Origin: [Synechococcus] sp. NIES-970
GTDB lineage: Bacteria > Cyanobacteriota > Cyanobacteriia > Cyanobacteriales > MRBY01
DNA length: 64,000 bases
Direction of reading: 5' to 3'
Assembly: GCA_002356215.1 (NCBI GenBank)
Contig: AP017959.1
Location: forward strand, 1,488,001-1,552,000
Part shown: piece by piece, positions 1-64,000 of the stretch
Position numbering within the stretch: position 1 is the stretch's first letter
How the letters are laid out: every line of letters begins with the position of its first letter
The notes under the pieces: model-generated
The model's database searches: none
Told to the model about the DNA's origin: nothing
The model's input: the letters and a program-made list of their open reading frames with translations, nothing else
Translations under genes and position numbers: made by a program

Positions 1-543
1 CACGAACTGGTTAAAGAAGTAAAACCTCTCAATCATTATATTGAACTTTTAATCCAAAACTATTTACAGGTCGAAAAATATAAGCTCATTGACGTACATG
101 GAGAAACCCTAAAGTATAATTCTGGCCTGCAAGATATTTACAACAAAGGCAGAATAATTGCAATTGGGGATGCTGTTTCTACCGTAAATTGGCTGGGAGG
201 CGAAGGTATCCGCCATGCGATGGAAAGTGCAGAAATTGCCCATGTTTTTATTTGTCAATTTCTCGAAGGCAAAATAAATAATTTCGATGGTTATCAGCAA
301 CAGATGAAGTCTACTTTTTTGGCAAAGTGGAATATGTGTGAGAAGTTGGCCAACAAAAAATATACCCAAGATACTGATGCTCTCATAAACAGAGTTTTTT
401 CTTACCTTGAAGGGCTAAAATTAGAAGATGTAGTTGATATTTTATTTTATTATAAATTCGAAAAAATCTCTAAGGGTTTAGGGGCTTTTGTTTTGAGAAA
501 ATTACGGTCGTTTTTTAGGAAAAAAATCTGGGGCCGTCAATGA
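1..543 (+). CDS. FAD-dependent oxidoreductase, geranylgeranyl reductase-like (C-terminal part)
   Basis: The reading frame is open from the first base to a TGA at 541-543, so the gene starts left of the window and only about 180 C-terminal residues are visible. Around 151-225 the translation has a GDAVSTVNWLGGEGIRHAM stretch. That is the last FAD-contacting motif (GDA followed by a glycine-rich helix start) of the geranylgeranyl reductase / aromatic-ring hydroxylase flavoprotein superfamily, which reduces or oxygenates isoprenoid and aromatic substrates. The tail after it is lysine-rich and basic. The stretch is clearly more AT-rich than the rest of the window and has no HIP1 site, which may mean later acquisition. 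The substrate cannot be told, because the N-terminal dinucleotide-binding half is missing. Geranylgeranyl reductase proper (chlP) seems unlikely given the divergent tail. Confidence 0.6.
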   Translation, partial: HELVKEVKPLNHYIELLIQNYLQVEKYKLIDVHGETLKYNSGLQDIYNKGRIIAIGDAVSTVNWLGGEGIRHAMESAEIAHVFICQFLEGKINNFDGYQQQMKSTFLAKWNMCEKLANKKYTQDTDALINRVFSYLEGLKLEDVVDILFYYKFEKISKGLGAFVLRKLRSFFRKKIWGRQ

Positions 544-922
544 ATCTTATGAGTCTTGTTCTCTGCCTCGCCATTAGGGTCTCTGAACCTGGACTAATAC
601 CTCGGGTTTTTGGCTCCCCTAGAAAAATTTCACTTTGAGGATTCAGAGCCTTCGACCCTAGTTTCGTTAGCGATGATGGTTAGGGCCGAATCGTCCGCTA
701 CTATACTGCATATCTTGTTGTGCATAGGCCCAGCGCTTTTTTTGGGGGGACCCTGGGCGATCGCCAAATATTCCCCAGTTGAGTATCTAAATCTGAAAAA
801 TTTAGTTTATCCTAAGGGGATAGCTATTTGGCCTTGATAGTGGTTCATAGCTAACCTTTTTTAGTCCACTCGATATAGAGATTTTTTTCTAGACCAATAT
901 TTTCACGCCAAGGGAGCGGGAA
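544..922. other. Intergenic region upstream of leuA
   Basis: This 379-base spacer separates the flavoprotein fragment from leuA. It has one HIP1 site near 757. A short inverted repeat (GGTT...AACC) followed by six T lies at about 842-865 and could be a weak terminator or leader hairpin. An open frame with a possible ATG at 673 (54 codons) has a single hydrophobic stretch, but it lacks a ribosome-binding site and any recognisable family, so I did not annotate it. Confidence 0.4.
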
Positions 923-2527
923 ATGATGAACAACCAAGACGATCGCATTATTATTTTCGACACAACTTTACGGGATGGTGAACAATCTCCGGGGGCAACC
1001 CTCAACGGAGACGAAAAACTGGCGATCGCCCGGGCCCTTGCACGACTTGGTGTAGACGTTATTGAAGCCGGTTTTCCCCGGGCGAGTCGGGGAGATTTTG
1101 ATGCCGTACAGCGCATCGCCGCTGAAGTGGGTACCGAGACAGGGCCGATTATCTGCGGTTTAGCCCGGGCCACCAAAGGGGACATCGAAGCCGCTGGCAA
1201 CGCCCTCAAACCCGCGTTTAAGCACCGGATTCACACCTTTATCGCCACCTCTGACATTCACCTCGAATACAAACTCCGCAAAACCCGCAAAGAAGTGCTG
1301 GAAATTGCGCCGGAGATGGTGGCCTACGCGAAAACCTTCACCAATGATGTGGAATTTTCCCCAGAGGATGCAGGCCGCTCTGATCCCGAGTTTCTTTACC
1401 AGATTCTCGAAGCCGTCATCGATGCGGGGGCGACCACCGTCAATATTCCTGACACCGTTGGCTACACAACCCCGGCAGAATTTGGCGCCTTGATCAAAGG
1501 CATCAAAGAAAATGTGCCCAACATCGACAGGGCGATTATTTCAGTCCATGGTCACAATGATCTGGGCTTAGCTGTAGCCAATTTTCTCGAAGCGGTGAAA
1601 AATGGCGCCCGCCAACTGGAATGTACGATCAATGGTATCGGTGAGCGGGCTGGCAACGCCGCCCTTGAAGAGCTGGTAATGGGCCTCCATGTACGGCGGC
1701 AGTATTTCAACCCATTCCTCGGTCGTCCGGTGGATTCTGAAGTCCCCCTCACAAACATCAATACCAAAGAGATCTACAAAACCTCCCGTCTGGTATCTAA
1801 TTTGACGGGGCTTTCGGTGCAGGCCAACAAGGCGATCGTGGGCCTCAATGCCTTTGCCCATGAGTCGGGTATTCATCAGGATGGCGTCCTGAAAAATAAA
1901 CTCACCTATGAGATTATGGACGCCCAATCCATTGGTTTAACCGACAACCAAATTATTTTGGGTAAGCACTCTGGCCGTAATGCCTTCCGCACCCGTCTCG
2001 CAGAATTGGGCTTTGAGCTTTCGGACAATGACCTCAACAAAGCGTTTCTCCGCTTTAAAGATCTCGCCGACAAGAAAAAAGAAATTACGGATTGGGATCT
2101 AGAGGCGATCGTCAAGGACGAAACCCAACAGCCCCCCGAGCTGTTCCGTTTAGAACTGGTGCAGGTTTCCTGTGGTGACAACGCCCAACCCACGGCAACC
2201 ATTGCCATTCGTACTCCTGATGGAAAAGAGCTGACCGATGCAGCGATCGGGACAGGGCCAGTAGATGCGATTTATAAGGCCATTAACCGGGTTGTGCAGG
2301 TTCCCAATGAACTCATCGAATATTCCGTACAGTCGGTGACTGCTGGCATTGATGCGATTGGTGAAGTGACCATTCGCTTACGCCATGAAGGACGGATTTA
2401 TTCGGGTCACGCGGCAAATACCGACATTATCGTGGCTTCAGCCCGGGCTTATATTAGTGCCCTAAATCGGCTCTATGCTGCGCTCCAGGAAGATGTTTCT
2501 ACAAACACAGCCAGAGCGTCCTTATAG
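923..2527 (+). CDS. leuA: 2-isopropylmalate synthase
   Basis: It condenses acetyl-CoA with 2-ketoisovalerate to 2-isopropylmalate, the committed step of leucine synthesis, in the cytoplasm. The 534-residue length fits the bacterial LeuA family. The N-terminal TIM barrel opens with the [12 protein letters not shown] signature (about residues 13-25), which holds the metal-binding Asp and catalytic Arg. The [12 protein letters not shown] metal motif and a [13 protein letters not shown] motif follow near residues 210-250. The last 130 or so residues form the allosteric leucine-binding domain, so feedback inhibition by leucine is expected. A purine-rich AAGGGAGCGGGAA precedes two adjacent ATG codons at 923 and 926, and either could start. 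The gene stands alone; leuC is 4.3 kb downstream, beyond the signalling pair, and leuB and leuD are not in the window. Confidence 0.95.
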
Positions 2528-2700
2528 AGATCGAAACTCTCTGTTGCGGGTTACTGTTGCAAAGAAGCTCACAGATTCCAATTTTTCTGGATTTCTCTTG
2601 TTGGTAAGGAAGTCAGGGGAGTTTGATAGCGAGACTTACTCTTTAATAGCTAGCTGAGAATCATTTGATTTAGCGCCACCTGATTTTCTCAAAAATAGCA

Positions 2701-2745
2701 AAAGCCAAAAGATTTCTGTATGACAGAAATCTTTTGGCTTTTTTT
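2701..2745. terminator. Bidirectional intrinsic terminator between leuA and the LOV-GGDEF gene
   Basis: A perfect 19-base stem (2701-2719 with 2723-2741, core GCCAAAAGATTTCTGT) has an ATG loop and runs into a T tract. The complementary A tract on the left gives a T tract on the other strand. It sits between convergent leuA and the gene ending at 2760, so it probably stops both transcripts. Confidence 0.9.
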
Positions 2746-2759
2746 ATACTTCCTGTTAA

Positions 2760-5117
2760 TCAGCTTTCGAGTACCTGGGGCAACTCAAAAATTTCTGACC
2801 GGGCACGTCCTTTTGCCTTAGCGCGGTACATGGCAAGATCTGCATCTCGGAGAATCTCCGTTGCGCTCAAGTAGGTTTTGAGGTCAGCGACAATGCCGAT
2901 ACTGACTTGGACATAGATATCTTCTTCCCCCAGTTTAATGGGAGTTTCTAGGGCTTTATGGATACGTTGGGCAACTTGGAAAGCACTTTGGGTTTCGGCG
3001 ATATCTTTCAGGAGAACGACAAATTCGTCCCCTCCCAGACGCGCTAGGGTATCTGTTTCTCGGAAGCAGGGGCAAATGCGCTTGGCAAATTCTCGGAGAA
3101 GTTGATCACCCACAAGGTGGCCCAGACGATCATTAATCGCTTTGAAATAGTCTAGATCGAGAAACAAGAGGGCATTGCGATGGTGGGGGTAGCGGTGCTG
3201 TTGTTTGAGCACTTGTTCGAGGCGTTCTTCGAGGAGAGTGCGATTCGGTAAGCCTGTGAGGTGATCATAGAAGGCTTCTTGGACGAGGCGTTGTTCGATT
3301 TGTTTGCGATCGCTAATATCGACCATCTGCCGGATCACATGCAGGGGATTCCCCTCGGCATCCCGTACGAGAGCCACTTGGACAAGGGCATGGACTTCGT
3401 GACCATCCTGGGCGATGTAACGTTTTTCGCGATGAAATTCTTGGCGATCGCCCTGGCGTAATGCTGCGTTGAGGCGTTGTTCTTCCGGAAGGTCATCGGG
3501 ATGGGTTAGGTCTTCACAAGTTTTTTGGAGAAGGGCATCTTGCTCATAGCCGATGATATTACACCAGGCTTGGTTGACCTGTTCATAGCGGCCATCAAGG
3601 TTAGTGATTGCCATACCAATGGGGGCGAGGTAAAAAACTTGGCGGAATTGCTCTTCTGTTTTTTGGAGGTTGGCAGCGGCGGCTTTTTCTTGACTCACGT
3701 CGGTTTGAATGCCGATAAAGTGGGTCAAGTAGCCCCCTTGATCACGTACCGGAAAAACATGGAGCGCGTTCCAAAAAGGTTCGCCAGTTTTGCGGTAGTT
3801 GCGGAGGGTAACGCTACAATCTTGACCTTTGAGGATCGCCGCCCGCAGTTGCGTGAGGGGAGGCTGCTGGCGATCATTGCCCTGGAGGAAGTTGCAGTTA
3901 CGCCCAATAATCTCAGTGGCTGAGTAGCCAGTAATGGTCTCAAAACCTCGGTTTACATAGATCACAGGATTATCTTCAGCTTGGGCATCGGTAATTACGA
4001 CGCCTTGACGGATGGCATTAATGGAGTGGTGGAGGAGATTCATTTCTGCCGCTTGAGATTCTCGCTCAATGCTGCTGGAGAGGACATTGGCGATCGCCTG
4101 GAGAAAATAGAGTTCATCTCCACTAAAATCACGCTCTTCTGTGCTGTAGACGGCCAGCACTCCCCAGGGCTGATCCGGTGGGCCGATAATGATACTCACG
4201 CCGCTGACGACATGGTAGTTGTGGAGTAATGTTTCCCCTCGAAAGCGCGTTTCAAGGCGCAAGTCTGTAATACTCACCGAGCTTTTTTGCTCAAGGGTAT
4301 AACCCACATGACTATTGGGGCCAGTATGCACTGTCACCGCACCAATGAGATCCGCAGGCCAACCAAAACCCGCTGCGAGAATGCAAAGGGGGGTTTTTTC
4401 TTGTTTGGCATAAATGCAGCTGTAGGGCACTTCGAGGGTACGGGCGACAAAAATTGCGGCCTGTCGCAGGAGCTTTGGGAAATCAGAATTGTTGAGACTA
4501 ATGCCCCCTAGTTTGGCGATCGCCGACTGTTGACGCACCTGTTGCCGTAGTTGTTGTTCTGTCAAAAACTGCTCACTCTCATCGAGAATAAACATCAGCA
4601 CCTGGTTGGGGGCGATGAAAACATATTCGGCCCGGAGATATAGATTCAGACGGGGAAACTGGAGCCGCTGACTCGTTGAAATAGATCCTTTGAGGCAATT
4701 GTTGAGGTGATAGTAGAGGGTCGGCAACGCAGAAAACACTTTCCGGGGTTGCTGACCAAGACTCAAAGACGGTTGCTGGAGTGCCTGACTGTTGAAGCGA
4801 GCCGCCGCTGGGTTAAAGTCCAAGAGGTGCAGTTCTTCCTCCACGGCTTGCCAACGGTAACAGGGAATCGGGAGAGAAAAATATTCCTGGTATTGCTGGC
4901 TGTACTGTTGATCGTACTGCTCCTTGACCTGATGATATTGTTGTAGGGCTTCACGGTATTGCCGCGCAATTTGCTCCTTGTCTGCCTCTAAGGTGGCGAT
5001 CGCCGCTGCTTGCTTTTCTAATAGGGCGATCGCCTGGGCATAGCCGTCCAGCAACCAAGCGACACCGCCCGCCGTCATCGGTAATTGCCCCTTGAGATTT
5101 GGCACTTTATTCGCCAT
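2760..5117 (-). CDS. LOV-PAS-GGDEF diguanylate cyclase, probable blue-light sensor
   Basis: This 785-residue cytoplasmic protein should make cyclic di-GMP in response to light. The order is: N-terminal glutamine-rich coiled coil (about 25-80), a PAS-like segment (80-185), a GAF domain (about 205-350), a LOV-type PAS domain (about 362-478), a second PAS (483-605) and a GGDEF domain (615-780). The LOV domain carries GRNCNFLQG with the adduct-forming Cys408, and also NYRK (Asn440), FWN (Asn450) and GIQTDV (Gln471), the residues that hold FMN in phototropin LOV domains. The cyclase has an intact GGDEF at 695-699 and an upstream RETD (686-689) in the position of the RxxD inhibitory site, so product feedback is likely. 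There is no EAL domain and no membrane segment. It is divergent from a receiver-histidine kinase gene. The GAF domain shows no obvious bilin-binding cysteine. Light control is inferred from the residues. Confidence 0.85.
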   Translation of the reverse strand: MANKVPNLKGQLPMTAGGVAWLLDGYAQAIALLEKQAAAIATLEADKEQIARQYREALQQYHQVKEQYDQQYSQQYQEYFSLPIPCYRWQAVEEELHLLDFNPAAARFNSQALQQPSLSLGQQPRKVFSALPTLYYHLNNCLKGSISTSQRLQFPRLNLYLRAEYVFIAPNQVLMFILDESEQFLTEQQLRQQVRQQSAIAKLGGISLNNSDFPKLLRQAAIFVARTLEVPYSCIYAKQEKTPLCILAAGFGWPADLIGAVTVHTGPNSHVGYTLEQKSSVSITDLRLETRFRGETLLHNYHVVSGVSIIIGPPDQPWGVLAVYSTEERDFSGDELYFLQAIANVLSSSIERESQAAEMNLLHHSINAIRQGVVITDAQAEDNPVIYVNRGFETITGYSATEIIGRNCNFLQGNDRQQPPLTQLRAAILKGQDCSVTLRNYRKTGEPFWNALHVFPVRDQGGYLTHFIGIQTDVSQEKAAAANLQKTEEQFRQVFYLAPIGMAITNLDGRYEQVNQAWCNIIGYEQDALLQKTCEDLTHPDDLPEEQRLNAALRQGDRQEFHREKRYIAQDGHEVHALVQVALVRDAEGNPLHVIRQMVDISDRKQIEQRLVQEAFYDHLTGLPNRTLLEERLEQVLKQQHRYPHHRNALLFLDLDYFKAINDRLGHLVGDQLLREFAKRICPCFRETDTLARLGGDEFVVLLKDIAETQSAFQVAQRIHKALETPIKLGEEDIYVQVSIGIVADLKTYLSATEILRDADLAMYRAKAKGRARSEIFELPQVLES

Positions 5118-5698
5118 ACAATTCCCTTTTCTCGTGCAATGCGCTTAAAACTTGTGTCACAAAACTTGCCTTGAGCCTTTTTCCATGGCATTCATTTCAG
5201 ACGACGAAGACCTGTCACGTCATAGATGGCCTAAGAATTAATCTGTAACAAAACTTTGCGTAATAGCTTACTTAATTGATTTAAAAAATTTACTATCAAT
5301 TTTTCAAAGATTCAGCTTTCTATTTTAGCAAATTTTCTTTGATTTTCTAAGATAGGCCATGCAAAGGGAAACTCACATACCAATCATATCTTCTATTCCT
5401 GAGGGAAATATCAAGCGAAAAAGTGAATTTTAAGCATCAAAAAATATGCTTTTTTAGGAAAAATTACTTAGTCAAAATTCAAAAATTATTCTCGCTACTA
5501 GATATTTGACCTCGCCCATTTTTGCTAACTCCATCAAGACCCTGGGGGAAATGACTGACTCCGGTATAATGGGATCAAATAACTAGGTTACTTAATTTTT
5601 AATTTTTACGATTAGATTACTCTTTAGAAGTCAATCAAGCTATTAATAAGAGTTTTTTCTGAAAGTAGCATCAAAAAATAGCAGCCCCATGATCAACA
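5118..5698. other. AT-rich divergent intergenic region between two signalling genes
   Basis: This 581-base spacer has no HIP1 site and is unusually AT-rich in 5250-5500. It separates the divergent LOV-GGDEF and receiver-kinase genes and so must hold both promoters. A perfect TATAAT lies at 5565-5570 on the plus strand. I see no small gene and no convincing hairpin. Confidence 0.5.
5565..5570 (+). promoter_or_regulatory. Candidate -10 box for the receiver-histidine kinase gene
   Basis: A perfect TATAAT lies 128 bases before the start codon. No good TTGACA occurs at the matching -35 distance, so the promoter may need an activator or be only partly consensus. The implied 5' untranslated region is about 120 bases. 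Confidence 0.45.
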
Positions 5699-6805
5699 AT
5701 GCTGTCATTTGATAACCGTGATCGCGTTCTTGTGGTTGATGATTCTCCCGATAATCTCCTGTTAATTCAGAGTATTTTAGAGGATGAAGATCTCGACCTT
5801 GTGACCGTCAGCAATGGGAATGAAGCCCTGGATTTGATGGCTCGGCAACCCTTTCATTTAGTGTTGTTGGATGTAATGATGCCGCAAATTGACGGCTTTG
5901 AAATGACCAGACGCATCCGCAAAGATCCCAATCTTCCTTACATCCCGATTTTGTTAATTACAGCCCATGCCCAGCCCAGTGTCGCCCTTGGGTTAGATAT
6001 TGGCGCCGATGATTTTATCCGTAAGCCCGTAGAGATTGATGAGCTGATTGCGCGGGTGCGATCGCTGTTGCGATTCAAGCATACGGTAGATGAAAAAAAT
6101 ATGATTGTCCGCCAGCGGGAAGATTTTGCCTCCCGGTTGACCCATGATATGCGTACTCCATTAATTGCTGCCGACCGGATGCTGAACTTGATGTTGCAGG
6201 GGGCCCTGGGAGAGCTATCAGCGCCGATGGTGGAAGTGTTGCGTACCATGTCCCGCAGTAATGCGAACTTGTTGGAGATGGTGAACAACATTTTGGAGGT
6301 TTATCGCTACGAGTCGGAACGAAAAACGTTTTATTTCAGCCGCATTGATCTCACAACGATCATCGGCAATGTGTTGGCGGAGCTGCGGCCCCTTGCCGAG
6401 GAAAAGCAACTGCAACTCTGGGGAAAGCTACCCCCAGAGTCGGTTTGGATCGAGGGCGATCGCCTAGCGATTCATCGGGTGTTGGTGAATTTAGTCAGTA
6501 ACGCGATCAAATTCACCGAACAGGGGGAAATAATCATTACCTTGACGCAATTAGAAACGCAGCAGGTACAAATTCAAGTGAGCGATACGGGCATTGGCAT
6601 TAGTCCCGAAGACCAAGGGGAAGTCTTTGAGCGGTTCCGCCCGGGCAAACATTACAACGGCGGCAGCGGCCTGGGCCTGCATTTATCAAAACTGATCGTC
6701 GAAGCTCACCAAGGGCAAATCACCCTAGAATCTCACCCCCAGCAGGGCAGTACCTTTGCGATCGCCTTGCCTCTCTCCCAAAGTACGGAAAAAAAAGTTG
6801 TATGA
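5699..6805 (+). CDS. Hybrid response regulator receiver-histidine kinase
   Basis: The 368-residue protein starts with a receiver domain: acidic pair Asp14-Asp15, phosphoacceptor Asp58 in LLDVMMP, conserved Thr88 and Lys109. A histidine kinase follows: dimerisation helix with His149 in LTHDMRTPL, N box near NLVSNAIKF, G1 box DTGIGIS and G2 box GSGLGLHLSK. It has no membrane segment and no sensor domain, so its input is probably phosphotransfer to the N-terminal receiver from another kinase. Such REC-HK proteins are common in cyanobacteria. It is transcribed away from the LOV diguanylate cyclase. The ATG at 5699 has no clear Shine-Dalgarno sequence, and a seven-codon reading frame overlaps it from an ATG at 5689. 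The gene ends 50 bases before leuC. Its partner proteins and target are unknown. Confidence 0.9.
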   Translation: MLSFDNRDRVLVVDDSPDNLLLIQSILEDEDLDLVTVSNGNEALDLMARQPFHLVLLDVMMPQIDGFEMTRRIRKDPNLPYIPILLITAHAQPSVALGLDIGADDFIRKPVEIDELIARVRSLLRFKHTVDEKNMIVRQREDFASRLTHDMRTPLIAADRMLNLMLQGALGELSAPMVEVLRTMSRSNANLLEMVNNILEVYRYESERKTFYFSRIDLTTIIGNVLAELRPLAEEKQLQLWGKLPPESVWIEGDRLAIHRVLVNLVSNAIKFTEQGEIIITLTQLETQQVQIQVSDTGIGISPEDQGEVFERFRPGKHYNGGSGLGLHLSKLIVEAHQGQITLESHPQQGSTFAIALPLSQSTEKKVV

Positions 6806-6855
6806 TTGGAACTCTGCACAGAAATACTATTGGCGTGATTTTATAATTTCAATCC

Positions 6856-8259
6856 ATGAGCAAAGGCACTCTTTTTGATAAGGTTTGGGACTTACACACT
6901 GTTAAAGTTTTACCCTCGGGCCAAACCCAACTTTTTATCGGGCTGCACCTGATTCACGAAGTTACCAGCCCCCAGGCCTTTGCCATGCTCCGTGACCGGG
7001 GACTGCAGGTGATGTACCCAGAGCGGACAGTGGCCACAGTCGATCATATCGTGCCCACCGAAAACCAGGCGCGGCCCTTCGCAGATCCCCTCGCCGAGGC
7101 GATGATGCAGGAATTAGAAAAAAATACCGCTGCCAACAAAATTCGTTTTTATAATGTCGGCTCCGGCAATCAGGGCATCGTCCATGTCATTGCCCCAGAA
7201 CAGGGTTTAACTCAGCCGGGGATGACCGTTGCCTGTGGTGATTCCCATACGTCTACCCACGGCGCTTTTGGGGCGATCGCCTTCGGCATTGGCACCTCCC
7301 AAGTGCGGGATGTACTCGCCTCCCAAACCTTGGCTCTGGCGAAATTGAAAGTCCGCAAAATCGAAGTCAACGGCGATCTTCAACCCGGTGTCTATGCTAA
7401 GGACGTCATTTTACATATCATCCGTAAACTAGGCGTTAAAGGGGGCGTCGGCTATGCCTATGAGTATGCCGGCAGCACCTTCGAAAAAATGTCCATGGAA
7501 GAACGGATGACTGTCTGTAATATGGCGATCGAGGGGGGCGCTCGCTGCGGTTATGTTAACCCCGATCAAGTGACCTATGACTATTTAAAAGACCGGCCCT
7601 TTGCCCCTAAAGGAGAAGCTTGGGAAAAGGCGATCGCCTGGTGGGAAAGCCTCCGCAGTGAACCCGATGCCGAATATGACGATGTGGTCACCTTCAATGC
7701 GGCAGATATTGCCCCAACAGTCACCTGGGGGATTACCCCTGGCCAAGGCATTGGGGTAGATGAGCCCGTACCGACCCCAGAGATGATGCCTGCTGATGAG
7801 CAAGTATTGGCAGCCGAAGCCTATCAATATATGCAGCTCCAGCCTGGACAACCAATCAAAGGGACAAAAATTGATGTGTGTTTTATCGGCAGTTGCACCA
7901 ATGGACGCCTGAGCGATCTCCAGGAAGCGGCGAAGTATGCCAAGGGCCACAAGGTTGCCCCTGGGGTAAAAGCGTTTGTGGTACCGGGTTCCGAACAGGT
8001 CAAAAAACAGGCTGAAGCTGAAGGGCTAGATAAAATTTTCACAGCAGCAGGCTTTGAATGGCGTGAACCGGGCTGCTCGATGTGCTTGGCGATGAACCCC
8101 GATAAACTTGAAGGGGATCAAATCAGTGCCTCTTCCTCGAACCGTAACTTTAAAGGGCGACAAGGTTCCAGCACTGGGCGCACCCTTTTAATGAGTCCAG
8201 CGATGGTGGTGGCGGCAGCAGTCACAGGCCAAGTCACCGATGTCCGGGAACTGAGCTAA
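6856..8259 (+). CDS. leuC: 3-isopropylmalate dehydratase large subunit
   Basis: With LeuD it isomerises 2-isopropylmalate to 3-isopropylmalate using a [4Fe-4S] cluster. The 467 residues match the aconitase-type LeuC family. Visible motifs are [20 protein letters not shown] near residue 130, FIGSCTNGR near 345 with the first cluster cysteine, and [13 protein letters not shown] near 405 with the CxxC pair. The [12 protein letters not shown] motif follows at about 430. leuD is not next to it, which is common in cyanobacteria. The 50-base gap after the receiver-kinase gene allows read-through but may hold its own promoter. A hairpin follows the stop codon. Confidence 0.95.
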
Positions 8260-8279
8260 ATAATTTTCCTTAAAGTTGA

Positions 8280-8316
8280 TTTTCCCTAGCCCCTCCAGTG
8301 GAGAGACTAGGGAAAA
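8280..8316. other. Hairpin between convergent leuC and fba
   Basis: A 10-base inverted repeat (TTTTCCCTAG at 8280-8289, CTAGGGAAAA at 8307-8316) encloses a second inverted repeat (CTCC AGT GGAG). No T tract follows on either strand, so it may be a 3'-end stabilising structure or a weak terminator rather than a canonical one. Confidence 0.5.
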
Positions 8317-8417
8317 GATGCTACATAAAAAAATTGAGCCCTATTTCTTCAAGAAACAAGACTCAAAAAATTCAATGCAAGGCGATCGCCTTACATTACC
8401 TACAAGAAAAATTCAAC

Positions 8418-9491
8418 CTAGGCTTTAACTGCAGTCTTGGCAGCAAGTTCACCAGTGGCGTACTTCTTCGCAAAATCATCCAAAGCAACTTGCTTGATCT
8501 TGCTTGCGTTACCCGCACACCAGAATTCTTGGTAGCGATCGCGGCAGACCTGTTGCATGTACTTGATGGAGGGCTTGAGGAAGTGACGGGGGTCAAAGTT
8601 CTTGGGATCCTTCATCGCTGCTTCCCGAATCGCCGCAGTAATCGCGAGGCGGTTGTCGGTGTCGATGTTCACTTTGCGCACACCGCTCTTGATGCCCTTT
8701 TGAATTTCTTCAACGGGTACACCATAGGTTTCGGGAATTGCACCACCGTGAGCGTTGATCATGTCTAGCCATTCCTGGGGAACGGAAGAAGAACCGTGCA
8801 TCACGAGGTGAGTGTTGGGAAGTTTCGCGTGGATTTCAGCGATGCGGCTGATGGCGAGGATTTCACCGGTAGGCTTACGGGTAAATTTGTAAGCACCATG
8901 GCTGGTCCCAATGGCAACGGCGAGGGCATCCACTTGGGTGCGCTCAACGAATTCAACGGCTTCATCGGGATCAGTGAGCAGTTGGGAGTGGTCGAGCTTA
9001 CCTTCGAAACCGTGACCATCTTCAGCTTCACCCATGCCAGTTTCGAGGGAACCGAGACAGCCGAGTTCACCTTCGACGGAAGCACCGACGGAGTGGGCTA
9101 CTTTGACAACTTCTGCGGTGACAGCAACGTTGTATTCAAAGCTAGCGGGGGTTTTGGCGTCAGCTTCGAGGGAACCGTCCATCATCACGGAGGTAAAACC
9201 GTTGCGGATCGCAGAGTAACAGGTTGCGGGGCTGTTACCGTGGTCTTGGTGCATTGCAACGGGGATGTGGGGGTAAGTTTCCACAGCGGCAAGCACGAGG
9301 TGACGGAGGAAGTTTTCCCCGGCATAACTACGGGCACCACGGGACGCTTGGAGAATTACGGGGCTATCGGTCTCATCAGCAGCCTGCATGATGGACAGAA
9401 TCTGTTCCATGTTATTGACGTTAAACGCCGGAATGCCGTAACCATTTTCTGCTGCGTGATCTAAGAGCAAACGCATTGGGACGAGAGCCAT
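8418..9491 (-). CDS. fba: Fructose-bisphosphate aldolase, class II
   Basis: This zinc-dependent aldolase interconverts fructose 1,6-bisphosphate (and in the Calvin cycle sedoheptulose 1,7-bisphosphate) with triose phosphates. Its 357 residues show the zinc-binding HQDHGNS motif near residue 82, EGELGCLGS with a further metal or substrate ligand near 140, a [10 protein letters not shown] motif near 235 and [13 protein letters not shown] near 275. This is the longer class IIB form typical of cyanobacteria and proteobacteria. A strong AGGAGG Shine-Dalgarno sequence sits seven bases before the ATG, which settles the start. It is a single gene facing leuC. High expression is expected because the enzyme serves carbon fixation. 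Confidence 0.95.
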
Positions 9492-9828
9492 AGATGTCCT
9501 CCTATCTTACTTGCTTATTTTATTCGTTGTTTTGTCAAGAAAATTAATTCTCTTATCTGTCAATCTTAAGATACATTCACCCTTTTGACGAATGGTTGAC
9601 TGCTGTTTAGGCGATCGCCTGACGGATACCTAAAGGCTTTGCTTGGATTCTTCGAGATTTCTTATCGGTGGGCCAAAGTTAAAACAATTGTATTGATATT
9701 TCCAAAAAAGAGTCAGAAAAGCGAGCGGGCGATCGCCGTCGGAGCCCATCCAGCAAAAAGGAGTGATTTTTCCTAGAAGCAGTCCAACAAAAAATTAAAG
9801 TCCTTAAACTATGGGCACAATTGATGTA
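9492..9828. other. Intergenic region between smpB and fba
   Basis: This 337-base spacer lies between two minus-strand genes. It contains two GGCGATCGCC sites near 9611 and 9729. On the minus strand two TTGACA hexamers (complements at 9558-9563 and 9533-9538) lie 40-75 bases before fba and could be -35 elements of its promoter, although no good -10 box is at standard spacing. I see no gene. Confidence 0.4.
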
Positions 9829-10296
9829 TTAACGGTGCTTGAGAGCGCGGGCCATTTCCCTGTCATCCTGACGCCGCTTGAGGGTTTCCCGTTTATCGTG
9901 GAGCTTCTTACCGCGTCCCAAACCAAGGCTCAGTTTTACCAGGCTCCCCTTGAGATACATCTTCAAAGGGATCAAAGTTAACCCCTTCTGCTCCAGTTGA
10001 CCAATGAGCCGCCGAATTTCTTTGCGGTGTAGCAGGAGCTTGCGATCGCGTTTCGGTTCATGGTTAAAATAATCGCCGCTGGCATTGTAGGGGGAGATAT
10101 GCACATTTAACAGCCAGGCCTCATTATTACGAATGAGCACATAGCCATCCCGCAAGTTCACCTTCCCCGCTCGCACCGACTTCACTTCTGTCCCCTTGAG
10201 CTGAACCCCGGCCTCTAAGGTTTCGAGGATCTCATACTGGAAGCGCGCCTGACGATTATCGCTGACGAGTTTAATCGGTTTTTTGCTATCTGCCAT
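9829..10296 (-). CDS. smpB: SsrA-binding protein
   Basis: It binds tmRNA and brings it to ribosomes stalled on broken mRNAs, so that the nascent peptide is tagged for degradation. The 155-residue protein has the SmpB beta-barrel with [19 protein letters not shown] (about residues 30-49), NVHISPY (about 65) and the basic C-terminal tail [14 protein letters not shown], which becomes helical in the decoding centre. Length and motifs are standard. It lies 70 bases downstream of nrdA on the same strand and could be co-transcribed with it. The tmRNA gene ssrA is not seen in this window. Confidence 0.95.
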
Positions 10297-10366
10297 CGGG
10301 TTTTCGGTTACTGGGGAACAAAAGATATGTAATCTCTCATCCTAGCAAATTCCCCAGAGCCTCTGG

Positions 10367-12676
10367 CTAGTTAGCACAGGCAACGCAGCCCTCAGAACTT
10401 TCTTTAAAGTCATCCTTCTGTACCGTGCGGATGTAGTAAATGGCCTTACAGCCTTCCGCCCAAGCCAGCATCAGAATATCGAAAATATCTTTGGCTTTCA
10501 TGGCCCGCTCCGGCTCTTCGGGAAAATAAACCCCTTGGTTGAGGTTGAAGATCAGCTCCATGGAAATGCCCGTGTCAATCCATTTCTGCATGGTGGCGAC
10601 GGCCTTCACAACGGTGCGCTGATCCATGCTCTTGTTTTCTTGGTAGAACCAGAAGGCTTTGCCGATAAAGGGCGGCGCGATCGGTACAGTGCCCTTGGCC
10701 CATTTGTCATAGAAAAATTTGCTGTAGGTGGGCAGAATACTAGCGCTGCAACCCTGCACCAGAGAAGAAGATGTATTGGGGGCGATCGCCGTAATGTGGC
10801 TATTGCGAATCCCGTATTTTTGGACGTCTTCACTGAGGGTTTCCCAGCGGTCTACCTCATTGGCATTTTCGCGATACCAGGCGACCGGCTTGGCGCCAAT
10901 CAGATGGCCTTTGCTCCATTCACTACCCAGGAATCCAGGATAAGCGCCCCGTTCCTTCGCCAAATCTACAGAGGTGCGGGTGCAATAGTAACCGATATCT
11001 TCAAACAGGCGATCGATCGCCTCGATATCTTTGTAGGAAAGTCTATTTTTCGCAAGCCAATCGGCCAGACCCATGGCGCCGACGCCAATGGTACGGTAGC
11101 GCTGGTTGTGGATACTGCTGTCTTCGAAGGGTGTATTGGTAATCTCGATGGTGTTATCGAGGATGCGCACCGCCACTTCACAGGCTTTCGGCAGTTCACC
11201 CGGTTCAATATTAGCCAAGTTCAGGGAGTCGAGGTTACAGGTGTGGGCCAGTTGTCCAGGGACGACATTGGAGAACGACTCTACGCACAGATTAACTCCA
11301 GGGATATAGCCTTCGTGCTGGTTGGGGTTGGCGCGGTTGATGGTGTCCTTAAAGGCGATATAAGGCATCCCGGTTTCGATCTGCGATCGCATAATTTCTT
11401 TAAACAGATGCCGGGCGTCTACTTTTTTGTAGAGTTTAATCTCCTGATCGAGGCTCGCTTCGATTTGCTGGTAGGCGCTGTCGAACTTTTCCCCCCAGAG
11501 GGAAGCAAGGTCAATGCCGAGATTTTCCTTCACTTCGTAGGGATCAACCAATGTCCAGCTTTGCTGGGTTTGCACCCGGCGCATAAACTCATCGGTGACC
11601 ACCAACTGCGGGAAAACATCGTAGGCTTTGCGTCGCTGGTCACCGTTTTCGGTCTGCATCTCCAGAAACTCTGGCACATCCAAATGCCACACATCCAGGG
11701 AAACAGTGATCGCCCCGGCGCGGCGGCCCCCTTGGTTTACGGCGATCGCCGTATCATTGAGCAGTTTAATCCAGGGGATTACGCCCCCAGAGGCATTGTT
11801 TTTCCCCATCACACGGCTGCCAGTAGCACGGATCCGGCTGACATTACAGCCGACCCCACCACCATTTTTTGAGATGCGGGCGGCGTTTGTGATTTCCCGA
11901 AAAATGCTTTCAAGGTTATCTTCCATGCCGATGATAAAGCAGGAAGAGAGAGAACCATTGGGGACCCGCAGATTCGCCAGGATTGGCGTCGCGAGGGAAA
12001 TTTTCCGTTGGGCGATCGCCTCATAAAATTGCTTGGCCCACTTCAGCCGATTTTCTGGTTTTTCCGGCAGGGCAAGGAGGAGGGCACAGGTGAGAAATGC
12101 TTCCTGGGGCAATTCGTGGTCGAGGAGATAGCGTTTTGTGAGGAGCACTGCCCCCGCATAGTCATAGTCCATATCCCAATCGGGATTGATCCAGCCGTTG
12201 GCGATCTCGAGTTCAGCGGGGCTATACTGCAACAGCCGTTCGTCATAGGCATTAGCCGCCACCTTTTCGGCAACCAACTGGGGATATTGCCCATACTGAT
12301 AACCGCGCGCCACGAGGGTATCTTTCCAGAGACTCCAAATGTGCAAACGACCCGCCACATAGCGCCAATCAGGTTCCTCGGGGCTACACATCTCCAGGGC
12401 GCACTGGATCAAATTATCTTGGATCTCGCGGGTCGTCACGCCGTCCTTGAGGCGCGTTTTCAGGCCCGCTTCCAGCTCGATGGTATTAGCATCTAAATCT
12501 TGGCAAGCCCACTGCACCACATTACGAATTTTGGTGACATCGAGGGGCGCCCGTTTGCCGCTCCGTTTCAGCACATAGGTCTGGGGTTTCGTCGGGGTTA
12601 CCGCACTGGAAGCAGAGTAGGAATTTGTAGCGCTGGTGGTGCTTCGGGCGGGTGCAGTATCTTGACGGAGATCCAT
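10367..12676 (-). CDS. nrdA: Ribonucleoside-diphosphate reductase, class I large subunit
   Basis: It reduces ribonucleotides to deoxyribonucleotides for DNA synthesis. The 769 residues begin with a variable Ser/Thr-rich leader of about 30 residues. An ATP-cone allosteric domain follows (VLKRSGKRAPLDVTKIRNVV onward, about 35-125), then the ten-stranded barrel. Catalytic residues are visible: the SSCFI cysteine near 240, the NLCVE asparagine-cysteine-glutamate triad near 450, THTC-type second redox cysteine in AHTCNLDSLN, and the paired tyrosines in IYYIRTV. The chain ends in CVACAN, the C-terminal CxxC shuttle recharged by thioredoxin or glutaredoxin. The tyrosine pair argues for class I with a separate radical subunit (nrdB), which is not in the window. 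smpB lies 70 bases downstream. Confidence 0.92.
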   Translation of the reverse strand: MDLRQDTAPARSTTSATNSYSASSAVTPTKPQTYVLKRSGKRAPLDVTKIRNVVQWACQDLDANTIELEAGLKTRLKDGVTTREIQDNLIQCALEMCSPEEPDWRYVAGRLHIWSLWKDTLVARGYQYGQYPQLVAEKVAANAYDERLLQYSPAELEIANGWINPDWDMDYDYAGAVLLTKRYLLDHELPQEAFLTCALLLALPEKPENRLKWAKQFYEAIAQRKISLATPILANLRVPNGSLSSCFIIGMEDNLESIFREITNAARISKNGGGVGCNVSRIRATGSRVMGKNNASGGVIPWIKLLNDTAIAVNQGGRRAGAITVSLDVWHLDVPEFLEMQTENGDQRRKAYDVFPQLVVTDEFMRRVQTQQSWTLVDPYEVKENLGIDLASLWGEKFDSAYQQIEASLDQEIKLYKKVDARHLFKEIMRSQIETGMPYIAFKDTINRANPNQHEGYIPGVNLCVESFSNVVPGQLAHTCNLDSLNLANIEPGELPKACEVAVRILDNTIEITNTPFEDSSIHNQRYRTIGVGAMGLADWLAKNRLSYKDIEAIDRLFEDIGYYCTRTSVDLAKERGAYPGFLGSEWSKGHLIGAKPVAWYRENANEVDRWETLSEDVQKYGIRNSHITAIAPNTSSSLVQGCSASILPTYSKFFYDKWAKGTVPIAPPFIGKAFWFYQENKSMDQRTVVKAVATMQKWIDTGISMELIFNLNQGVYFPEEPERAMKAKDIFDILMLAWAEGCKAIYYIRTVQKDDFKESSEGCVACAN

Positions 12677-12902
12677 AGGGCAGGCGGGCTAGATGGGCAA
12701 AATGATTAGAAAATCCTGTCTCAGGGTAACACCACATTTATGGTGAAAAACAGGAAGCCTGCATATCCTAACACTAGATAAGCCTGGGGGACAAATATTT
12801 TTTTTACAGCAATTTCTGGTAATTTTTGGGTATTTACGCTAGAGAAAATCGGAGGCGATCGCCCTTGGAGCCCGCACCAAAAAACTCCCTAACGGACTCG
12901 CT

Positions 12903-12908
12903 TACAAT
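12903..12908 (+). promoter_or_regulatory. Candidate -10 box for the radical SAM gene
   Basis: TACAAT lies 39 bases before the inferred start codon at 12947, inside the 270-base divergent spacer shared with nrdA. The spacing implies a leader of about 30 bases. No strong -35 hexamer is seen. Confidence 0.4.
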
Positions 12909-12946
12909 AGCAAGGATACACTCCTGTTTTTGCTGCCTTAATTACT

Positions 12947-14551
12947 TTGTTTGACCAAGAACGCCTCCTTTTCGATCCGGTAACACCGACGGCCCAAGCG
13001 ATCCCCCTGGTTTTTGCTTTCCCTAATACCTACACCGTGGGGATCACTAGCCTGGGGTATCAATTGGTCTGGGCGAAGTTTAGCCAACGGGCCGATGTGG
13101 ATGTGCGTCGTTTATTTACAGATCTCAGCGAAAAACTGCCTTCCCAGCCGGAAATTGTCGGCTTTTCTTTTTCTTGGGAGCTGGACTATACAAACCTTTT
13201 TAGCCTCCTAGAACAACTCAATATTCCCTTGCGAGCCGCTGAGCGTAGCGACCACCATCCCCTTATTTTTGGGGGTGGCTCAGTGTTGAGCGCTAACCCC
13301 GAACCGTTTGCTGACTTTTTTGATCTGATTCTTTTGGGAGACGGGGAAAATCTCCTGGATGAATTTATCGACCAATATCAAACGGTGCGTTCAGGCGATC
13401 GCCAAAGCAAATTACGCCACCTGGCCCAAACCCCAGGAATTTATGTGCCCAGCCTGTATGAGGTCACCTACCGAGAAGCAACAGGAGAAATCGACGCAAT
13501 TCGACCCAGATATCCTGACATTCCTCCAAGCGTTGAGAAACAAACCTACCGGGGCAATACCCTCTCCGCTTCGACGGTGGTGACTGAGCAGGCCGCCTGG
13601 GAAAATATCTATATGGTGGAGGTGGTACGCAGTTGCCCGGAGATGTGCCGTTTCTGTCTCGCTAGCTACGTCACTCTGCCCTTTCGCAGCGCTAATTTGG
13701 AACAGTCTCTGATCCCAGCCATTGAGCGGGGTTTACAGGTGACCGATCGCCTGGGTTTACTGGGGGCATCGGTGACCCAACACCCAGAATTTGAGCAACT
13801 GTTAGATTATTTGTCCCAGCCGAAATATGCTGATGTGCGCCTCAGTATTGCTTCGGTACGCACCAATACTGTCACAGAAAAACTTGCAAAAACCCTGGCA
13901 GATAGAGATACCCGTTCGATCACCATCGCGGTGGAAAGTGGCTCCGAACGGTTGCGGGAGATTGTGAATAAAAAACTTACCAACGAGGAAATCATCACAG
14001 CAGCGGTAAACGCTAAGGCAGGCGGCCTCAAAGGAATCAAGTTCTACGGGATGGTGGGTATCCCTGGAGAAGAAGCGGCGGACGTGGAGGAAACGATCGC
14101 CATGATGTTGGCGGTGAAAAAAGCAGCACCAGGTTTGCGACTAACCCTCGGTTGTAGCACCTTTGTCCCGAAGGCCCACACGCCTTTCCAATGGTTTGGG
14201 ATCAATCCGGCGGCGAAAAAGCGGCTACAATTGCTCCAGAAAAAACTGGCCTCCCAGGGAATAGAATTTCGGCCAGAAAGCTATAACTGGTCTGTGATTC
14301 AGGGGCTGCTCTCCCGGGGCGATCGCCGCCTGTCGAAGCTCTTAGAATTAACCAGGGACTATGGCGATACCCTCGGCAGCTACAAGCGTGCCTTCAAGGA
14401 ACTCAAAGGCCAAATTCCCCCCCTCGATTTTTATGTGCACCAGGACTGGGCAACGACCCAGGTTTTGCCCTGGCAGCACCTCAACACGGCGATTCCGAAG
14501 GCGACTATTGAAAAACATCTAACAACGGCCGGGGTTCCCCTCCAGATTTAA
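12947..14551 (+). CDS. Radical SAM protein with N-terminal B12-binding-like domain
   Basis: This 534-residue protein has a cobalamin-binding-like Rossmann region (about 20-145, with [19 protein letters not shown] and LGDGE), then a radical SAM barrel. The [4Fe-4S] cluster motif is CPEMCRFC with Cys230, Cys234 and Cys237, and [13 protein letters not shown] and [11 protein letters not shown] are typical later barrel motifs. Similar proteins are widespread in cyanobacteria and are related to MiaB/elongator-type radical SAM enzymes; no reaction can be assigned. No ATG fits: the best start is a TTG at 12947, placed just before the conserved region. The 3' end overlaps convergent trpC by the four bases TTAA, so both stop codons share sequence. 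Confidence 0.82.
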
Positions 14552-15438
14552 GCCTGGAAGAGTTGGGCGATCGCCTGACCGGGATCTGGTTGTTTTACAA
14601 GGGATTCACCGATAAGGACGGCCTTCGCCCCAGCTTCTTTGACAAACTGCAAATCCAGGGGCGTGTGTAAACCCGATTCACTCACCACCCGGACGCCCTT
14701 GGCTTGGAGTTCAGTGCGGCGGCTTTCCATCAACATGGTGGTCGTTTCTAAATCGACGGAAAAATCTTCTAAGTTGCGGTTGTTGATCCCCACCAGATTG
14801 ATCCCTTCAATGGCCAGAACGCGATCCAGTTCGGCAAGGGTATGCACTTCCACTAGGGCCGTCATCCCCAGACTACGGATAATTTTCACGAAATAGGCCA
14901 GGTCTTGATCGCTGAGGATCGCCGCAATCAGCAGCACCGCATCAGCCCCGTGGCTGCGGGCTTTAAAGATTTGGTAGGGATAAATAATAAATTCTTTGCA
15001 CAGTAAGGGGAGATCCACCGTCTCCCGTACTAGGCTCAGATTCTCGAAGCTCCCCTGAAAAAATTTGCTGTCGGTGAGGACGGATAAACAACTTGCCCCC
15101 CCAGCGGCATAACTTTGGGCGATCGCCACCGGGTCAAAATCTTCTCGAATTACCCCCTTACTGGGAGACGCTTTCTTGACTTCAGCAATCAGGGCTGGCT
15201 GGGTTTTTCCTTGAACGAGGGCACTGAGAAAATCTTTTGGCGGGGGCACCTTCATCACCCGTTGGCGTAGCTCCAGGAGGGAAACCTTTTCGCGCATCTG
15301 TTCCACTTCTTTTTCTTTGTGCCAAACAATCTCCTCGAGGATATGTTGGGGCTTGGCATCGGGAACCGCCACCTGGTACTGCAAGATGCTCACATTAACG
15401 GGGCGGCTGGGATGGAGGCGACGAATTTGGACAGTCAT
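14548..15438 (-). CDS. trpC: Indole-3-glycerol-phosphate synthase
   Basis: It closes the indole ring in tryptophan synthesis, converting carboxyphenylaminodeoxyribulose 5-phosphate to indole-3-glycerol phosphate with loss of CO2. The 296-residue TIM barrel shows [14 protein letters not shown] with the catalytic lysine (about residues 87-100), [37 protein letters not shown] and VVSESGL. About 35 residues precede the usual start of the family, as in other cyanobacterial TrpC proteins. It is a monofunctional enzyme with no fused TrpF. Other trp genes are absent here, so the pathway is dispersed. The gene overlaps the convergent radical SAM gene by four bases. Confidence 0.94.
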
Positions 15439-15527
15439 AGGATTGGGTGGGGATAAAAAAGCAACCCCGGGGGGCTGCTCTTGTCAAAGTAAGGGAAATT
15501 TACGCGAAAGGGCAGAGCGATTAGGGT

Positions 15528-15644
15528 TTATTTTTTGGTTTGCATATTACGGAGCTGGTTTAGAGCCGCCGCCGCAATATTAAAGACTGCCCAAGAGCCA
15601 GCAATGATCACAGGAGCTAACACAACGACAACACGCCAATCCAT
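15528..15644 (-). CDS. psbY: Photosystem II protein Y
   Basis: This 38-residue protein is a single-span subunit at the edge of photosystem II near cytochrome b559. It begins MDWRVVVVLAPVIIAGSWAV, which matches the family in its MDWR start and in the position of the membrane helix (about residues 4-24), and ends in a short basic tail. A GAGAGGAA Shine-Dalgarno sequence lies upstream of this ATG. Longer in-frame extensions would add residues with no similarity to PsbY. The gene stands alone between trpC and a divergent permease. Its presence marks the organism as an oxygenic phototroph. Confidence 0.85.
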   Translation of the reverse strand: MDWRVVVVLAPVIIAGSWAVFNIAAAALNQLRNMQTKK

Positions 15645-15832
15645 GGTTCTATTCCTCTCGGTTAAAAAATGATGATAAACAAAGTTTTTTGATTCTATAC
15701 TAATACCCCATCCGGCGGCCTTTTCCAAGGGTTGGCACGGCGCCTGGGCAAGGGATTATTTTGGGCGATCGCCTGAAGAAATCCAGCACTAGCAGAGAGA
15801 TCAGGTAGGGTAGATGGAGCAATTTTTCTGAA

Positions 15833-16789
15833 ATGGATGTGGCAATGGTTGTTTTACAGCAGTGGTTAACCCTAGCAATCGCCCAATGGCTCGTGCTTTG
15901 GCCAATGGTTTTGCTTGGAGTTTGTCTATCGACGGCTGCCCTGATGCTGACGCCACGCCCCTGGTGGGAAAAAATGCTTCCCCAAAATCCCTGGGGGCAA
16001 CTCCTCAGCGGACTAACTTTAGGTTTGCTGCTGCCCCTCGGCACGGGGGGAGCACCGCCCCTGGTGCGACGTCTGTTTTGGCAAACGGGCTCTACGGCCG
16101 GGGCGATCGCCTTTTGGTTAACCACAGTTTCCCTAAATCCATTTGTCCTTTGGGCATCATGGCAGCAGTTGTCAGGGCGCGGTGGCCTGGTATTTTTCTA
16201 TGGCAGCTTGAGCCTCACCATTGTTGTTTTTATTAGCGGCATTTTTACCTTTGAGCGCCAACGGCGCAGCTTCCCCCTAGGAGAGGCAGAAACATTTATC
16301 TACCCGGCGATCGCCAGACCCAGTTCCTATCGCCTCCCGTCAACCCAACCAGAAGCCCCTAGCACCATAAGTAAGCTGACCATTTTACCGACCATACGCC
16401 GCTTCCGCTCCCTGGCAGCAGCCCAAAATTTCGTTCAAGAACTCTTAGAATGGTCTGCCTGGCTCCTGATCGCCTGTGGAGTGATGGCGGGTGGACAACT
16501 CCTTTTTCCCCTAGAAGCCCTCCTTAACAAAGGTATTCTTGGCCTGTTGGGAGCAGGATTTCTCTATGCGATTCAACCAGCGACAACAGCGGCGATCGCC
16601 GACTTATCCTTGGGGAATTACAGCTCTGGCGTGGCCCTCGGTCTGTTGCTAACGGGCACGTTTCTAAATGGAATTAGCCTCATTTTTCTGATCAATGTTG
16701 TTCGATGGCGGGCCTACAGTTACCTGGTGCTACTCTTGGGCCTGAGTGTCCTTGCCCTTGACCTATGGCTAAATTTTTATGTTTTTTAA
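15833..16789 (+). CDS. Putative integral membrane permease (DUF318/YraQ-like)
   Basis: The 318-residue protein is very hydrophobic, with about eight predicted membrane helices in two halves separated by a hydrophilic loop near residues 140-200. The glycine/proline-rich GLLLPLGTGGAPPLVRRLF in the first half resembles the pore-loop motif of the UPF0718/YraQ permease group, whose transported substrates are mostly unknown. The second half (GILGLLGAGFLYAIQPATTAAIADLSLGNY) looks like a degenerate repeat of the first. The ATG at 15833 has a second in-frame ATG at 15845. The family assignment is tentative and no substrate can be named. A 485-base spacer follows before dnaG. Confidence 0.6.
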   Translation: MDVAMVVLQQWLTLAIAQWLVLWPMVLLGVCLSTAALMLTPRPWWEKMLPQNPWGQLLSGLTLGLLLPLGTGGAPPLVRRLFWQTGSTAGAIAFWLTTVSLNPFVLWASWQQLSGRGGLVFFYGSLSLTIVVFISGIFTFERQRRSFPLGEAETFIYPAIARPSSYRLPSTQPEAPSTISKLTILPTIRRFRSLAAAQNFVQELLEWSAWLLIACGVMAGGQLLFPLEALLNKGILGLLGAGFLYAIQPATTAAIADLSLGNYSSGVALGLLLTGTFLNGISLIFLINVVRWRAYSYLVLLLGLSVLALDLWLNFYVF

Positions 16790-17274
16790 CGTTCTGTAAG
16801 TAAACGCTTTTCTCCCCCCAAAGAAACATCACATTCCCTGGGATCAGCTAAATCCGATGGTATCTTTAGGAAAAGAAGTAAAAAGCTTCTTCTCTCGACA
16901 GATTTAACAGCCCTTATAAACGCTAGAAAAAGAGGTAAAACTGCTGTTCCAAAACACGTCTGTCTCTCTATCTTCAAAAACAAGTATCCCTACGAACATT
17001 CGCTATTTTCCAGAGTGCTAGACAAGGAGTTGTCTTAAGGTTCAGTTCTTTGGTCGCTCCAAAATTTTCTGAAATATATCGGAAAGCCAGCTTGAGTATT
17101 CGAACCGGATTCTTGTTTTTGTCATGAACTCTCTGTTACACATTCGTTTATCAACTGCACATTTTTGAAGCTCACAGGTTGTGGGCTTTTTTTGTTGAGG
17201 CCCAATGGCAGAAAATTTAGGATTTTTCCTCTATCTTTTAAGGATGCATTCTGATTACTTTTTCTCCGGCATCC
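16790..17274. other. Intergenic region before dnaG, possible small RNA
   Basis: This 485-base spacer has no convincing protein gene and no HIP1 site. It contains a 6-base-pair hairpin with a GGAG loop at 17020-17035, a TATAAA hexamer at 16915-16920 and a clear intrinsic terminator at 17168-17193. The terminator is 380 bases after the permease stop codon, so the region may encode a separate short transcript or a long 3' untranslated region. Confidence 0.4.
17168..17193 (+). terminator. Intrinsic terminator upstream of dnaG
   Basis: An 8-9 base-pair stem, AGCTCACA with TGTGGGCT (one G-U pair), has a three-base loop and is followed directly by seven T. It ends a plus-strand transcript, either the permease mRNA or an unannotated RNA in the preceding spacer. 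Confidence 0.75.
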
Positions 17275-19203
17275 ATGGCTCTCCCTTCTATTCATCCTGA
17301 CACCATTGAAGAAATCCGCGCCAAGGTTGATATTGCCGAGGTGGTGTCTGACTATGTGGTGCTCAAGAAGCGGGGCAAGGATCTACTGGGTCTTTGTCCA
17401 TTCCACGATGAGAAAACGCCGAGTTTTACGGTGAGTCCGACGAAGCAGTTTTACCACTGCTTTGGTTGTGGGGCGGGGGGCAATGCGATCAAGTTTTTGA
17501 TGGAGGTCAATAAAGCGCCTTTTGCCCAAGTGGTCATGGATTTGGCTCAGCGGTACCAGATCCCGGTCAAAACCCTCGAACCGGAACGCCATGAGGAGAT
17601 CCAACGGGAATTGTCCCTCAAGGAGCAGCTCTACGAGATTGTGGCGATCGCCAAGGATTTTTATCAATATTCCCTGCGACAACCGGAAGGGAAAATCGCT
17701 TTAGACTATGTGCGCGAGCAACGGCAATTAACGGAGGAAACCATCCAGATTTTTGGTCTGGGTTACGCACCGGGGGGCTGGGATAGTCTCTATCGCTATC
17801 TAGTTGAACAAAAACGCTATCCCATCGAGTTGGTGGAAAAAGCGGGGTTGATTAAACCGCGCCAGTCGGGCAATGGCCATTATGACCAGTTCCGCGATCG
17901 CCTGATGATCCCGATCCATGATGCCCAGGGCCGGGCGATCGCCTTTGGCAGCCGCACCCTCACCAACGAAGAACCGAAATACCTCAACTCCCCGGAGACT
18001 CCTTTGTTTGACAAGGGTCGCACTCTGTTTGCCCTCGATAAAGCTAAGCAGGCGATCGCCAAGCGGGATGCGGCCCTGGTGGTGGAGGGATATTTTGATG
18101 CGATCGCCCTCCATGCCGCCGGATTTCAGCATGCGGTAGCTTCCTTGGGGACGGCCTTCACCCAGGACCAGATTAAGCAACTGCTGCGCTACACCGATTC
18201 TAAGCAAATTATTTTTAACTTCGATGCGGACAAGGCCGGGATCAAAGCCACCCAGCGCACCCTCACAGAAATTGAGCCCCTCATCTACAGTGGCCAGGCC
18301 CAGGTCAGGATCCTCAATCTGCCTGGGGGGAAAGATGCCGATGAATTTCTCCGCACAGAACAGGGTTTAGAGGGTTACCAAACGGCCCTAGAAACAGCTC
18401 CCCTCTGGATTGATTGGCAGTTGGCGCAAATTTTCCTTGGCCGCGATCCGAGCCAGGCGGATCAGTTGCAAGGGGTGCTCAAAGAGGTAATTCGTCTGGT
18501 AGCAAAAATCGACAACCCCAGTTTCCGCAGCCACTACATCGCCAGGGCCAGTGAACTGATTAACCACGAGGATTCCCACTACAAAAAACAACTGGAAGTG
18601 ACGATCCTCGCCCAGGTGAATCGCTTCCGTAAAGCCCAATCCCGCAATCCGGCTGCCACCCCAGAACCGGAGGCGATCGCCATTTCCTCCCAGACCATCT
18701 CCCTGGCCCAGGCGGAAGAATTACTCCTGCGCATTTACCTCCATAGCCCGGCCCAGCGCCACTCTATCGAAGCGCTACTGGCAGAAAAAGAATTGATGTT
18801 TAGCCTCTCCCACCACCGTTGGCTCTGGCAACAAATCCTCGAAACGCCCCCAGAGATTAAGCAAAACCGCGCCCATAATCAGCTCCTGGGGAAAATGCTC
18901 GATATCCTAACCCATCACCCTGAACGGATGCATCTGTTGGGAGCGCTCTTGTATCTCACGGAAACCACAGAAATCGATGTGCGCCGGGCCACTTTAAATA
19001 TTCGCGGGGCGATCGCCACCCTCGAATATGTGAACTGGACCCAACATCGCCGCTACTGCAAAGAAAAATGGCAGAGCCTCGACCCGAATCATCCTGATTT
19101 CGTCTACTATGTGCGGGAATTTGAACAGGCTGACCGTAAACTGAAGGCGATCGCCCAAGAACGGCGTTTTTCTAACCTGGAAATCCACCACGCCGAAACC
19201 TGA
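17275..19203 (+). CDS. dnaG: DNA primase
   Basis: It makes RNA primers for the replication fork. The 642-residue protein has an N-terminal zinc-binding domain (CPFH and CFGCG, about residues 41-66). A catalytic core follows, with a RNA-polymerase basic region near 150-170 and a TOPRIM fold (VVEGYFDAIALHAAG, about 270-284, with FNFDADKAG near 320). The C-terminal region (about 450-640) would bind the DnaB helicase. Length is usual for cyanobacterial DnaG. The ATG at 17275 begins the conserved region. Unlike the classical rpsU-dnaG-rpoD macromolecular synthesis operon, no rpsU or rpoD flanks it. The next gene, sat, is 81 bases downstream on the same strand. Confidence 0.95.
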   Translation: MALPSIHPDTIEEIRAKVDIAEVVSDYVVLKKRGKDLLGLCPFHDEKTPSFTVSPTKQFYHCFGCGAGGNAIKFLMEVNKAPFAQVVMDLAQRYQIPVKTLEPERHEEIQRELSLKEQLYEIVAIAKDFYQYSLRQPEGKIALDYVREQRQLTEETIQIFGLGYAPGGWDSLYRYLVEQKRYPIELVEKAGLIKPRQSGNGHYDQFRDRLMIPIHDAQGRAIAFGSRTLTNEEPKYLNSPETPLFDKGRTLFALDKAKQAIAKRDAALVVEGYFDAIALHAAGFQHAVASLGTAFTQDQIKQLLRYTDSKQIIFNFDADKAGIKATQRTLTEIEPLIYSGQAQVRILNLPGGKDADEFLRTEQGLEGYQTALETAPLWIDWQLAQIFLGRDPSQADQLQGVLKEVIRLVAKIDNPSFRSHYIARASELINHEDSHYKKQLEVTILAQVNRFRKAQSRNPAATPEPEAIAISSQTISLAQAEELLLRIYLHSPAQRHSIEALLAEKELMFSLSHHRWLWQQILETPPEIKQNRAHNQLLGKMLDILTHHPERMHLLGALLYLTETTEIDVRRATLNIRGAIATLEYVNWTQHRRYCKEKWQSLDPNHPDFVYYVREFEQADRKLKAIAQERRFSNLEIHHAET

Positions 19204-19284
19204 ACTGTCCTCGACACAATGGAGCGAACAGAAGCTGATACCATGAAAACTTGCAGATAGACATGCCCTTATATCCCAAATTTT

Positions 19285-20451
19285 ATGAGTATTTCATCCG
19301 GTCTCATTGCGCCCCACGGCGGCCAATTGATTAACCGCATTGCCTCCGACGCCGAGAAACAAGAATTCCTCGCCCAAGGCGATCGCCTGCCCCGCATCAC
19401 CCTCGATGCCCGCGCCCAGTCCGACCTCGAAATGATTGCGATCGGTGGCTTTAGCCCCCTAAAGGGCTTCATGGAGCAAAAAGACTACGAGCTTGTGGTC
19501 GAAGAAATGCACCTCAGTAATGGCCTCCCCTGGGCTGTACCCGTAACCTTATCCGTTTCTGAAGAAATTGCTGAACCTCTCAAAGAAGGCAACTGGGTCC
19601 GCCTCGATGACGCCAATGGTCGCTTTATCGGCGTCCTTGAGCTCACCGAAAAATATCACTACAACAAAGCCCACGAAGCGATCAATGTCTACCGTACCGA
19701 TGAAGAAAAACACCCCGGTGTAAAGGTCGTCTACGAACAGGGCGCCGTGAATCTCGCTGGCCCCGTCTGGCTATTGGAACGGGATGACCACCCCCTTTTT
19801 CCGAAATATCAAATTGATCCGGCTGCGTCCCGGGCTGCGTTCCAAGAACGCGGCTGGACCACTGTCGTCGGTTTCCAAACCCGGAACCCAATCCACCGCG
19901 CCCACGAATACATCATCAAGTGTGCCCTAGAAACGGTTGATGGTCTTTTCCTCCATCCCCTCGTTGGGGCCACCAAGAGTGACGATATTCCTGCCGATGT
20001 GCGGATGCGTTGCTACGAAATTATGCTGGAGAACTATTTCCCCCAAGAGCGGGTGATTTTGGCGATTAACCCCTCGGCGATGCGTTATGCCGGTCCCCGA
20101 GAAGCGATTTTCCATGCCCTGATCCGGAAAAATTACGGTTGCACCCACTTCATCGTTGGCCGTGACCATGCGGGGGTCGGCGACTATTACGGCACCTATG
20201 ATGCCCAAAAGATCTTTGATGAGTTTGATCCCCAAGCCCTTGGCATTACGCCGATGAAATTTGAGCATGCTTTCTTCTGTAAGAAAACAGAACAGATGGC
20301 CACCTCAAAAACTAGTCCCAGTGGCCCCGAAGACCGGATTCACCTATCGGGGACTAAGGTTCGGGAAATGCTCCGTCGCGGTGAACTACCGCCGCCACAG
20401 TTCTCCCGTCCCCTCGTTGCTGCTGAACTCGCAAAGGCGATGCATGACTAA
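19285..20451 (+). CDS. sat: Sulfate adenylyltransferase (ATP sulfurylase)
   Basis: It activates sulfate with ATP to adenosine 5'-phosphosulfate, the first step of sulfate assimilation. The 388-residue protein is the single-chain Sat type, not CysD/CysN. Motifs include the ATP-binding [11 protein letters not shown] (about residues 194-204), [12 protein letters not shown] near 290 and a C-terminal [14 protein letters not shown]. There is no fused APS kinase domain. It follows dnaG by 81 bases and is closed by a strong terminator. Expression may respond to sulfur status, but I see no recognisable operator. Confidence 0.95.
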
Positions 20452-20477
20452 GTCATTGTAGTTATTGCTTAAAAAGC

Positions 20478-20515
20478 AAAAGCCTTCCTATCACAGTGAT
20501 AGGAAGGCTTTTTTT
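20478..20515. terminator. Bidirectional terminator between sat and gyrB
   Basis: A perfect 16-base stem (20478-20493 with 20497-20512, core GCCTTCCTATCA) has a CAG loop and is flanked by A and T tracts, so it should work in both directions between these convergent genes. Confidence 0.92.
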
Positions 20516-20530
20516 GTGGAATTTTTGGTT

Positions 20531-22492
<1,962 letters not shown>

Positions 22493-22518
22493 CTATTTTT
22501 AGGTCAAATCAGGCAAAA

Positions 22519-22524
22519 ATTATA
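22519..22524 (-). promoter_or_regulatory. Extended -10 box for gyrB
   Basis: On the minus strand TGATATAAT places a perfect TATAAT, with the TG of an extended -10 element, 66 bases before the gyrB start codon. No strong -35 is present at 17 bases, as is common for extended -10 promoters. Confidence 0.55.
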
Positions 22525-22749
22525 TCATAAAAGGCTTCCAGGCGAGACAAACGGAAGCTCAGAGAATATTTATGGAGGGATGGAGCTACATTTTTAGCGG
22601 CTGGGCTTTTATAGAAGAGATAGACCAAGAGAGTTGCAGGCAGCGTGATCTCTGGTTGAGGGAATCAAGTTGAAGCGGCGGAATAATTGGTATGACTATT
22701 TTATCGCAGGGTTTAGTAAGCAGAGCGAATTTCTGTTGTTCGGCACGGT

Positions 22750-23343
22750 TTAAAAAATATTGAGGTGACGGGGTTTTTGGGGGGCAGCGATGAGGCGATC
22801 GCAACCGGACTGGGGCGCAGCCCAACGATAATGGCATTCTTTGGGGTTACCCCAACAGAGGGCGAGGTAAAACTCTCCATGGCCCACGTCGAGTTCTGCC
22901 CATTCAGCCCGTTGGCCAGCGTGGGCAATCTCTTGGGGGGTGACGGGTAGTAGTTGGTGGTCTGCTAATTGCCAGAGTTGGAGTCCGAGGGTGATCTGCT
23001 GCCAAAATTCTAGGATATTTTGCTTGGCTTGTTGCAGCGTTTCTTTATCGCTCTCAATGGCAATCAATTGTTGATGAATTTCCGGGAGCTGTACCCGACG
23101 ATCGCCGAGGGTAATCTCTCGCCAGACAATGCCAGAGACGTTGTTTTCCCGTTGATATTGGTGAATTTGTTGGGTGAAATCTTGGCAGGCAAAAACTTTA
23201 CCCAGTTGGTCATGGTCCAAGGCCATGGTGACAATGGGCACACCAATCCGCTCATCCGGTGCTAACAAGAGGCGATCGCCCCGCAGGGTAGCCTTGAGTT
23301 CTTGGTCGAGGATATGGAGCAGATCTTGGGTGCTGTAGACCAT
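22750..23343 (-). CDS. Cyanobacterial conserved protein of unknown function
   Basis: I do not recognise this 197-residue protein. It begins with an ATG at 23343 (MVYSTQDLLHIL). An in-frame GTG six codons upstream at 23361, seven bases after the DUF4335 stop codon, is an alternative start. It appears soluble and mixed alpha/beta, with a segment rich in charged and glutamine residues (about 100-135) that may be helical, and with several tryptophans. There is no signal peptide or membrane helix. It is the last gene of a tight minus-strand run DUF3038-DUF4335-this gene, so its role is probably linked to theirs. Confidence 0.6.
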   Translation of the reverse strand: MVYSTQDLLHILDQELKATLRGDRLLLAPDERIGVPIVTMALDHDQLGKVFACQDFTQQIHQYQRENNVSGIVWREITLGDRRVQLPEIHQQLIAIESDKETLQQAKQNILEFWQQITLGLQLWQLADHQLLPVTPQEIAHAGQRAEWAELDVGHGEFYLALCWGNPKECHYRWAAPQSGCDRLIAAPQKPRHLNIF

Positions 23344-23367
23344 GGCAATGGGGGCAGTCACTGTGGT

Positions 23368-24717
23368 TTAACGATAACCTGCCCAGGGGCTCACCTCAAT
23401 TACACCGCCGGGCTGGACGACCACAGTGACTTGGGTTAGGGGCACTGTCGGCACAACAGTTTCTCCAGGAATAATCCCTGCTGCGGCTGGCTCGAGCAGA
23501 TCTAGCAAGGGGGTCTGGGCAAGGGCGGCCTGGGCTGCATCGTTGTCGGCAATCACCAGGGCGATCGCCCCCGTATCTGTCACGCCAAGGGTATATGGCA
23601 ATGCTTGGGAAATCTCCAGGGGATTAGCATCAAATTCAGCGGCGACTGTATCTTTGACCGATTGGATTAATTGTCGGAGGGCCGCTCCTGTCACTTCTCC
23701 CGCATCAAAGTTTAAGTCGCCAGAACTACCAAAGCCTTCCCAAGGACTGATTTCCAAGACATTGCCCGCAAAATCAACTCGAAATTGGGCGGCAGCGGTT
23801 TGCTCTGTGGCGATCGCTGCTATTTCTGGCTCATAATCTAGGGCCCCCAATGCCGCCAGGCTCGCCCCATCGCTAGGCTCTGCTGTTCCTAGGGGCTGAA
23901 AACCGAGTAACTGACCAGCCGTGGTCAAAGCCAGTCGGTAGGATACCGTATTCCCCGAACGGCGCTCTGTCCAGGCCTCATCAAGGCTACTGTAAAGATA
24001 AGCCTGCATAAATCGCAGGGTGCTATCTGTATCAACAGAGGCAACGCTTTCTTCCAGGGCGACAAAGTTTTCTTCGGTCCATTGGGCCGTTTCTGGGAGA
24101 CTGGCCTCGGCTAACTGCTCGGTTTCTGTACCAAAATCTGCTTGATCACTGCCGTTGCGCACCGCTTCTGGCACAGGGACAAAGAAGAGGGCAAAGGCAG
24201 TCAAAGCCAGACTACTCACCCCAATCAAAGGCGGCACAGCTCGGTCAGCAAAGGATTCTTCCGGCACACAGTGGCGACGACTCAGGGGCGTCAGGGGAAG
24301 AACAAAATCTGGGAGAGTTAGGCCATCTGCTAAAAATTGATCGATCGCCTCTGTCAAGTCAAAGAGCTCGGCGGTATTCAGCTCAATGGTCTCTTCACCA
24401 TTACCGTCGGGCGATCGCCAGTGAAGACGATGGGTTTGCTTGGTGGTGATCGGCTCTAGGCGCACCTGATCATCAGGGTTAAGCACCTCTGTGGGGTGAT
24501 GTAAACCACTCAAAAGCCCCTGGGCGTACTCACTCACAGCCCGGACGAGGTGATCAAAAAAGATTTTGCCACCGCTGAGCATTTTTTGGGAAGTGGTAAA
24601 CCGACATTCCACGTTGGAAAGAATTGTGAGGGTTTCAATCAGTTTGCCACTACCATCATCAAATCCTTCGAGGATGAGGGTGCAACTGGGGAGGCTATAT
24701 TGACGACGAATGTTCAT
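23368..24717 (-). CDS. DUF4335 domain protein
   Basis: The 449-residue protein starts with NIRRQYSLPSCTLILEGF, the opening of the cyanobacterial DUF4335 family. The N-terminal domain (about 1-165) is followed by a single hydrophobic segment (PPLIGVSSLALTAFALFFV, about 180-200). A long acidic, alanine- and glutamate-rich region comes next. The C-terminal part repeats a short motif: VLEISPWEGF about 120 residues before VIEVSPWAGY, which is almost the last thing in the chain. Function is unknown; the layout suggests a membrane-anchored protein with a repeated extracytoplasmic or lumenal domain. It starts 10 bases after the DUF3038 gene and ends just before the 197-residue gene, so the three are probably one operon. 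Confidence 0.75.
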   Translation of the reverse strand: MNIRRQYSLPSCTLILEGFDDGSGKLIETLTILSNVECRFTTSQKMLSGGKIFFDHLVRAVSEYAQGLLSGLHHPTEVLNPDDQVRLEPITTKQTHRLHWRSPDGNGEETIELNTAELFDLTEAIDQFLADGLTLPDFVLPLTPLSRRHCVPEESFADRAVPPLIGVSSLALTAFALFFVPVPEAVRNGSDQADFGTETEQLAEASLPETAQWTEENFVALEESVASVDTDSTLRFMQAYLYSSLDEAWTERRSGNTVSYRLALTTAGQLLGFQPLGTAEPSDGASLAALGALDYEPEIAAIATEQTAAAQFRVDFAGNVLEISPWEGFGSSGDLNFDAGEVTGAALRQLIQSVKDTVAAEFDANPLEISQALPYTLGVTDTGAIALVIADNDAAQAALAQTPLLDLLEPAAAGIIPGETVVPTVPLTQVTVVVQPGGVIEVSPWAGYR

Positions 24718-24727
24718 AAGTGACTAG

Positions 24728-25363
24728 TTAGCTGACTTCTCCATCAAAGAGACTGACCCAAAGCCGTTGGGTACCGACGGTTCCCGTACAAAAAAGGAGT
24801 TTTTCGAGGAGATCGAGAGCCAGCTCGTTTAAGTCCTGTTTTGATTGGTTATAAAGCATCACGCGGACGCGACGGGGGTTCATCCGGCTGCGGAAATGAG
24901 CCCGGAATCGTTCGAGATATTCCGAAAGGCGAAAATGACTATCTAAAGGTAAATTCCGCTCCCGGAGGTGCTGGGCAACAGGGAGCAGTTGCCGGAGTAG
25001 GGCCATTAAATTCTTGGCGCGATCGCCAATAATCAGCACCAGAGCTTTTGCCTCTGTAGGGGTGAGGTGACCATGGGTGTGGGAGCGCCGCCAAGGATTT
25101 GTACGTCGCAGTCGCCAGAGCACCACCCGGTTGGGGATAATGCTGGCCAATTCTAGCTTGTGGGCCGAACGGAGCATTAGTTCTGAGCCGCCTAATTCGA
25201 GGGCTTCGAGGGCCAAAAGAAGTAAGTCAATTTGTTGCTGCGCCCGCCGGGGAAAAGCTCTGCCCTCTGGTAAAAGATCGGGCAAATTTTGCAACAGGTA
25301 TGACTGCCCTGGGGAGACCGAGGTTGAATTAGGGTTGGGCATTATGCTCACAGAATCATTCAT
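24728..25363 (-). CDS. DUF3038 domain protein
   Basis: A 211-residue protein resembling the cyanobacterial DUF3038 family, with the conserved core RAQQQIDLLLLALEALELGG, VVLWRLRRTNPWRR and LTPTEAKALVLII. It is probably mostly helical and soluble. The start is taken as the ATG at 25363; a GTG 57 bases upstream would add residues unlike the family. DUF3038 and DUF4335 genes are usual neighbours in cyanobacteria, and here they are separated by 10 bases, which points to a joint but unknown function. Confidence 0.72.
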   Translation of the reverse strand: MNDSVSIMPNPNSTSVSPGQSYLLQNLPDLLPEGRAFPRRAQQQIDLLLLALEALELGGSELMLRSAHKLELASIIPNRVVLWRLRRTNPWRRSHTHGHLTPTEAKALVLIIGDRAKNLMALLRQLLPVAQHLRERNLPLDSHFRLSEYLERFRAHFRSRMNPRRVRVMLYNQSKQDLNELALDLLEKLLFCTGTVGTQRLWVSLFDGEVS

Positions 25364-25545
25364 ACGTTCAGAAAAAACAAGCTTAGGTCGCGGTGATTCA
25401 TGACAAAAAATAATCGCCACACTGGGAAAGCTTCAAACCAGATCATAAGCGATGATTCGTTGCTCCACACTAGGGCAATTCTTTTCCTCACTCAGTTTAC
25501 CCCACAGGCTGCTTGTCCTAAGGGCGAGGAAGAGGCGATCGCCCG

Positions 25546-25848
25546 TTAAATTTCCGGTAAGTCACTACTGATCAAAACAAAGGGTTGCACAATTAAAGTC
25601 GGAAATTTTTGGGTCTTTGTAGCTCGGTTCCAACGCTCTAATTCTTCCTTAGTCGGCTTGCGCACGAGACCGCCATTCATCCATTTGCTAACGAGGGGGG
25701 CATTATCTAGGGCGATCGCCTCACCCACCTGGAGCAAATCAAGGGAAGGATGCACCACAATCAAAGCATCCCGGGCTGCATGGGGGGCCAGGTCTTGCCA
25801 TTCGCTATCGCCAAAACCATCCTGGAGCTGTTTGCCTAAATCTGACAT
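25546..25848 (-). CDS. DUF2288-like small protein
   Basis: A 100-residue soluble protein with the pattern seen in DUF2288 proteins: SEWQDLAPHAARDALIVVHPSLDL near residues 15-38, a conserved KPT.EEL.RW segment near 64 and the C-terminal FPTLIVQPFVLI. Its function is unknown. It stands alone between the DUF3038 gene and tRNA-Gln. The ATG at 25848 is the only reasonable start. The family call is from memory of the pattern and is moderately secure. Confidence 0.6.
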   Translation of the reverse strand: MSDLGKQLQDGFGDSEWQDLAPHAARDALIVVHPSLDLLQVGEAIALDNAPLVSKWMNGGLVRKPTKEELERWNRATKTQKFPTLIVQPFVLISSDLPEI

Positions 25849-25996
25849 GGAGTAAAGCAGGGAGTAAACACAATTGTTAAGGTGTACTGGATTTTGGGGG
25901 TTTTGACAATTGTCAGGGAGTGCTGCAAAAAAGTTTTGGCAGAGGAGTTGACGCTACAAAAAAGTTAATGTTATATTTCTAAAGGCTTAAACGCAA

Positions 25997-26068
25997 TGGG
26001 GTGTCGCCAAGCGGTAAGGCATCGGATTTTGGTTCCGACATTCCCAGGTTCGAATCCTGGCACCCCAG
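25997..26068 (+). tRNA. tRNA-Gln (UUG)
   Basis: The sequence folds as a cloverleaf. The acceptor stem is TGGGGTG with CACCCCA, plus discriminator G. There is a D arm GCCAAGCGGTAAGGC, and the anticodon stem TCGGA/TCCGA has loop TTTTGGT (anticodon TTG). The T arm is CCAGG TTCGAAT CCTGG. The weak U1-A72 pair and G73 are glutamine identity features. The CCA end is not encoded. Confidence 0.95.
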
Positions 26069-26133
26069 TCCTAAAAAAAAGCATCAGCAACATTGAGGCC
26101 ATGGCATCCAGCTGAGCCGGGGTTTCACCCACT

Positions 26134-26535
26134 CTAAGGCTCGCTGACAGAGAGATTGCGAAATTCTTTCTTGGCAACAATCGTATAGGTTTTTCCTAGG
26201 GCGGCATCAAAGGCTTTTTCGGCGGCTTGCACCACTTCGGGAGAAATGGTTTTGCGCAGGCTTTGGCTCGACCAAGAGACCACCACCGTCAGTTGATCGG
26301 GATTTTCAGGATCTTGCCAAATTTCTTTGCGCACAAAAGCAGGCGATCGCCGATCAATCGGGTTCCAGATTTCTAGTTCCTTTTCAATAAATTTCGCCTG
26401 CTCTGCCTGGGGCACAGCAAAGGTCAGCCATTCCACCACAGGCCCATCCGTGGGCGCTTCGGCAAAGCTTGGGTTTTGACCAAAGCTGATCATTAAGATC
26501 ATTGTCAAGGCGATCGCCTGCAACCATTTCCCCAT
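26134..26535 (-). CDS. TIGR03792-like secreted protein
   Basis: A 133-residue protein with an N-terminal signal peptide (hydrophobic AIALTMILMISFG followed by SFAEA, likely cleaved after Ala about 26). The mature part has VVEWLTFAVPQAEQAKFIEKE, EIWNP and FVRKEIW, the pattern of the cyanobacterial TIGR03792 family, which resembles small antibiotic-biosynthesis-monooxygenase-like ferredoxin folds. Function is unknown, and it should act in the periplasm or thylakoid lumen. The ATG at 26535 is preferred because AGGTGA lies at Shine-Dalgarno distance; a GTG nine bases upstream is the alternative. It follows the 345-residue gene upstream by about 35 bases. Confidence 0.65.
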   Translation of the reverse strand: MGKWLQAIALTMILMISFGQNPSFAEAPTDGPVVEWLTFAVPQAEQAKFIEKELEIWNPIDRRSPAFVRKEIWQDPENPDQLTVVVSWSSQSLRKTISPEVVQAAEKAFDAALGKTYTIVAKKEFRNLSVSEP

Positions 26536-26571
26536 AAATCTCACCTGGTTTTAAGGATGTGTTCCGTTATT

Positions 26572-27609
26572 TTACTCCTCTGCGAGAATCCGAATTCGGA
26601 CACTATGTTCCCCAGCATCGTCCAAATCTACTTCCAATACTTCCCCACTCAGTACTTCTAATGTCCCTAACATCGACCGTAGATAGGGGTTACTGGCTCC
26701 AGTATCGACATAGAGGCGATCGGCCAGTTTTCCCAAGCGTTTCCAGGTGGTAAAGAGCTTAACAATGCATTGCTCCATCTGGGTCGCTTGTTTCACCAAA
26801 TCGGCGGCAGTCCCCAGACAATCGAGGCGGAGGGCTTCTTCGAGGGCCATTTCCAAGTCGATATTTGCCTTGCGGAGAGTCTGCACTTGGGAGGCGGCAT
26901 CGAGATATTTCGCTAAGCTTTTTGCCTCGCTGGTCATTGCCTTGATCGTGTCAGTGTTCGGCGCTTCGCGGATTTCTTCTTGAATTGCTGTGAGGTGAGT
27001 TTCAGGTAATTTTTCTAGTTCTTTCACCAGGGGTGACAGAAAACGACTGGGAAGAGTACCACTGGCGGCTTGCTCTTTGACTTCGTCGGGCAACAGATCA
27101 GAGCTCATGCTGGTCCATTCGTCAGCCAGTTGTTTTACTTCTCGCTTCGTGATGCGATCGCCTTTTTGGGCCGCCTCTGTGACGAGTTTTTGCACTTCAG
27201 GGGCGGATTTGGCTGTCTCGATAAAGGCATTTTTACTAAAGTTATTGATACTGCTTGGATCCAGTTGTCCTTCAGCCAGGAGAGTATCGGCACTGTTGGC
27301 TAGTTCAATCAGCCCATAGGCTTGACCTTTAGTGATTTCCCGTTGCTTGAGCCAATTCAAAAAACCTGTACCACGGCCATCCCCTCCCCGTTTTTCCCGG
27401 TCGCGTACAGCGCGCATGATTCGCCCCCGCCAAATATCCGTCTGGAGATCAAAGCGATCGCAAATTTGCCAAACCCGCTCGATCTGGGTTTCAAATTCTG
27501 CATCATGGAGCTGGTCATCTTCCGGATCCGGGAGCTCCAGGCTGAAGTCCACATCGGTGGTTAAAGCAGCGGCAAGGTCAGCGGTAGAAATATCGGTTAG
27601 GCTGGTCAT
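26572..27609 (-). CDS. Conserved protein, possible ParB-like helix-turn-helix DNA-binding protein
   Basis: I do not recognise a named family for this 345-residue protein. It is acidic at the N-terminus. A segment at about residues 60-125 (RGRIMRAVRD..., NWLKQREITKGQAYGLIELAN) has the spacing of a ParB/KorB-type or DUF3102-like helix-turn-helix, and ITKREVKQLADEW follows near 160. The C-terminal half (about 220-300) has long helices that may form a coiled coil. No ParB nuclease domain is seen. The ATG at 27609 is chosen over a TTG at 27657, whose extension crosses a HIP1 site. The gene is followed on the same strand by the TIGR03792 gene. DNA binding is inference only. Confidence 0.6.
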   Translation of the reverse strand: MTSLTDISTADLAAALTTDVDFSLELPDPEDDQLHDAEFETQIERVWQICDRFDLQTDIWRGRIMRAVRDREKRGGDGRGTGFLNWLKQREITKGQAYGLIELANSADTLLAEGQLDPSSINNFSKNAFIETAKSAPEVQKLVTEAAQKGDRITKREVKQLADEWTSMSSDLLPDEVKEQAASGTLPSRFLSPLVKELEKLPETHLTAIQEEIREAPNTDTIKAMTSEAKSLAKYLDAASQVQTLRKANIDLEMALEEALRLDCLGTAADLVKQATQMEQCIVKLFTTWKRLGKLADRLYVDTGASNPYLRSMLGTLEVLSGEVLEVDLDDAGEHSVRIRILAEE

Positions 27610-27849
27610 AGGGCGATCGCGCGCAGTGTTTGGGGGCAAGGTTATCGGTAAGCCCAATGATTTTAGAAGGAATTTCCCACCAGAGCAATGGACGCAAATT
27701 TCTGTGTCAGGTTAGTGCCAGAAGATGTTCACCCAATTTAGCGTCGCCATTCTCCAGGCCATAGTGAGCGAGAAAATACGTTAATCTAGTTCCAGAAAAA
27801 GAGCCAAAACCTGCCCTCAATTGCCCATTGGTAGCCCGCAAAAAGTTCT

Positions 27850-28731
27850 ATGAGTCAATCCGTGTTTACCCCCAACTCTATCCTGTCTCCCACAGCCCAA
27901 GTAACCCCCCAGACACGACCAGGCTGGCAAGATTTTTTCCAGGAAACGATCGCCCTCACCCAACGGCTGGTCATTCAACTGCAACGGCGGCCAACGACCC
28001 TCGTGGCAGGGATTATTCAACCCTTTATGTGGCTGATTTTGTTCGGGGCTCTTTTCTACAAAGCGCCCCAGGGACTCTTTGGCAATGAAATTAACTATGC
28101 CCAGTTCCTCGCGCCGGGAATTATCGTATTTACGGCTTTTTCTGGGGCTTTAAATGCGGGTTTACCCGTAATGTTTGACCGGGAATTTGGGTTTCTCAAT
28201 CGGCTATTGGTGGCGCCCCTGGCGACACGTTACTCTATTGTGGCGGCTTCGACGGTCTACATCATGGGGTTAACCTTGATCCAAACGGCGGTGATTGTGG
28301 GGGCCAGTGCTTTTCTTGGGGCAGGTTTGCCGAGTGTGGCGGGTCTGGGGGCGATCGCCTTGGTAGTCTTCCTCATCGTGCTGGCGGTGACAGCTTTAAG
28401 TTTGGGATTAGCTTTTGCCCTGCCGGGTCATATTGAATTGATCGCCGTGATTTTCGTGGTGAATTTACCGCTGCTGTTTGCGAGTACGGCCCTGGCACCG
28501 TTAGATTTTATGGCGAACTGGCTGCAGATTATCGCCAGCTTAAACCCGCTGACCTACGCGATTGAGCCAATTCGTTATCTCTATATGCACAGTGATTGGA
28601 CGTTTCAGAGTATTGTTTTTACGGCTCCCTGGGGGAATTTAAACTTTGTGGCAGTGCTCGGTCTTTTGAGCGGTTTCGGGGCGATCGCCTTGGCCGCAAT
28701 CCAACCACTCCTGAAGCGGCGCTTAGGTTGA
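27850..28731 (+). CDS. ABC-2 type transporter permease
   Basis: The 293-residue membrane protein has about six helices after a cytoplasmic N-terminal segment. PTTLVAGIIQPFMWLILFGALF, FLAPGIIVFTAFSGAL, FDREFGFLNRLLVAPL and the C-terminal LNPLTYAIEPIRYLY are typical of the ABC-2 (DrrB/NodJ-like) exporter permeases. These work with a separate ATP-binding subunit, which is not adjacent, so the pair is split in this genome. The substrate is unknown; drugs, lipids and polysaccharides are handled by relatives. It is a single gene divergent from the 345-residue unknown. Confidence 0.85.
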   Translation: MSQSVFTPNSILSPTAQVTPQTRPGWQDFFQETIALTQRLVIQLQRRPTTLVAGIIQPFMWLILFGALFYKAPQGLFGNEINYAQFLAPGIIVFTAFSGALNAGLPVMFDREFGFLNRLLVAPLATRYSIVAASTVYIMGLTLIQTAVIVGASAFLGAGLPSVAGLGAIALVVFLIVLAVTALSLGLAFALPGHIELIAVIFVVNLPLLFASTALAPLDFMANWLQIIASLNPLTYAIEPIRYLYMHSDWTFQSIVFTAPWGNLNFVAVLGLLSGFGAIALAAIQPLLKRRLG

Positions 28732-29044
28732 TGATGGCGAGTAGCCGGAAACTTTCCAGGCATAAATAGAAGTAATTATTTTGTTGAATTGATCAGCCAA
28801 GGAAAAGCTTAATGGGCCAACCCTTGGTTTTTTCTTGTCTGTCTAAATTTTTTCAAAAGTAAATAATCAGGTCATCAAGGCCAAACCCGCCGTAAATCTT
28901 GCTTTTCATGAATGAATTCGCCCTACATTAGTGGCTTGATCTAGGCGATCGCATAGGATAGGATTTAGCTTTTGCAGAACGTCCCTAGGCTTTTGGGGAT
29001 TAACAGCATTTTCAATCACGGTCTAAGCGAAGGACAAATACACC
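28732..29044. other. Intergenic region upstream of the aminotransferase
   Basis: A 313-base spacer without a gene. It holds a promoter-like arrangement at 28936-28964 and one HIP1 site lying inside that promoter's spacer. Confidence 0.4.
28936..28964 (+). promoter_or_regulatory. Candidate sigma-70 type promoter with HIP1 spacer
   Basis: TTGATC (28936-28941), a 17-base spacer containing GGCGATCGC, and TAGGAT (28959-28964) lie 80 bases before the aminotransferase start codon. The spacing is optimal and both boxes are near consensus. Confidence 0.5.
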
Positions 29045-30196
29045 ATGGAAGACAAACATATGCTCATGATTCCCGGCCCAACCCCTGTGCCGGAACAGGT
29101 TCTGCTGGCCATGGCCAAGCATCCCATCGGTCACCGGAGCGGTCAATTTAGTGAAATCATGGCCGAAGTCACCGCGCAATTAAAATGGCTCTTCCAAACG
29201 AAAAACGATGTGTATTGCCTCGCCGCCAGTGGCACTGGGGCCATGGAAGCCGGGTTGATCAATTTCATCAATGCCGGGGATAAAGTGCTTGTCGGCGATA
29301 ACGGTAAATTTGGTGAACGTTGGGCGATCGTCTGCGAAACCTACGGCATGGACGTTGAACGGGTTAAAGCCCCCTGGGGAGAAGCCCTCGATCCGGAAGT
29401 TTTCCGCGCCAAGCTCGAAGCTGACACCGCAAAGGAAATCAAAGCCGTTGTCGTCACCCACTCGGAAACCTCCACGGGCGTCCTTAATGACCTCGAAACC
29501 ATTAGTCGCTATGTCAATGCCCATGGTGCGTTGATGATTGTTGATGCAGTCACCAGCCTAGGCGCTTGCAATGTGCCCACTGATGAATGGGGCTTGGATG
29601 TGGTGGCCTCCGGTTCCCAAAAAGGCTTTATGATTCCGCCAGGCCTAGGTTTTGTCTCCGTGAGCGATAAGGCTTGGGCGGCCTACGAAAATGCAAAAAT
29701 TCCCCGCTTCTACTTCGATCTCAAGGCTGCGAAAAAGAATTTAGCGAAAAACACCACACCTTTTACACCGCCTGTGAATTTGATCTTTGCGCTCCAGGCA
29801 GCCCTGGGAATGATGCAACGGGAAGGTTTGGAAAATGTTTTCGCTCGCCACCAACGTCTCACGGAGGCTACCCGGGCCGCTGTTAAAGCTCTGGGTCTGA
29901 AAACCTTTGCCCCCGACAGTCATGCCAGTACCGCTGTCACGGCGGTAGATCCGGCGCCCATTGGGGCAGAAGATATCCGCAAGGCGATGCGCACCAATTT
30001 CGATATCGCCCTCGCCGGTGGTCAGGATGATTACAAAGGCAAGATTTTCCGCATCGGTCACCTGGGCTTTGTCCATGACCGAGATGTAATCACGGCGATC
30101 GCCGCCCTCGAAGCAACCCTCCAAGGATTAGGGCAAGGTGGTTTCACCCCTGGTGCTGGGGTCCAGGCCGCAGCTGCCGTGTTCCAGAAAGGATAA
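29045..30196 (+). CDS. Class V aminotransferase (alanine/serine-glyoxylate type)
   Basis: A 383-residue PLP enzyme of the alanine-glyoxylate / serine-pyruvate aminotransferase group, expected to convert photorespiratory glyoxylate to glycine. It shows the N-terminal MIPGPTPVPEQVL, GHRSGQF, SGTGAMEAGL (PLP phosphate), THSETSTGV, IVDAVTSLG with the PLP-contacting Asp, and SGSQKGFM with the Schiff-base lysine near residue 195. The C-terminal FRIGHLGF is also typical. The cyanobacterial homologue was once described as the small subunit of a soluble hydrogenase, a label that does not fit the enzyme family. It is a monocistronic unit with its own promoter and terminator. The alanine-rich C-terminal tail is variable. 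Confidence 0.88.
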   Translation: MEDKHMLMIPGPTPVPEQVLLAMAKHPIGHRSGQFSEIMAEVTAQLKWLFQTKNDVYCLAASGTGAMEAGLINFINAGDKVLVGDNGKFGERWAIVCETYGMDVERVKAPWGEALDPEVFRAKLEADTAKEIKAVVVTHSETSTGVLNDLETISRYVNAHGALMIVDAVTSLGACNVPTDEWGLDVVASGSQKGFMIPPGLGFVSVSDKAWAAYENAKIPRFYFDLKAAKKNLAKNTTPFTPPVNLIFALQAALGMMQREGLENVFARHQRLTEATRAAVKALGLKTFAPDSHASTAVTAVDPAPIGAEDIRKAMRTNFDIALAGGQDDYKGKIFRIGHLGFVHDRDVITAIAALEATLQGLGQGGFTPGAGVQAAAAVFQKG

Positions 30197-30241
30197 ATTC
30201 ACAGCTTGTAATTTTCTTTGTTCTAAAATCAACGTTTTTGT

Positions 30242-30275
30242 TGCCCCTGTCTCGACGAGATGGGGGCATTTTTTT
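30242..30275 (+). terminator. Intrinsic terminator after the aminotransferase
   Basis: A 12-base stem (TGCCCCTGTCTC with GAGATGGGGGCA, one mismatch) has a GAC loop and is followed by seven T. Confidence 0.88.
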
Positions 30276-30402
30276 AGGTGAGTTTTCACTTAGAATCACA
30301 GGAGAATGCTTTTCATGAACAAATCCTACGAAGTGATCAGGGAAAGAGGTGAAATTTCTAAAATTGCGGTGACTGCCTCATTTGATCAGGACCTTGAACT
30401 CT

Positions 30403-31422
30403 ATGCACCCGCCGACCCTCCCGCTCCATACTCAATTACTGCAGATGGCCTCTGGTTATTGGCTTTCTCAATGTTTATATGCGGCGGCAAAATTAGCGAT
30501 CGCCGACCATCTGCGGACTGGAGAAAAACACTGCGATGACTTAGCACGACTGACGGAAACCGACGTCACAGCTCTGTACCGCGTTTTACGAGCCTTGGCC
30601 AGTGTAGGGGTATTCCAAGAAACTAGTGCTGCAACCTTTACCCTGACACCTTTAGCCGAATTTCTCCGGAGTGATCACCCCCGGTCGATGCGGGGGACGG
30701 TGGTGATGTTAGGAGAACCCCAACATTACGAAGCCTGGAGTGATATTCTTCACAGCGTTAGAACGGGCGAATCGGCCTTTGAGCATCGTTATGGCCAGGG
30801 AATTTTTGAGTATTTCGGCAGTCACCCAGAGGCCGCAGCTATTTTTGAGGAGGCGATGAATAGTTTTTCCAAAAATGAGGAGCCAGAAATTTTAACTCAC
30901 TATGATTTTTCGTCTTTTACGACCATTGTGGATGTGGGCGGCGGCTATGGGGAGTTACTCGGCAGTATTTTGGCGAAATATCCGACCTTAAAGGGCATTC
31001 TTTTTGATGAGGACTATGTGGTCGATCATGCAGCGCCCACATTGATGCGCCACGGCGTTGGCGATCGCTGTCAACGGATTGGTGGTAGTTTCTTTGAAAC
31101 AATCCCGGCTGGGGGCGATGCGTATCTACTCAAGCACATCATCCACGATTGGGGCGATGAGCAGGCGATCGCCATTTTAAAAAATTGTCGGGCGGTGTTG
31201 CCAGATAACGGCAAAATCCTGGTGTGCGAAATGGTTGTTCCAGAGGGCAATCAACCCAGTGGCGCAAAAATGCTCGATATCAATATGCTGGTGATGTGTC
31301 CTGGTGGTAAGGAACGAACAGCCGCAGAATTTGAAACTTTGCTAGCGGCGGCGGGACTACAGTTAACGCGCATCGTTAGAACCACCGAAGAAATTTGCGT
31401 GATTGAAGCCTGTAAAGCGTAA
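30403..31422 (+). CDS. SAM-dependent O-methyltransferase (hydroxyneurosporene/plant OMT-like)
   Basis: A 339-residue protein of the methyltransferase-2 family. The N-terminal winged-helix dimerisation domain (about 10-90: LLQMASGYWLSQCLYAAAKLAIADHL, TALYRVLRALASVGVF) is followed by a Rossmann domain. That domain has VDVGGGYGELLGSILAKYP for SAM binding (near 175) and LLKHIIHDWGDEQAIAILKNC, where the HDW histidine is the probable catalytic base. Relatives methylate carotenoids, polyketides or flavonoids; no substrate can be named here. The ATG at 30403 is preferred to an upstream TTG. The gene lies alone between two terminators, with no neighbouring biosynthetic genes. A small specialised metabolite or a carotenoid is the likely target. 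Confidence 0.82.
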   Translation: MHPPTLPLHTQLLQMASGYWLSQCLYAAAKLAIADHLRTGEKHCDDLARLTETDVTALYRVLRALASVGVFQETSAATFTLTPLAEFLRSDHPRSMRGTVVMLGEPQHYEAWSDILHSVRTGESAFEHRYGQGIFEYFGSHPEAAAIFEEAMNSFSKNEEPEILTHYDFSSFTTIVDVGGGYGELLGSILAKYPTLKGILFDEDYVVDHAAPTLMRHGVGDRCQRIGGSFFETIPAGGDAYLLKHIIHDWGDEQAIAILKNCRAVLPDNGKILVCEMVVPEGNQPSGAKMLDINMLVMCPGGKERTAAEFETLLAAAGLQLTRIVRTTEEICVIEACKA

Positions 31423-31473
31423 GGAAAAATCCCAGAAATTTTAGGATTTTTACAAGTAAATAATACTTTCAAG

Positions 31474-31505
31474 AAAAAATCTCCTCAGTTGAGGAGATTT
31501 TTTTT
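31474..31505. terminator. Bidirectional terminator after the methyltransferase gene
   Basis: A long stem AAAAAATCTCCTCA with TGAGGAGATTTTTT has a very short loop and A/T tracts on both sides. It lies between the convergent methyltransferase and DUF1517 genes. Confidence 0.9.
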
Positions 31506-31550
31506 AAGATTGCAACAATTTGCGTCGTATTGCTTTAGATTTTGACCAAG

Positions 31551-32492
31551 CTATACCAGATTAATGTCGGGATAGTAGGTCAAAATATCGTCGGTGCTAA
31601 GGGTGTCGCCAATGGCCTGGGGAGTCCATAAAATTTCGAGGGCCAACAGGCGATCGCCTCCGAGGGCACCAATTTGGCGGATTGCTTGTTCGAGGGATTG
31701 GGAGTCGGTCACTTTGGGTAGATCCACTTTCCCCATGGCCCCAGCGATGATCGTCACCATGATGTATTCGTTGGGCGTTTCTGCGCTTTTCACCAGATCC
31801 GCACTGGTATTATTTCCAGTGGCATTGCGCTCGTTATCTACATTACTGAGGGTTTCGGCAGTAAATTTACTCCGTTCACTAAGGGCCAACTGGTTAAACT
31901 TCGCTTCAGCAGCGTCAACGCCCGTTGTGAGAGATTCACTAGCTCCATAAACCCAATATTCTGGGTGACGTAGCAATGCCAGGGTAGATTCTTGCAACAC
32001 TTTCGAGCGACCGGCAGCAGTGCCCGTATCAGCGCTGCTGGCGAGACGATTTAAATCCTGTTGCAGATCCCGCGCTTGGGCTAACAGACCCACCTGCACC
32101 TTCGCAACGGCAATTTTGTTACTGGGGACAGAGTAACCGAGGCTATCTCCTTCGTTGTTTCCCCCAGCCATCACGTTCTGGAAAGTACGGACGAGAAATC
32201 CGGCGATCGCCAACATAATGAAGAGGCCAAAAACGCCGCTAAAACCACCAAACCCAAAGAAAGGCAGCAGGAAGGGGAAGCCAAAGCCGCCACCAAACCC
32301 GTAACCATAGCCACCGCCAACGGGGGCAGAACGGGTCGGGGCGGGGGAGAAACTACGACTGGGGGCGCTGCGGAAAGATCCCCCCCCAATGCGTCCACCA
32401 CTGCGGGCAGCCCAGGCGTTATCTGCCGGGGTGAAAATTAGGGTAAAGGCCAAGACCAAGGCGATCGCCCCATAGAAAAACCGTTTAATCAT
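31551..32492 (-). CDS. DUF1517 domain membrane protein
   Basis: A 313-residue protein with a signal-anchor or signal peptide (about 6-30, ending DNAWAA), a glycine- and phenylalanine-rich stretch (about 30-85, many GGG and GFG units) and a hydrophobic helix (GVFGLFIMLAIAGFLV, about 85-102). A soluble C-terminal domain of about 200 residues follows and matches the DUF1517 family of cyanobacteria and plastids: KVQVGLLAQARDLQQDL, LALLRHPEYWVYG and a late LEILWTPQ. Plant relatives are chloroplast envelope or thylakoid proteins. The function is not established. It is monocistronic. Confidence 0.8.
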   Translation of the reverse strand: MIKRFFYGAIALVLAFTLIFTPADNAWAARSGGRIGGGSFRSAPSRSFSPAPTRSAPVGGGYGYGFGGGFGFPFLLPFFGFGGFSGVFGLFIMLAIAGFLVRTFQNVMAGGNNEGDSLGYSVPSNKIAVAKVQVGLLAQARDLQQDLNRLASSADTGTAAGRSKVLQESTLALLRHPEYWVYGASESLTTGVDAAEAKFNQLALSERSKFTAETLSNVDNERNATGNNTSADLVKSAETPNEYIMVTIIAGAMGKVDLPKVTDSQSLEQAIRQIGALGGDRLLALEILWTPQAIGDTLSTDDILTYYPDINLV

Positions 32493-32576
32493 GGTTGCGT
32501 TTTAAATGTGCTGCATAAATATCCTTAAACTTCATTCTACCAATCCCAAGAATTCCAGGCATTGGCGGTTTCTCCC

Positions 32577-33149
32577 CTAGTCGAACCAGCCGATTTCTTC
32601 ATCGGGGATGCTGGAGGGGGGTTGGGCTGGAAATTGCAGATTTGCTTGATAGCTGCTAATGCGGGCAAGGACAAGGGCGCGATCTTCTTCCACCGTGCGT
32701 TCAGCGGCTTGTTCCGCTTCGACTCGTTGCGCTTCGAGGTTCTGGATTTGTCCGTATAGCTTTTCGACCAGACCCCGTTGCTCTCCCAACTCTGTTTCTA
32801 ACTTAGCCTTCTCACTAGAATCTGTTTGGAGAGTTTGAATGGTTTTTTCGGCTGAGGCGATCGCCTGTTGTTGAGCAGCAATTTTCTCTTCGAGAATCTT
32901 TACCTGCTGAGCAAGGGTCTCTTTTTCTGTCAGAAGCCCCTGATCAACGCTGTTTTCTGGAACTGCCGCTTCCTGTTGTGCGTACAAAGTTTCAATGTGG
33001 GCCAGCAGTTGTGCCTTAGTCATGCGGGCCAAATTGGGGACAGGCTTTGGGGCAGCCTGTGTTTGGGTTTGGGGCACAGGTGCTTTTTCCTGCTGCACCT
33101 CTTGCCGTAACAAATCCGATAAATTCCGCTTGCTGCTAGCCATAACCAT
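32577..33149 (-). CDS. Coiled-coil partner of ParA-type ATPase, McdB-like
   Basis: This 190-residue protein has a basic N-terminus (ASSKRNLSDLLRQE), a proline- and glutamine-rich linker (about 25-45), a long coiled coil (about 75-165 with glutamine and glutamate heptads) and a short disordered tail ending IGWFD. The only tryptophan is the third residue from the C-terminus. Its ATG overlaps the stop codon of the upstream ParA gene as TAATG, so translation is coupled; a second ATG two codons later is possible. This layout matches what is known of McdB, the adaptor that links carboxysomes to the nucleoid-bound ATPase McdA: small, low complexity, coiled coil, with an invariant C-terminal tryptophan. 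The assignment is inferred from architecture, since McdB sequences are poorly conserved. Confidence 0.55.
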   Translation of the reverse strand: MVMASSKRNLSDLLRQEVQQEKAPVPQTQTQAAPKPVPNLARMTKAQLLAHIETLYAQQEAAVPENSVDQGLLTEKETLAQQVKILEEKIAAQQQAIASAEKTIQTLQTDSSEKAKLETELGEQRGLVEKLYGQIQNLEAQRVEAEQAAERTVEEDRALVLARISSYQANLQFPAQPPSSIPDEEIGWFD

Positions 33150-33784
33150 TAAATCCAATCTCGTTGCAATTCATCCGCGACACGGCGATAGTCCGTTTCT
33201 GCGTCTTTAGCCTTTTTACCACGCATTTGTGTCATCGGTAGACCTTCAAGGACCGCCTGTTCGTGGGCTTTATAGCTGCGCACAAAAGCATGACACACCG
33301 GAATCCCGAGTTCAATTAGGGTATTTTGGGCATCAATACTTTCCCGGAGACTGCGGCTATCTACCTTGGTCAGCAAAACGCGGTGGGTCACGGACACGGG
33401 TTTGATGGCTGTCTGCACTGTTTCGATTAAGGCACTGAGATCCATTGGGGCGGGTGGTGTTGGCAAAATGACATAATCAGCCATCTGGAGCACTGTAATC
33501 AGAGCCTGCGATCGCAAAGCTGGGGGGGTATCCACCACGATTAGGTCATAACCTTGAATCTGGCGCAGGTTCTGGAGGGAGTCGGGACGAGCATCTTTGC
33601 TGACTTTCAACTGCCATTCTGTAGGATTGCGATCAATCCACCAGGAAGCTGAACCCTGGGGATCGCTGTCTACCAAAAGAACCCGTTGTTTCTCTGCAAA
33701 AATGGCAGCAAGGTTGACGGCGGTCGTTGTTTTGCCAACGCCCCCTTTGCCATTTACAACCGCTAAAATCCGCTGGGATGCCAC
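33149..33784 (-). CDS. ParA/MinD-family ATPase, probable McdA-type positioning protein
   Basis: A 211-residue ParA-like ATPase with the deviant Walker A motif NGKGGVGKTTTAVNLA (about 10-25, signature lysine present), the switch I region LLVDSDPQGSASWW (about 36-49) and Walker B LIVVDTPPA near 80. Such proteins bind DNA nonspecifically as ATP dimers and position chromosomes, plasmids or large protein bodies. It has no N-terminal helix-turn-helix as in plasmid ParA, and no parB or parS is nearby. Instead its stop codon overlaps the start of a coiled-coil gene resembling McdB. Carboxysome positioning is therefore the best hypothesis; another cargo such as a chemoreceptor cluster is the main alternative. 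Confidence 0.75.
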   Translation of the reverse strand: MASQRILAVVNGKGGVGKTTTAVNLAAIFAEKQRVLLVDSDPQGSASWWIDRNPTEWQLKVSKDARPDSLQNLRQIQGYDLIVVDTPPALRSQALITVLQMADYVILPTPPAPMDLSALIETVQTAIKPVSVTHRVLLTKVDSRSLRESIDAQNTLIELGIPVCHAFVRSYKAHEQAVLEGLPMTQMRGKKAKDAETDYRRVADELQRDWI

Positions 33785-33891
33785 GATAAATTTGTTTTTT
33801 GCTGAATTAGCCTTGATTTATGGTGAGTCATTATAGCGGCTCTGTCCCCACTCCCCAGTAAATGCAACGTTTCTTGAGGGAAAAGCGATGA

Positions 33892-34632
33892 TCAAAAAGG
33901 CGATCGCTCTTCCCAATATGTTCTGGTGGTCGGAGAAAGTTTTAGATCAGCGCTGAGCAAATCCAGGCCATCAATCACGTCAGGCCAAAAGTCTCGCCCT
34001 ATCTGAAGACTTTCAAAACATTGCTGACGATAATCAGAGTGTGCTTGAAAGAATTGAATCGCATCACCTAGGGGACGAATAACTTCATAGGCATTTTCTG
34101 CCTTGGCGATCGCCCTTTGAGACAGTTCCGTATGTAACCGTAAAACAGCCAAATCGATCAAATCACGGGATTCAACACTCCTGTCCAGATAGCGATCAGC
34201 ATTTGCCAACAATTTACTGGTTAAACAATCATTTAAACTGAGGCAGGGGACAGGCGACCAAGAAGGGAAACGAGGCTCATCCAGTTCAAAGCGGACTTCA
34301 GCAATAATTTCTAACTTAATTGGCACTTGATTGATCTCTACTAACAATTGCACACCATATTGATCAGTAGTTGCTCGTCTAATTGTCAATAGAGAATTTT
34401 CATTTAAAAATAAACCTTTGTTACCTACTTGATATAAGTGGGTACGCAGTTTTTTGTAGCCCTGGGAAGGAACAGAACAAATAAAATCTATATCTTTGCT
34501 CCAGCGATATTCCCCCATGTCCAGAGCTGGAAGACTGCCACCTCCAAAGTAAGCTTGACAATCAATTAAAAGTTTTGAATCCAGAGATTGTAGAACTTCT
34601 AAGATAGAGTTGTGATGGTCAAGTTTAAACAT
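33892..34632 (-). CDS. AbiEii-like nucleotidyltransferase (putative toxin)
   Basis: This 246-residue protein has the nucleotidyltransferase pattern of the AbiEii/AbiGii (MenT-like) family. Motif I/II is YFGGGSLPALDMGEYRWSKDIDFIC (glycine-rich strand, then SxDxD with the metal-binding aspartates, about residues 28-52). Downstream are IKLEIIAE and LTSKLLANADRYLDRSVESRDLIDLAVL (about 135-165), which carries the conserved lysine and RDLIDL of this family. Relatives are toxins that add nucleotides to tRNA or other targets in abortive-infection systems. Its ATG at 34632 overlaps the stop codon of a 76-residue upstream gene (TGATG), giving a coupled two-gene unit. The partner does not look like AbiEi. 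Confidence 0.75.
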   Translation of the reverse strand: MFKLDHHNSILEVLQSLDSKLLIDCQAYFGGGSLPALDMGEYRWSKDIDFICSVPSQGYKKLRTHLYQVGNKGLFLNENSLLTIRRATTDQYGVQLLVEINQVPIKLEIIAEVRFELDEPRFPSWSPVPCLSLNDCLTSKLLANADRYLDRSVESRDLIDLAVLRLHTELSQRAIAKAENAYEVIRPLGDAIQFFQAHSDYRQQCFESLQIGRDFWPDVIDGLDLLSADLKLSPTTRTYWEERSPF

Positions 34633-34862
34633 CACAATTGAGTTTGAAGCCAGGAATGATAACGTCTTGCCAGTTTTTTTACGAACTTCAATTCTTCTCC
34701 CTGGGGAGGAGTATAAATATTCTTATAGCGCCAACCCCGTTCGTAACGAGATAGCATTTGTTCTGGCGTGAATTTGTAGACATTGTGAGTTTGCCAGCAA
34801 ATAGACTCCAGAAACGGTAAACGTTCAGGGTGAATTTGTTCTACTGTCTCTGTTTGAATCAT
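34632..34862 (-). CDS. Small partner of the AbiEii-like protein (putative antitoxin)
   Basis: I do not recognise this 76-residue protein. It is basic and rich in aromatic residues, with RYERGWRYKNIY near the middle and a lysine/arginine-rich C-terminal helix (VKKLARRYHSWLQ). There is no signal peptide or membrane helix. It is followed with a one-base overlap by an AbiEii-like nucleotidyltransferase gene, so by position it could be the cognate antitoxin. It is much smaller than the winged-helix AbiEi antitoxins. Confidence 0.55.
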   Translation of the reverse strand: MIQTETVEQIHPERLPFLESICWQTHNVYKFTPEQMLSRYERGWRYKNIYTPPQGEELKFVKKLARRYHSWLQTQL

Positions 34863-34943
34863 TTCACTGCAAGATATTGAATTAGGTAGGAGGACTCTAC
34901 CTAAAATTTTAACTTAACCTCACAGGCCTTTCTCTGCAATTTT

Positions 34944-37643
34944 ATGGATGTAATTCTCTGTCACCAAACCGTTGATTTTGATGCCCTAGGGGCGGCGATC
35001 GCCCTTGCCTCTCTGCGGGTAGGTTCACGGGTAGTCTTGACGGGGGGAGCCCATCCAGGGGTAAAACGCTTTCTGGCGTTGTACCGGGGAGAATTTCCGT
35101 TTATCGAAATGCGCTCAGTTCACCCAGAGCAGTTGCGGACAATTATGGTGGTGGACAATCAGCAGCGGCAACGGTTGGGGAAGGCCCAGGAATGGCTAGA
35201 TGGACCCCAGGTGCAACAGATAGAAATTTATGACCACCATGTGGATCAGGAGCGGGATATTCCAGCCACCTATGTGGAGATCGAGCCAGTGGGGGCAACA
35301 ACGACGATCATTGCGGAAAAATTACAGGCAAGAGGTATAGAACTCGATCCTTACACGGCGACGGTGATGGCCTTGGGAATCCATGTGGATACGGGGTCGC
35401 TAACTTTTGATCAAACGACGGTGCGAGATGCCCAGGCGTTGACCTGGCTGATGGGCCAGGGGGCCATGGTAAAAATTATCGCCGAGTACGCCGAACCAGG
35501 ATTTTCGCCCCAGGTACAACATCTGTTTTCGGAGGCGATCGCCCACCTGAAACAAGAAAATATCCAGGGTTACTTGGTGGCGCGGGTACTGCTAAAGTCC
35601 CCTGATTTTGTGCCGGGGCTGTCGAATTTGGTGGAGCAAATGATGCAGATGACTGACCTGGATGCCCTCCTCGTTGGCCATTTTTATCACCAGACAGATA
35701 CCGAGGGGAAGTTGGTGATCATCGGGCGATCGCACATCACTGGCACCAATCTCAATCAACTGTTTGCGCCCTATGGTGGCGGCGGCCATGACCAAGCGGC
35801 GTCCATGAGCTTGCGCAGCAATGAACCAGAAATGATGCTGCAAAACATTTATAACGAGTTTGTAAGGCAAGTGCCCGCTGCTCTGACAGCCAGGGATTTG
35901 ATGACGGCCCCCGTGCGGACAATTTTGCCCCAAACTTCTATTGAGGAAGCCCAACGAGTCTTGTTTCGCTATGGCCATTCGGGGTTAGCGGTGGTGGATG
36001 AAACGCAAAAATTGGTGGGGGTGATCTCCCGGCGAGATTTAGATCTGGCGATTCACCATGGGTTTCGCCATGCCCCCGTCAAGGGCTACATGAGCCGGGA
36101 GGTGCGCACCATTGGCCCCGAAACGACAATGCGTGAAATTGAATCGATTATGGTCACCGACGATGTGGGGCGGTTGCCCGTGATCGAAGGGGAACAATTG
36201 GTGGGCATCGTCACCCGGACAGATATTTTGCGGCAACATCACCAAGAGCAGCATCTGGCCCTCCTCCCCCCGGCAAAAGATGAAAATGATCGTTATCCCC
36301 TGCGACATCTGTTTGCGGAACGCCTCGCCCCTGCTCTCTGGGAACTGTTACAAGGAGTGGCAGCAGAAGCAGAAAAACGGGGTTGGCATTTATATCTTGT
36401 TGGCGGCGCAGTGCGGGATGTGCTGTTGGCAAATTCTGAGGAGGAATTATTGTTACAGGATATTGATCTGGTGGTGGATGGGTTCCATGCGGCGGCAGAT
36501 GTGGGGGCCGGGGTCACCCTGGCGAATTTTATTTGCGATCGCCAAGCCAATGCACGCCTATCCGTCCATGGGGAATTTCAAACAGCGGCGATCCTGTGGC
36601 ACAAAGATCCAGTGCTGGGCTCCCTGTGGATGGACATTGCCACGGCTCGCACGGAGTTTTATCCTTATCCGGCGGCGAATCCAGAGGTGGAAGCCAGTTC
36701 GATTCGGCAGGATTTATATCGGCGCGACTTTACGATCAATGCCCTCTGTTTGCGCTTGACGGAACCCCGGTCGGGGGAATTATTAGACTTTTTCGGCGGC
36801 CTCTGGGATCTAAAAAAACGGCAAATTCGGGTGCTCCACGCCAACAGTTTCATTGAAGACCCGACGCGCATCTATCGGGCGGTGCGGTTTGCCGTGCGGC
36901 TCAATTTTTGGTTGGAAGTGCAAACCGAAGAATATATCCGCTATGCGATCGCCTCTGGTATCTACGATAAACTGCACCACGAAAAACCCCAGGCACCAGC
37001 CCTAACGACGCGTTTACGGGCGGAATTAAAATATCTGTTGACGGCGAAATATTGGAAGCCCGCCTTGCAATTATTGGATGATTTGGGCGCGTTGAAATGT
37101 ATCCATAAAAATCTGGCCCTTGCCCCGACTGTGTGGTGGCAGATTCGCTGTGTCGACCGTTGGTTGCGCTACCACGACCCGGACCATGGGCTAGAACATT
37201 GGCGAATCCGCCTTGAGGCGCTGTTAATGAATTTGACAACGGCAGAACGTTTACAAGTGGGCGATCGCCTGCAATTGCCCAAAGACAGTTTGCAGCGGCT
37301 AGAAAATATCTCTCACCATGAAACGGAGATTTTGCCAAAGTTAGCCCAAGCAGAAAAACTCAGTGAAAAAGTCTTCGCCCTGAAGAATCTGACTTTACCT
37401 GAAATAATGTTGCTTGCGGCCATGGGGCCGAAAAACATACGCCATGATCTGTGGCAGTATCTGCGGCACTGGCAGTTTATCAAAGCGCCCCTCGATGGCT
37501 CCGACCTGAAGGAATTAGGCTATAAACCAGGCCCACAATTTCGGGATATCTTGTCTGATCTTCTGAAACAAACCATCGATCAAACCATTGGCGATCGCCC
37601 CGCTGCCCTGGCTTATCTAGCAGAAAATTATCCGCCCCGCTAA
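34944..37643 (+). CDS. DHH-CBS-CBS-tRNA nucleotidyltransferase/poly(A) polymerase fusion
   Basis: An 899-residue protein. The N-terminal DHH phosphoesterase domain (VDFDALGAAIAL near residue 11; DHH in EIYDHHVDQ near 98; DHHA1 with GGGGHDQAAS near 280) is followed by two CBS domains (about 315-430). A class II tRNA nucleotidyltransferase / poly(A) polymerase comes next: head LVGGAVRDVLL near 485, catalytic DIDLVVDG near 505, RRDFTINALCL near 595, RIYRAVRFAVR near 640. The C-terminal domain should bind RNA. It probably adds CCA or A residues to tRNA 3' ends, with the CBS pair sensing adenine nucleotides; a DHH-type RNase activity is possible. This fusion is known from cyanobacteria and some thermophiles. 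CCA-adding and poly(A) activity cannot be separated by eye. Confidence 0.85.
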   Translation: MDVILCHQTVDFDALGAAIALASLRVGSRVVLTGGAHPGVKRFLALYRGEFPFIEMRSVHPEQLRTIMVVDNQQRQRLGKAQEWLDGPQVQQIEIYDHHVDQERDIPATYVEIEPVGATTTIIAEKLQARGIELDPYTATVMALGIHVDTGSLTFDQTTVRDAQALTWLMGQGAMVKIIAEYAEPGFSPQVQHLFSEAIAHLKQENIQGYLVARVLLKSPDFVPGLSNLVEQMMQMTDLDALLVGHFYHQTDTEGKLVIIGRSHITGTNLNQLFAPYGGGGHDQAASMSLRSNEPEMMLQNIYNEFVRQVPAALTARDLMTAPVRTILPQTSIEEAQRVLFRYGHSGLAVVDETQKLVGVISRRDLDLAIHHGFRHAPVKGYMSREVRTIGPETTMREIESIMVTDDVGRLPVIEGEQLVGIVTRTDILRQHHQEQHLALLPPAKDENDRYPLRHLFAERLAPALWELLQGVAAEAEKRGWHLYLVGGAVRDVLLANSEEELLLQDIDLVVDGFHAAADVGAGVTLANFICDRQANARLSVHGEFQTAAILWHKDPVLGSLWMDIATARTEFYPYPAANPEVEASSIRQDLYRRDFTINALCLRLTEPRSGELLDFFGGLWDLKKRQIRVLHANSFIEDPTRIYRAVRFAVRLNFWLEVQTEEYIRYAIASGIYDKLHHEKPQAPALTTRLRAELKYLLTAKYWKPALQLLDDLGALKCIHKNLALAPTVWWQIRCVDRWLRYHDPDHGLEHWRIRLEALLMNLTTAERLQVGDRLQLPKDSLQRLENISHHETEILPKLAQAEKLSEKVFALKNLTLPEIMLLAAMGPKNIRHDLWQYLRHWQFIKAPLDGSDLKELGYKPGPQFRDILSDLLKQTIDQTIGDRPAALAYLAENYPPR

Positions 37644-37647
37644 GCCA

Positions 37648-38124
37648 CTATTCCTCTTGGAGAATAGCCTTGGGTTGATCTGCCGCCAACAAAGAAGCCG
37701 ACAGTAAAATCACCACACTGGGCGTTTCATTTTTTCCGAAATGCACCATATCTGGGTGTTCTGTCACCGCATCCCCAGGGGCTAAAACTGTGGTTTCCCC
37801 AGCAGTCCATTCTTCACGAGTCCCATCCGCGCGGGTAATAAGTGCAACCCCCTCGATCACCGAATAGGTCAGAAAGCCAAATTCAACCCGAGCAATTTGC
37901 AAGCCTGGGTGGGTATGCACCGGCAATGTACTAAAAGGCGGAATCTCGTAACGCACCAATTCTAGAATCTGCCCCGGTGCTTGATCCGGTAGACCATCGG
38001 CCAGCACTGTCCGCGTTACGGTTTGAGAGTATTGGTTCGCCGATTCTAATTCCGCCAGGGCCACCAAAGGCGCAGAGAACCAGCCACAAAACATCAGGGA
38101 AGGTAGTAGATAACGCAGCTTCAT
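37648..38124 (-). CDS. Secreted cupin-domain protein
   Basis: A 158-residue protein with a signal peptide (LLPSLMFCGWFSAPLVALA, cleavage probably near residue 25) and a single cupin barrel. The first cupin motif is STLPVHTHPGLQIARVEFG, with two histidines and a glutamate as likely metal ligands. The second is PGDAVTEHPDMVHFGKNETP. It should act in the periplasm; the ligand or reaction is unknown. The ATG at 38124 opens the signal peptide; in-frame upstream starts (TTG 38169, ATG 38142) are less likely. It converges on the nucleotidyltransferase gene with a four-base gap. Confidence 0.72.
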   Translation of the reverse strand: MKLRYLLPSLMFCGWFSAPLVALAELESANQYSQTVTRTVLADGLPDQAPGQILELVRYEIPPFSTLPVHTHPGLQIARVEFGFLTYSVIEGVALITRADGTREEWTAGETTVLAPGDAVTEHPDMVHFGKNETPSVVILLSASLLAADQPKAILQEE

Positions 38125-38387
38125 TACAAATTTCCAAAACATTTTCAAATCTTTGCCACGGACAGCCAAGGAAGCCGCCTAACTCCCTGGGTCATTGGAG
38201 ACAAAAGAGTAGTCAAATCTCAACCCAGCCCGAGCCCTGCAGATTTGGCAGGAGTATAGCCCAAAGAAACTTGATATAGTGACATCGAGTCAAGAAAGTT
38301 CACCAAAAAATAAGCGTTATTGCCATGGCGATCGCCCCCAGTCTTTCTTTTAGATTAGGCTAGAGCTATCGGTGAAGATAGATAGCA

Positions 38388-38807
38388 ATGACCCTAACGT
38401 CAAATTCATTGTCGTTATCACCACAATCAGTTGTAGACTCTTTTTCTAAGGGGTCTTTTTATAATTTTGCATTTACTATGGATAATAAAATTGCCATTTT
38501 TCATCCCACTGGAATTTTTGATAATATCAAATACCTCGAATTTCGGGATGATTTAATCAAAAGCGTGACTGAAGAAAAGAAAGAAATTGCGCTCTTAGAT
38601 TTTACTGGGATCACATTTATGGATAGCGCCGGCTTAGGTTCTCTGGTATTGCTATTAAAAGCAGTGCGGTCCCATGGCGCGAAAATGGTATTGTGCCATG
38701 TTAATGAGCAAGTACAAATGCTCTTTGAACTAACTAATATGGATAAAGTTTTTGAAATTTTTCCGACCCAGGCCGATTTTTTCGCCCATCGAGGGGCTAA
38801 ATCTTAA
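38388..38807 (+). CDS. STAS-domain anti-sigma factor antagonist-like protein
   Basis: A 139-residue protein with a STAS fold from about residue 30 onward, preceded by a serine-rich N-terminus. The motif ITFMDSAGLGSLVLLLKAV contains Ser80, the position phosphorylated in SpoIIAA/RsbV antagonists. It would bind a GHKL-type anti-sigma kinase or another partner when dephosphorylated and so release a regulator. No kinase (RsbW) or phosphatase gene is next to it, as is usual in cyanobacteria, where such partners are dispersed. It precedes mfd by 112 bases on the same strand. Confidence 0.85.
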   Translation: MTLTSNSLSLSPQSVVDSFSKGSFYNFAFTMDNKIAIFHPTGIFDNIKYLEFRDDLIKSVTEEKKEIALLDFTGITFMDSAGLGSLVLLLKAVRSHGAKMVLCHVNEQVQMLFELTNMDKVFEIFPTQADFFAHRGAKS

Positions 38808-38919
38808 GTTCTTTTGGGGACATGGTCCAATGGAGTCGATAATAGCGCTTGATTGTGTGCTCTAGCGAAAGATTGTAAAACTGAAGGTAATCTTCTGTTA
38901 GTGCCGTTTCTAAATCCCC

Positions 38920-41900
38920 ATGACTTTTTCTTCGGTTGTTCGTTTCCTGAGTCGTTCTGTTTTGATGGCAGAGTTTCAACAAAAACTCTGTACGAAAGGG
39001 GAACTCCACCTCAGCGGCATCCCAAGACTCCCCAAAGGATTGATCGCCTCAGGTCTGGCGCAACTGCAGGAAAAAAATCTCCTGGTGGTTTGCGCCACCC
39101 TAGAGGAAGCGGGACGATGGGCCGCCCAACTGGAGGCAATGGGCTGGGGGCAGGTGCTGTTTTATCCCACCTCGGAAGCATCCCCCTATGAGGCATTTGA
39201 CCCGGAGTCGGAAATGATCTGGGGCCAAATGCAGACCCTCGGGGCGATCGCCCAAACCACAGTTACAAGTAAGGGGATGGCGATCGTTGCCACGGAACGG
39301 GCGCTTCAACCCCATCTACCGCCCCAGGCAGTTTTTCAGGATTTTTGTTTGTCCCTCACCCCAGGGCAAGAAATTGACAGTCAGGCGATCGCCGACCAAT
39401 TAACCCGTTTGGGTTATGAACGGGTGAGCCTGGTGGAAGTAGAAGGCCAGTGGACCAGGCGGGGGGATATTGTCGATGTGTTCCCGGTGTCTGGGGAGTT
39501 ACCTGTACGCCTCGATTTCTTTGGGGATGAGCTCGAAAGCATCCGGGAGTTTGACCCCACTAGCCAGCGTTCCCTCGATAAGCTGGAGCAGTTATTTCTC
39601 ACACCCACTACTTGGGGGCCGCTCATTGGTCAAAATATCGCTGATCCCCAAGCCCTTTCCCTAACGCCCGAGGAAATAGAACAATGGACAGCCGGCCTCT
39701 ATCCAGAAGGAATGCAGCGCTTTTTGGGGGTTGCCTTTGGGGAGCAGGTGGCCTCGATTTTAGATTATCTGCCCGAAAATACCCTTGTGGCCGTGGATGA
39801 ACTGGCCCAATGTTTGGCCCATGGCGATCGCACCTATGAAACCCACGAAGGCCAGTGGCAATTGCGCCATGGGGAATGTGCCCTACCAAAAATTCACCGC
39901 ACCGCCCAGGACAATTTTGATCGCCTCGGCCAACGTTACCCCAAGTTTTACCTAACGGAGCTGGATGAAGCCGGGGAAAACAGCCTCAACCTTTCCAGTC
40001 GCCCGGTGCCGATTACCCCCCACCAATTTGGCAAACTAGCTGAAATTTTGCGGGGGAAGCGGGAAATTTATAGCACCATCACCCTTGATCGCTATAGCAC
40101 TTGGCTCGTGTCTGCCCAGCCGTCCCGCTCCGTGGCCCTGCTCCAGGAACATGACTGCGCCGCCCAGTTTATCCCTAATCCCAGGGACTATCCCGCCATC
40201 GAAAAGCACCAGATCCAGGGGACGGCGATCGCCCTCAAATACAAAGGCCAGGCAGAACTAGAAGGGTTTATCTTGCCCACGTTCCGGTTAGCTGTGGTCA
40301 CGGACCGGGAATTTTATGGCCAACATGCCCTCACCAGCTTTGGGTACATCCGCAAACGCCGCCGGGCTGCCTCAAAAGCGGTTGATGTAAATAAACTCAA
40401 CCCCGGTGACTACATTGTGCACAAAAGCCATGGCATTGGTCGTTTTATCAAAATCGAAACCCTCCAAAGCCGGGAATACCTTGTCCTGAAATATGAAGAC
40501 GGGACGCTGCGGATTCCGGCTGATTCCCTTGATACCCTTTCCCGATACCGCCACACGGCGAAAGGACGCCCTGAACTCCACAAAATGGGTGGGAAAACCT
40601 GGGAAAAAACGAAGGAAAAAGTCCGTAAGTCTGTTAAAAAGCTGGCGGTGGACCTACTTAAAATCTATGCCCAACGGACGGAAATTAAGGGCATTGCCTA
40701 TCCCACTGATACCCCCTGGCAGCAAGAGATGGAGGATTCTTTCCCCTACCAGGCCACCCCAGACCAACTGAAGGCGGTACAGGACATTAAGCGAGATCTC
40801 GAAGGTGATCGCCCGATGGATCGGCTGGTTTGTGGCGATGTGGGCTTCGGAAAAACGGAGGTGGCGATCCGGGCCATTTTTAAGGTGGTCACTAGTGGCC
40901 ATAAACAAGTGGCCCTGCTTGCGCCAACGACGATTCTTACCCAACAGCATTACCACACCCTCAAGGAACGCTTTGCCCCCTACCCGATTAACATTGGCCT
41001 CCTCAACCGGTTTCGCACCGCCTCTGAACGCAAGGACATTTTAGAGCGGCTCAAAAATGGCGAACTAGATATTGTTATTGGGACACAGCAGATCTTGGGT
41101 CAGGAGGTGGTCTTCAAAGATCTGGGAATGCTGGTGGTGGACGAAGAACAGCGCTTTGGAGTGAACCAAAAGGAAAAAATCAAGGCGATGAAAACCAAGG
41201 TGGATGTGCTCACCCTCTCCGCCACGCCGATCCCGAGAACCCTTTATATGTCTTTGTCAGGAATTCGGGAGATGAGCTTAATCACGACGCCTCCCCCCTC
41301 CCGTCGCCCAATCCAAACCCATGTGTCCCGTTATAACCCGGAAATCGTCCGCACGGCGATTCGCAATGAATTAGACCGGGGCGGCCAAATTTTCTACGTG
41401 GTGCCTCGGGTGGAAGGGATTGAAGAGATTGCCGCCCAGTTGCAGGCGATGATTCCCACAGCGCGGGTGGCGATCGCCCACGGTCAGATGGACGAGGCAG
41501 AATTGGAAACGACGATGCTCACCTTTAACAATGGCGAGGCGGATATTCTCCTCTGCACCACAATCGTGGAATCGGGCCTTGATATCCCCCGGGTGAACAC
41601 GATTATCGTCGAAGATGCCCAACGTTTTGGCCTGTCCCAGCTCTACCAACTGCGGGGCCGGGTGGGGCGTTCGGGGATCCAAGCCCACGCTTGGCTCCTC
41701 TATCCCAGTAAAGGGGAGCTGACCGAAAAAGCGCGGAAACGGCTACGGGCGCTACAGGAATTTAGTCAACTCGGTTCCGGTTACCAACTGGCAATGCGAG
41801 ACATGGAAATCCGGGGTGTGGGGAATCTGTTGGGGGCAGAACAGTCGGGGCAAATGGAGGCGATCGGCTTTGAGCTGTATATGGAAATGCTCCAGGAGTG

Positions 41901-42399
41901 CATCAATGAAATTCGCGGTGAAGAAATTCCCCAGGTGGATGATTGCCAAATTGACCTCAAATTGACGGCCTTTATCCCCGCCAACTACATCCCCGACCCT
42001 GACCAGAAGCTTGCTGCCTACCGTTTAATTACCCGGGCCAATTCCAGGCCGGAACTGGTCCAAATTGCAGCCGATTGGGGCGATCGCTATGGTCAACTGC
42101 CCCCCTCAGTGGAGCAACTGCTGCAGGTGATTGAACTCAAAGCGATCGCCAAATCCCTTGGTTTTTCTCGGATTAAACCCGAAGGCAAGCAAAATATTGC
42201 CCTAGAAACCCCCATGGAAGAACCCGCCTGGAAACGCCTAGAAGAAAAGTTGCCCACCCATCTTCATTCCCGCTTTGTCTACACGCCCAAAAAAGTTACG
42301 GTGCGGGGCCTGGGGGCGATTAAACCCCAGCAACAACTGGATAGTTTGATTGAATGGCTCGGGTGGATGCAGGGGGTTTTGGAGGAGGCAAAGGTTTAG
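38920..42399 (+). CDS. mfd: Transcription-repair coupling factor
   Basis: Mfd displaces RNA polymerase stalled at DNA damage and recruits UvrA. The 1159-residue protein has the UvrB-like N-terminal domains (about 20-350) and the RNA polymerase-interacting domain ([20 protein letters not shown], about 495-515). A superfamily 2 translocase follows: [14 protein letters not shown] near 645, [20 protein letters not shown] near 745, TATPIPRTL-type [13 protein letters not shown], and the RecG-like TRG region [20 protein letters not shown] near 905. The C-terminal domain binds UvrA. Length is standard. The start at 38920 is an ATG with no strong Shine-Dalgarno; an in-frame ATG 15 codons later (MAEFQQ) could also be used. 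Confidence 0.96.
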
Positions 42400-42457
42400 A
42401 AATTCAACTGCCTGGGGCAAAATTGTAGGTAAATCTTGAAAGTCACGGCGAGGGCAA

Positions 42458-42925
42458 ATGGTGTTTAAGAATCTAGTCAATTACGGCAAAATTTTCGTAC
42501 TGATGATCTTGATGGTGTTGGGTTTGACCCAGGGGGCGATCGCCTTGCCAGTTCCCGCGCAACAGCCCCTCCAGGAAATCCAAGTACATCTGGGGAATGC
42601 CAAAGGGGAACTAAAATTCGAGCCGGACCACCTCGAGTTCACCGCTGGCCAGCGTTATAAACTGCTGCTCGATAACCCCAGTAACCAAAAGCACTATTTC
42701 ACCGCCAAGGATTTCGCCGATACGATCTGGAGCCAAAAAGTTGAGGCAGGCAAGGTGGAGATCAAGGGGGCGATCCATGAACTAGAACTCAAACCCGGGG
42801 CGATCGCCGAATGGGTGTTTATCCCCCAAAAGACCGGTGAATTTGAACTCCACTGTTCCGTACCAGGCCATGCCGCCGCTGGCATGGTAGGCACAATCAA
42901 CGTTCTGGCTAATCCCCTCCCCTAA
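42458..42925 (+). CDS. Secreted cupredoxin-domain protein
   Basis: A 155-residue exported protein: basic N-terminus, hydrophobic IFVLMILMVLGLTQGAIA (about 12-29), and mature cupredoxin beta-sandwich. A type 1 copper site can be read: His in NQKHYF (about residue 87), Cys in LHCSVPGH (about 139) with its following His (about 144) and Met in AAAGMVG (about 149). This matches plastocyanin/pseudoazurin ligand order, but the rest differs from plastocyanin. It might be a periplasmic or lumenal electron carrier or copper carrier. It follows mfd by 58 bases on the same strand, with no functional link apparent. Confidence 0.75.
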   Translation: MVFKNLVNYGKIFVLMILMVLGLTQGAIALPVPAQQPLQEIQVHLGNAKGELKFEPDHLEFTAGQRYKLLLDNPSNQKHYFTAKDFADTIWSQKVEAGKVEIKGAIHELELKPGAIAEWVFIPQKTGEFELHCSVPGHAAAGMVGTINVLANPLP

Positions 42926-42955
42926 GAAAAAACTCCCTCCGTGTCTTGAGGGAGT
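42926..42955 (-). terminator. Terminator for glnB
   Basis: An ACTCCCTC / GAGGGAGT stem with an eight-base loop is followed on the minus strand by six T. It lies 62 bases past the glnB stop codon, immediately after the convergent cupredoxin gene. Confidence 0.8.
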
Positions 42956-43017
42956 CTGCAGCGAAACTGAGAGATAGATTGCTCTCGCCGCTTGGCAAAC
43001 AGTTGCAAAAATAAAAT

Positions 43018-43407
<390 letters not shown>

Positions 43408-43479
43408 TTAGTGCGTGAGCTACCTTGTTTTAGCATCACAGGTAAAAAGATATCGTTAGATTCAAGACAATTGTACAGG

Positions 43480-43920
43480 CTAAATTTTGCTGTCTTCGGC
43501 TTTTGGGGCATTCCTTAACCATCTTTGGACAATTTCAGGCAGTTCACAACGCTGTTGTTTCTTCGGTTCGATCGCCACATGGCGGGTGAGGGCGATCGCC
43601 AGAGGTTTTGTTTGCTTGGGGTCTGATTCAGCGTGAAAAATTTGGTAACAAATTTGAAATTGACTCGGCTTTTCTAAACTGGGCTGTAAAGAAATTTTTA
43701 GGCGATCGCCCCAGCGGATGGGTTGAAAAAAATCGATTTCCCCATGGACAATGGGAAGCACCACTTGTTGGGCTTGCAGTAAACTAGACCAATCTAGGCC
43801 CACCGCCGTCAGACAAGTTTCATAGGCTTCGTGGCAAATATGAAGCAGTTGCGCAAAGTAGACCACCCCCGCCGCATCGGTGTCTGCCAGGTGAATGGTC
43901 CGCTGGTAAAGGTAGGCCAT
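43480..43920 (-). CDS. 1,4-dihydroxy-2-naphthoyl-CoA thioesterase-like protein
   Basis: A 146-residue hotdog-fold thioesterase of the 4-hydroxybenzoyl-CoA thioesterase group. The YQRTIHLADTDAAGVVYFAQLL segment (about 4-25) contains the catalytic Asp in DTDAAGVVYF, and HEAYETCL follows. In cyanobacteria members of this group hydrolyse DHNA-CoA in phylloquinone synthesis for photosystem I, which is the most likely role. The ATG at 43920 is chosen because it begins the conserved domain; a longer version from 43989 would overlap the divergent gene at 43979. Other menaquinone/phylloquinone genes are not in the window. Confidence 0.78.
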   Translation of the reverse strand: MAYLYQRTIHLADTDAAGVVYFAQLLHICHEAYETCLTAVGLDWSSLLQAQQVVLPIVHGEIDFFQPIRWGDRLKISLQPSLEKPSQFQICYQIFHAESDPKQTKPLAIALTRHVAIEPKKQQRCELPEIVQRWLRNAPKAEDSKI

Positions 43921-43978
43921 AAACTTCGATTCGTAAATTCCTGTGGGAAAATAAAGGCGTTGTGCCAAACCAGTGACG

Positions 43979-45235
43979 ATGTCCACCACCGGCCCCTACC
44001 AAAGTAAACTCTTTAACTTCCTCAATCGTCAATCGATTCAGTGGGGCAACCGACTCACCCAGGCCGCCCGCCGTCTAAAAATCACGGTGGAATGGGGTGC
44101 CCAAATTTCCCTCTATCCGCTGTATATGCTGGTACAAACCAGCCGCGTGGCAGTGCGACAAATCGCTGCGGTTCAAACAGGACGTCAACGTCAGCGCGCC
44201 CTCGCCGCAGACTCACAACCGACAGTCCTCGATCCAGTGGCTACAACCCTCAGCAGCACCACCGAAGATTTCGCGGTAACCCAATCCCTCCAAGGTTTGG
44301 CCTGCGATCTGGAAACCCAGGATATTTTATTTGTTGACCCAGAAAACCATACCATTGCACCTTCCCAATCCCAGACGGAACTGAAACAGCAAATTAGCTT
44401 TCAGCTCGGCAGTGTCAATTACCAAAAACGGCAGCAGGAATTAGCCCGCCATAGCCCAAATCCGCGCGTTTTGCCGCCGATCTATGGCCACCAACCCCGC
44501 CTCTTGCCCCCGGTGCGCTGGTTGCTCCGGGGTTTAAGCTGGCTGGAACAGAGCCCAGTGGCGATCGCCATTGATCTCTTTGGAGAATCCCACTGGCACA
44601 CCGCCGTCATTCCACCGGAAATTTATGCGCCTCAATTGCTGCCCCCATTGCCCCTAGAGCCTGTCCTCAAACCCATCGACCAGCGCCTGGCTCAGTTCGA
44701 GCAGCAATGGCTTACCCCCGTTGAACCGGCGGAAAATTTATCATTTCTGCAACGGTTTGTGCGCCGATTTTTGCTCCCAAAAGATCGCACCACCGCCCTT
44801 ACCAAAACCCAAGCTCCGGAACCAGCCCCCACCCCTTGGCTCACCTGGGCTGATTTATTTCGCGAAAAAAGTGCAGCGCCCTCCCAAAACCAAGCAAACA
44901 ACCCGGAAACTACTATTTCTCAGGCAGCTTTAACGGATTTGGTCGCCCAGATAGGCCACGATAATCAGCCTGTGACCTTGGTGAAAACCCCCCATGACTC
45001 GTCCCAGGCGATCGCCTCCCACGCCCCCCAAACCAAAACCCTGACCCGCCAGGAATCATCTCCCTCGGAAAAGGGTATCGAAGCAAAACCGGAATGGATT
45101 GAAACCAAAGCCCTCAGCATTGGCTATGAACAGCATTTTTTAGAACGGATCCTCAAGGCAGTGGATCACCTATTGGCCTGGCTTGAAAACACAGCGACAA
45201 AGGTACTACAACGCTTGGGTAGATTTGGGAAATAG
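43979..45235 (+). CDS. Cyanobacterial protein of unknown function
   Basis: I do not recognise this 418-residue protein. The N-terminal 120 residues are basic and contain a moderately hydrophobic stretch (WGAQISLYPLYMLVQTSRVA). The middle has a conserved-looking FVDPENHTI segment and proline-rich LPPIYGHQPRLLPPVRWLL and LLPPLPLEPVLKP. The C-terminal third is low complexity (Ala, Pro, Gln, Thr) and ends in an amphipathic helix. No known catalytic motif is visible. The start is the ATG at 43979 or a GTG six bases before it. It is divergent from the thioesterase gene with 58 bases between starts. The next unknown gene follows after 72 bases. Confidence 0.6.
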   Translation: MSTTGPYQSKLFNFLNRQSIQWGNRLTQAARRLKITVEWGAQISLYPLYMLVQTSRVAVRQIAAVQTGRQRQRALAADSQPTVLDPVATTLSSTTEDFAVTQSLQGLACDLETQDILFVDPENHTIAPSQSQTELKQQISFQLGSVNYQKRQQELARHSPNPRVLPPIYGHQPRLLPPVRWLLRGLSWLEQSPVAIAIDLFGESHWHTAVIPPEIYAPQLLPPLPLEPVLKPIDQRLAQFEQQWLTPVEPAENLSFLQRFVRRFLLPKDRTTALTKTQAPEPAPTPWLTWADLFREKSAAPSQNQANNPETTISQAALTDLVAQIGHDNQPVTLVKTPHDSSQAIASHAPQTKTLTRQESSPSEKGIEAKPEWIETKALSIGYEQHFLERILKAVDHLLAWLENTATKVLQRLGRFGK

Positions 45236-45307
45236 CATTGCGGCCATTTTGACGGCCCTAGAAAAACGCTAAAATTGGGTGAACCCAAGGAATTCAGTTC
45301 AATAACC

Positions 45308-46147
45308 ATGGTGGCGATCGCCTTTTCTGGGAAAACAGTCAAAAGTTTGGGCCTCGGGGCAATGATTCTTGCTTGCGGGGCTGTGGTCGTCTCTCTGCAA
45401 CAGTTGCGGCTTACGGGTTTAAAGCAGGGCACAGACCTCACCCCAGAACTGGTCGAGCGCCAAGTCCAAGCAGAAGCCGCTAGCCTCGCCTTATGGCAGC
45501 AACTGCCCGCCTACGGCTATGACAACCTTTTCGCAAACTGGGTCTTTTTGCGCTTTTTGCAATATTTCGGCGATGATGAAGCGCGAAATTTGGGGAACTA
45601 TCGCCTGAGTGCTGATTTTTTTGAGGTGATCGTTGAGCGCGATCCCTGGTTTGTGGAAGGTTACTATTATCTGTCTGGGAGTAGCTCTCTCTATGGGGGG
45701 ACACCAGACCGGACAGTGGATATTCTTAACCGGGGCCTCGCCCAGATGACCCCGACGACGCCACCTAAGGGCTTTTTTCTCTGGCGGATGAAGGCGATCG
45801 ATGAGCATCTTTTTTTAGGAGATGTACCCGCTGCGATTCAATCCCATAAAACTGCGGCGGAATGGGCTTCTTATTACGATGATCCCGAAAGTCAAAGCGC
45901 CAGGGAGCGTTCTGAACAAACAGCTGCCTTTTTGGAACGAGATCCCCGCAGTGTGATGGCCCGAATCACCGCTTGGTCTGGGATTCTCGGTCAGGCGCGG
46001 GATGTAGAAACCCAACGGCGGGCGATCGCCGAACTCGAAGCCCTAGGAGTGATCATTGCAGTGGATGCAATGGGACGGCCCAGCTTTACGATTCCCCCAG
46101 AAATTTTAGAGGCAGAACGGGAAGCCCTCCAGATTCAGCCAGATTAA
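45308..46147 (+). CDS. Membrane-anchored protein of unknown function with TPR-like region
   Basis: A 279-residue protein with an N-terminal hydrophobic segment ([17 protein letters not shown], about 12-28), so probably anchored facing the periplasm or lumen. The following helical region (about 60-230: [47 protein letters not shown]) resembles loosely degenerate tetratricopeptide repeats. It is acidic overall. The ATG at 45308, at the start of the hydrophobic signal, is preferred to one 33 bases upstream. The 3' end overlaps convergent bioF by the four bases TTAA. Function is unknown. Confidence 0.62.
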
Positions 46148-47307
46148 CCGCAGGCAAAGCAGGCCTGAAAATTTTCAATCAAATCCTGAATTTGTGCGGG
46201 GGTATGGGTGGCCATCACAGAAACTCGGATCCGACTGGTGGGGACGGTGGGAGGCCGGATCGCTGGGGCAAAAAAACCAGATTGTAAAAGGCGATCGCCC
46301 ATTTCTAGAGCCTGCTGGGGACTCTCTAAACCAAAGCAGAGAATCGCGGATTCAGAGGGCACTAATTCATCGTTGCCGAGGGCGGTCTTTAACTGGCGAA
46401 TGTTCTCCCAAAGTTGCCGCCGCCGTTGGGGTTCCGTTCGGACAATTTCGATCGCCTTTAGGGCCGCTGCCGTGTCGGCGGGCGAAAGTCCCGTGGTGTA
46501 AATCCAAGTAGCAGCGCGATTTCGTAAAAAATCAATCATGGCTTGGGAGCCGGCCACATAGCCCCCTAAACTGCCCAGGGCTTTGCTGAGGGTGCCCACC
46601 TGGATCATCTCGCTTTGGGTACAGCCAAAATGGTCTGCCACCCCCGCGCCCCGCTCTCCTAAAACACCTGTGCCGTGGGCCTCATCGATCAGGAGCATCG
46701 CCGAAAATTCCTGGGCCAAGGCTTGTAATTCTGGTAGGGGGCAGAGGTCGCCATCCATACTAAAGACGCTATCGACGGTGATCAGACAGCGGCGGTACTG
46801 CCCTCGATGTTGGGTTAAAAGGGTGCGCAGGTCTGATAAATCATTGTGCTGATATTCAAAAATCGTTGCTTCACTGAGTTTGGCACCATTTTTGAGGCTG
46901 GAATGGTTGTATTGGTCGCCGAAAATCACGTCTCGCTTGCCCACCACCGCCGCGATCGCCCCCAGGTTCGCCAGGTAACCGGAGCTAAACACCAGAGCGT
47001 CTTCTGTTTGTTTCAGTTGGGCGATCGCCTTTTCTAAATCCCGATGCAGTGGGCGGTGGCCGCTGGTTAACCGGGAGCCGGTGCTACCTGTACCATAGGC
47101 TTTTGTGGCGGCAATGGCGGCTTCTGCTAGGCGGGGATCACTGGCGAGACCTAGGTAATCATTGCTCGCAAAATTCACTACCGACTGGCCGTTGAGCATC
47201 ACGGTGGAACCAGATTGACTGGCGAGCGCCCTGGGCTGTCGGTACCAGTTTGCTTTTTTAATCGTTTCGAGGGATTCACCGAGCCAAGTATAGGGAGAAT
47301 GAAGCAT
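46144..47307 (-). CDS. bioF: 8-amino-7-oxononanoate synthase
   Basis: A PLP enzyme that joins pimeloyl-ACP (or -CoA) and alanine in biotin synthesis. The 387 residues are typical of the alpha-oxoamine synthase family: [15 protein letters not shown] near residue 45, [12 protein letters not shown] near 72, [15 protein letters not shown] near 200 with the PLP-binding Asp, and [13 protein letters not shown] near 235 with the Schiff-base lysine. It starts three bases after the polA stop codon and is presumably translated from the same mRNA. No other bio gene is present. It could in principle be another oxoamine synthase, but the size and motifs best fit BioF. Confidence 0.88.
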
Positions 47308-47310
47308 CGC

Positions 47311-50223
47311 CTATTTTGCCTCCAACCAGTTTTTCCCGCAGTGAATGTCTACCTCCAGGGGCACAGAAAGAGACACCGCGTTTTCCATGGTGGTTTTAAG
47401 CTTGCCCTGTAATTTTTCCCACTCCTCTGGGGGCATCTCAAAGACCAATTCATCATGGACCTGGAGCAAGAGGCGCGCTTGGTAATCCTTGAGCAGTTCA
47501 TGGATCTGGACCATTGCCACTTTGATAATGTCAGCGCTTGAGCCTTGGATCGGCGCATTGGCCGCTGCCCGCAAGAGCTGGGCGTCATTGTAGGCATAGT
47601 CCAAACTGTTTAGGTCAAGGGCCTGGGGATCACTGCCTTTGAGGGCTAAAAGGGAATTACTGGCAAAATTAAAATTCCGCCGCCGCCCCAAGATCGTAGT
47701 CACATACCCCTGGGCGATCGCCTGTTTTTTGACCAGCTCTAAATATTCAAATACCTTGCTATAGCGTTGGTGGTAGCGTTCAATAAAAGCTCTACCTTCC
47801 TCTTTTGTGACCCCAGCTTCCCGGGCAAACCGCTGGGAGCCCATGCCGTAGATCACCCCAAAATTGATGATTTTACCAATGCGTCTTTCCGTAGATGTCA
47901 CTGCTTCGGGGGAATCCCGCTCAAAAATCATCTGGGCCGTGACCCGGTGTACATCTTCTCCTTTTCGATAGGCCTCCAAAAGAATTGGCTCCTGACTTAA
48001 ATGGGTGAGAATGCGCAGTTCAATTTGAGAATAATCTGCGGCTACGAGCAGCCAATCAGATTGGGGAATAAACGCCCGACGGATCCGCTTCGAAAAGTCT
48101 GTCCGCACCGGGATATTTTGTAAATTTGGATTTGAAGAAGAAAGGCGCCCCGTACTGGTCAGACTTTGGTTGAAATCGGTGTGTACCCGGCCCGTTCTCG
48201 GGCTAACGAGGGTTGGGAGTGCGTCAATGTAGGTGGATTTCAGTTTCGCGAGGGTACGATATTCCAGCAGATAATCAATGATCGGGTGGTCACCCTGGAG
48301 CTTTTCAAGAACCGTGTGATCGGTGGAATAGCCAGTTTTAGTTTTGCGGGTTTTCTTCGGATTCAATCCCAATTTTTCAAATAAAATTTCCCCCAACTGT
48401 TTTGGAGAATTGATATTAAAGCGCTCATCGGCAGCACTATACACCTGGGTTTCTAATGTTTCTAGATCAGCACCTAGTTCTGTGGACAATTGCGCCAAAT
48501 ATTCTAAATCAAGACGAATGCCATTATTTTCCATGGCAGAAAGCACTGGCTCAAGGGGCTGCTCCACGGTAGTGAGCAATTGCGCCAAGTCGGGATATGC
48601 TTTGAGTTCACTAGAGAGTTCTTGAAATAACAAATAAGTTGTATATACATCAAGGCCACAATATTCAGCGGCTTTGGGAATTTCAAGATCTGCAATGGTT
48701 TGTTTTTTAGTTAAGCCCAGATCACTGTAACTTTGGGCAATAATATTGCCGAGATAGCGAAAACTGAGGTCTGTTAAGTTGTGTTTGCTCTCGGGGTGCA
48801 GCACATAGCTCGCAAGCATTGTGTCAAAGACCACGCCTTTTAAGTGAATCCCTTGGTAATAAAAAATACCCCGGTCAAACTTGGCATTTTGGAGGACTTT
48901 GGGATATTGCTCTCCTTCTAAAATGGGTTTGAGGGCAGCGGCCACTTGGTCAAAAGGTAATTGCTCTCCTTCTTTGTGGGACAGGGGAATATAGGCCAAT
49001 TCATCGGGGTTTTTCCCCCAACAGCAGCCAATGCCCACAAGCGCTACCTGACGCGGATCGAGGCCGGTGGTTTCGGTGTCCCAGGCGACGGGATTCGTGG
49101 AATCTGTTTGTTGCTCGAGGATGGCGATTAAATGTTTGAGCTTATCGGTAGTATCGATAATTTGGGGGGCGATCGCCTCATTTTTTGGCGGCACGGATTC
49201 TGGGGGCGACACAACTGCCGCAGAGGATGACTGAAAAATCGAAAGCTGCCCATTATTCTCTCCTTGGCCATTCTGAGCCGCCGGAGGAATGTAAGGCAAT
49301 TCAATAGTTTCTGCCCCCATCACTTTTTGGAGCTTGCCGATATTTTGAATGAATTTTTTCAGCTCTAATTTAACGAGTATCTCGGTGGCTTCTGTGAGTT
49401 CAAAGCCTTGAAGTTTTAAATCTTTTAGATCAACTGCGATAGGAACTGCCTGTTCAATTTTGGCTAAGTTTTGACAGTGATAAGCTTGCTCTTTGTCCGC
49501 TTCTAATTTTTTGCGAGTTGCGCCTTTAATTTGGTCTAGATTTGCATAAATGTTATCCAGGGAGCCAAATTCTTGAATCAGTTTGATCGCTGTTTTATCC
49601 CCAATGCCCTGTACGCCTTTGTAGTTATCTGAGGCATCCCCAGCGAGGGCTTTGAGATCAACCACTTGCTCTGGCTGGACCCCTAATTTTTCTTCGACGA
49701 GGTCTGGCGTAAATTCTTCGTAACTGCCACTTTTGACGCCGCGACTATCTAAATAAAGAATACTGATATTTTTTGCAGGGTTAACGAGTTGAAATAAATC
49801 GCGATCGCCTGTGAGGATTTTCACCTGATAGCCCGCTTCACTGGCCTGGGCAGCGAGAGTCGCAAGCACATCATCTGCTTCATAGCCCGCCTTGGTGACA
49901 CGGGTGACCTGGAGGCTATCGAGGAGGGTTAAGAGATTTTGAAAATCTGGGATGAAATCATCAGGGGTCTCCTTGCGCTGGGCTTTGTAATTTTCATCAG
50001 CTTCATGGCGGAAGGTGGGTTCAGAGCGGTCAAAGGCGATCGCCACACTGTGGGGCTGTTGCCGCTCAATTACTTGCATTAGCGCATTGAGAAAGCCAAA
50101 GCAAATGCTCGTCGGGATCCCCGTCGATGTCCGCAGTGCCCCCTGGCGAGATTTGGCAAAGGCATAGTAGCAGCGAAACGCGAGGGAGTGACCATCAATG
50201 AGCAGGAGCAGGGGAGTCGTCAT
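47311..50223 (-). CDS. polA: DNA polymerase I
   Basis: It fills gaps in replication and repair. The 970-residue protein has an N-terminal 5'-3' exonuclease (LLLIDGHSLAFRCYYAF, then GDRDLFQLV near 140 and GDASDNYKGVQGIGDKTA near 195). A 3'-5' proofreading domain with intact metal ligands follows (AWDTETTGLDPR near 375). The polymerase domain has DYSQIELRILTHLSQ (motif A, near 735), RRIGKIINFGVIYGMG (motif B, near 785) and LQVHDELVFE (motif C, near 930). All three activities should be present. The ATG at 50223 is chosen; a 13-residue upstream extension lacks family similarity. bioF follows three bases after its stop codon. Confidence 0.96.
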   Translation of the reverse strand: MTTPLLLLIDGHSLAFRCYYAFAKSRQGALRTSTGIPTSICFGFLNALMQVIERQQPHSVAIAFDRSEPTFRHEADENYKAQRKETPDDFIPDFQNLLTLLDSLQVTRVTKAGYEADDVLATLAAQASEAGYQVKILTGDRDLFQLVNPAKNISILYLDSRGVKSGSYEEFTPDLVEEKLGVQPEQVVDLKALAGDASDNYKGVQGIGDKTAIKLIQEFGSLDNIYANLDQIKGATRKKLEADKEQAYHCQNLAKIEQAVPIAVDLKDLKLQGFELTEATEILVKLELKKFIQNIGKLQKVMGAETIELPYIPPAAQNGQGENNGQLSIFQSSSAAVVSPPESVPPKNEAIAPQIIDTTDKLKHLIAILEQQTDSTNPVAWDTETTGLDPRQVALVGIGCCWGKNPDELAYIPLSHKEGEQLPFDQVAAALKPILEGEQYPKVLQNAKFDRGIFYYQGIHLKGVVFDTMLASYVLHPESKHNLTDLSFRYLGNIIAQSYSDLGLTKKQTIADLEIPKAAEYCGLDVYTTYLLFQELSSELKAYPDLAQLLTTVEQPLEPVLSAMENNGIRLDLEYLAQLSTELGADLETLETQVYSAADERFNINSPKQLGEILFEKLGLNPKKTRKTKTGYSTDHTVLEKLQGDHPIIDYLLEYRTLAKLKSTYIDALPTLVSPRTGRVHTDFNQSLTSTGRLSSSNPNLQNIPVRTDFSKRIRRAFIPQSDWLLVAADYSQIELRILTHLSQEPILLEAYRKGEDVHRVTAQMIFERDSPEAVTSTERRIGKIINFGVIYGMGSQRFAREAGVTKEEGRAFIERYHQRYSKVFEYLELVKKQAIAQGYVTTILGRRRNFNFASNSLLALKGSDPQALDLNSLDYAYNDAQLLRAAANAPIQGSSADIIKVAMVQIHELLKDYQARLLLQVHDELVFEMPPEEWEKLQGKLKTTMENAVSLSVPLEVDIHCGKNWLEAK

Positions 50224-50375
50224 CAATATCCATGGGGCAATCAACTGCCCTGATCTTCCCATAATCGCGCCGTTTCATCACCCTACCAGGATTTTCCCTA
50301 GATAAGAAAACGGACGCAGGGGGCGATCGCCTTGGCCTAAACTGAAAATTACATTCTTTCTGAAGTTGTGAAACA

Positions 50376-51203
50376 ATGAAAAATTTTGATGCTTTTTTCC
50401 AGAATATTTATACGCAACCCATCACTGACCGTAAACACTGGTATGCCGAAGCAACCGAAGCCTACGAGCAATATCGTGCCCCCTATGTCTCGAAGATTAT
50501 CGATTTAATTTGCCAGCAACTGGAACCCAATGAACTGATTCTAGAAATTGGTAGCGGCCCCGGTAATGCAACCCAGCATTTTATTCAGCGAAACTTCAAA
50601 TTAATCTGCCTTGAACCCAATCCAAAAGCTTGTGAATTTTTGGCCCGGCGGTTTCAAAATTACCCAGATCTAGAAGTCATCAATACAACCTTTGAGGAAT
50701 GGCAACCGACGCCGAAAAAATTTAATGCGATCCTCGCCAGCACCTCCTTTCATTGGCTTCAACCCGAAACCAGATGCCAGGCGATCGCCCGTTTGCTCAA
50801 TCCCCAGGGAAAAATCATTCTCCTCTGGAATACTGTTCCCCAGCCCGATTCAGAGATTTTTCAATACCTGCTTCCCCTCTATGAGAAACATATGCCCAGC
50901 TTTGCGAGCTTTGAAAATATTGCAGTACAAGAACAGAATTTAAACAATATTAGCCAAGGTTTGTTAGCGTCCGATTGCTTTGAAAACCTCGAACTAACCC
51001 AGGTGATTGAACAAAAAGATTATACACCGACAGACTATCTTAAATTGTTAACAACCCTCTCCCCCTATATCGCCCTAGAAACCACCGTTCGAGAGCAACT
51101 TTTTCAAGAATTAAGGGAGGTCTTTCAGTCTCAAAATATCGAAGTCATTCCCACTGAATATATCTGTGCTGCCCACATTGCCCAGGTTAAATTTCCTGCT
51201 TGA
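50376..51203 (+). CDS. Class I SAM-dependent methyltransferase
   Basis: A 275-residue cytoplasmic methyltransferase with the SAM-binding motif ILEIGSGPGNATQHFI (about residues 55-70), an acidic second strand end ICLEPNPKACEF, and STSFHWLQPE near 127, the pattern of the methyltransferase-11 / trans-aconitate methyltransferase-like group. The N-terminal EAYEQYRAPY segment is common in this group. The substrate is unknown. It is divergent from polA-bioF and not similar enough to BioC to suggest a biotin role. Confidence 0.8.
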   Translation: MKNFDAFFQNIYTQPITDRKHWYAEATEAYEQYRAPYVSKIIDLICQQLEPNELILEIGSGPGNATQHFIQRNFKLICLEPNPKACEFLARRFQNYPDLEVINTTFEEWQPTPKKFNAILASTSFHWLQPETRCQAIARLLNPQGKIILLWNTVPQPDSEIFQYLLPLYEKHMPSFASFENIAVQEQNLNNISQGLLASDCFENLELTQVIEQKDYTPTDYLKLLTTLSPYIALETTVREQLFQELREVFQSQNIEVIPTEYICAAHIAQVKFPA

Positions 51204-51222
51204 ATCCTCAACAAAAGTAAGA

Positions 51223-51256
51223 AATAAAAAAGGTGAGCGCGATTAAGGCCCACCTT
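51223..51256 (-). terminator. Terminator for ilvC
   Basis: On the minus strand GAAGGTGGGC ... GCTCACCTT forms a nine-base stem with one mismatch and runs into TTTTTTATTT. It lies about 45 bases past the ilvC stop codon. Confidence 0.7.
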
Positions 51257-51297
51257 CATTGTTTAAATTTTCAGTTTAGTGCAATGAATCGAAATAT

Positions 51298-52314
<1,017 letters not shown>

Positions 52315-52358
52315 TTACAAATTTAAGAATATGTGTTAATGCATACTGCAGACTTCGT

Positions 52359-52364
52359 ATTATA
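52359..52364 (-). promoter_or_regulatory. -10 box for ilvC
   Basis: On the minus strand CCCCTATAATACG contains a perfect TATAAT 66 bases before the ilvC start codon. The -35 region is poor. Confidence 0.55.
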
Positions 52365-52437
52365 GGGGATTGTCGCCCTCTGACCCCCTGTTCAAACTAC
52401 GCCAGACCCAGACAAATTTTCTTGTCACCCCAGATAA

Positions 52438-52467
52438 GTAATGGTTAGGCGATCGCCTAACCATTAC
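52438..52467. repeat. 30-base perfect palindrome centred on HIP1
   Basis: GTAATGGTTAGGCGA and its exact complement meet at the centre of GCGATCGC. The HIP1 octamer is thus extended by 11 further matching bases on each side, far beyond the usual GGCGATCGCC. It lies midway between the divergent ilvC and map genes and is followed on the plus strand by a T-rich stretch. Confidence 0.9.
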
Positions 52468-52547
52468 CTCGCATTTTTTCTTTGCCGAAAGAATCAGACA
52501 AAATTTTGTGACCCGCGACCCGATTCGCCCTGGGCTGTAGGGACTGT

Positions 52548-52553
52548 TACAAT
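52548..52553 (+). promoter_or_regulatory. Candidate -10 box for map
   Basis: TACAAT lies 45 bases before the map start codon. A matching -35 box is not obvious. Confidence 0.4.
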
Positions 52554-52597
52554 AGTTTTCTGGTAATTCTTAGACAAACATTTAACAACACGCTCCC

Positions 52598-53368
52598 ATG
52601 GGTAAAGGAATCGTTCTGCTCTCAAAACGAGAAATTGAAAAAATGCGCAGTGCGGGACGGCTGGCCGCACAACTCCTCGATTACCTAGAGCCCCTGGTCA
52701 AGCCCGGTGTTACCACCCTTGAACTGAACGATGCCGCCGAAGCCTGGACCCAAGAGCACGGCGCCAAAAGCGCTCCCCTGGGCTACGGCAAAAGTAACCC
52801 TTTTCCCCGTTCGATCTGCACGAGCGTCAATGAAGTCATTTGCCACGGGATCCCCAGCAAAAAGCAAGTGTTAAAAGAAGGTGACATTATCAATATTGAT
52901 GTCACGCCGATCCTCGATGGTTACCACGGCGACACCTCTCGCACCTTCTTTGTCGGCACTCCAGCCCCCAAGGTCAAAAAATTAGTCGAAGTGACCAAAC
53001 AATGTTTATATATCGGCATTGAAGCGGCCCAGCCCAATGGTCGCATCGGCGATATTGGCGCGGCAATCCAAGAATATGCTGAAGCCCAGGGCTATTCAGT
53101 CGTGCGGGATTTTGTCGGCCATGGCATTAGTAATGTGTTCCACACAGAACCCCAAGTGCCCCATTACGGTAAGCGCGGTAAAGGGACAAAAATTCGGCCG
53201 GGCATGGTCTTCACCATCGAACCGATGATCAATGAAGGCACCTACGAGGCTGAAATGCTAAGCGACGGCTGGACCGCTGTCACCAAAGACCGGAAGCTCT
53301 CGGCCCAGTTCGAGCATACGATCGCCATCACCCCAGAGGGGCCAGAAATTCTTACCCGTGCCGATTAA
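52598..53368 (+). CDS. map: Methionine aminopeptidase, type I
   Basis: It removes the initiator methionine from nascent proteins. The 256-residue pita-bread-fold enzyme shows the five metal ligands: the two aspartates in NIDVTPILDGYHGDTSRTF (about 109-120), His in FVGHGISNVFH (near 180), Glu in TIEPMINEG (near 213) and Glu in QFEHTIAI (near 244). There is no N-terminal zinc-finger extension. The ATG at 52598 is followed by a short variable leader. A small unknown gene follows 12 bases after the stop codon and may be co-transcribed. Confidence 0.95.
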   Translation: MGKGIVLLSKREIEKMRSAGRLAAQLLDYLEPLVKPGVTTLELNDAAEAWTQEHGAKSAPLGYGKSNPFPRSICTSVNEVICHGIPSKKQVLKEGDIINIDVTPILDGYHGDTSRTFFVGTPAPKVKKLVEVTKQCLYIGIEAAQPNGRIGDIGAAIQEYAEAQGYSVVRDFVGHGISNVFHTEPQVPHYGKRGKGTKIRPGMVFTIEPMINEGTYEAEMLSDGWTAVTKDRKLSAQFEHTIAITPEGPEILTRAD

Positions 53369-53380
53369 GGTGCCGTTGCA

Positions 53381-53722
53381 GTGGCTGTGGCAGCGTCGAT
53401 TCCAGTAGAAATTGCGTTAAAGTTTGCCCAAGCTTTGGTAGAAGGAAACTTTGAGGCGGCTCGGCTCTACCTAAGCCCGGCATTACAAGGCCAATATCCA
53501 GCGCCGCGATTGCAACAGGTATTTGCGGCAATGGTTGCCTATGGCGACGGGCCACCGACAGATGTTGAGGCGATCGCCACCCTAGACAACTGGCCAGATA
53601 AACGGCCACAAGATTGGCGCTGGGTATATGTCTCGATCGCCGGCGATGGTTATGGGGAGGCAGTCACAGTTATTGTGGGGCGAGATCACTTGATTCATGC
53701 CCTAGAGTGGGGCCGGCCCTAA
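53381..53722 (+). CDS. Small unknown protein downstream of map
   Basis: I do not recognise a named family for this 113-residue protein. It is acidic and soluble. The pattern ALKFAQALVEGNFEAARLYLSPALQ followed by beta strands ending in VTVIVGRDHLIHAL suggests an NTF2-like or DUF3887-like cone fold. The likely start is a GTG at 53381, 12 bases after the map stop codon, so it may be translated from the map transcript. Its stop codon overlaps that of the convergent 73-residue gene by four bases (CTAA). Confidence 0.55.
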   Translation: MAVAASIPVEIALKFAQALVEGNFEAARLYLSPALQGQYPAPRLQQVFAAMVAYGDGPPTDVEAIATLDNWPDKRPQDWRWVYVSIAGDGYGEAVTVIVGRDHLIHALEWGRP

Positions 53723-53940
53723 AAAAAAGATTCTGACAGAAGTTGCCCTTGGGAATTGGGTTGGGTCTGCTGTTGCTGACGGTTACTGATCGCCGCGGCG
53801 ATCGCCAAACTACAAACAAATAAGATGACGAGCAGCAGGGGAGACATTTTTCGTTTTCGCTGGGATTTTCGCAAAGGAGCCTGGCCTCGGACACGCCGGA
53901 TTTTTTCTGCCCATTCTTGAAATTCTCTTTCGGTAGTCAT
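53719..53940 (-). CDS. Small single-span membrane protein of unknown function
   Basis: A 73-residue protein starting with the ATG at 53940 (MTTEREFQEWAEKIRR). A very basic stretch (RKSQRKRKM, about 33-41) leads into one membrane helix (PLLLVILFVCSLAIAAAI, about 43-60) and a glutamine-rich tail. The positive-inside rule puts the N-terminus in the cytoplasm. No family is recognised. It overlaps the convergent upstream gene at the stop codons. Confidence 0.5.
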   Translation of the reverse strand: MTTEREFQEWAEKIRRVRGQAPLRKSQRKRKMSPLLLVILFVCSLAIAAAISNRQQQQTQPNSQGQLLSESFF

Positions 53941-54044
53941 TACAAAGTTAAATCTCTTTTGATTTCCCAAATGTCTTTATTATATCAAGGGGAGATTAGC
54001 GCCAATTTTCAAACCACTCAGTCACAATCGCCCTGGTGAAAAAA

Positions 54045-54863
54045 ATGCAGGATATTCGTTTACTGGTCCTTGATATTGATGGCACGATTCTCGGTAAAAG
54101 CCTTGAAGTTTCTCCTGCGGTCCTCGAAGCAATTCAGGCAGTACAACAACGGGGCATCAGGGTTGCGATCGCCACAGGGCGGATGTTTTGTTCCGCAAAA
54201 AAATATCATCAACTCATTGCCTCAGACGTGCCACTCATTGCCTATAATGGCGCCTGGATTCAGGATCCTTTGGTACAAAAGCCCCATCGCCAACTCTCGG
54301 TACCGGCGGCGATCGCCCTCGACATTTTAGAATATTTAGACGCAGAACCATGGTGCTCAAAATTGCACCTCCATGTGTACCACGGCGACCAATTATTTGT
54401 AAAAGAACTCAATGATCGGGTTTTTGCCTACCAAGAAAGAACCGGGTGCCAGGCCAATTTACTCACAGATTTACGGGGCATAACAGACCATGCTCCCACA
54501 AAAATTCTCGCCGTTTGTCATCACGAAGATTTACCAGCCAAACTATTACCTGAAGTCAGAAAGCGTTACACCGATCATCAAATTCATTGTGTACAATCTA
54601 CTGAATTTTATGTCGAGTTTACTTCTCCCGTAGCGACCAAGGGACAAGCTCTCAAAACACTCACTGAGGAGATTCTCGGTTTAGAAGCCCGCAATGTGAT
54701 GGCGATTGGTGATAATTACAATGATTTAGAAATGATTCAATACGCAGGGCTAGGGATCGCCATGGGCAATGCGCCTGCCGGGGTCCAAAAGATCGCCGAT
54801 CATGTCACCGATTCCATTGAAAATGATGGGGTAGCCCAGGCGATCGCCAAATTTTTACTCTAA
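54045..54863 (+). CDS. Cof-type HAD-superfamily phosphatase
   Basis: A 272-residue hydrolase with all four HAD motifs: VLDIDGTILG (about 8-17, nucleophile and acid Asp), AIATGR (about 46-51), the lysine in SPVATKGQAL (near 200) and AIGDNYNDLEMI (near 222-233). The C2-type cap between motifs II and III places it in the Cof group, which dephosphorylates sugar phosphates or flavin and pyridoxal phosphates. The ATG at 54045 is used; a GTG nine bases upstream is possible. The end overlaps convergent decarboxylase by nine bases. Confidence 0.87.
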   Translation: MQDIRLLVLDIDGTILGKSLEVSPAVLEAIQAVQQRGIRVAIATGRMFCSAKKYHQLIASDVPLIAYNGAWIQDPLVQKPHRQLSVPAAIALDILEYLDAEPWCSKLHLHVYHGDQLFVKELNDRVFAYQERTGCQANLLTDLRGITDHAPTKILAVCHHEDLPAKLLPEVRKRYTDHQIHCVQSTEFYVEFTSPVATKGQALKTLTEEILGLEARNVMAIGDNYNDLEMIQYAGLGIAMGNAPAGVQKIADHVTDSIENDGVAQAIAKFLL

Positions 54864-56306
54864 ATCAATCACTTGAATTGTATTGAGTTCTGGATCATGG
54901 GCGCCAGTAATAACGCCCCCTAGTTTGAGCACCTGCTTGAGACTATCAATTTTCCCATGGGTAATTTTTTCCCCTGGCATAATTACAGGAATACCAGGCG
55001 GATAAGGACAAATTAACTCAGCACAAATTTGATTGATGCTCGCTTTAATGGAGACTGTTTTGCTCGTCGAAAAATAGGCCTGGCGGGGTGATAGAGGCGG
55101 CAAATCATAAAGTTGTTGGAAAGTGGACTGATCTAAGTTTTGTTGTTGGCTAAAAGGTTGTTTCGGTTGATAACTACCAAGCTCTTTAAATGCTTTGATT
55201 AATTGTTCAATATCTTTTTCGGTATTACCAAAGGTCAGGATAAAAGTGAGCGATCGCCGCAATGGTAATTCTGCAATCACACCCAATTTTTCGGCAAAAA
55301 TCTCATCAGCTTCATAGCCCGTAAAACCCAATCCTGTCACATCAATGGTTAAGCGAGTTTGATCAAAATATTGAATACCCTTTTGGGGCCGGGGATCAAA
55401 AACTTTGATGCCTTGAATTTCAGCTAATGCCTGTCGTGCTTGTTTCGCTAAAGTTAAGGTCTCAGACCAAAGTTTTTCGCCCATGGTTGCCATCTGTTCA
55501 CGGGCAGCATCGAGGGACGCGAGCAGTAAGTAACTGGGGCTGGTGGATTCCACTAACTGTAAAGCGCGGCTAATTTTCTGGGGATCAATTCGTGAACCCT
55601 TTAAATGCAACATCGAAGCTTGGGTCATCGCGCCGAGGGTTTTGTGGGTCGATTGAATCACCACATCTGCGCCTAATTCTAATGCGGTCGGTGGTAAATC
55701 GGGGTGAAATTTAAAGTGGCTCCCGTGGGCTTCATCGACAATTAACGGCACATTTTTTGCTTGGGTAATTTTGGCGATCGCCCCCAAATCGGGACAAACC
55801 CCTTGGTAGGTCGGCGAGAGGACAAACACCGCTTTAATATCGGGATGAATTTGAAATGCTGCCTCAACGGATTGCGGCGTTAAGCCATAGCTCAAATCCC
55901 ACTGGGGATCGTAGGGCGGTTGTACAAAAACGGGCATTGCCCCGGCGTGAATTAAGCCGGAAATGGCCGATTGATGCACATTGCGCGGTAACAAAATTTT
56001 GTCGCCTTCCCCCACCGTTGCCAAAATTGCCGCGATGATCCCGCAGGTGGAACCATTGACGAGAAACCAAGTGCGATCTGCCCCAAAAGTTTCTGCCGCG
56101 AGATTTTGGGCTTCGAGAATGACTCCTTCCGGTGCAAAAAGATTATCGAGATCCGGCAATTCCGGTAAATCTGCCCGAAAAATCGCTGATCCCCAAGCCT
56201 CCGCCAGGTCATGAAAAATCCCCTGACCACGTTTGTGACCGGGGGCGTAAAAAGGGGCATGGTTTGAGTTAGAAAGTTCGAGCAGTTTTGAAAACAGCGG
56301 GGTCAT
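54855..56306 (-). CDS. Orn/Lys/Arg decarboxylase family protein
   Basis: A 483-residue PLP enzyme of the fold type I basic amino acid decarboxylase family, giving agmatine, cadaverine or putrescine. It has the start HAPFYAPGHKRGQG, FLVNGSTCGIIAA near 82 (PLP phosphate), LIVDEAHGSHF near 190 with the PLP-binding Asp, STHKTLGAMTQAS near 222 with the Schiff-base lysine, and a C-terminal domain with CPYPPGIPVIMPGE. It lacks the N-terminal wing domain of inducible E. coli decarboxylases, as usual for Gram-positive and cyanobacterial forms. The substrate cannot be read; a second frame of lysine/arginine specificity is open. Its ATG overlaps the stop of ctaB as TAATG, so its translation is coupled to a heme gene. 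Confidence 0.85.
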   Translation of the reverse strand: MTPLFSKLLELSNSNHAPFYAPGHKRGQGIFHDLAEAWGSAIFRADLPELPDLDNLFAPEGVILEAQNLAAETFGADRTWFLVNGSTCGIIAAILATVGEGDKILLPRNVHQSAISGLIHAGAMPVFVQPPYDPQWDLSYGLTPQSVEAAFQIHPDIKAVFVLSPTYQGVCPDLGAIAKITQAKNVPLIVDEAHGSHFKFHPDLPPTALELGADVVIQSTHKTLGAMTQASMLHLKGSRIDPQKISRALQLVESTSPSYLLLASLDAAREQMATMGEKLWSETLTLAKQARQALAEIQGIKVFDPRPQKGIQYFDQTRLTIDVTGLGFTGYEADEIFAEKLGVIAELPLRRSLTFILTFGNTEKDIEQLIKAFKELGSYQPKQPFSQQQNLDQSTFQQLYDLPPLSPRQAYFSTSKTVSIKASINQICAELICPYPPGIPVIMPGEKITHGKIDSLKQVLKLGGVITGAHDPELNTIQVIDLE

Positions 56307-57259
56307 TAGCCGATGGAAGCAAGGGTTGTGGTGAGCAGTGCTGTGACATTGTGCACCGCAGGTAAACTATCCACTACCATCGCCGTACAAAGCAACATCA
56401 TGTACAGAATCGAATATTTAAACATCGATTTGGCGATCGCCTTTTCAAAGGGATTTTGTTTCAGTTCCCAGGCCTTCTGAATAAAAATCCCCCCGAGAAT
56501 CGTGGCGGCGATCGCATAGAGTAAACCCGACGCCTGGAACGGAAACACCAACAGGAAACTAAATGGCACAGTGATCAACGTGTAAATCCAGATTTGATCC
56601 ACCGTCACTTTTTCGCCCTTCACCACCGGTAACATCGGCACATTTACCTCGGCATAATCATCTTTGATCATCAACGCCAAAGCCCAGAAGTGGGGCGGCG
56701 TCCAGAGGAAAATCAGCGCGAAAATAATCCATGCCGACCAATCCAAATGACCCGTCACCGCTGCCCAACCGACGAGGGGCGGAATTGATCCCGCCGCGCC
56801 GCCGATCACAATATTCTGCACATTGTGCCGCTTCAGCCAATGGGTATAGATCAGCATGTAGAAAATGATCCCCGACAGCGCCAAACAAGCACTGAGCAAA
56901 TTCACAAACACCGTCAGCAACGAAAAAGATAATCCCCCCAAGATCAGCGCGAAAATCAACGCATGGCGCGGTTGCACCCGACCCGAAGGAATCGGACGTT
57001 TGCGGGTGCGTTGCATCGAAAAATCAATGTCTTGATCGTAAATGCAATTGAGGGTCTGGGCAGAGGCAGCAGCGAGGGTTCCGCCCAACATCGTAATCAC
57101 CAATTTCACGGGATCAATCTCACCATGGGAAGCGATCCACATTGAAGCCGCCGTGGTAATCAGTAGTAGGGGAATAATGCGGGGTTTCGTAAGCTGATAA
57201 TAACTTTTGACCACGGCCAAAAAGTTTTCGTGTTGGGGCGAAAGGCTGGTGCCGAGCAT
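56306..57259 (-). CDS. ctaB: Protoheme IX farnesyltransferase (heme O synthase)
   Basis: It attaches a farnesyl chain to heme B, giving heme O, the precursor of heme A for the oxidase encoded nearby. The 317-residue UbiA-family membrane protein has about nine helices. The prenyl-diphosphate Mg site is NCIYDQDIDFSMQRTRKRP (about residues 81-99), and the second aspartate-bearing loop is DDYAEVNVPMLPVVKG near 200. It lies between ctaA (94 bases upstream) and the decarboxylase, with which it overlaps. Confidence 0.94.
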   Translation of the reverse strand: MLGTSLSPQHENFLAVVKSYYQLTKPRIIPLLLITTAASMWIASHGEIDPVKLVITMLGGTLAAASAQTLNCIYDQDIDFSMQRTRKRPIPSGRVQPRHALIFALILGGLSFSLLTVFVNLLSACLALSGIIFYMLIYTHWLKRHNVQNIVIGGAAGSIPPLVGWAAVTGHLDWSAWIIFALIFLWTPPHFWALALMIKDDYAEVNVPMLPVVKGEKVTVDQIWIYTLITVPFSFLLVFPFQASGLLYAIAATILGGIFIQKAWELKQNPFEKAIAKSMFKYSILYMMLLCTAMVVDSLPAVHNVTALLTTTLASIG

Positions 57260-57353
57260 AAAAAAATATCCTGATAGACCTGAGGGGAATGATGTAGAGA
57301 AGGGGAAAAATCATGTGTGAAGACTTCGGCCCCAATGTAATCGAGTTCGAAAA

Positions 57354-58277
57354 TTAATCTGTTAACTGCATCACGGTTTGGCGATCGCGCAGGGCAAATA
57401 CTGAAAAGATCACTAACGTCCCAAGGAGAGCTGCACCAACCGCTTGGTGGGTCACGGTTAGCGGTTCCACCTGTAAATGAAGTTTGTAAGTTCCCACCCC
57501 AATTGCCACTTGCAGACAGACGAGAAGCGCCGCAGTATTCGCAAGATACCGTAACACCGGATGGAGCGCAGGGGTGCGCCAAGACAAAATCACTGTGATC
57601 AATGTGGCAAGGGTTGCAGGGACCACGCCGATGATGTGGCTATGCATCACCAAACACATATCCCCCTGAAAAAAGCACTGATGAGCCGCCCATTGGGACG
57701 CCACTAAACCCCCCAGTAAACTCTGGACATAGACAAGAATTGCCCCTGTGACACTGATCCAAGGTAATTTACCCACCGTGCCATTGCCCTTGTAATCGCT
57801 CAAACAGGAACCAATGGTGAGGAGCGTGACAAAGAACACCAATGCTGTACCGAGGTGCGCTGTGACGATATCAAAGCGGAGCAATTGCGTTACCGTCAGT
57901 CCGCCTAAAATGCCCTGAAACACGATTAAAAATAGGGCGAAGCCTGCTGACCAAGGGAGCCAACGGGGTAACACATTCCGGAACCAGACCGTTAACCCCA
58001 CAAGGGCGATCGCCGATAATCCGATCAAGGCCGCATCCAAACGGTGGAACCATTCCAGAAAAACCTGCAAATTCATCTGTTGCGTCGGCACAAGCTGCCC
58101 ATAGCACAGGGGCCAGTCCGGACAAGCCAAGCCCGCATTCATCACCCGCGTCGCACTACCAATCCCCATGAGCAAAAAGGTGGCGATCGCCATTTTCCAG
58201 ACAAGACGACGGATCCAAGTTTTGACCTGATGTCTGTCACCGGTGAAAGTCACTGGAGAAGGGAGGGAATGAGCCAT
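57354..58277 (-). CDS. ctaA: Heme A synthase (COX15/CtaA family)
   Basis: It oxidises the C8 methyl group of heme O to make heme A. The 307-residue membrane protein has about eight helices in two four-helix halves. Heme-ligating histidines fit EWFHRLDAALIG near residue 90 and AHLGTALVF near 145 in the first half, and HSHIIGVVPATLAT near 220 and THQAVGAALL near 280 in the second. The segment ACPDWPLCYG near 55 holds the cysteine pair found in many CtaA proteins. It is transcribed away from ctaCDE with a 372-base shared spacer and is followed by ctaB. Confidence 0.92.
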   Translation of the reverse strand: MAHSLPSPVTFTGDRHQVKTWIRRLVWKMAIATFLLMGIGSATRVMNAGLACPDWPLCYGQLVPTQQMNLQVFLEWFHRLDAALIGLSAIALVGLTVWFRNVLPRWLPWSAGFALFLIVFQGILGGLTVTQLLRFDIVTAHLGTALVFFVTLLTIGSCLSDYKGNGTVGKLPWISVTGAILVYVQSLLGGLVASQWAAHQCFFQGDMCLVMHSHIIGVVPATLATLITVILSWRTPALHPVLRYLANTAALLVCLQVAIGVGTYKLHLQVEPLTVTHQAVGAALLGTLVIFSVFALRDRQTVMQLTD

Positions 58278-58649
58278 AAAGTCTCCTCACAAAACGCTTA
58301 ACAACCACGAGAGCCAAAGCTTTTATCGCAGTTTATTTGCAGATTGTTTGCCAAAAAATCGCTAAATCTCGTTCTCTATCACTGTAATGAACCCCTCTGG
58401 CCCCTGCTGTTTAGGAACCTATCCTGTACAAAATCTTTACATTTGGGGTAATTTCTTCCTCAGAAAGCTTAAAAAAACCTTAATTTTTGTGAGCTAGTTT
58501 ATCTTCCGTTGCCCTTGATACCACTGTTAAAGAACGCCTATTTGTCAACACTCAACCATGAAGATTGTGACAAACCGAAAGCATTTCTAAACAGTTTGTT
58601 TTAACGTGGTAGACAGCAGTTATCTAAAAGAGAGATTCGACTTTTCCCC
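58278..58649. other. Divergent intergenic region between ctaA and ctaC
   Basis: A 372-base AT-rich spacer without HIP1 that must hold promoters for both oxidase structural and heme A genes. A near-palindrome TGTA(N9)TACA lies at about 58425-58441, one base longer than the NtcA consensus spacing. I see no gene or terminator. Confidence 0.4.
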
Positions 58650-59645
58650 GTGAATATTCCAAATAGCATCACGACTTTGATCGTTGGAATTGCCGTCACC
58701 CTCATCAGTCTTTGGTACGGTCAGCACCATGGTCTAATGCCAGTGGCCGCTTCAGCCGATGCCAATGATGTAGATGAATTATTCAATTTGATGATGACGA
58801 TCGCCACTGGTCTATTCATCCTGATTGAAGGAGCACTCGTCATTTGTTTGATCCGTTTTCGCCGCAAAAAAGGAGACCTCACTGACGGGCCTGCCATTGA
58901 AGGCAATGTTCCCTTAGAAATTCTTTGGACGGCAATTCCCACCCTTACTGTTTTTATCCTGGCTATCTATAGTTTTGAAATTTATAACAAAATGGGTGGC
59001 CTCGACCCGATGGTTTCTGGTAGTGGCATGGCGATGTCTCACCACCACCATCACAACCCCAGCACCATGGAAAATATGGTGGCTATGGGGGTAGATTCCC
59101 AAGTGGCGATCGGCATTGGTAAATCCATGTCTGCCGGAGAACAGGAGCCCCTGGTGGTAGAGGTCAATGGCCTCCAATACGCTTGGATCTTTACCTATCC
59201 TGATACGGGGATCATCTCCGGTGACCTCCATGTGCCCGTCGATCGCCCTGTCCAGCTCAACATGAAAGCGGCAGATGTGATCCATGCCTTCTGGTTACCG
59301 GAACTGCGGATTAAACAGGATGTGATGCCGGGGCAACTGTCCCAACTGAGTTTTGTGGCGAACCGCGAGGGAACCTACCCCGTGATTTGTGCGGAATTGT
59401 GTGGCTCTTACCATGGCGGTATGAAAACGACCATGACCGTAGAAACTGCCGAGGGTTATGACGCCTGGGTACAGTCGCGGACGGTGGCAATGCAGTCAGA
59501 AGAAAACCAGACCGTGGCAGTGAATCCGAGTGATTTAAGTGATGCAGCATTTCTCCAAGCCTATGCCGAGGAGATGGGGATCATTAAAAATACCCTCGAC
59601 CAGATTCCCCATGGGCCAATGACCATGATGTCTATTCATCAATAG
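58650..59645 (+). CDS. ctaC: Cytochrome c oxidase subunit II
   Basis: It takes electrons from cytochrome c or plastocyanin through its CuA centre. The 331-residue protein starts with GTG, has two membrane helices (about 7-24 and 48-70, with another hydrophobic stretch to 113) and a periplasmic or lumenal cupredoxin domain. The CuA ligands are in CAELCGSYHGGM (about residues 249-260), with the first His in IHAFWLPEL near 212. Between the last helix and the CuA domain lies an unusual loop with five consecutive histidines and many methionines (about 117-145). ctaD follows 51 bases downstream. Confidence 0.95.
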   Translation: MNIPNSITTLIVGIAVTLISLWYGQHHGLMPVAASADANDVDELFNLMMTIATGLFILIEGALVICLIRFRRKKGDLTDGPAIEGNVPLEILWTAIPTLTVFILAIYSFEIYNKMGGLDPMVSGSGMAMSHHHHHNPSTMENMVAMGVDSQVAIGIGKSMSAGEQEPLVVEVNGLQYAWIFTYPDTGIISGDLHVPVDRPVQLNMKAADVIHAFWLPELRIKQDVMPGQLSQLSFVANREGTYPVICAELCGSYHGGMKTTMTVETAEGYDAWVQSRTVAMQSEENQTVAVNPSDLSDAAFLQAYAEEMGIIKNTLDQIPHGPMTMMSIHQ

Positions 59646-59696
59646 ATCTAGGCTTTTTAGTAAATTTTTTTAGTAAACCAACAGTAACGATCAACC

Positions 59697-61346
59697 ATGA
59701 GTGAAGCGACGACACACCACGGGGGCGATCGCAAGTGGACAGACTATTTCACCTTCTGCACCGACCATAAAGTAATTGGGATTCAGTACCTTGTGACTTC
59801 CTTTTTCTTTTATTTCATTGGTGGTGCGCTGGCAGAGATGGTGCGCACCGAACTTGCGACCCCCGACCCTGACTTTGTCAGTCCCGAAGTTTATAACCAA
59901 CTGTTCACCATGCACGGCACAATCATGATCTTTTTGTGGATTGTGCCTGCGGGAGCCGCCTTTGCCAATTACCTAATCCCGTTGATGATTGGCGCGGATG
60001 ATATGGCCTTTCCCCGCTTGAATGCGGTGGCATTTTGGATGCAGCCTGTCGGTGGGATTTTGTTGATTTCCAGCTTTTTTGTCGGTGCGCCCCAAGCGGG
60101 TTGGACATCCTATCCGCCCTTGAGTTTGATCTCTGGGAAATGGGGGGAAGAACTGTGGATTCTCTGCTTGCTGATTTTGGGGACGGCTTCGATTTTGGGG
60201 GCGATTAATTTTGTCACCACTATTTTTAAAATGCGCATCCCTGAGATGGATATCCACAGTATGCCGTTGTTTTGCTGGGCGATGTTGGCGACTTCGGCGC
60301 TGATTCTCCTCTCGACTCCAGTACTGGCAGCGGCGTTAATTCTTCTGTCCTTTGATTTGATGGCGGGAACGGCATTTTTTAATCCCACGGGGGGTGGCGA
60401 TCCGATTGTGTACCAGCACTTATTCTGGTTTTATTCCCATCCGGCGGTGTACATCATGGTATTGCCCTTCTTCGGGGTGATCTCCGAGGTGTTACCAGTC
60501 CACTCCCGTAAACCGATCTTCGGCTATCGGGCGATCGCCTATTCCGGTCTCGCGATCAGTTTCTTGGGATTAATCGTCTGGGCGCACCACATGTTCACCA
60601 GTGGCACCCCCGGTTGGTTACGGATGTTCTTCATGGCGACAACCATGCTCGTGGCTGTGCCGACAGGGATCAAAATTTTTAGTTGGTGTGCCACCCTCTG
60701 GGGCGGCAAGCTCCAGTTAAACTCCGCCTTACTTTTTGCGATCGGCTTTCTCTCCTCCTTTCTGATTGGAGGCTTGAGTGGGGTCATGTTAGCAGCGGCT
60801 CCCTTCGATATCCATGTCCACGATACCTACTTCGTTGTCGGTCACTTCCATTACGTTCTATTTGGGGGTTCTGTTTTCGCCTTATTCTCAGCGGTGTATC
60901 ACTGGTATCCGAAGATGACGGGCAAAATGTATGACGAATTTTGGGGGAAACTCCATTTCGCCATGACCTTTGTGGGTTTTAACATGACTTTCTTGCCGAT
61001 GCACTATCTCGGTATGCAAGGAATGAACCGCCGCATTGCCCTTTATGATCCCCAATTTCAAAGCTTGAACCAGGTGTGTACCATTGGCTCCTATATTTTA
61101 GCCTTGTCCACCTTGCCCTTTTTAGTGTCGATGGTGTTGGGTTTAGTGAAGGGCGAAGCTGCAGGACGTAACCCTTGGCGCGCCCTCACCCTCGAATGGC
61201 AAACCACTTCTCCGCCGAGCATCGAAAACTTTGATGAAGTGCCTGTTCTTTGGGCCGGGCCATACGACTACGGGATTGATAGCGAGTCAGAAGATGCAGG
61301 TGAATCTGTGGAAGAGATGCTTGCAGAAGTGGCGGAAGTTGGCTAA
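59697..61346 (+). CDS. ctaD: Cytochrome c oxidase subunit I
   Basis: The catalytic subunit, 549 residues and 12 helices, with heme a and the heme a3-CuB site. MHGTIMIFLWIVPAG (near 75) carries a low-spin heme ligand. WFYSHPAVYIMVLPFFG (near 240) carries the CuB His cross-linked to Tyr. The pair of histidines in WAHHMFTSG (near 300) and HDTYFVVGHFHYVLFG (near 375) complete the metal sites. The YSHPAVY motif, in place of GHPEVY, puts it in the A2 subgroup of heme-copper oxidases, where the D-channel glutamate is replaced by a Tyr-Ser pair. It is the middle gene of ctaCDE; ctaE follows 11 bases after its stop codon. Confidence 0.97.
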   Translation: MSEATTHHGGDRKWTDYFTFCTDHKVIGIQYLVTSFFFYFIGGALAEMVRTELATPDPDFVSPEVYNQLFTMHGTIMIFLWIVPAGAAFANYLIPLMIGADDMAFPRLNAVAFWMQPVGGILLISSFFVGAPQAGWTSYPPLSLISGKWGEELWILCLLILGTASILGAINFVTTIFKMRIPEMDIHSMPLFCWAMLATSALILLSTPVLAAALILLSFDLMAGTAFFNPTGGGDPIVYQHLFWFYSHPAVYIMVLPFFGVISEVLPVHSRKPIFGYRAIAYSGLAISFLGLIVWAHHMFTSGTPGWLRMFFMATTMLVAVPTGIKIFSWCATLWGGKLQLNSALLFAIGFLSSFLIGGLSGVMLAAAPFDIHVHDTYFVVGHFHYVLFGGSVFALFSAVYHWYPKMTGKMYDEFWGKLHFAMTFVGFNMTFLPMHYLGMQGMNRRIALYDPQFQSLNQVCTIGSYILALSTLPFLVSMVLGLVKGEAAGRNPWRALTLEWQTTSPPSIENFDEVPVLWAGPYDYGIDSESEDAGESVEEMLAEVAEVG

Positions 61347-61357
61347 AGGAGAAAGCA

Positions 61358-61957
61358 ATGCAGAGTTCGACAACAAATACGACAGTCACAGCAAATTACC
61401 AAGCGGCACCGACAGAACACCATGGACACCCCGATCACCGGATGTTTGGGCTAGTGCTGTTCCTTGTGGCGGAAACGATGATTTTTGCGGGATTATTTGC
61501 GGCGTTTTTGATTTATAAATCCACGATCGCCGATTTCTCGAAAGAATTAGAGCTAACCATCCCGACGATCAACACGATTATTCTGGTGAGCAGTAGTTTC
61601 GTGATGCACAAGGGGCAAAGTGCCATTAAAAATGACGATGTCAAAGGCCTACAGCTTTGGTTTGGGATTACGGCGCTGATGGGTGCGGTGTTCCTCGGTG
61701 GTCAGGTCTATGAATATGCCCACATGGAATTTGGGCTAACGGAGCATCTATTTGGTAGTTGTTTCTATGCGCTGACGGGCTTTCACGGATTACACGTCAC
61801 CGCAGGTCTCCTGTTCACGTTGGCGGTATTGTGGCGATCGCGCGCAGCGGGTCACTATAGCGGTGCGTCCCATTTTGGAGTAGAAGCCGCAGAACTTTAC
61901 TGGCATTTCGTCGATGTGGTTTGGATTGTTCTTTTCGGTCTTGTTTACCTGCTCTAG
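61358..61957 (+). CDS. ctaE: Cytochrome c oxidase subunit III
   Basis: A 199-residue membrane subunit with five helices, the short form lacking the first two of mitochondrial subunit III. Typical motifs are MFGLVLFLVAETMIFAGLFAAF (about 29-50), GFHGLHVTAGLLF near 140 and the C-terminal AAELYWHFVDVVWIVLFGLVYL. It stabilises the oxidase core. It starts 11 bases after ctaD, with GGAGAAAG as ribosome-binding site, and the operon ends at a HIP1-cored terminator. Confidence 0.95.
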   Translation: MQSSTTNTTVTANYQAAPTEHHGHPDHRMFGLVLFLVAETMIFAGLFAAFLIYKSTIADFSKELELTIPTINTIILVSSSFVMHKGQSAIKNDDVKGLQLWFGITALMGAVFLGGQVYEYAHMEFGLTEHLFGSCFYALTGFHGLHVTAGLLFTLAVLWRSRAAGHYSGASHFGVEAAELYWHFVDVVWIVLFGLVYLL

Positions 61958-61998
61958 GGATTACCTTTTAAATTCATTCCCAACAAACAAAACAAAAA

Positions 61999-62025
61999 GG
62001 AGGAGGCGATCGCCTCCTCTTTTTT
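61999..62025 (+). terminator. Terminator of ctaCDE with HIP1 at its core
   Basis: A 20-base perfect palindrome (62000-62019, GAGGAGGCGA with its complement), extended by one G-U pair and followed by six T, contains GCGATCGC (62006-62013) at its centre. A 3-4 base loop from the HIP1 centre would form. The A tract before it allows use in the other direction too. Confidence 0.85.
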
Positions 62026-62061
62026 ATCTTTATCTATGGGCGATCGCCCCAAAGCAAAAAA

Positions 62062-62760
62062 CTAATCATTACTAGGAACAGGACGATAAGGATAGAGGAA
62101 ATTCAACAACGGAAACAAATTACGCGACTGGATCCACAGACGGCCCTGACCACTGAAACGACAAACAAGCCCTTCCCCACCGAGAATTCCGGTACGGAGT
62201 CCCCGAAACGACAAACCACCAATCATTTCCACGTTGTAATCTAGGGTATCTTCGAAGGCAACAATGTAGCCCGTATCCACCACATAATCTCCGGCGACCG
62301 GGATTTCAATAATTGCCCCATAGGAGCTAAACCAAAAATCTCCAGTGCCCGAAGCCCGTAAGAAAAAGATCGACTCTCCCGAAAAAAAGCCTTTTAATCC
62401 TTGGAATTTAGTATCCAAATTCACCGAAGGACTCGCAGCCACAAAACCCGAAGACTGCACCATCAAAGACTTAGAACCATCCAGGTGATAATAGCTCACA
62501 TCCCCCGGCACCCCAGGCGAAATGTAGATTTCTCCGGCAGTATTTTTTGCCGTGAACTCACTGATAAAGAGCGATTCTCCACTTAACATGCGGCCAATAC
62601 CCTTCATCAAACCACCCCGCATCTTCGATTTCATATCGATATTGGCGTCCATGGCGGCCATCGCCCCCGCTTCCACAAGCAGGGTTTGGTTCGGAGGCAA
62701 AGTTACAATAAGAGAGGCATAGGAAGGGTTATTTTCAACACGAAACTGGAACTGAGACAT
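62062..62760 (-). CDS. AIM24/TIGR00266 family protein (copy 1)
   Basis: A 232-residue protein of the TIGR00266/AIM24 family, built of beta strands. Conserved elements are LLVEAGAMAAMDANIDMKSK (about 28-47), RMLSGESLFISEF (about 57-69), LMVQSSGFVAASPSVNLD, GFFSGESIFFLRASGTG and GGEGLVCRFSGQG. There is no signal peptide; members are thought to be cytoplasmic or membrane-associated, and no biochemical role is settled. It is the third (last transcribed) of at least three tandem paralogues on the minus strand, with 47 bases to the next copy. It faces ctaE. Confidence 0.85.
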   Translation of the reverse strand: MSQFQFRVENNPSYASLIVTLPPNQTLLVEAGAMAAMDANIDMKSKMRGGLMKGIGRMLSGESLFISEFTAKNTAGEIYISPGVPGDVSYYHLDGSKSLMVQSSGFVAASPSVNLDTKFQGLKGFFSGESIFFLRASGTGDFWFSSYGAIIEIPVAGDYVVDTGYIVAFEDTLDYNVEMIGGLSFRGLRTGILGGEGLVCRFSGQGRLWIQSRNLFPLLNFLYPYRPVPSND

Positions 62761-62807
62761 AACTTTTAAGCGCTAATTTTTTAGCACTGGCTCCAAAGGA
62801 CAACAAC

Positions 62808-63485
62808 TTAACGGGGGGGTAATTGGGAACCGATTCGAGAACCAAAGGCTCCCGGATTGTGGGTTTGGCAGTAGAGTTTTCCTTTACCTCGAAAGCGACA
62901 AACAATTCCTTCACCACCGAGTAAAGCGCCGATCCAAGAAGGATTGGCTTTACCAATGGTAAAACTCAGGCTCTTTTCAAAGGCGACGATATGGCCTGTA
63001 TCCACGATGTACTCACCGTCAACATCTATTTCGTAGATCGCCCCAAAGGAGGTGACCAGAAGCGGGCCATAACCCGTCATGCTCAACCAGAAAATCGATT
63101 CTCCCGAGAAGAAAGATTTAAACCCTTGCCAACCAAGGTCAATGTCAACTTTTGGGCCACAGGCTAAATAGGAGGAGGCTTGCACGATCAGTTCTTCCCC
63201 CTGCATTTCGTAGAGGAGTAGATCCCCCATGAGATTGGGGGCTAGCCAAATTTCACTATTGGGTAATGGAGCACGAAAAACACTCAAAAATAAAGATTCA
63301 CCAGCAAGCATCCGCTTGAGGCCACCCATAATGCCGCCTCCTTTACCTTTACGGAGGGTTGTACTGGCATTGATTGTGTTACTCATGGCCACCATGGCAC
63401 CGGCTTGGGCAATAATTTCTTCGCCTGCGTTAAGGGTGATATGGGCGATCGCACTGTCTGGCTGATGTAAGAGTTGAATTTCCAT
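62808..63485 (-). CDS. AIM24/TIGR00266 family protein (copy 2)
   Basis: A 225-residue paralogue of the neighbouring genes, with IIAQAGAMVAMSNTINASTT (about 24-43), KRMLAGESLFLSVF (about 57-70), SYLACGPKVDIDLGWQG, SFFSGESIFWLSMTGYGPL and GGEGIVCRFRGKG. It shows the same repeated GESLF/GESIF pattern twice in the chain, which suggests an internal duplication within the fold. It starts nine bases after the stop codon of copy 3 and so is co-transcribed with it. Function is unknown. Confidence 0.85.
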   Translation of the reverse strand: MEIQLLHQPDSAIAHITLNAGEEIIAQAGAMVAMSNTINASTTLRKGKGGGIMGGLKRMLAGESLFLSVFRAPLPNSEIWLAPNLMGDLLLYEMQGEELIVQASSYLACGPKVDIDLGWQGFKSFFSGESIFWLSMTGYGPLLVTSFGAIYEIDVDGEYIVDTGHIVAFEKSLSFTIGKANPSWIGALLGGEGIVCRFRGKGKLYCQTHNPGAFGSRIGSQLPPR

Positions 63486-63494
63486 AGATATTCC

Positions 63495-64000
63495 CTAACG
63501 ACATTTTGGACGTAAAAAGCCCACAAGACCGGACACACTGCGGGATTGGAGATAAATCCGACCGCGCCCTTTGAGTTTATTGACAAGACCTTCCCCAGAG
63601 GTGAGCGAACCAAAGATTCCCCCAGACATGCGGATATTCATCGAGATTCCCGGGTCATAGGCAACGAGATGACTATTATCAACGACAAATTCACCGCTAA
63701 TTTGTTTTTCGATGATGCCGCCGTAGCAACCGTAAAAAACACGGCCAGTTCCAGAAAATTGCAACTTAAACAGGCCTTCGCCAGCAAACCAACTGGCAAA
63801 ACCAGCCCAATGCACGCCCATTTTTGCGCCGGGAGTATGGGCAATATAGGCGCCGGGTTGGAAGCAGATAGGCCCCTGGGAAAGATCAATGCGGTGGATG
63901 TCACCCACGATGGACTGGGTCAAAATCACCGCCTGGGGTCGATTACTGGTATTGCGATAGACATTCACAAAAAGGGATTCGCCGCCGAATAAACGGCGCA
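63495..64000 (-). CDS. AIM24/TIGR00266 family protein (copy 3, truncated by window edge)
   Basis: The frame stays open to the right edge, so the N-terminal part lies outside the window and 167 residues are visible. The partial codons at 63969-63998 add RRLFGGESLF in front, which aligns with RMLAGESLF of the neighbouring copy and shows the gene is a third paralogue. Later motifs are QLSGEFVVDNSHLVAYDP-like and a C-terminal LVNKLKGRGRIYLQSR. It is the first of the three visible copies in transcription order. An internal GTG at 63968 is not the real start. Confidence 0.82.
   Translation of the reverse strand, partial: RRLFGGESLFVNVYRNTSNRPQAVILTQSIVGDIHRIDLSQGPICFQPGAYIAHTPGAKMGVHWAGFASWFAGEGLFKLQFSGTGRVFYGCYGGIIEKQISGEFVVDNSHLVAYDPGISMNIRMSGGIFGSLTSGEGLVNKLKGRGRIYLQSRSVSGLVGFLRPKCR

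Follow-up and report, generated by a model that had tools for sequence, protein, structure and literature searches.

A putative LOV-controlled diguanylate cyclase in [Synechococcus] sp. NIES-970 and the apparent loss of its EAL domain

Organization of the locus and of the encoded protein

The window analyzed here is a 64,000-nucleotide stretch of contig AP017959.1 from the 3.12 Mb genome of [Synechococcus] sp. NIES-970. It includes a gene for a multidomain protein, the LOV gene, that lies convergently with leuA and is accompanied by the features listed below (window coordinates).

2528..2759, no strand assigned: site of the lost EAL domain, 232 bp between the LOV gene and leuA
2700-2742, both strands: palindromic terminator, probably two-way and shared with leuA, scored on both strands
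2760..5117, minus: whole gene for a GAF-LOV-PAS-GGDEF protein of 785 aa (open reading frame and Pfam; matched in 6/6 genus genomes)
2802..3275, minus: predicted GGDEF diguanylate cyclase domain, residues 615-772 (Pfam, motif residues)
3021-3035, minus: GGDEF motif, residues 695-699
3051-3062, minus: I-site RETD, residues 686-689
3258..3320, minus: PAS-to-GGDEF helical linker of 21 residues (600-620), with the Asp of DIS as its first residue and the Leu of DHLT as its last
3318..3653, minus: second PAS domain, residues 489-600 (Pfam; model confident)
3684..4034, minus: LOV domain, residues 362-478 (Pfam, NCBIfam, PDB sequence and fold searches)
3891..3893, minus: Asn409 at Cys+1, the position of an FMN-phosphate Arg in most LOV domains (LOV alignment)
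3894..3896, minus: Cys408, predicted flavin-adduct cysteine (6/6 genus sequences, 55/60 sampled LOV domains)
4068..4475, minus: GAF domain, residues 215-350 (Pfam)
4533..4880, minus: conserved region, residues 80-195 (aligned in 5 genomes; without Pfam match)
4875..5072, minus: N-terminal long helix, likely a coiled coil, residues 16-81 (AlphaFold2 model)
5124..5130, minus: AAAAGGG, Shine-Dalgarno-like, read off the sequence directly 5' of the ATG

The open reading frame that an earlier sequence-only reading had placed at 2760-5117 was borne out and lies on the minus strand, which that reading left unstated. A plus-strand frame or chance artefact was ruled out, as stops interrupt the plus strand of the interval, and the dN/dS ratios of a pair of closely related orthologues, at 0.06-0.11 in all five regions compared, also argue that the finding is not due to chance. 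The terminator palindrome, which comprises 20 pairs, is situated between the convergent leuA and LOV genes.

The protein is assembled, in order, from a long helix, the conserved region at residues 80-195, and GAF, LOV, PAS and GGDEF domains. Pfam matches were obtained for GAF (residues 215-350, 2e-11), PAS_9 (372-476, 1e-38), PAS (489-600, 1e-22) and GGDEF (615-772, 1e-49), and an EAL domain was absent from the 785 residues. The same parts had been described from the letters of the sequence: a GAF domain, a second PAS domain that joins LOV to GGDEF, an intact GGDEF domain with an RxxD inhibitory site and no EAL domain. A script check located Cys408 in GRNCNFLQG, Gln412, Asn440, Asn450, Gln471, RETD (686-689) and GGDEF (695-699) at the positions given in that description, with DHLT at 618-621. 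The proposed N-terminal coiled coil agrees with the AlphaFold2 model, in which residues 16-81 form a helix whose blocks from 21 to 70 have pLDDT values of 73-79. The model is confident for the LOV, PAS and GGDEF domains, but not for residues 76-186 and much of the GAF domain (mean pLDDT 66). The exit helix of the LOV domain (475-497) enters the second PAS domain, and a helix at 602-616 joins the latter to GGDEF. A Foldseek search ranked DosP first, followed by LadC (8c05), the PAS-GGDEF-EAL protein PA0861 and a Brucella LOV-PAS structure. The possibility that residues 80-195 form a further PAS domain was rejected: there was no Pfam match, PAS and LOV alignment profiles were unmatched, and the model is not confident there.

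Bilin-binding GAF domains are recognized by a Cys-His motif. No histidine follows the cysteines of the GAF domain in this protein, and the bilin-binding motif is therefore missing. As a separate observation, the sequence GGCGATCGCC occurs in the coding region at about 4991-5011 of the window and contains the palindrome GCGATCGC, presumably HIP1, which is frequent in cyanobacterial genomes.

Conservation of the gene and its neighborhood

An orthologue was found in all six genomes of the genus that were searched. The nearest named relative found was Picosynechococcus sp. PCC 7117 (G003), with 77% identity across residues 1-780. The order leuA, LOV gene, REC/histidine kinase gene, leuC, fbaA and smpB is common to the window, G002, PCC 7117 and G005. 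The REC/kinase gene and leuC also adjoin the orthologue in G001, where leuA, fbaA and smpB were not found within 19 kb around it; the G004 orthologue sits at a contig end and was outside the synteny comparison. A plasmid location was rejected in a search that returned a single record, an EAL-annotated Shewanella protein covering 52% of the query, and that may leave out records from the genome of the window itself.

Selection was assessed principally between G002 and PCC 7117; comparisons of the window with other genomes are near synonymous saturation, and a saturated line for the EAL region was excluded. For this pair dN/dS was 0.081 overall, with 0.102 for residues 1-195, 0.070 for GAF, 0.058 for LOV, 0.113 for the second PAS and 0.071 for GGDEF, the LOV value being the lowest of the five regions. 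The regional order differs in other pairs, where synonymous sites are near saturation; the LOV ratio of 0.148 between G001 and G004 was the highest of the finite values at near-saturated sites. When 21 motif positions were compared between the window and four orthologues only Gln412 varied (Arg in G001), and the GGDEF and I-site residues checked were identical.

Two features of the surroundings are recorded here. The divergent neighbor of the LOV gene (window 5699-6805, plus strand) encodes a receiver fused ahead of a histidine kinase, and this gene adjoins the LOV gene in G000, G001, G002, G003 and G005. The G005 orthologue comprises two frames (L093 and L094) broken between GAF and LOV, and a degenerate EAL piece lies between its GGDEF and leuA, preceded by a stop and a stretch of N; the split reflects either an assembly fault or loss in one lineage.

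The LOV domain and the departure at Asn409

The predicted assignment of residues 362-478 as a LOV domain is solid. A profile search had been proposed from the sequence as a means of ranking this segment as LOV, and the PAS_9 match did so. The NCBIfam YtvA blue-light family aligned with residues 361-494 (E 1e-48) at 166 bits, short of the whole-protein cut-off of 250. The best 60 of 162 PDB sequence matches of the region were LOV, phototropin, aureochrome or sensory-box/kinase entries, headed by 9vf7, a Meiothermus LOV structure which superposes on the modelled LOV domain at 1.1-1.3 Å across 133-135 columns. The adduct cysteine is found in the GxNCxFLQ context, Gln412 occupies Cys+4, and Asn440, Asn450 and Gln471 are present.

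A 2015 paper attributes two conserved phosphate-contacting arginines to all LOV proteins and describes for DsLOV, whose cysteine is C72, contacts of the FMN phosphate with R73 and R89, that is, Cys+1 and Cys+17 (PMC4335406). The second of these corresponds to Arg425 in the protein studied here, whereas Cys+1 is Asn409. The description of the domain as a full LOV in the sequence-only reading consequently stands for the adduct cysteine and the flavin-contacting Asn and Gln residues, but not for the arginine at Cys+1.

The prevalence of this substitution was gauged in cyanobacteria, where LOV matches at E up to 1e-24 were detected in 173 of 291 genomes. Sixty LOV frames were chosen among the matches listed (about 150) to represent a spread of genera and frame lengths rather than drawn at random, and a contig end truncates one of them. 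The Cys+1 residue was Arg in 56, Lys in two, and Asn and Leu in one each, the single Asn being that of L181 from the sister-group genome G062. Within the genus five of six LOV domains have Asn and the sixth has Lys, and the LOV domain of G106 likewise is without Arg. As arginine is usual at this position but not universal, Asn409 alone was not taken to exclude a LOV domain. Cys408, both Asn residues, the active-site Gln and Arg425 are conserved in all six genus sequences; the replacement of Gln412 in G001 is the exception among the flavin-contacting Asn and Gln residues. Judged from sequence, the loss of one phosphate arginine may render FMN affinity and the photocycle unusual, and Asn409 could weaken FMN binding. 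In the 60-frame sample the adduct cysteine itself was replaced in five frames, by Ser (4) or Gly (1), namely in L171, L183, L184, L187 and L189, all of which are in proteins matching a histidine kinase query.

Loss of the EAL domain

The EAL-less proteins of the window, G002 and PCC 7117 are cut at the GGDEF-EAL junction, no more than a few residues past GGDEF. In the other three of six genus orthologues (G001, G004 and G005) an EAL domain is present whose motif residues are gone; in G001 and G004 it forms the continuation of the LOV protein. Sixty-four EAL columns were scored, each at least 95% conserved among 20 other EAL domains; the interrupted EAL of L191 in the census was left out of this alignment and eight further EAL domains were included, several of which belong to PAS and not to LOV proteins. 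The conserved residue was changed in 27 columns in G001, 31 in G004 and 28 in G005, the last figure including four columns outside the piece used. In the EAL motif, Glu is replaced by Ala in G001 and G004 and by Thr in G005; the motif Lys by Asn, Val and Ile, respectively; and a later Glu pair by Gln/Gln in G001 and G004 and by Arg/Gln in G005. Glu 129, Glu 132 and Gln 236 are conserved in all three. The residues lost presumably are catalytic.

A remnant behind the gene was sought as an alternative to complete removal, but at E up to 10 no EAL trace was detected in the 232 bp of the window, in the 208 bp gap to leuA in PCC 7117, or in the 210 bp behind the G002 gene. In a tree of LOV plus GGDEF sequences from 25 proteins (L108 was dropped beforehand; supports were taken from the Newick line) the six genus members grouped together with support of 100, and within them the three EAL-less proteins (100) stood apart from the three with degenerate EAL domains (100). 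Proteins of G012 and G062, which retain the EAL motif, adjoin the genus with support of 98.

Synteny, the degenerate EAL domains of G001, G004 and G005, the tree and the lack of a remnant thus bear jointly on the history of the domain. On this comparative evidence the missing EAL domain is a secondary loss. The simplest history is that an ancestor with LOV-PAS-GGDEF-EAL organization lost its EAL motif residues towards the genus, and that one branch then dropped the domain altogether. A two-enzyme receptor would thereby have turned into a predicted cyclase-only protein. GGDEF-EAL proteins hold two opposing domains and the settling of a lineage on one of them rarely is visible; here, the genus and its sister group display three stages of a LOV-PAS-GGDEF protein, with an EAL domain, with a degenerate EAL domain and with none. 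What is new is that the opposing enzyme can be seen to have been lost in steps; LOV-GGDEF cyclases already are known in LadC. A loss opposite to that of the window protein was noted in L218 (G158), which is 1256 aa long and of LOV-GGDEF-EAL type: its EAL domain aligns well, but a GGDEF motif was not detected.

Comparison with other LOV and c-di-GMP proteins

Thirty-eight of the 60 sampled LOV frames match the histidine kinase query, 13 contain GGDEF and nine have neither (three of the nine with a receiver). All 13 GGDEF proteins also possess EAL. A second search of 388 genomes yielded 20 LOV-PAS-GGDEF-matching proteins that were chosen for coverage from LOV to GGDEF, and EAL again was present in 20/20. 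A strong LOV-like match (93-112 bits) was evident in 11 of these 20, and seven of these 11 LOV domains showed the Cys motif in a pattern check. Hence, EAL accompanied GGDEF in all 33 other cyanobacterial proteins examined, 24 of which have a strong LOV match, so that within this sample no other LOV-GGDEF protein is without EAL. Open-licence literature provided no work on the gene or on an EAL-less LOV cyclase of cyanobacteria.

LOV-GGDEF cyclases are known as LadC, with about 15-fold activation by blue light reported for short-linker proteins (21 residues) and >10,000-fold in long-linker proteins (35 residues) (PMC10396304). The window protein resembles LadC (MsLadC, SfLadC, AoLadC and DpLadC; PDB 8c05) in its LOV input, GGDEF output and lack of EAL, and the short class in its 21-residue helical linker ahead of DxLT; 8c05 also is the best PDB sequence match of its LOV-PAS-GGDEF part. 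It differs in the PAS domain between LOV and GGDEF, in the GAF domain and long helix in front, and in its cyanobacterial origin and its descent from a protein with EAL. Assignment to LadC in the strict sense was rejected on two selection features: the motif Gx(N/D)C(R/H)(F/I)L(Q/A) has R or H where GRNCNFLQ has N, and the layout in which a single linker of 21 or 35 residues connects LOV directly to GGDEF is interrupted here by PAS 489-600 (PMC10396304).

In cyanobacteria, a blue-light phosphodiesterase of LOV-GGDEF-EAL type, SL2 of S. elongatus, had been described (Cao 2010), according to later accounts (PMC8846402, PMC13001216, PMC5812497). A LOV route to c-di-GMP in this phylum, which the sequence-only reading had regarded as less explored, consequently is not new as such. 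SL2 and the window protein both join a cyanobacterial LOV domain to c-di-GMP enzymes. However, SL2 retains a C-terminal EAL and degrades c-di-GMP in blue light, whereas the window protein has only the cyclase domain and the EAL is degenerate in G001, G004 and G005. The unusual feature therefore is the EAL loss, which leaves the opposite enzyme, a predicted cyclase. Cyanobacteriochrome cyclases (the Cph2 C-terminal module and SesA) similarly link blue light to c-di-GMP in cyanobacteria, but are bilin-binding GAF sensors, and the GAF domain of the window protein is without the Cys-His pair. A PAS domain of the Anabaena kinase CdgK (All2875) reportedly binds FMN, and as it acts upstream of a cyclase a LOV-like route through two proteins has been suggested there (PMC9927289).

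Potential light control of the cyclase

The protein probably senses blue light through its LOV domain and thereby controls the diguanylate cyclase that it carries. Blue light would form an adduct between Cys408 and FMN, and the change would be relayed along the exit helix of LOV (475-497), across the second PAS domain and down the linker helix of 21 residues to a dimer of GGDEF domains, the cyclase activity of which would be altered. The I-site would limit output, and the GAF domain and N-terminal part may furnish extra input or dimer contacts. Flavin binding, photocycle, activity, sign and targets all are inferred from sequence in this scheme. Of the interpretation drawn from the letters of the sequence, the LOV, GGDEF and I-site, GAF and helix assignments and the absence of EAL hold by sequence; the LOV domain is not a full one, and a LOV route in cyanobacteria is already on record.

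The sign of the effect is less certain. Provided that light control exists, activation of the cyclase is somewhat favored by analogy with the four tested LadC proteins, and repression is possible. The PAS domain between LOV and GGDEF, a difference from LadC, implies that their coupling is not direct, and as the linker follows PAS and not LOV the comparison with LadC linkers is an analogy. In a study of Mesorhizobium, a LOV-GGDEF fragment of a LOV-GGDEF-EAL protein was repressed by blue light, the reporter output falling from 145 units in the dark to 30 under illumination (PMC9098866); the sign therefore is not readable from sequence. A tentative proposal is that output was reversed in this lineage: a blue-light receptor type that retains EAL in other cyanobacteria would here have passed through a stage with a dead EAL to a cyclase-only form, such that blue light now would raise c-di-GMP where formerly it lowered it. 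As the intermediate still exists in the genus, each step of such a reversal could be followed in an extant protein.

The opposite outcome is contained in the preferred reading as one of its cases, so that the confidences in the two overlap: the protein would be light-regulated, but blue light would switch the cyclase off, and EAL loss would have kept the direction, namely a lower c-di-GMP level under blue light. This outcome is suggested by the Mesorhizobium fragment and by the reduction of c-di-GMP by SL2 in blue light, but activation by blue light of 4/4 LadC proteins tested (PMC10396304) and a linker with the length of the LadC short class weigh on the other side, which leaves it rather doubtful. 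It is unlikely that the LOV domain is not a working light switch, through poor FMN binding via Asn409 or a structural or redox role, with the GAF domain, second PAS domain or N-terminal region setting the cyclase. The Asn where 56 of 60 sampled LOV domains have Arg, the pair of phosphate arginines said to be general in the 2015 paper (PMC4335406), the further candidate input regions and the fact that LOV dN/dS is not lowest in every pair are consistent with such a role; these are countered by retention of Cys408, both Asn residues, the active-site Gln and Arg425 throughout the genus, by the LOV ratio of 0.058 between G002 and PCC 7117, and by the lack of the Cys+1 Arg in four of 60 other LOV domains and in G106. 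That the gene is decaying after EAL loss and has no enzymatic role, as the stepwise EAL loss and the split G005 copy might imply, is highly improbable given the open frame, ribosome-binding-like site, terminator, conserved location, overall dN/dS of about 0.08 and intact GGDEF motif residues.

Cellular context

A single good LOV match was obtained in the genome of the window (2e-62, against 4e-6 for the second best), along with 13 GGDEF matches and 11 EAL matches. The ComFB family comprises c-di-GMP receptors in cyanobacteria, and two ComFB domains are present. In Thermosynechococcus, light acts through SesA, SesB and SesC to alter c-di-GMP and to switch on a PilZ cellulose synthase, whereas the PCC 7002 enzyme is listed as without PilZ, both according to the same review (PMC12430437); a link between the LOV gene and cellulose accordingly is only a suggestion. 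The window genome encodes one PilZ domain, within a cellulose-synthase-like glycosyltransferase, and this sole PilZ domain together with the single good LOV match makes a simple place in which to seek an effect. Picosynechococcus strains, the relatives of the window organism, are easily grown and transformed.
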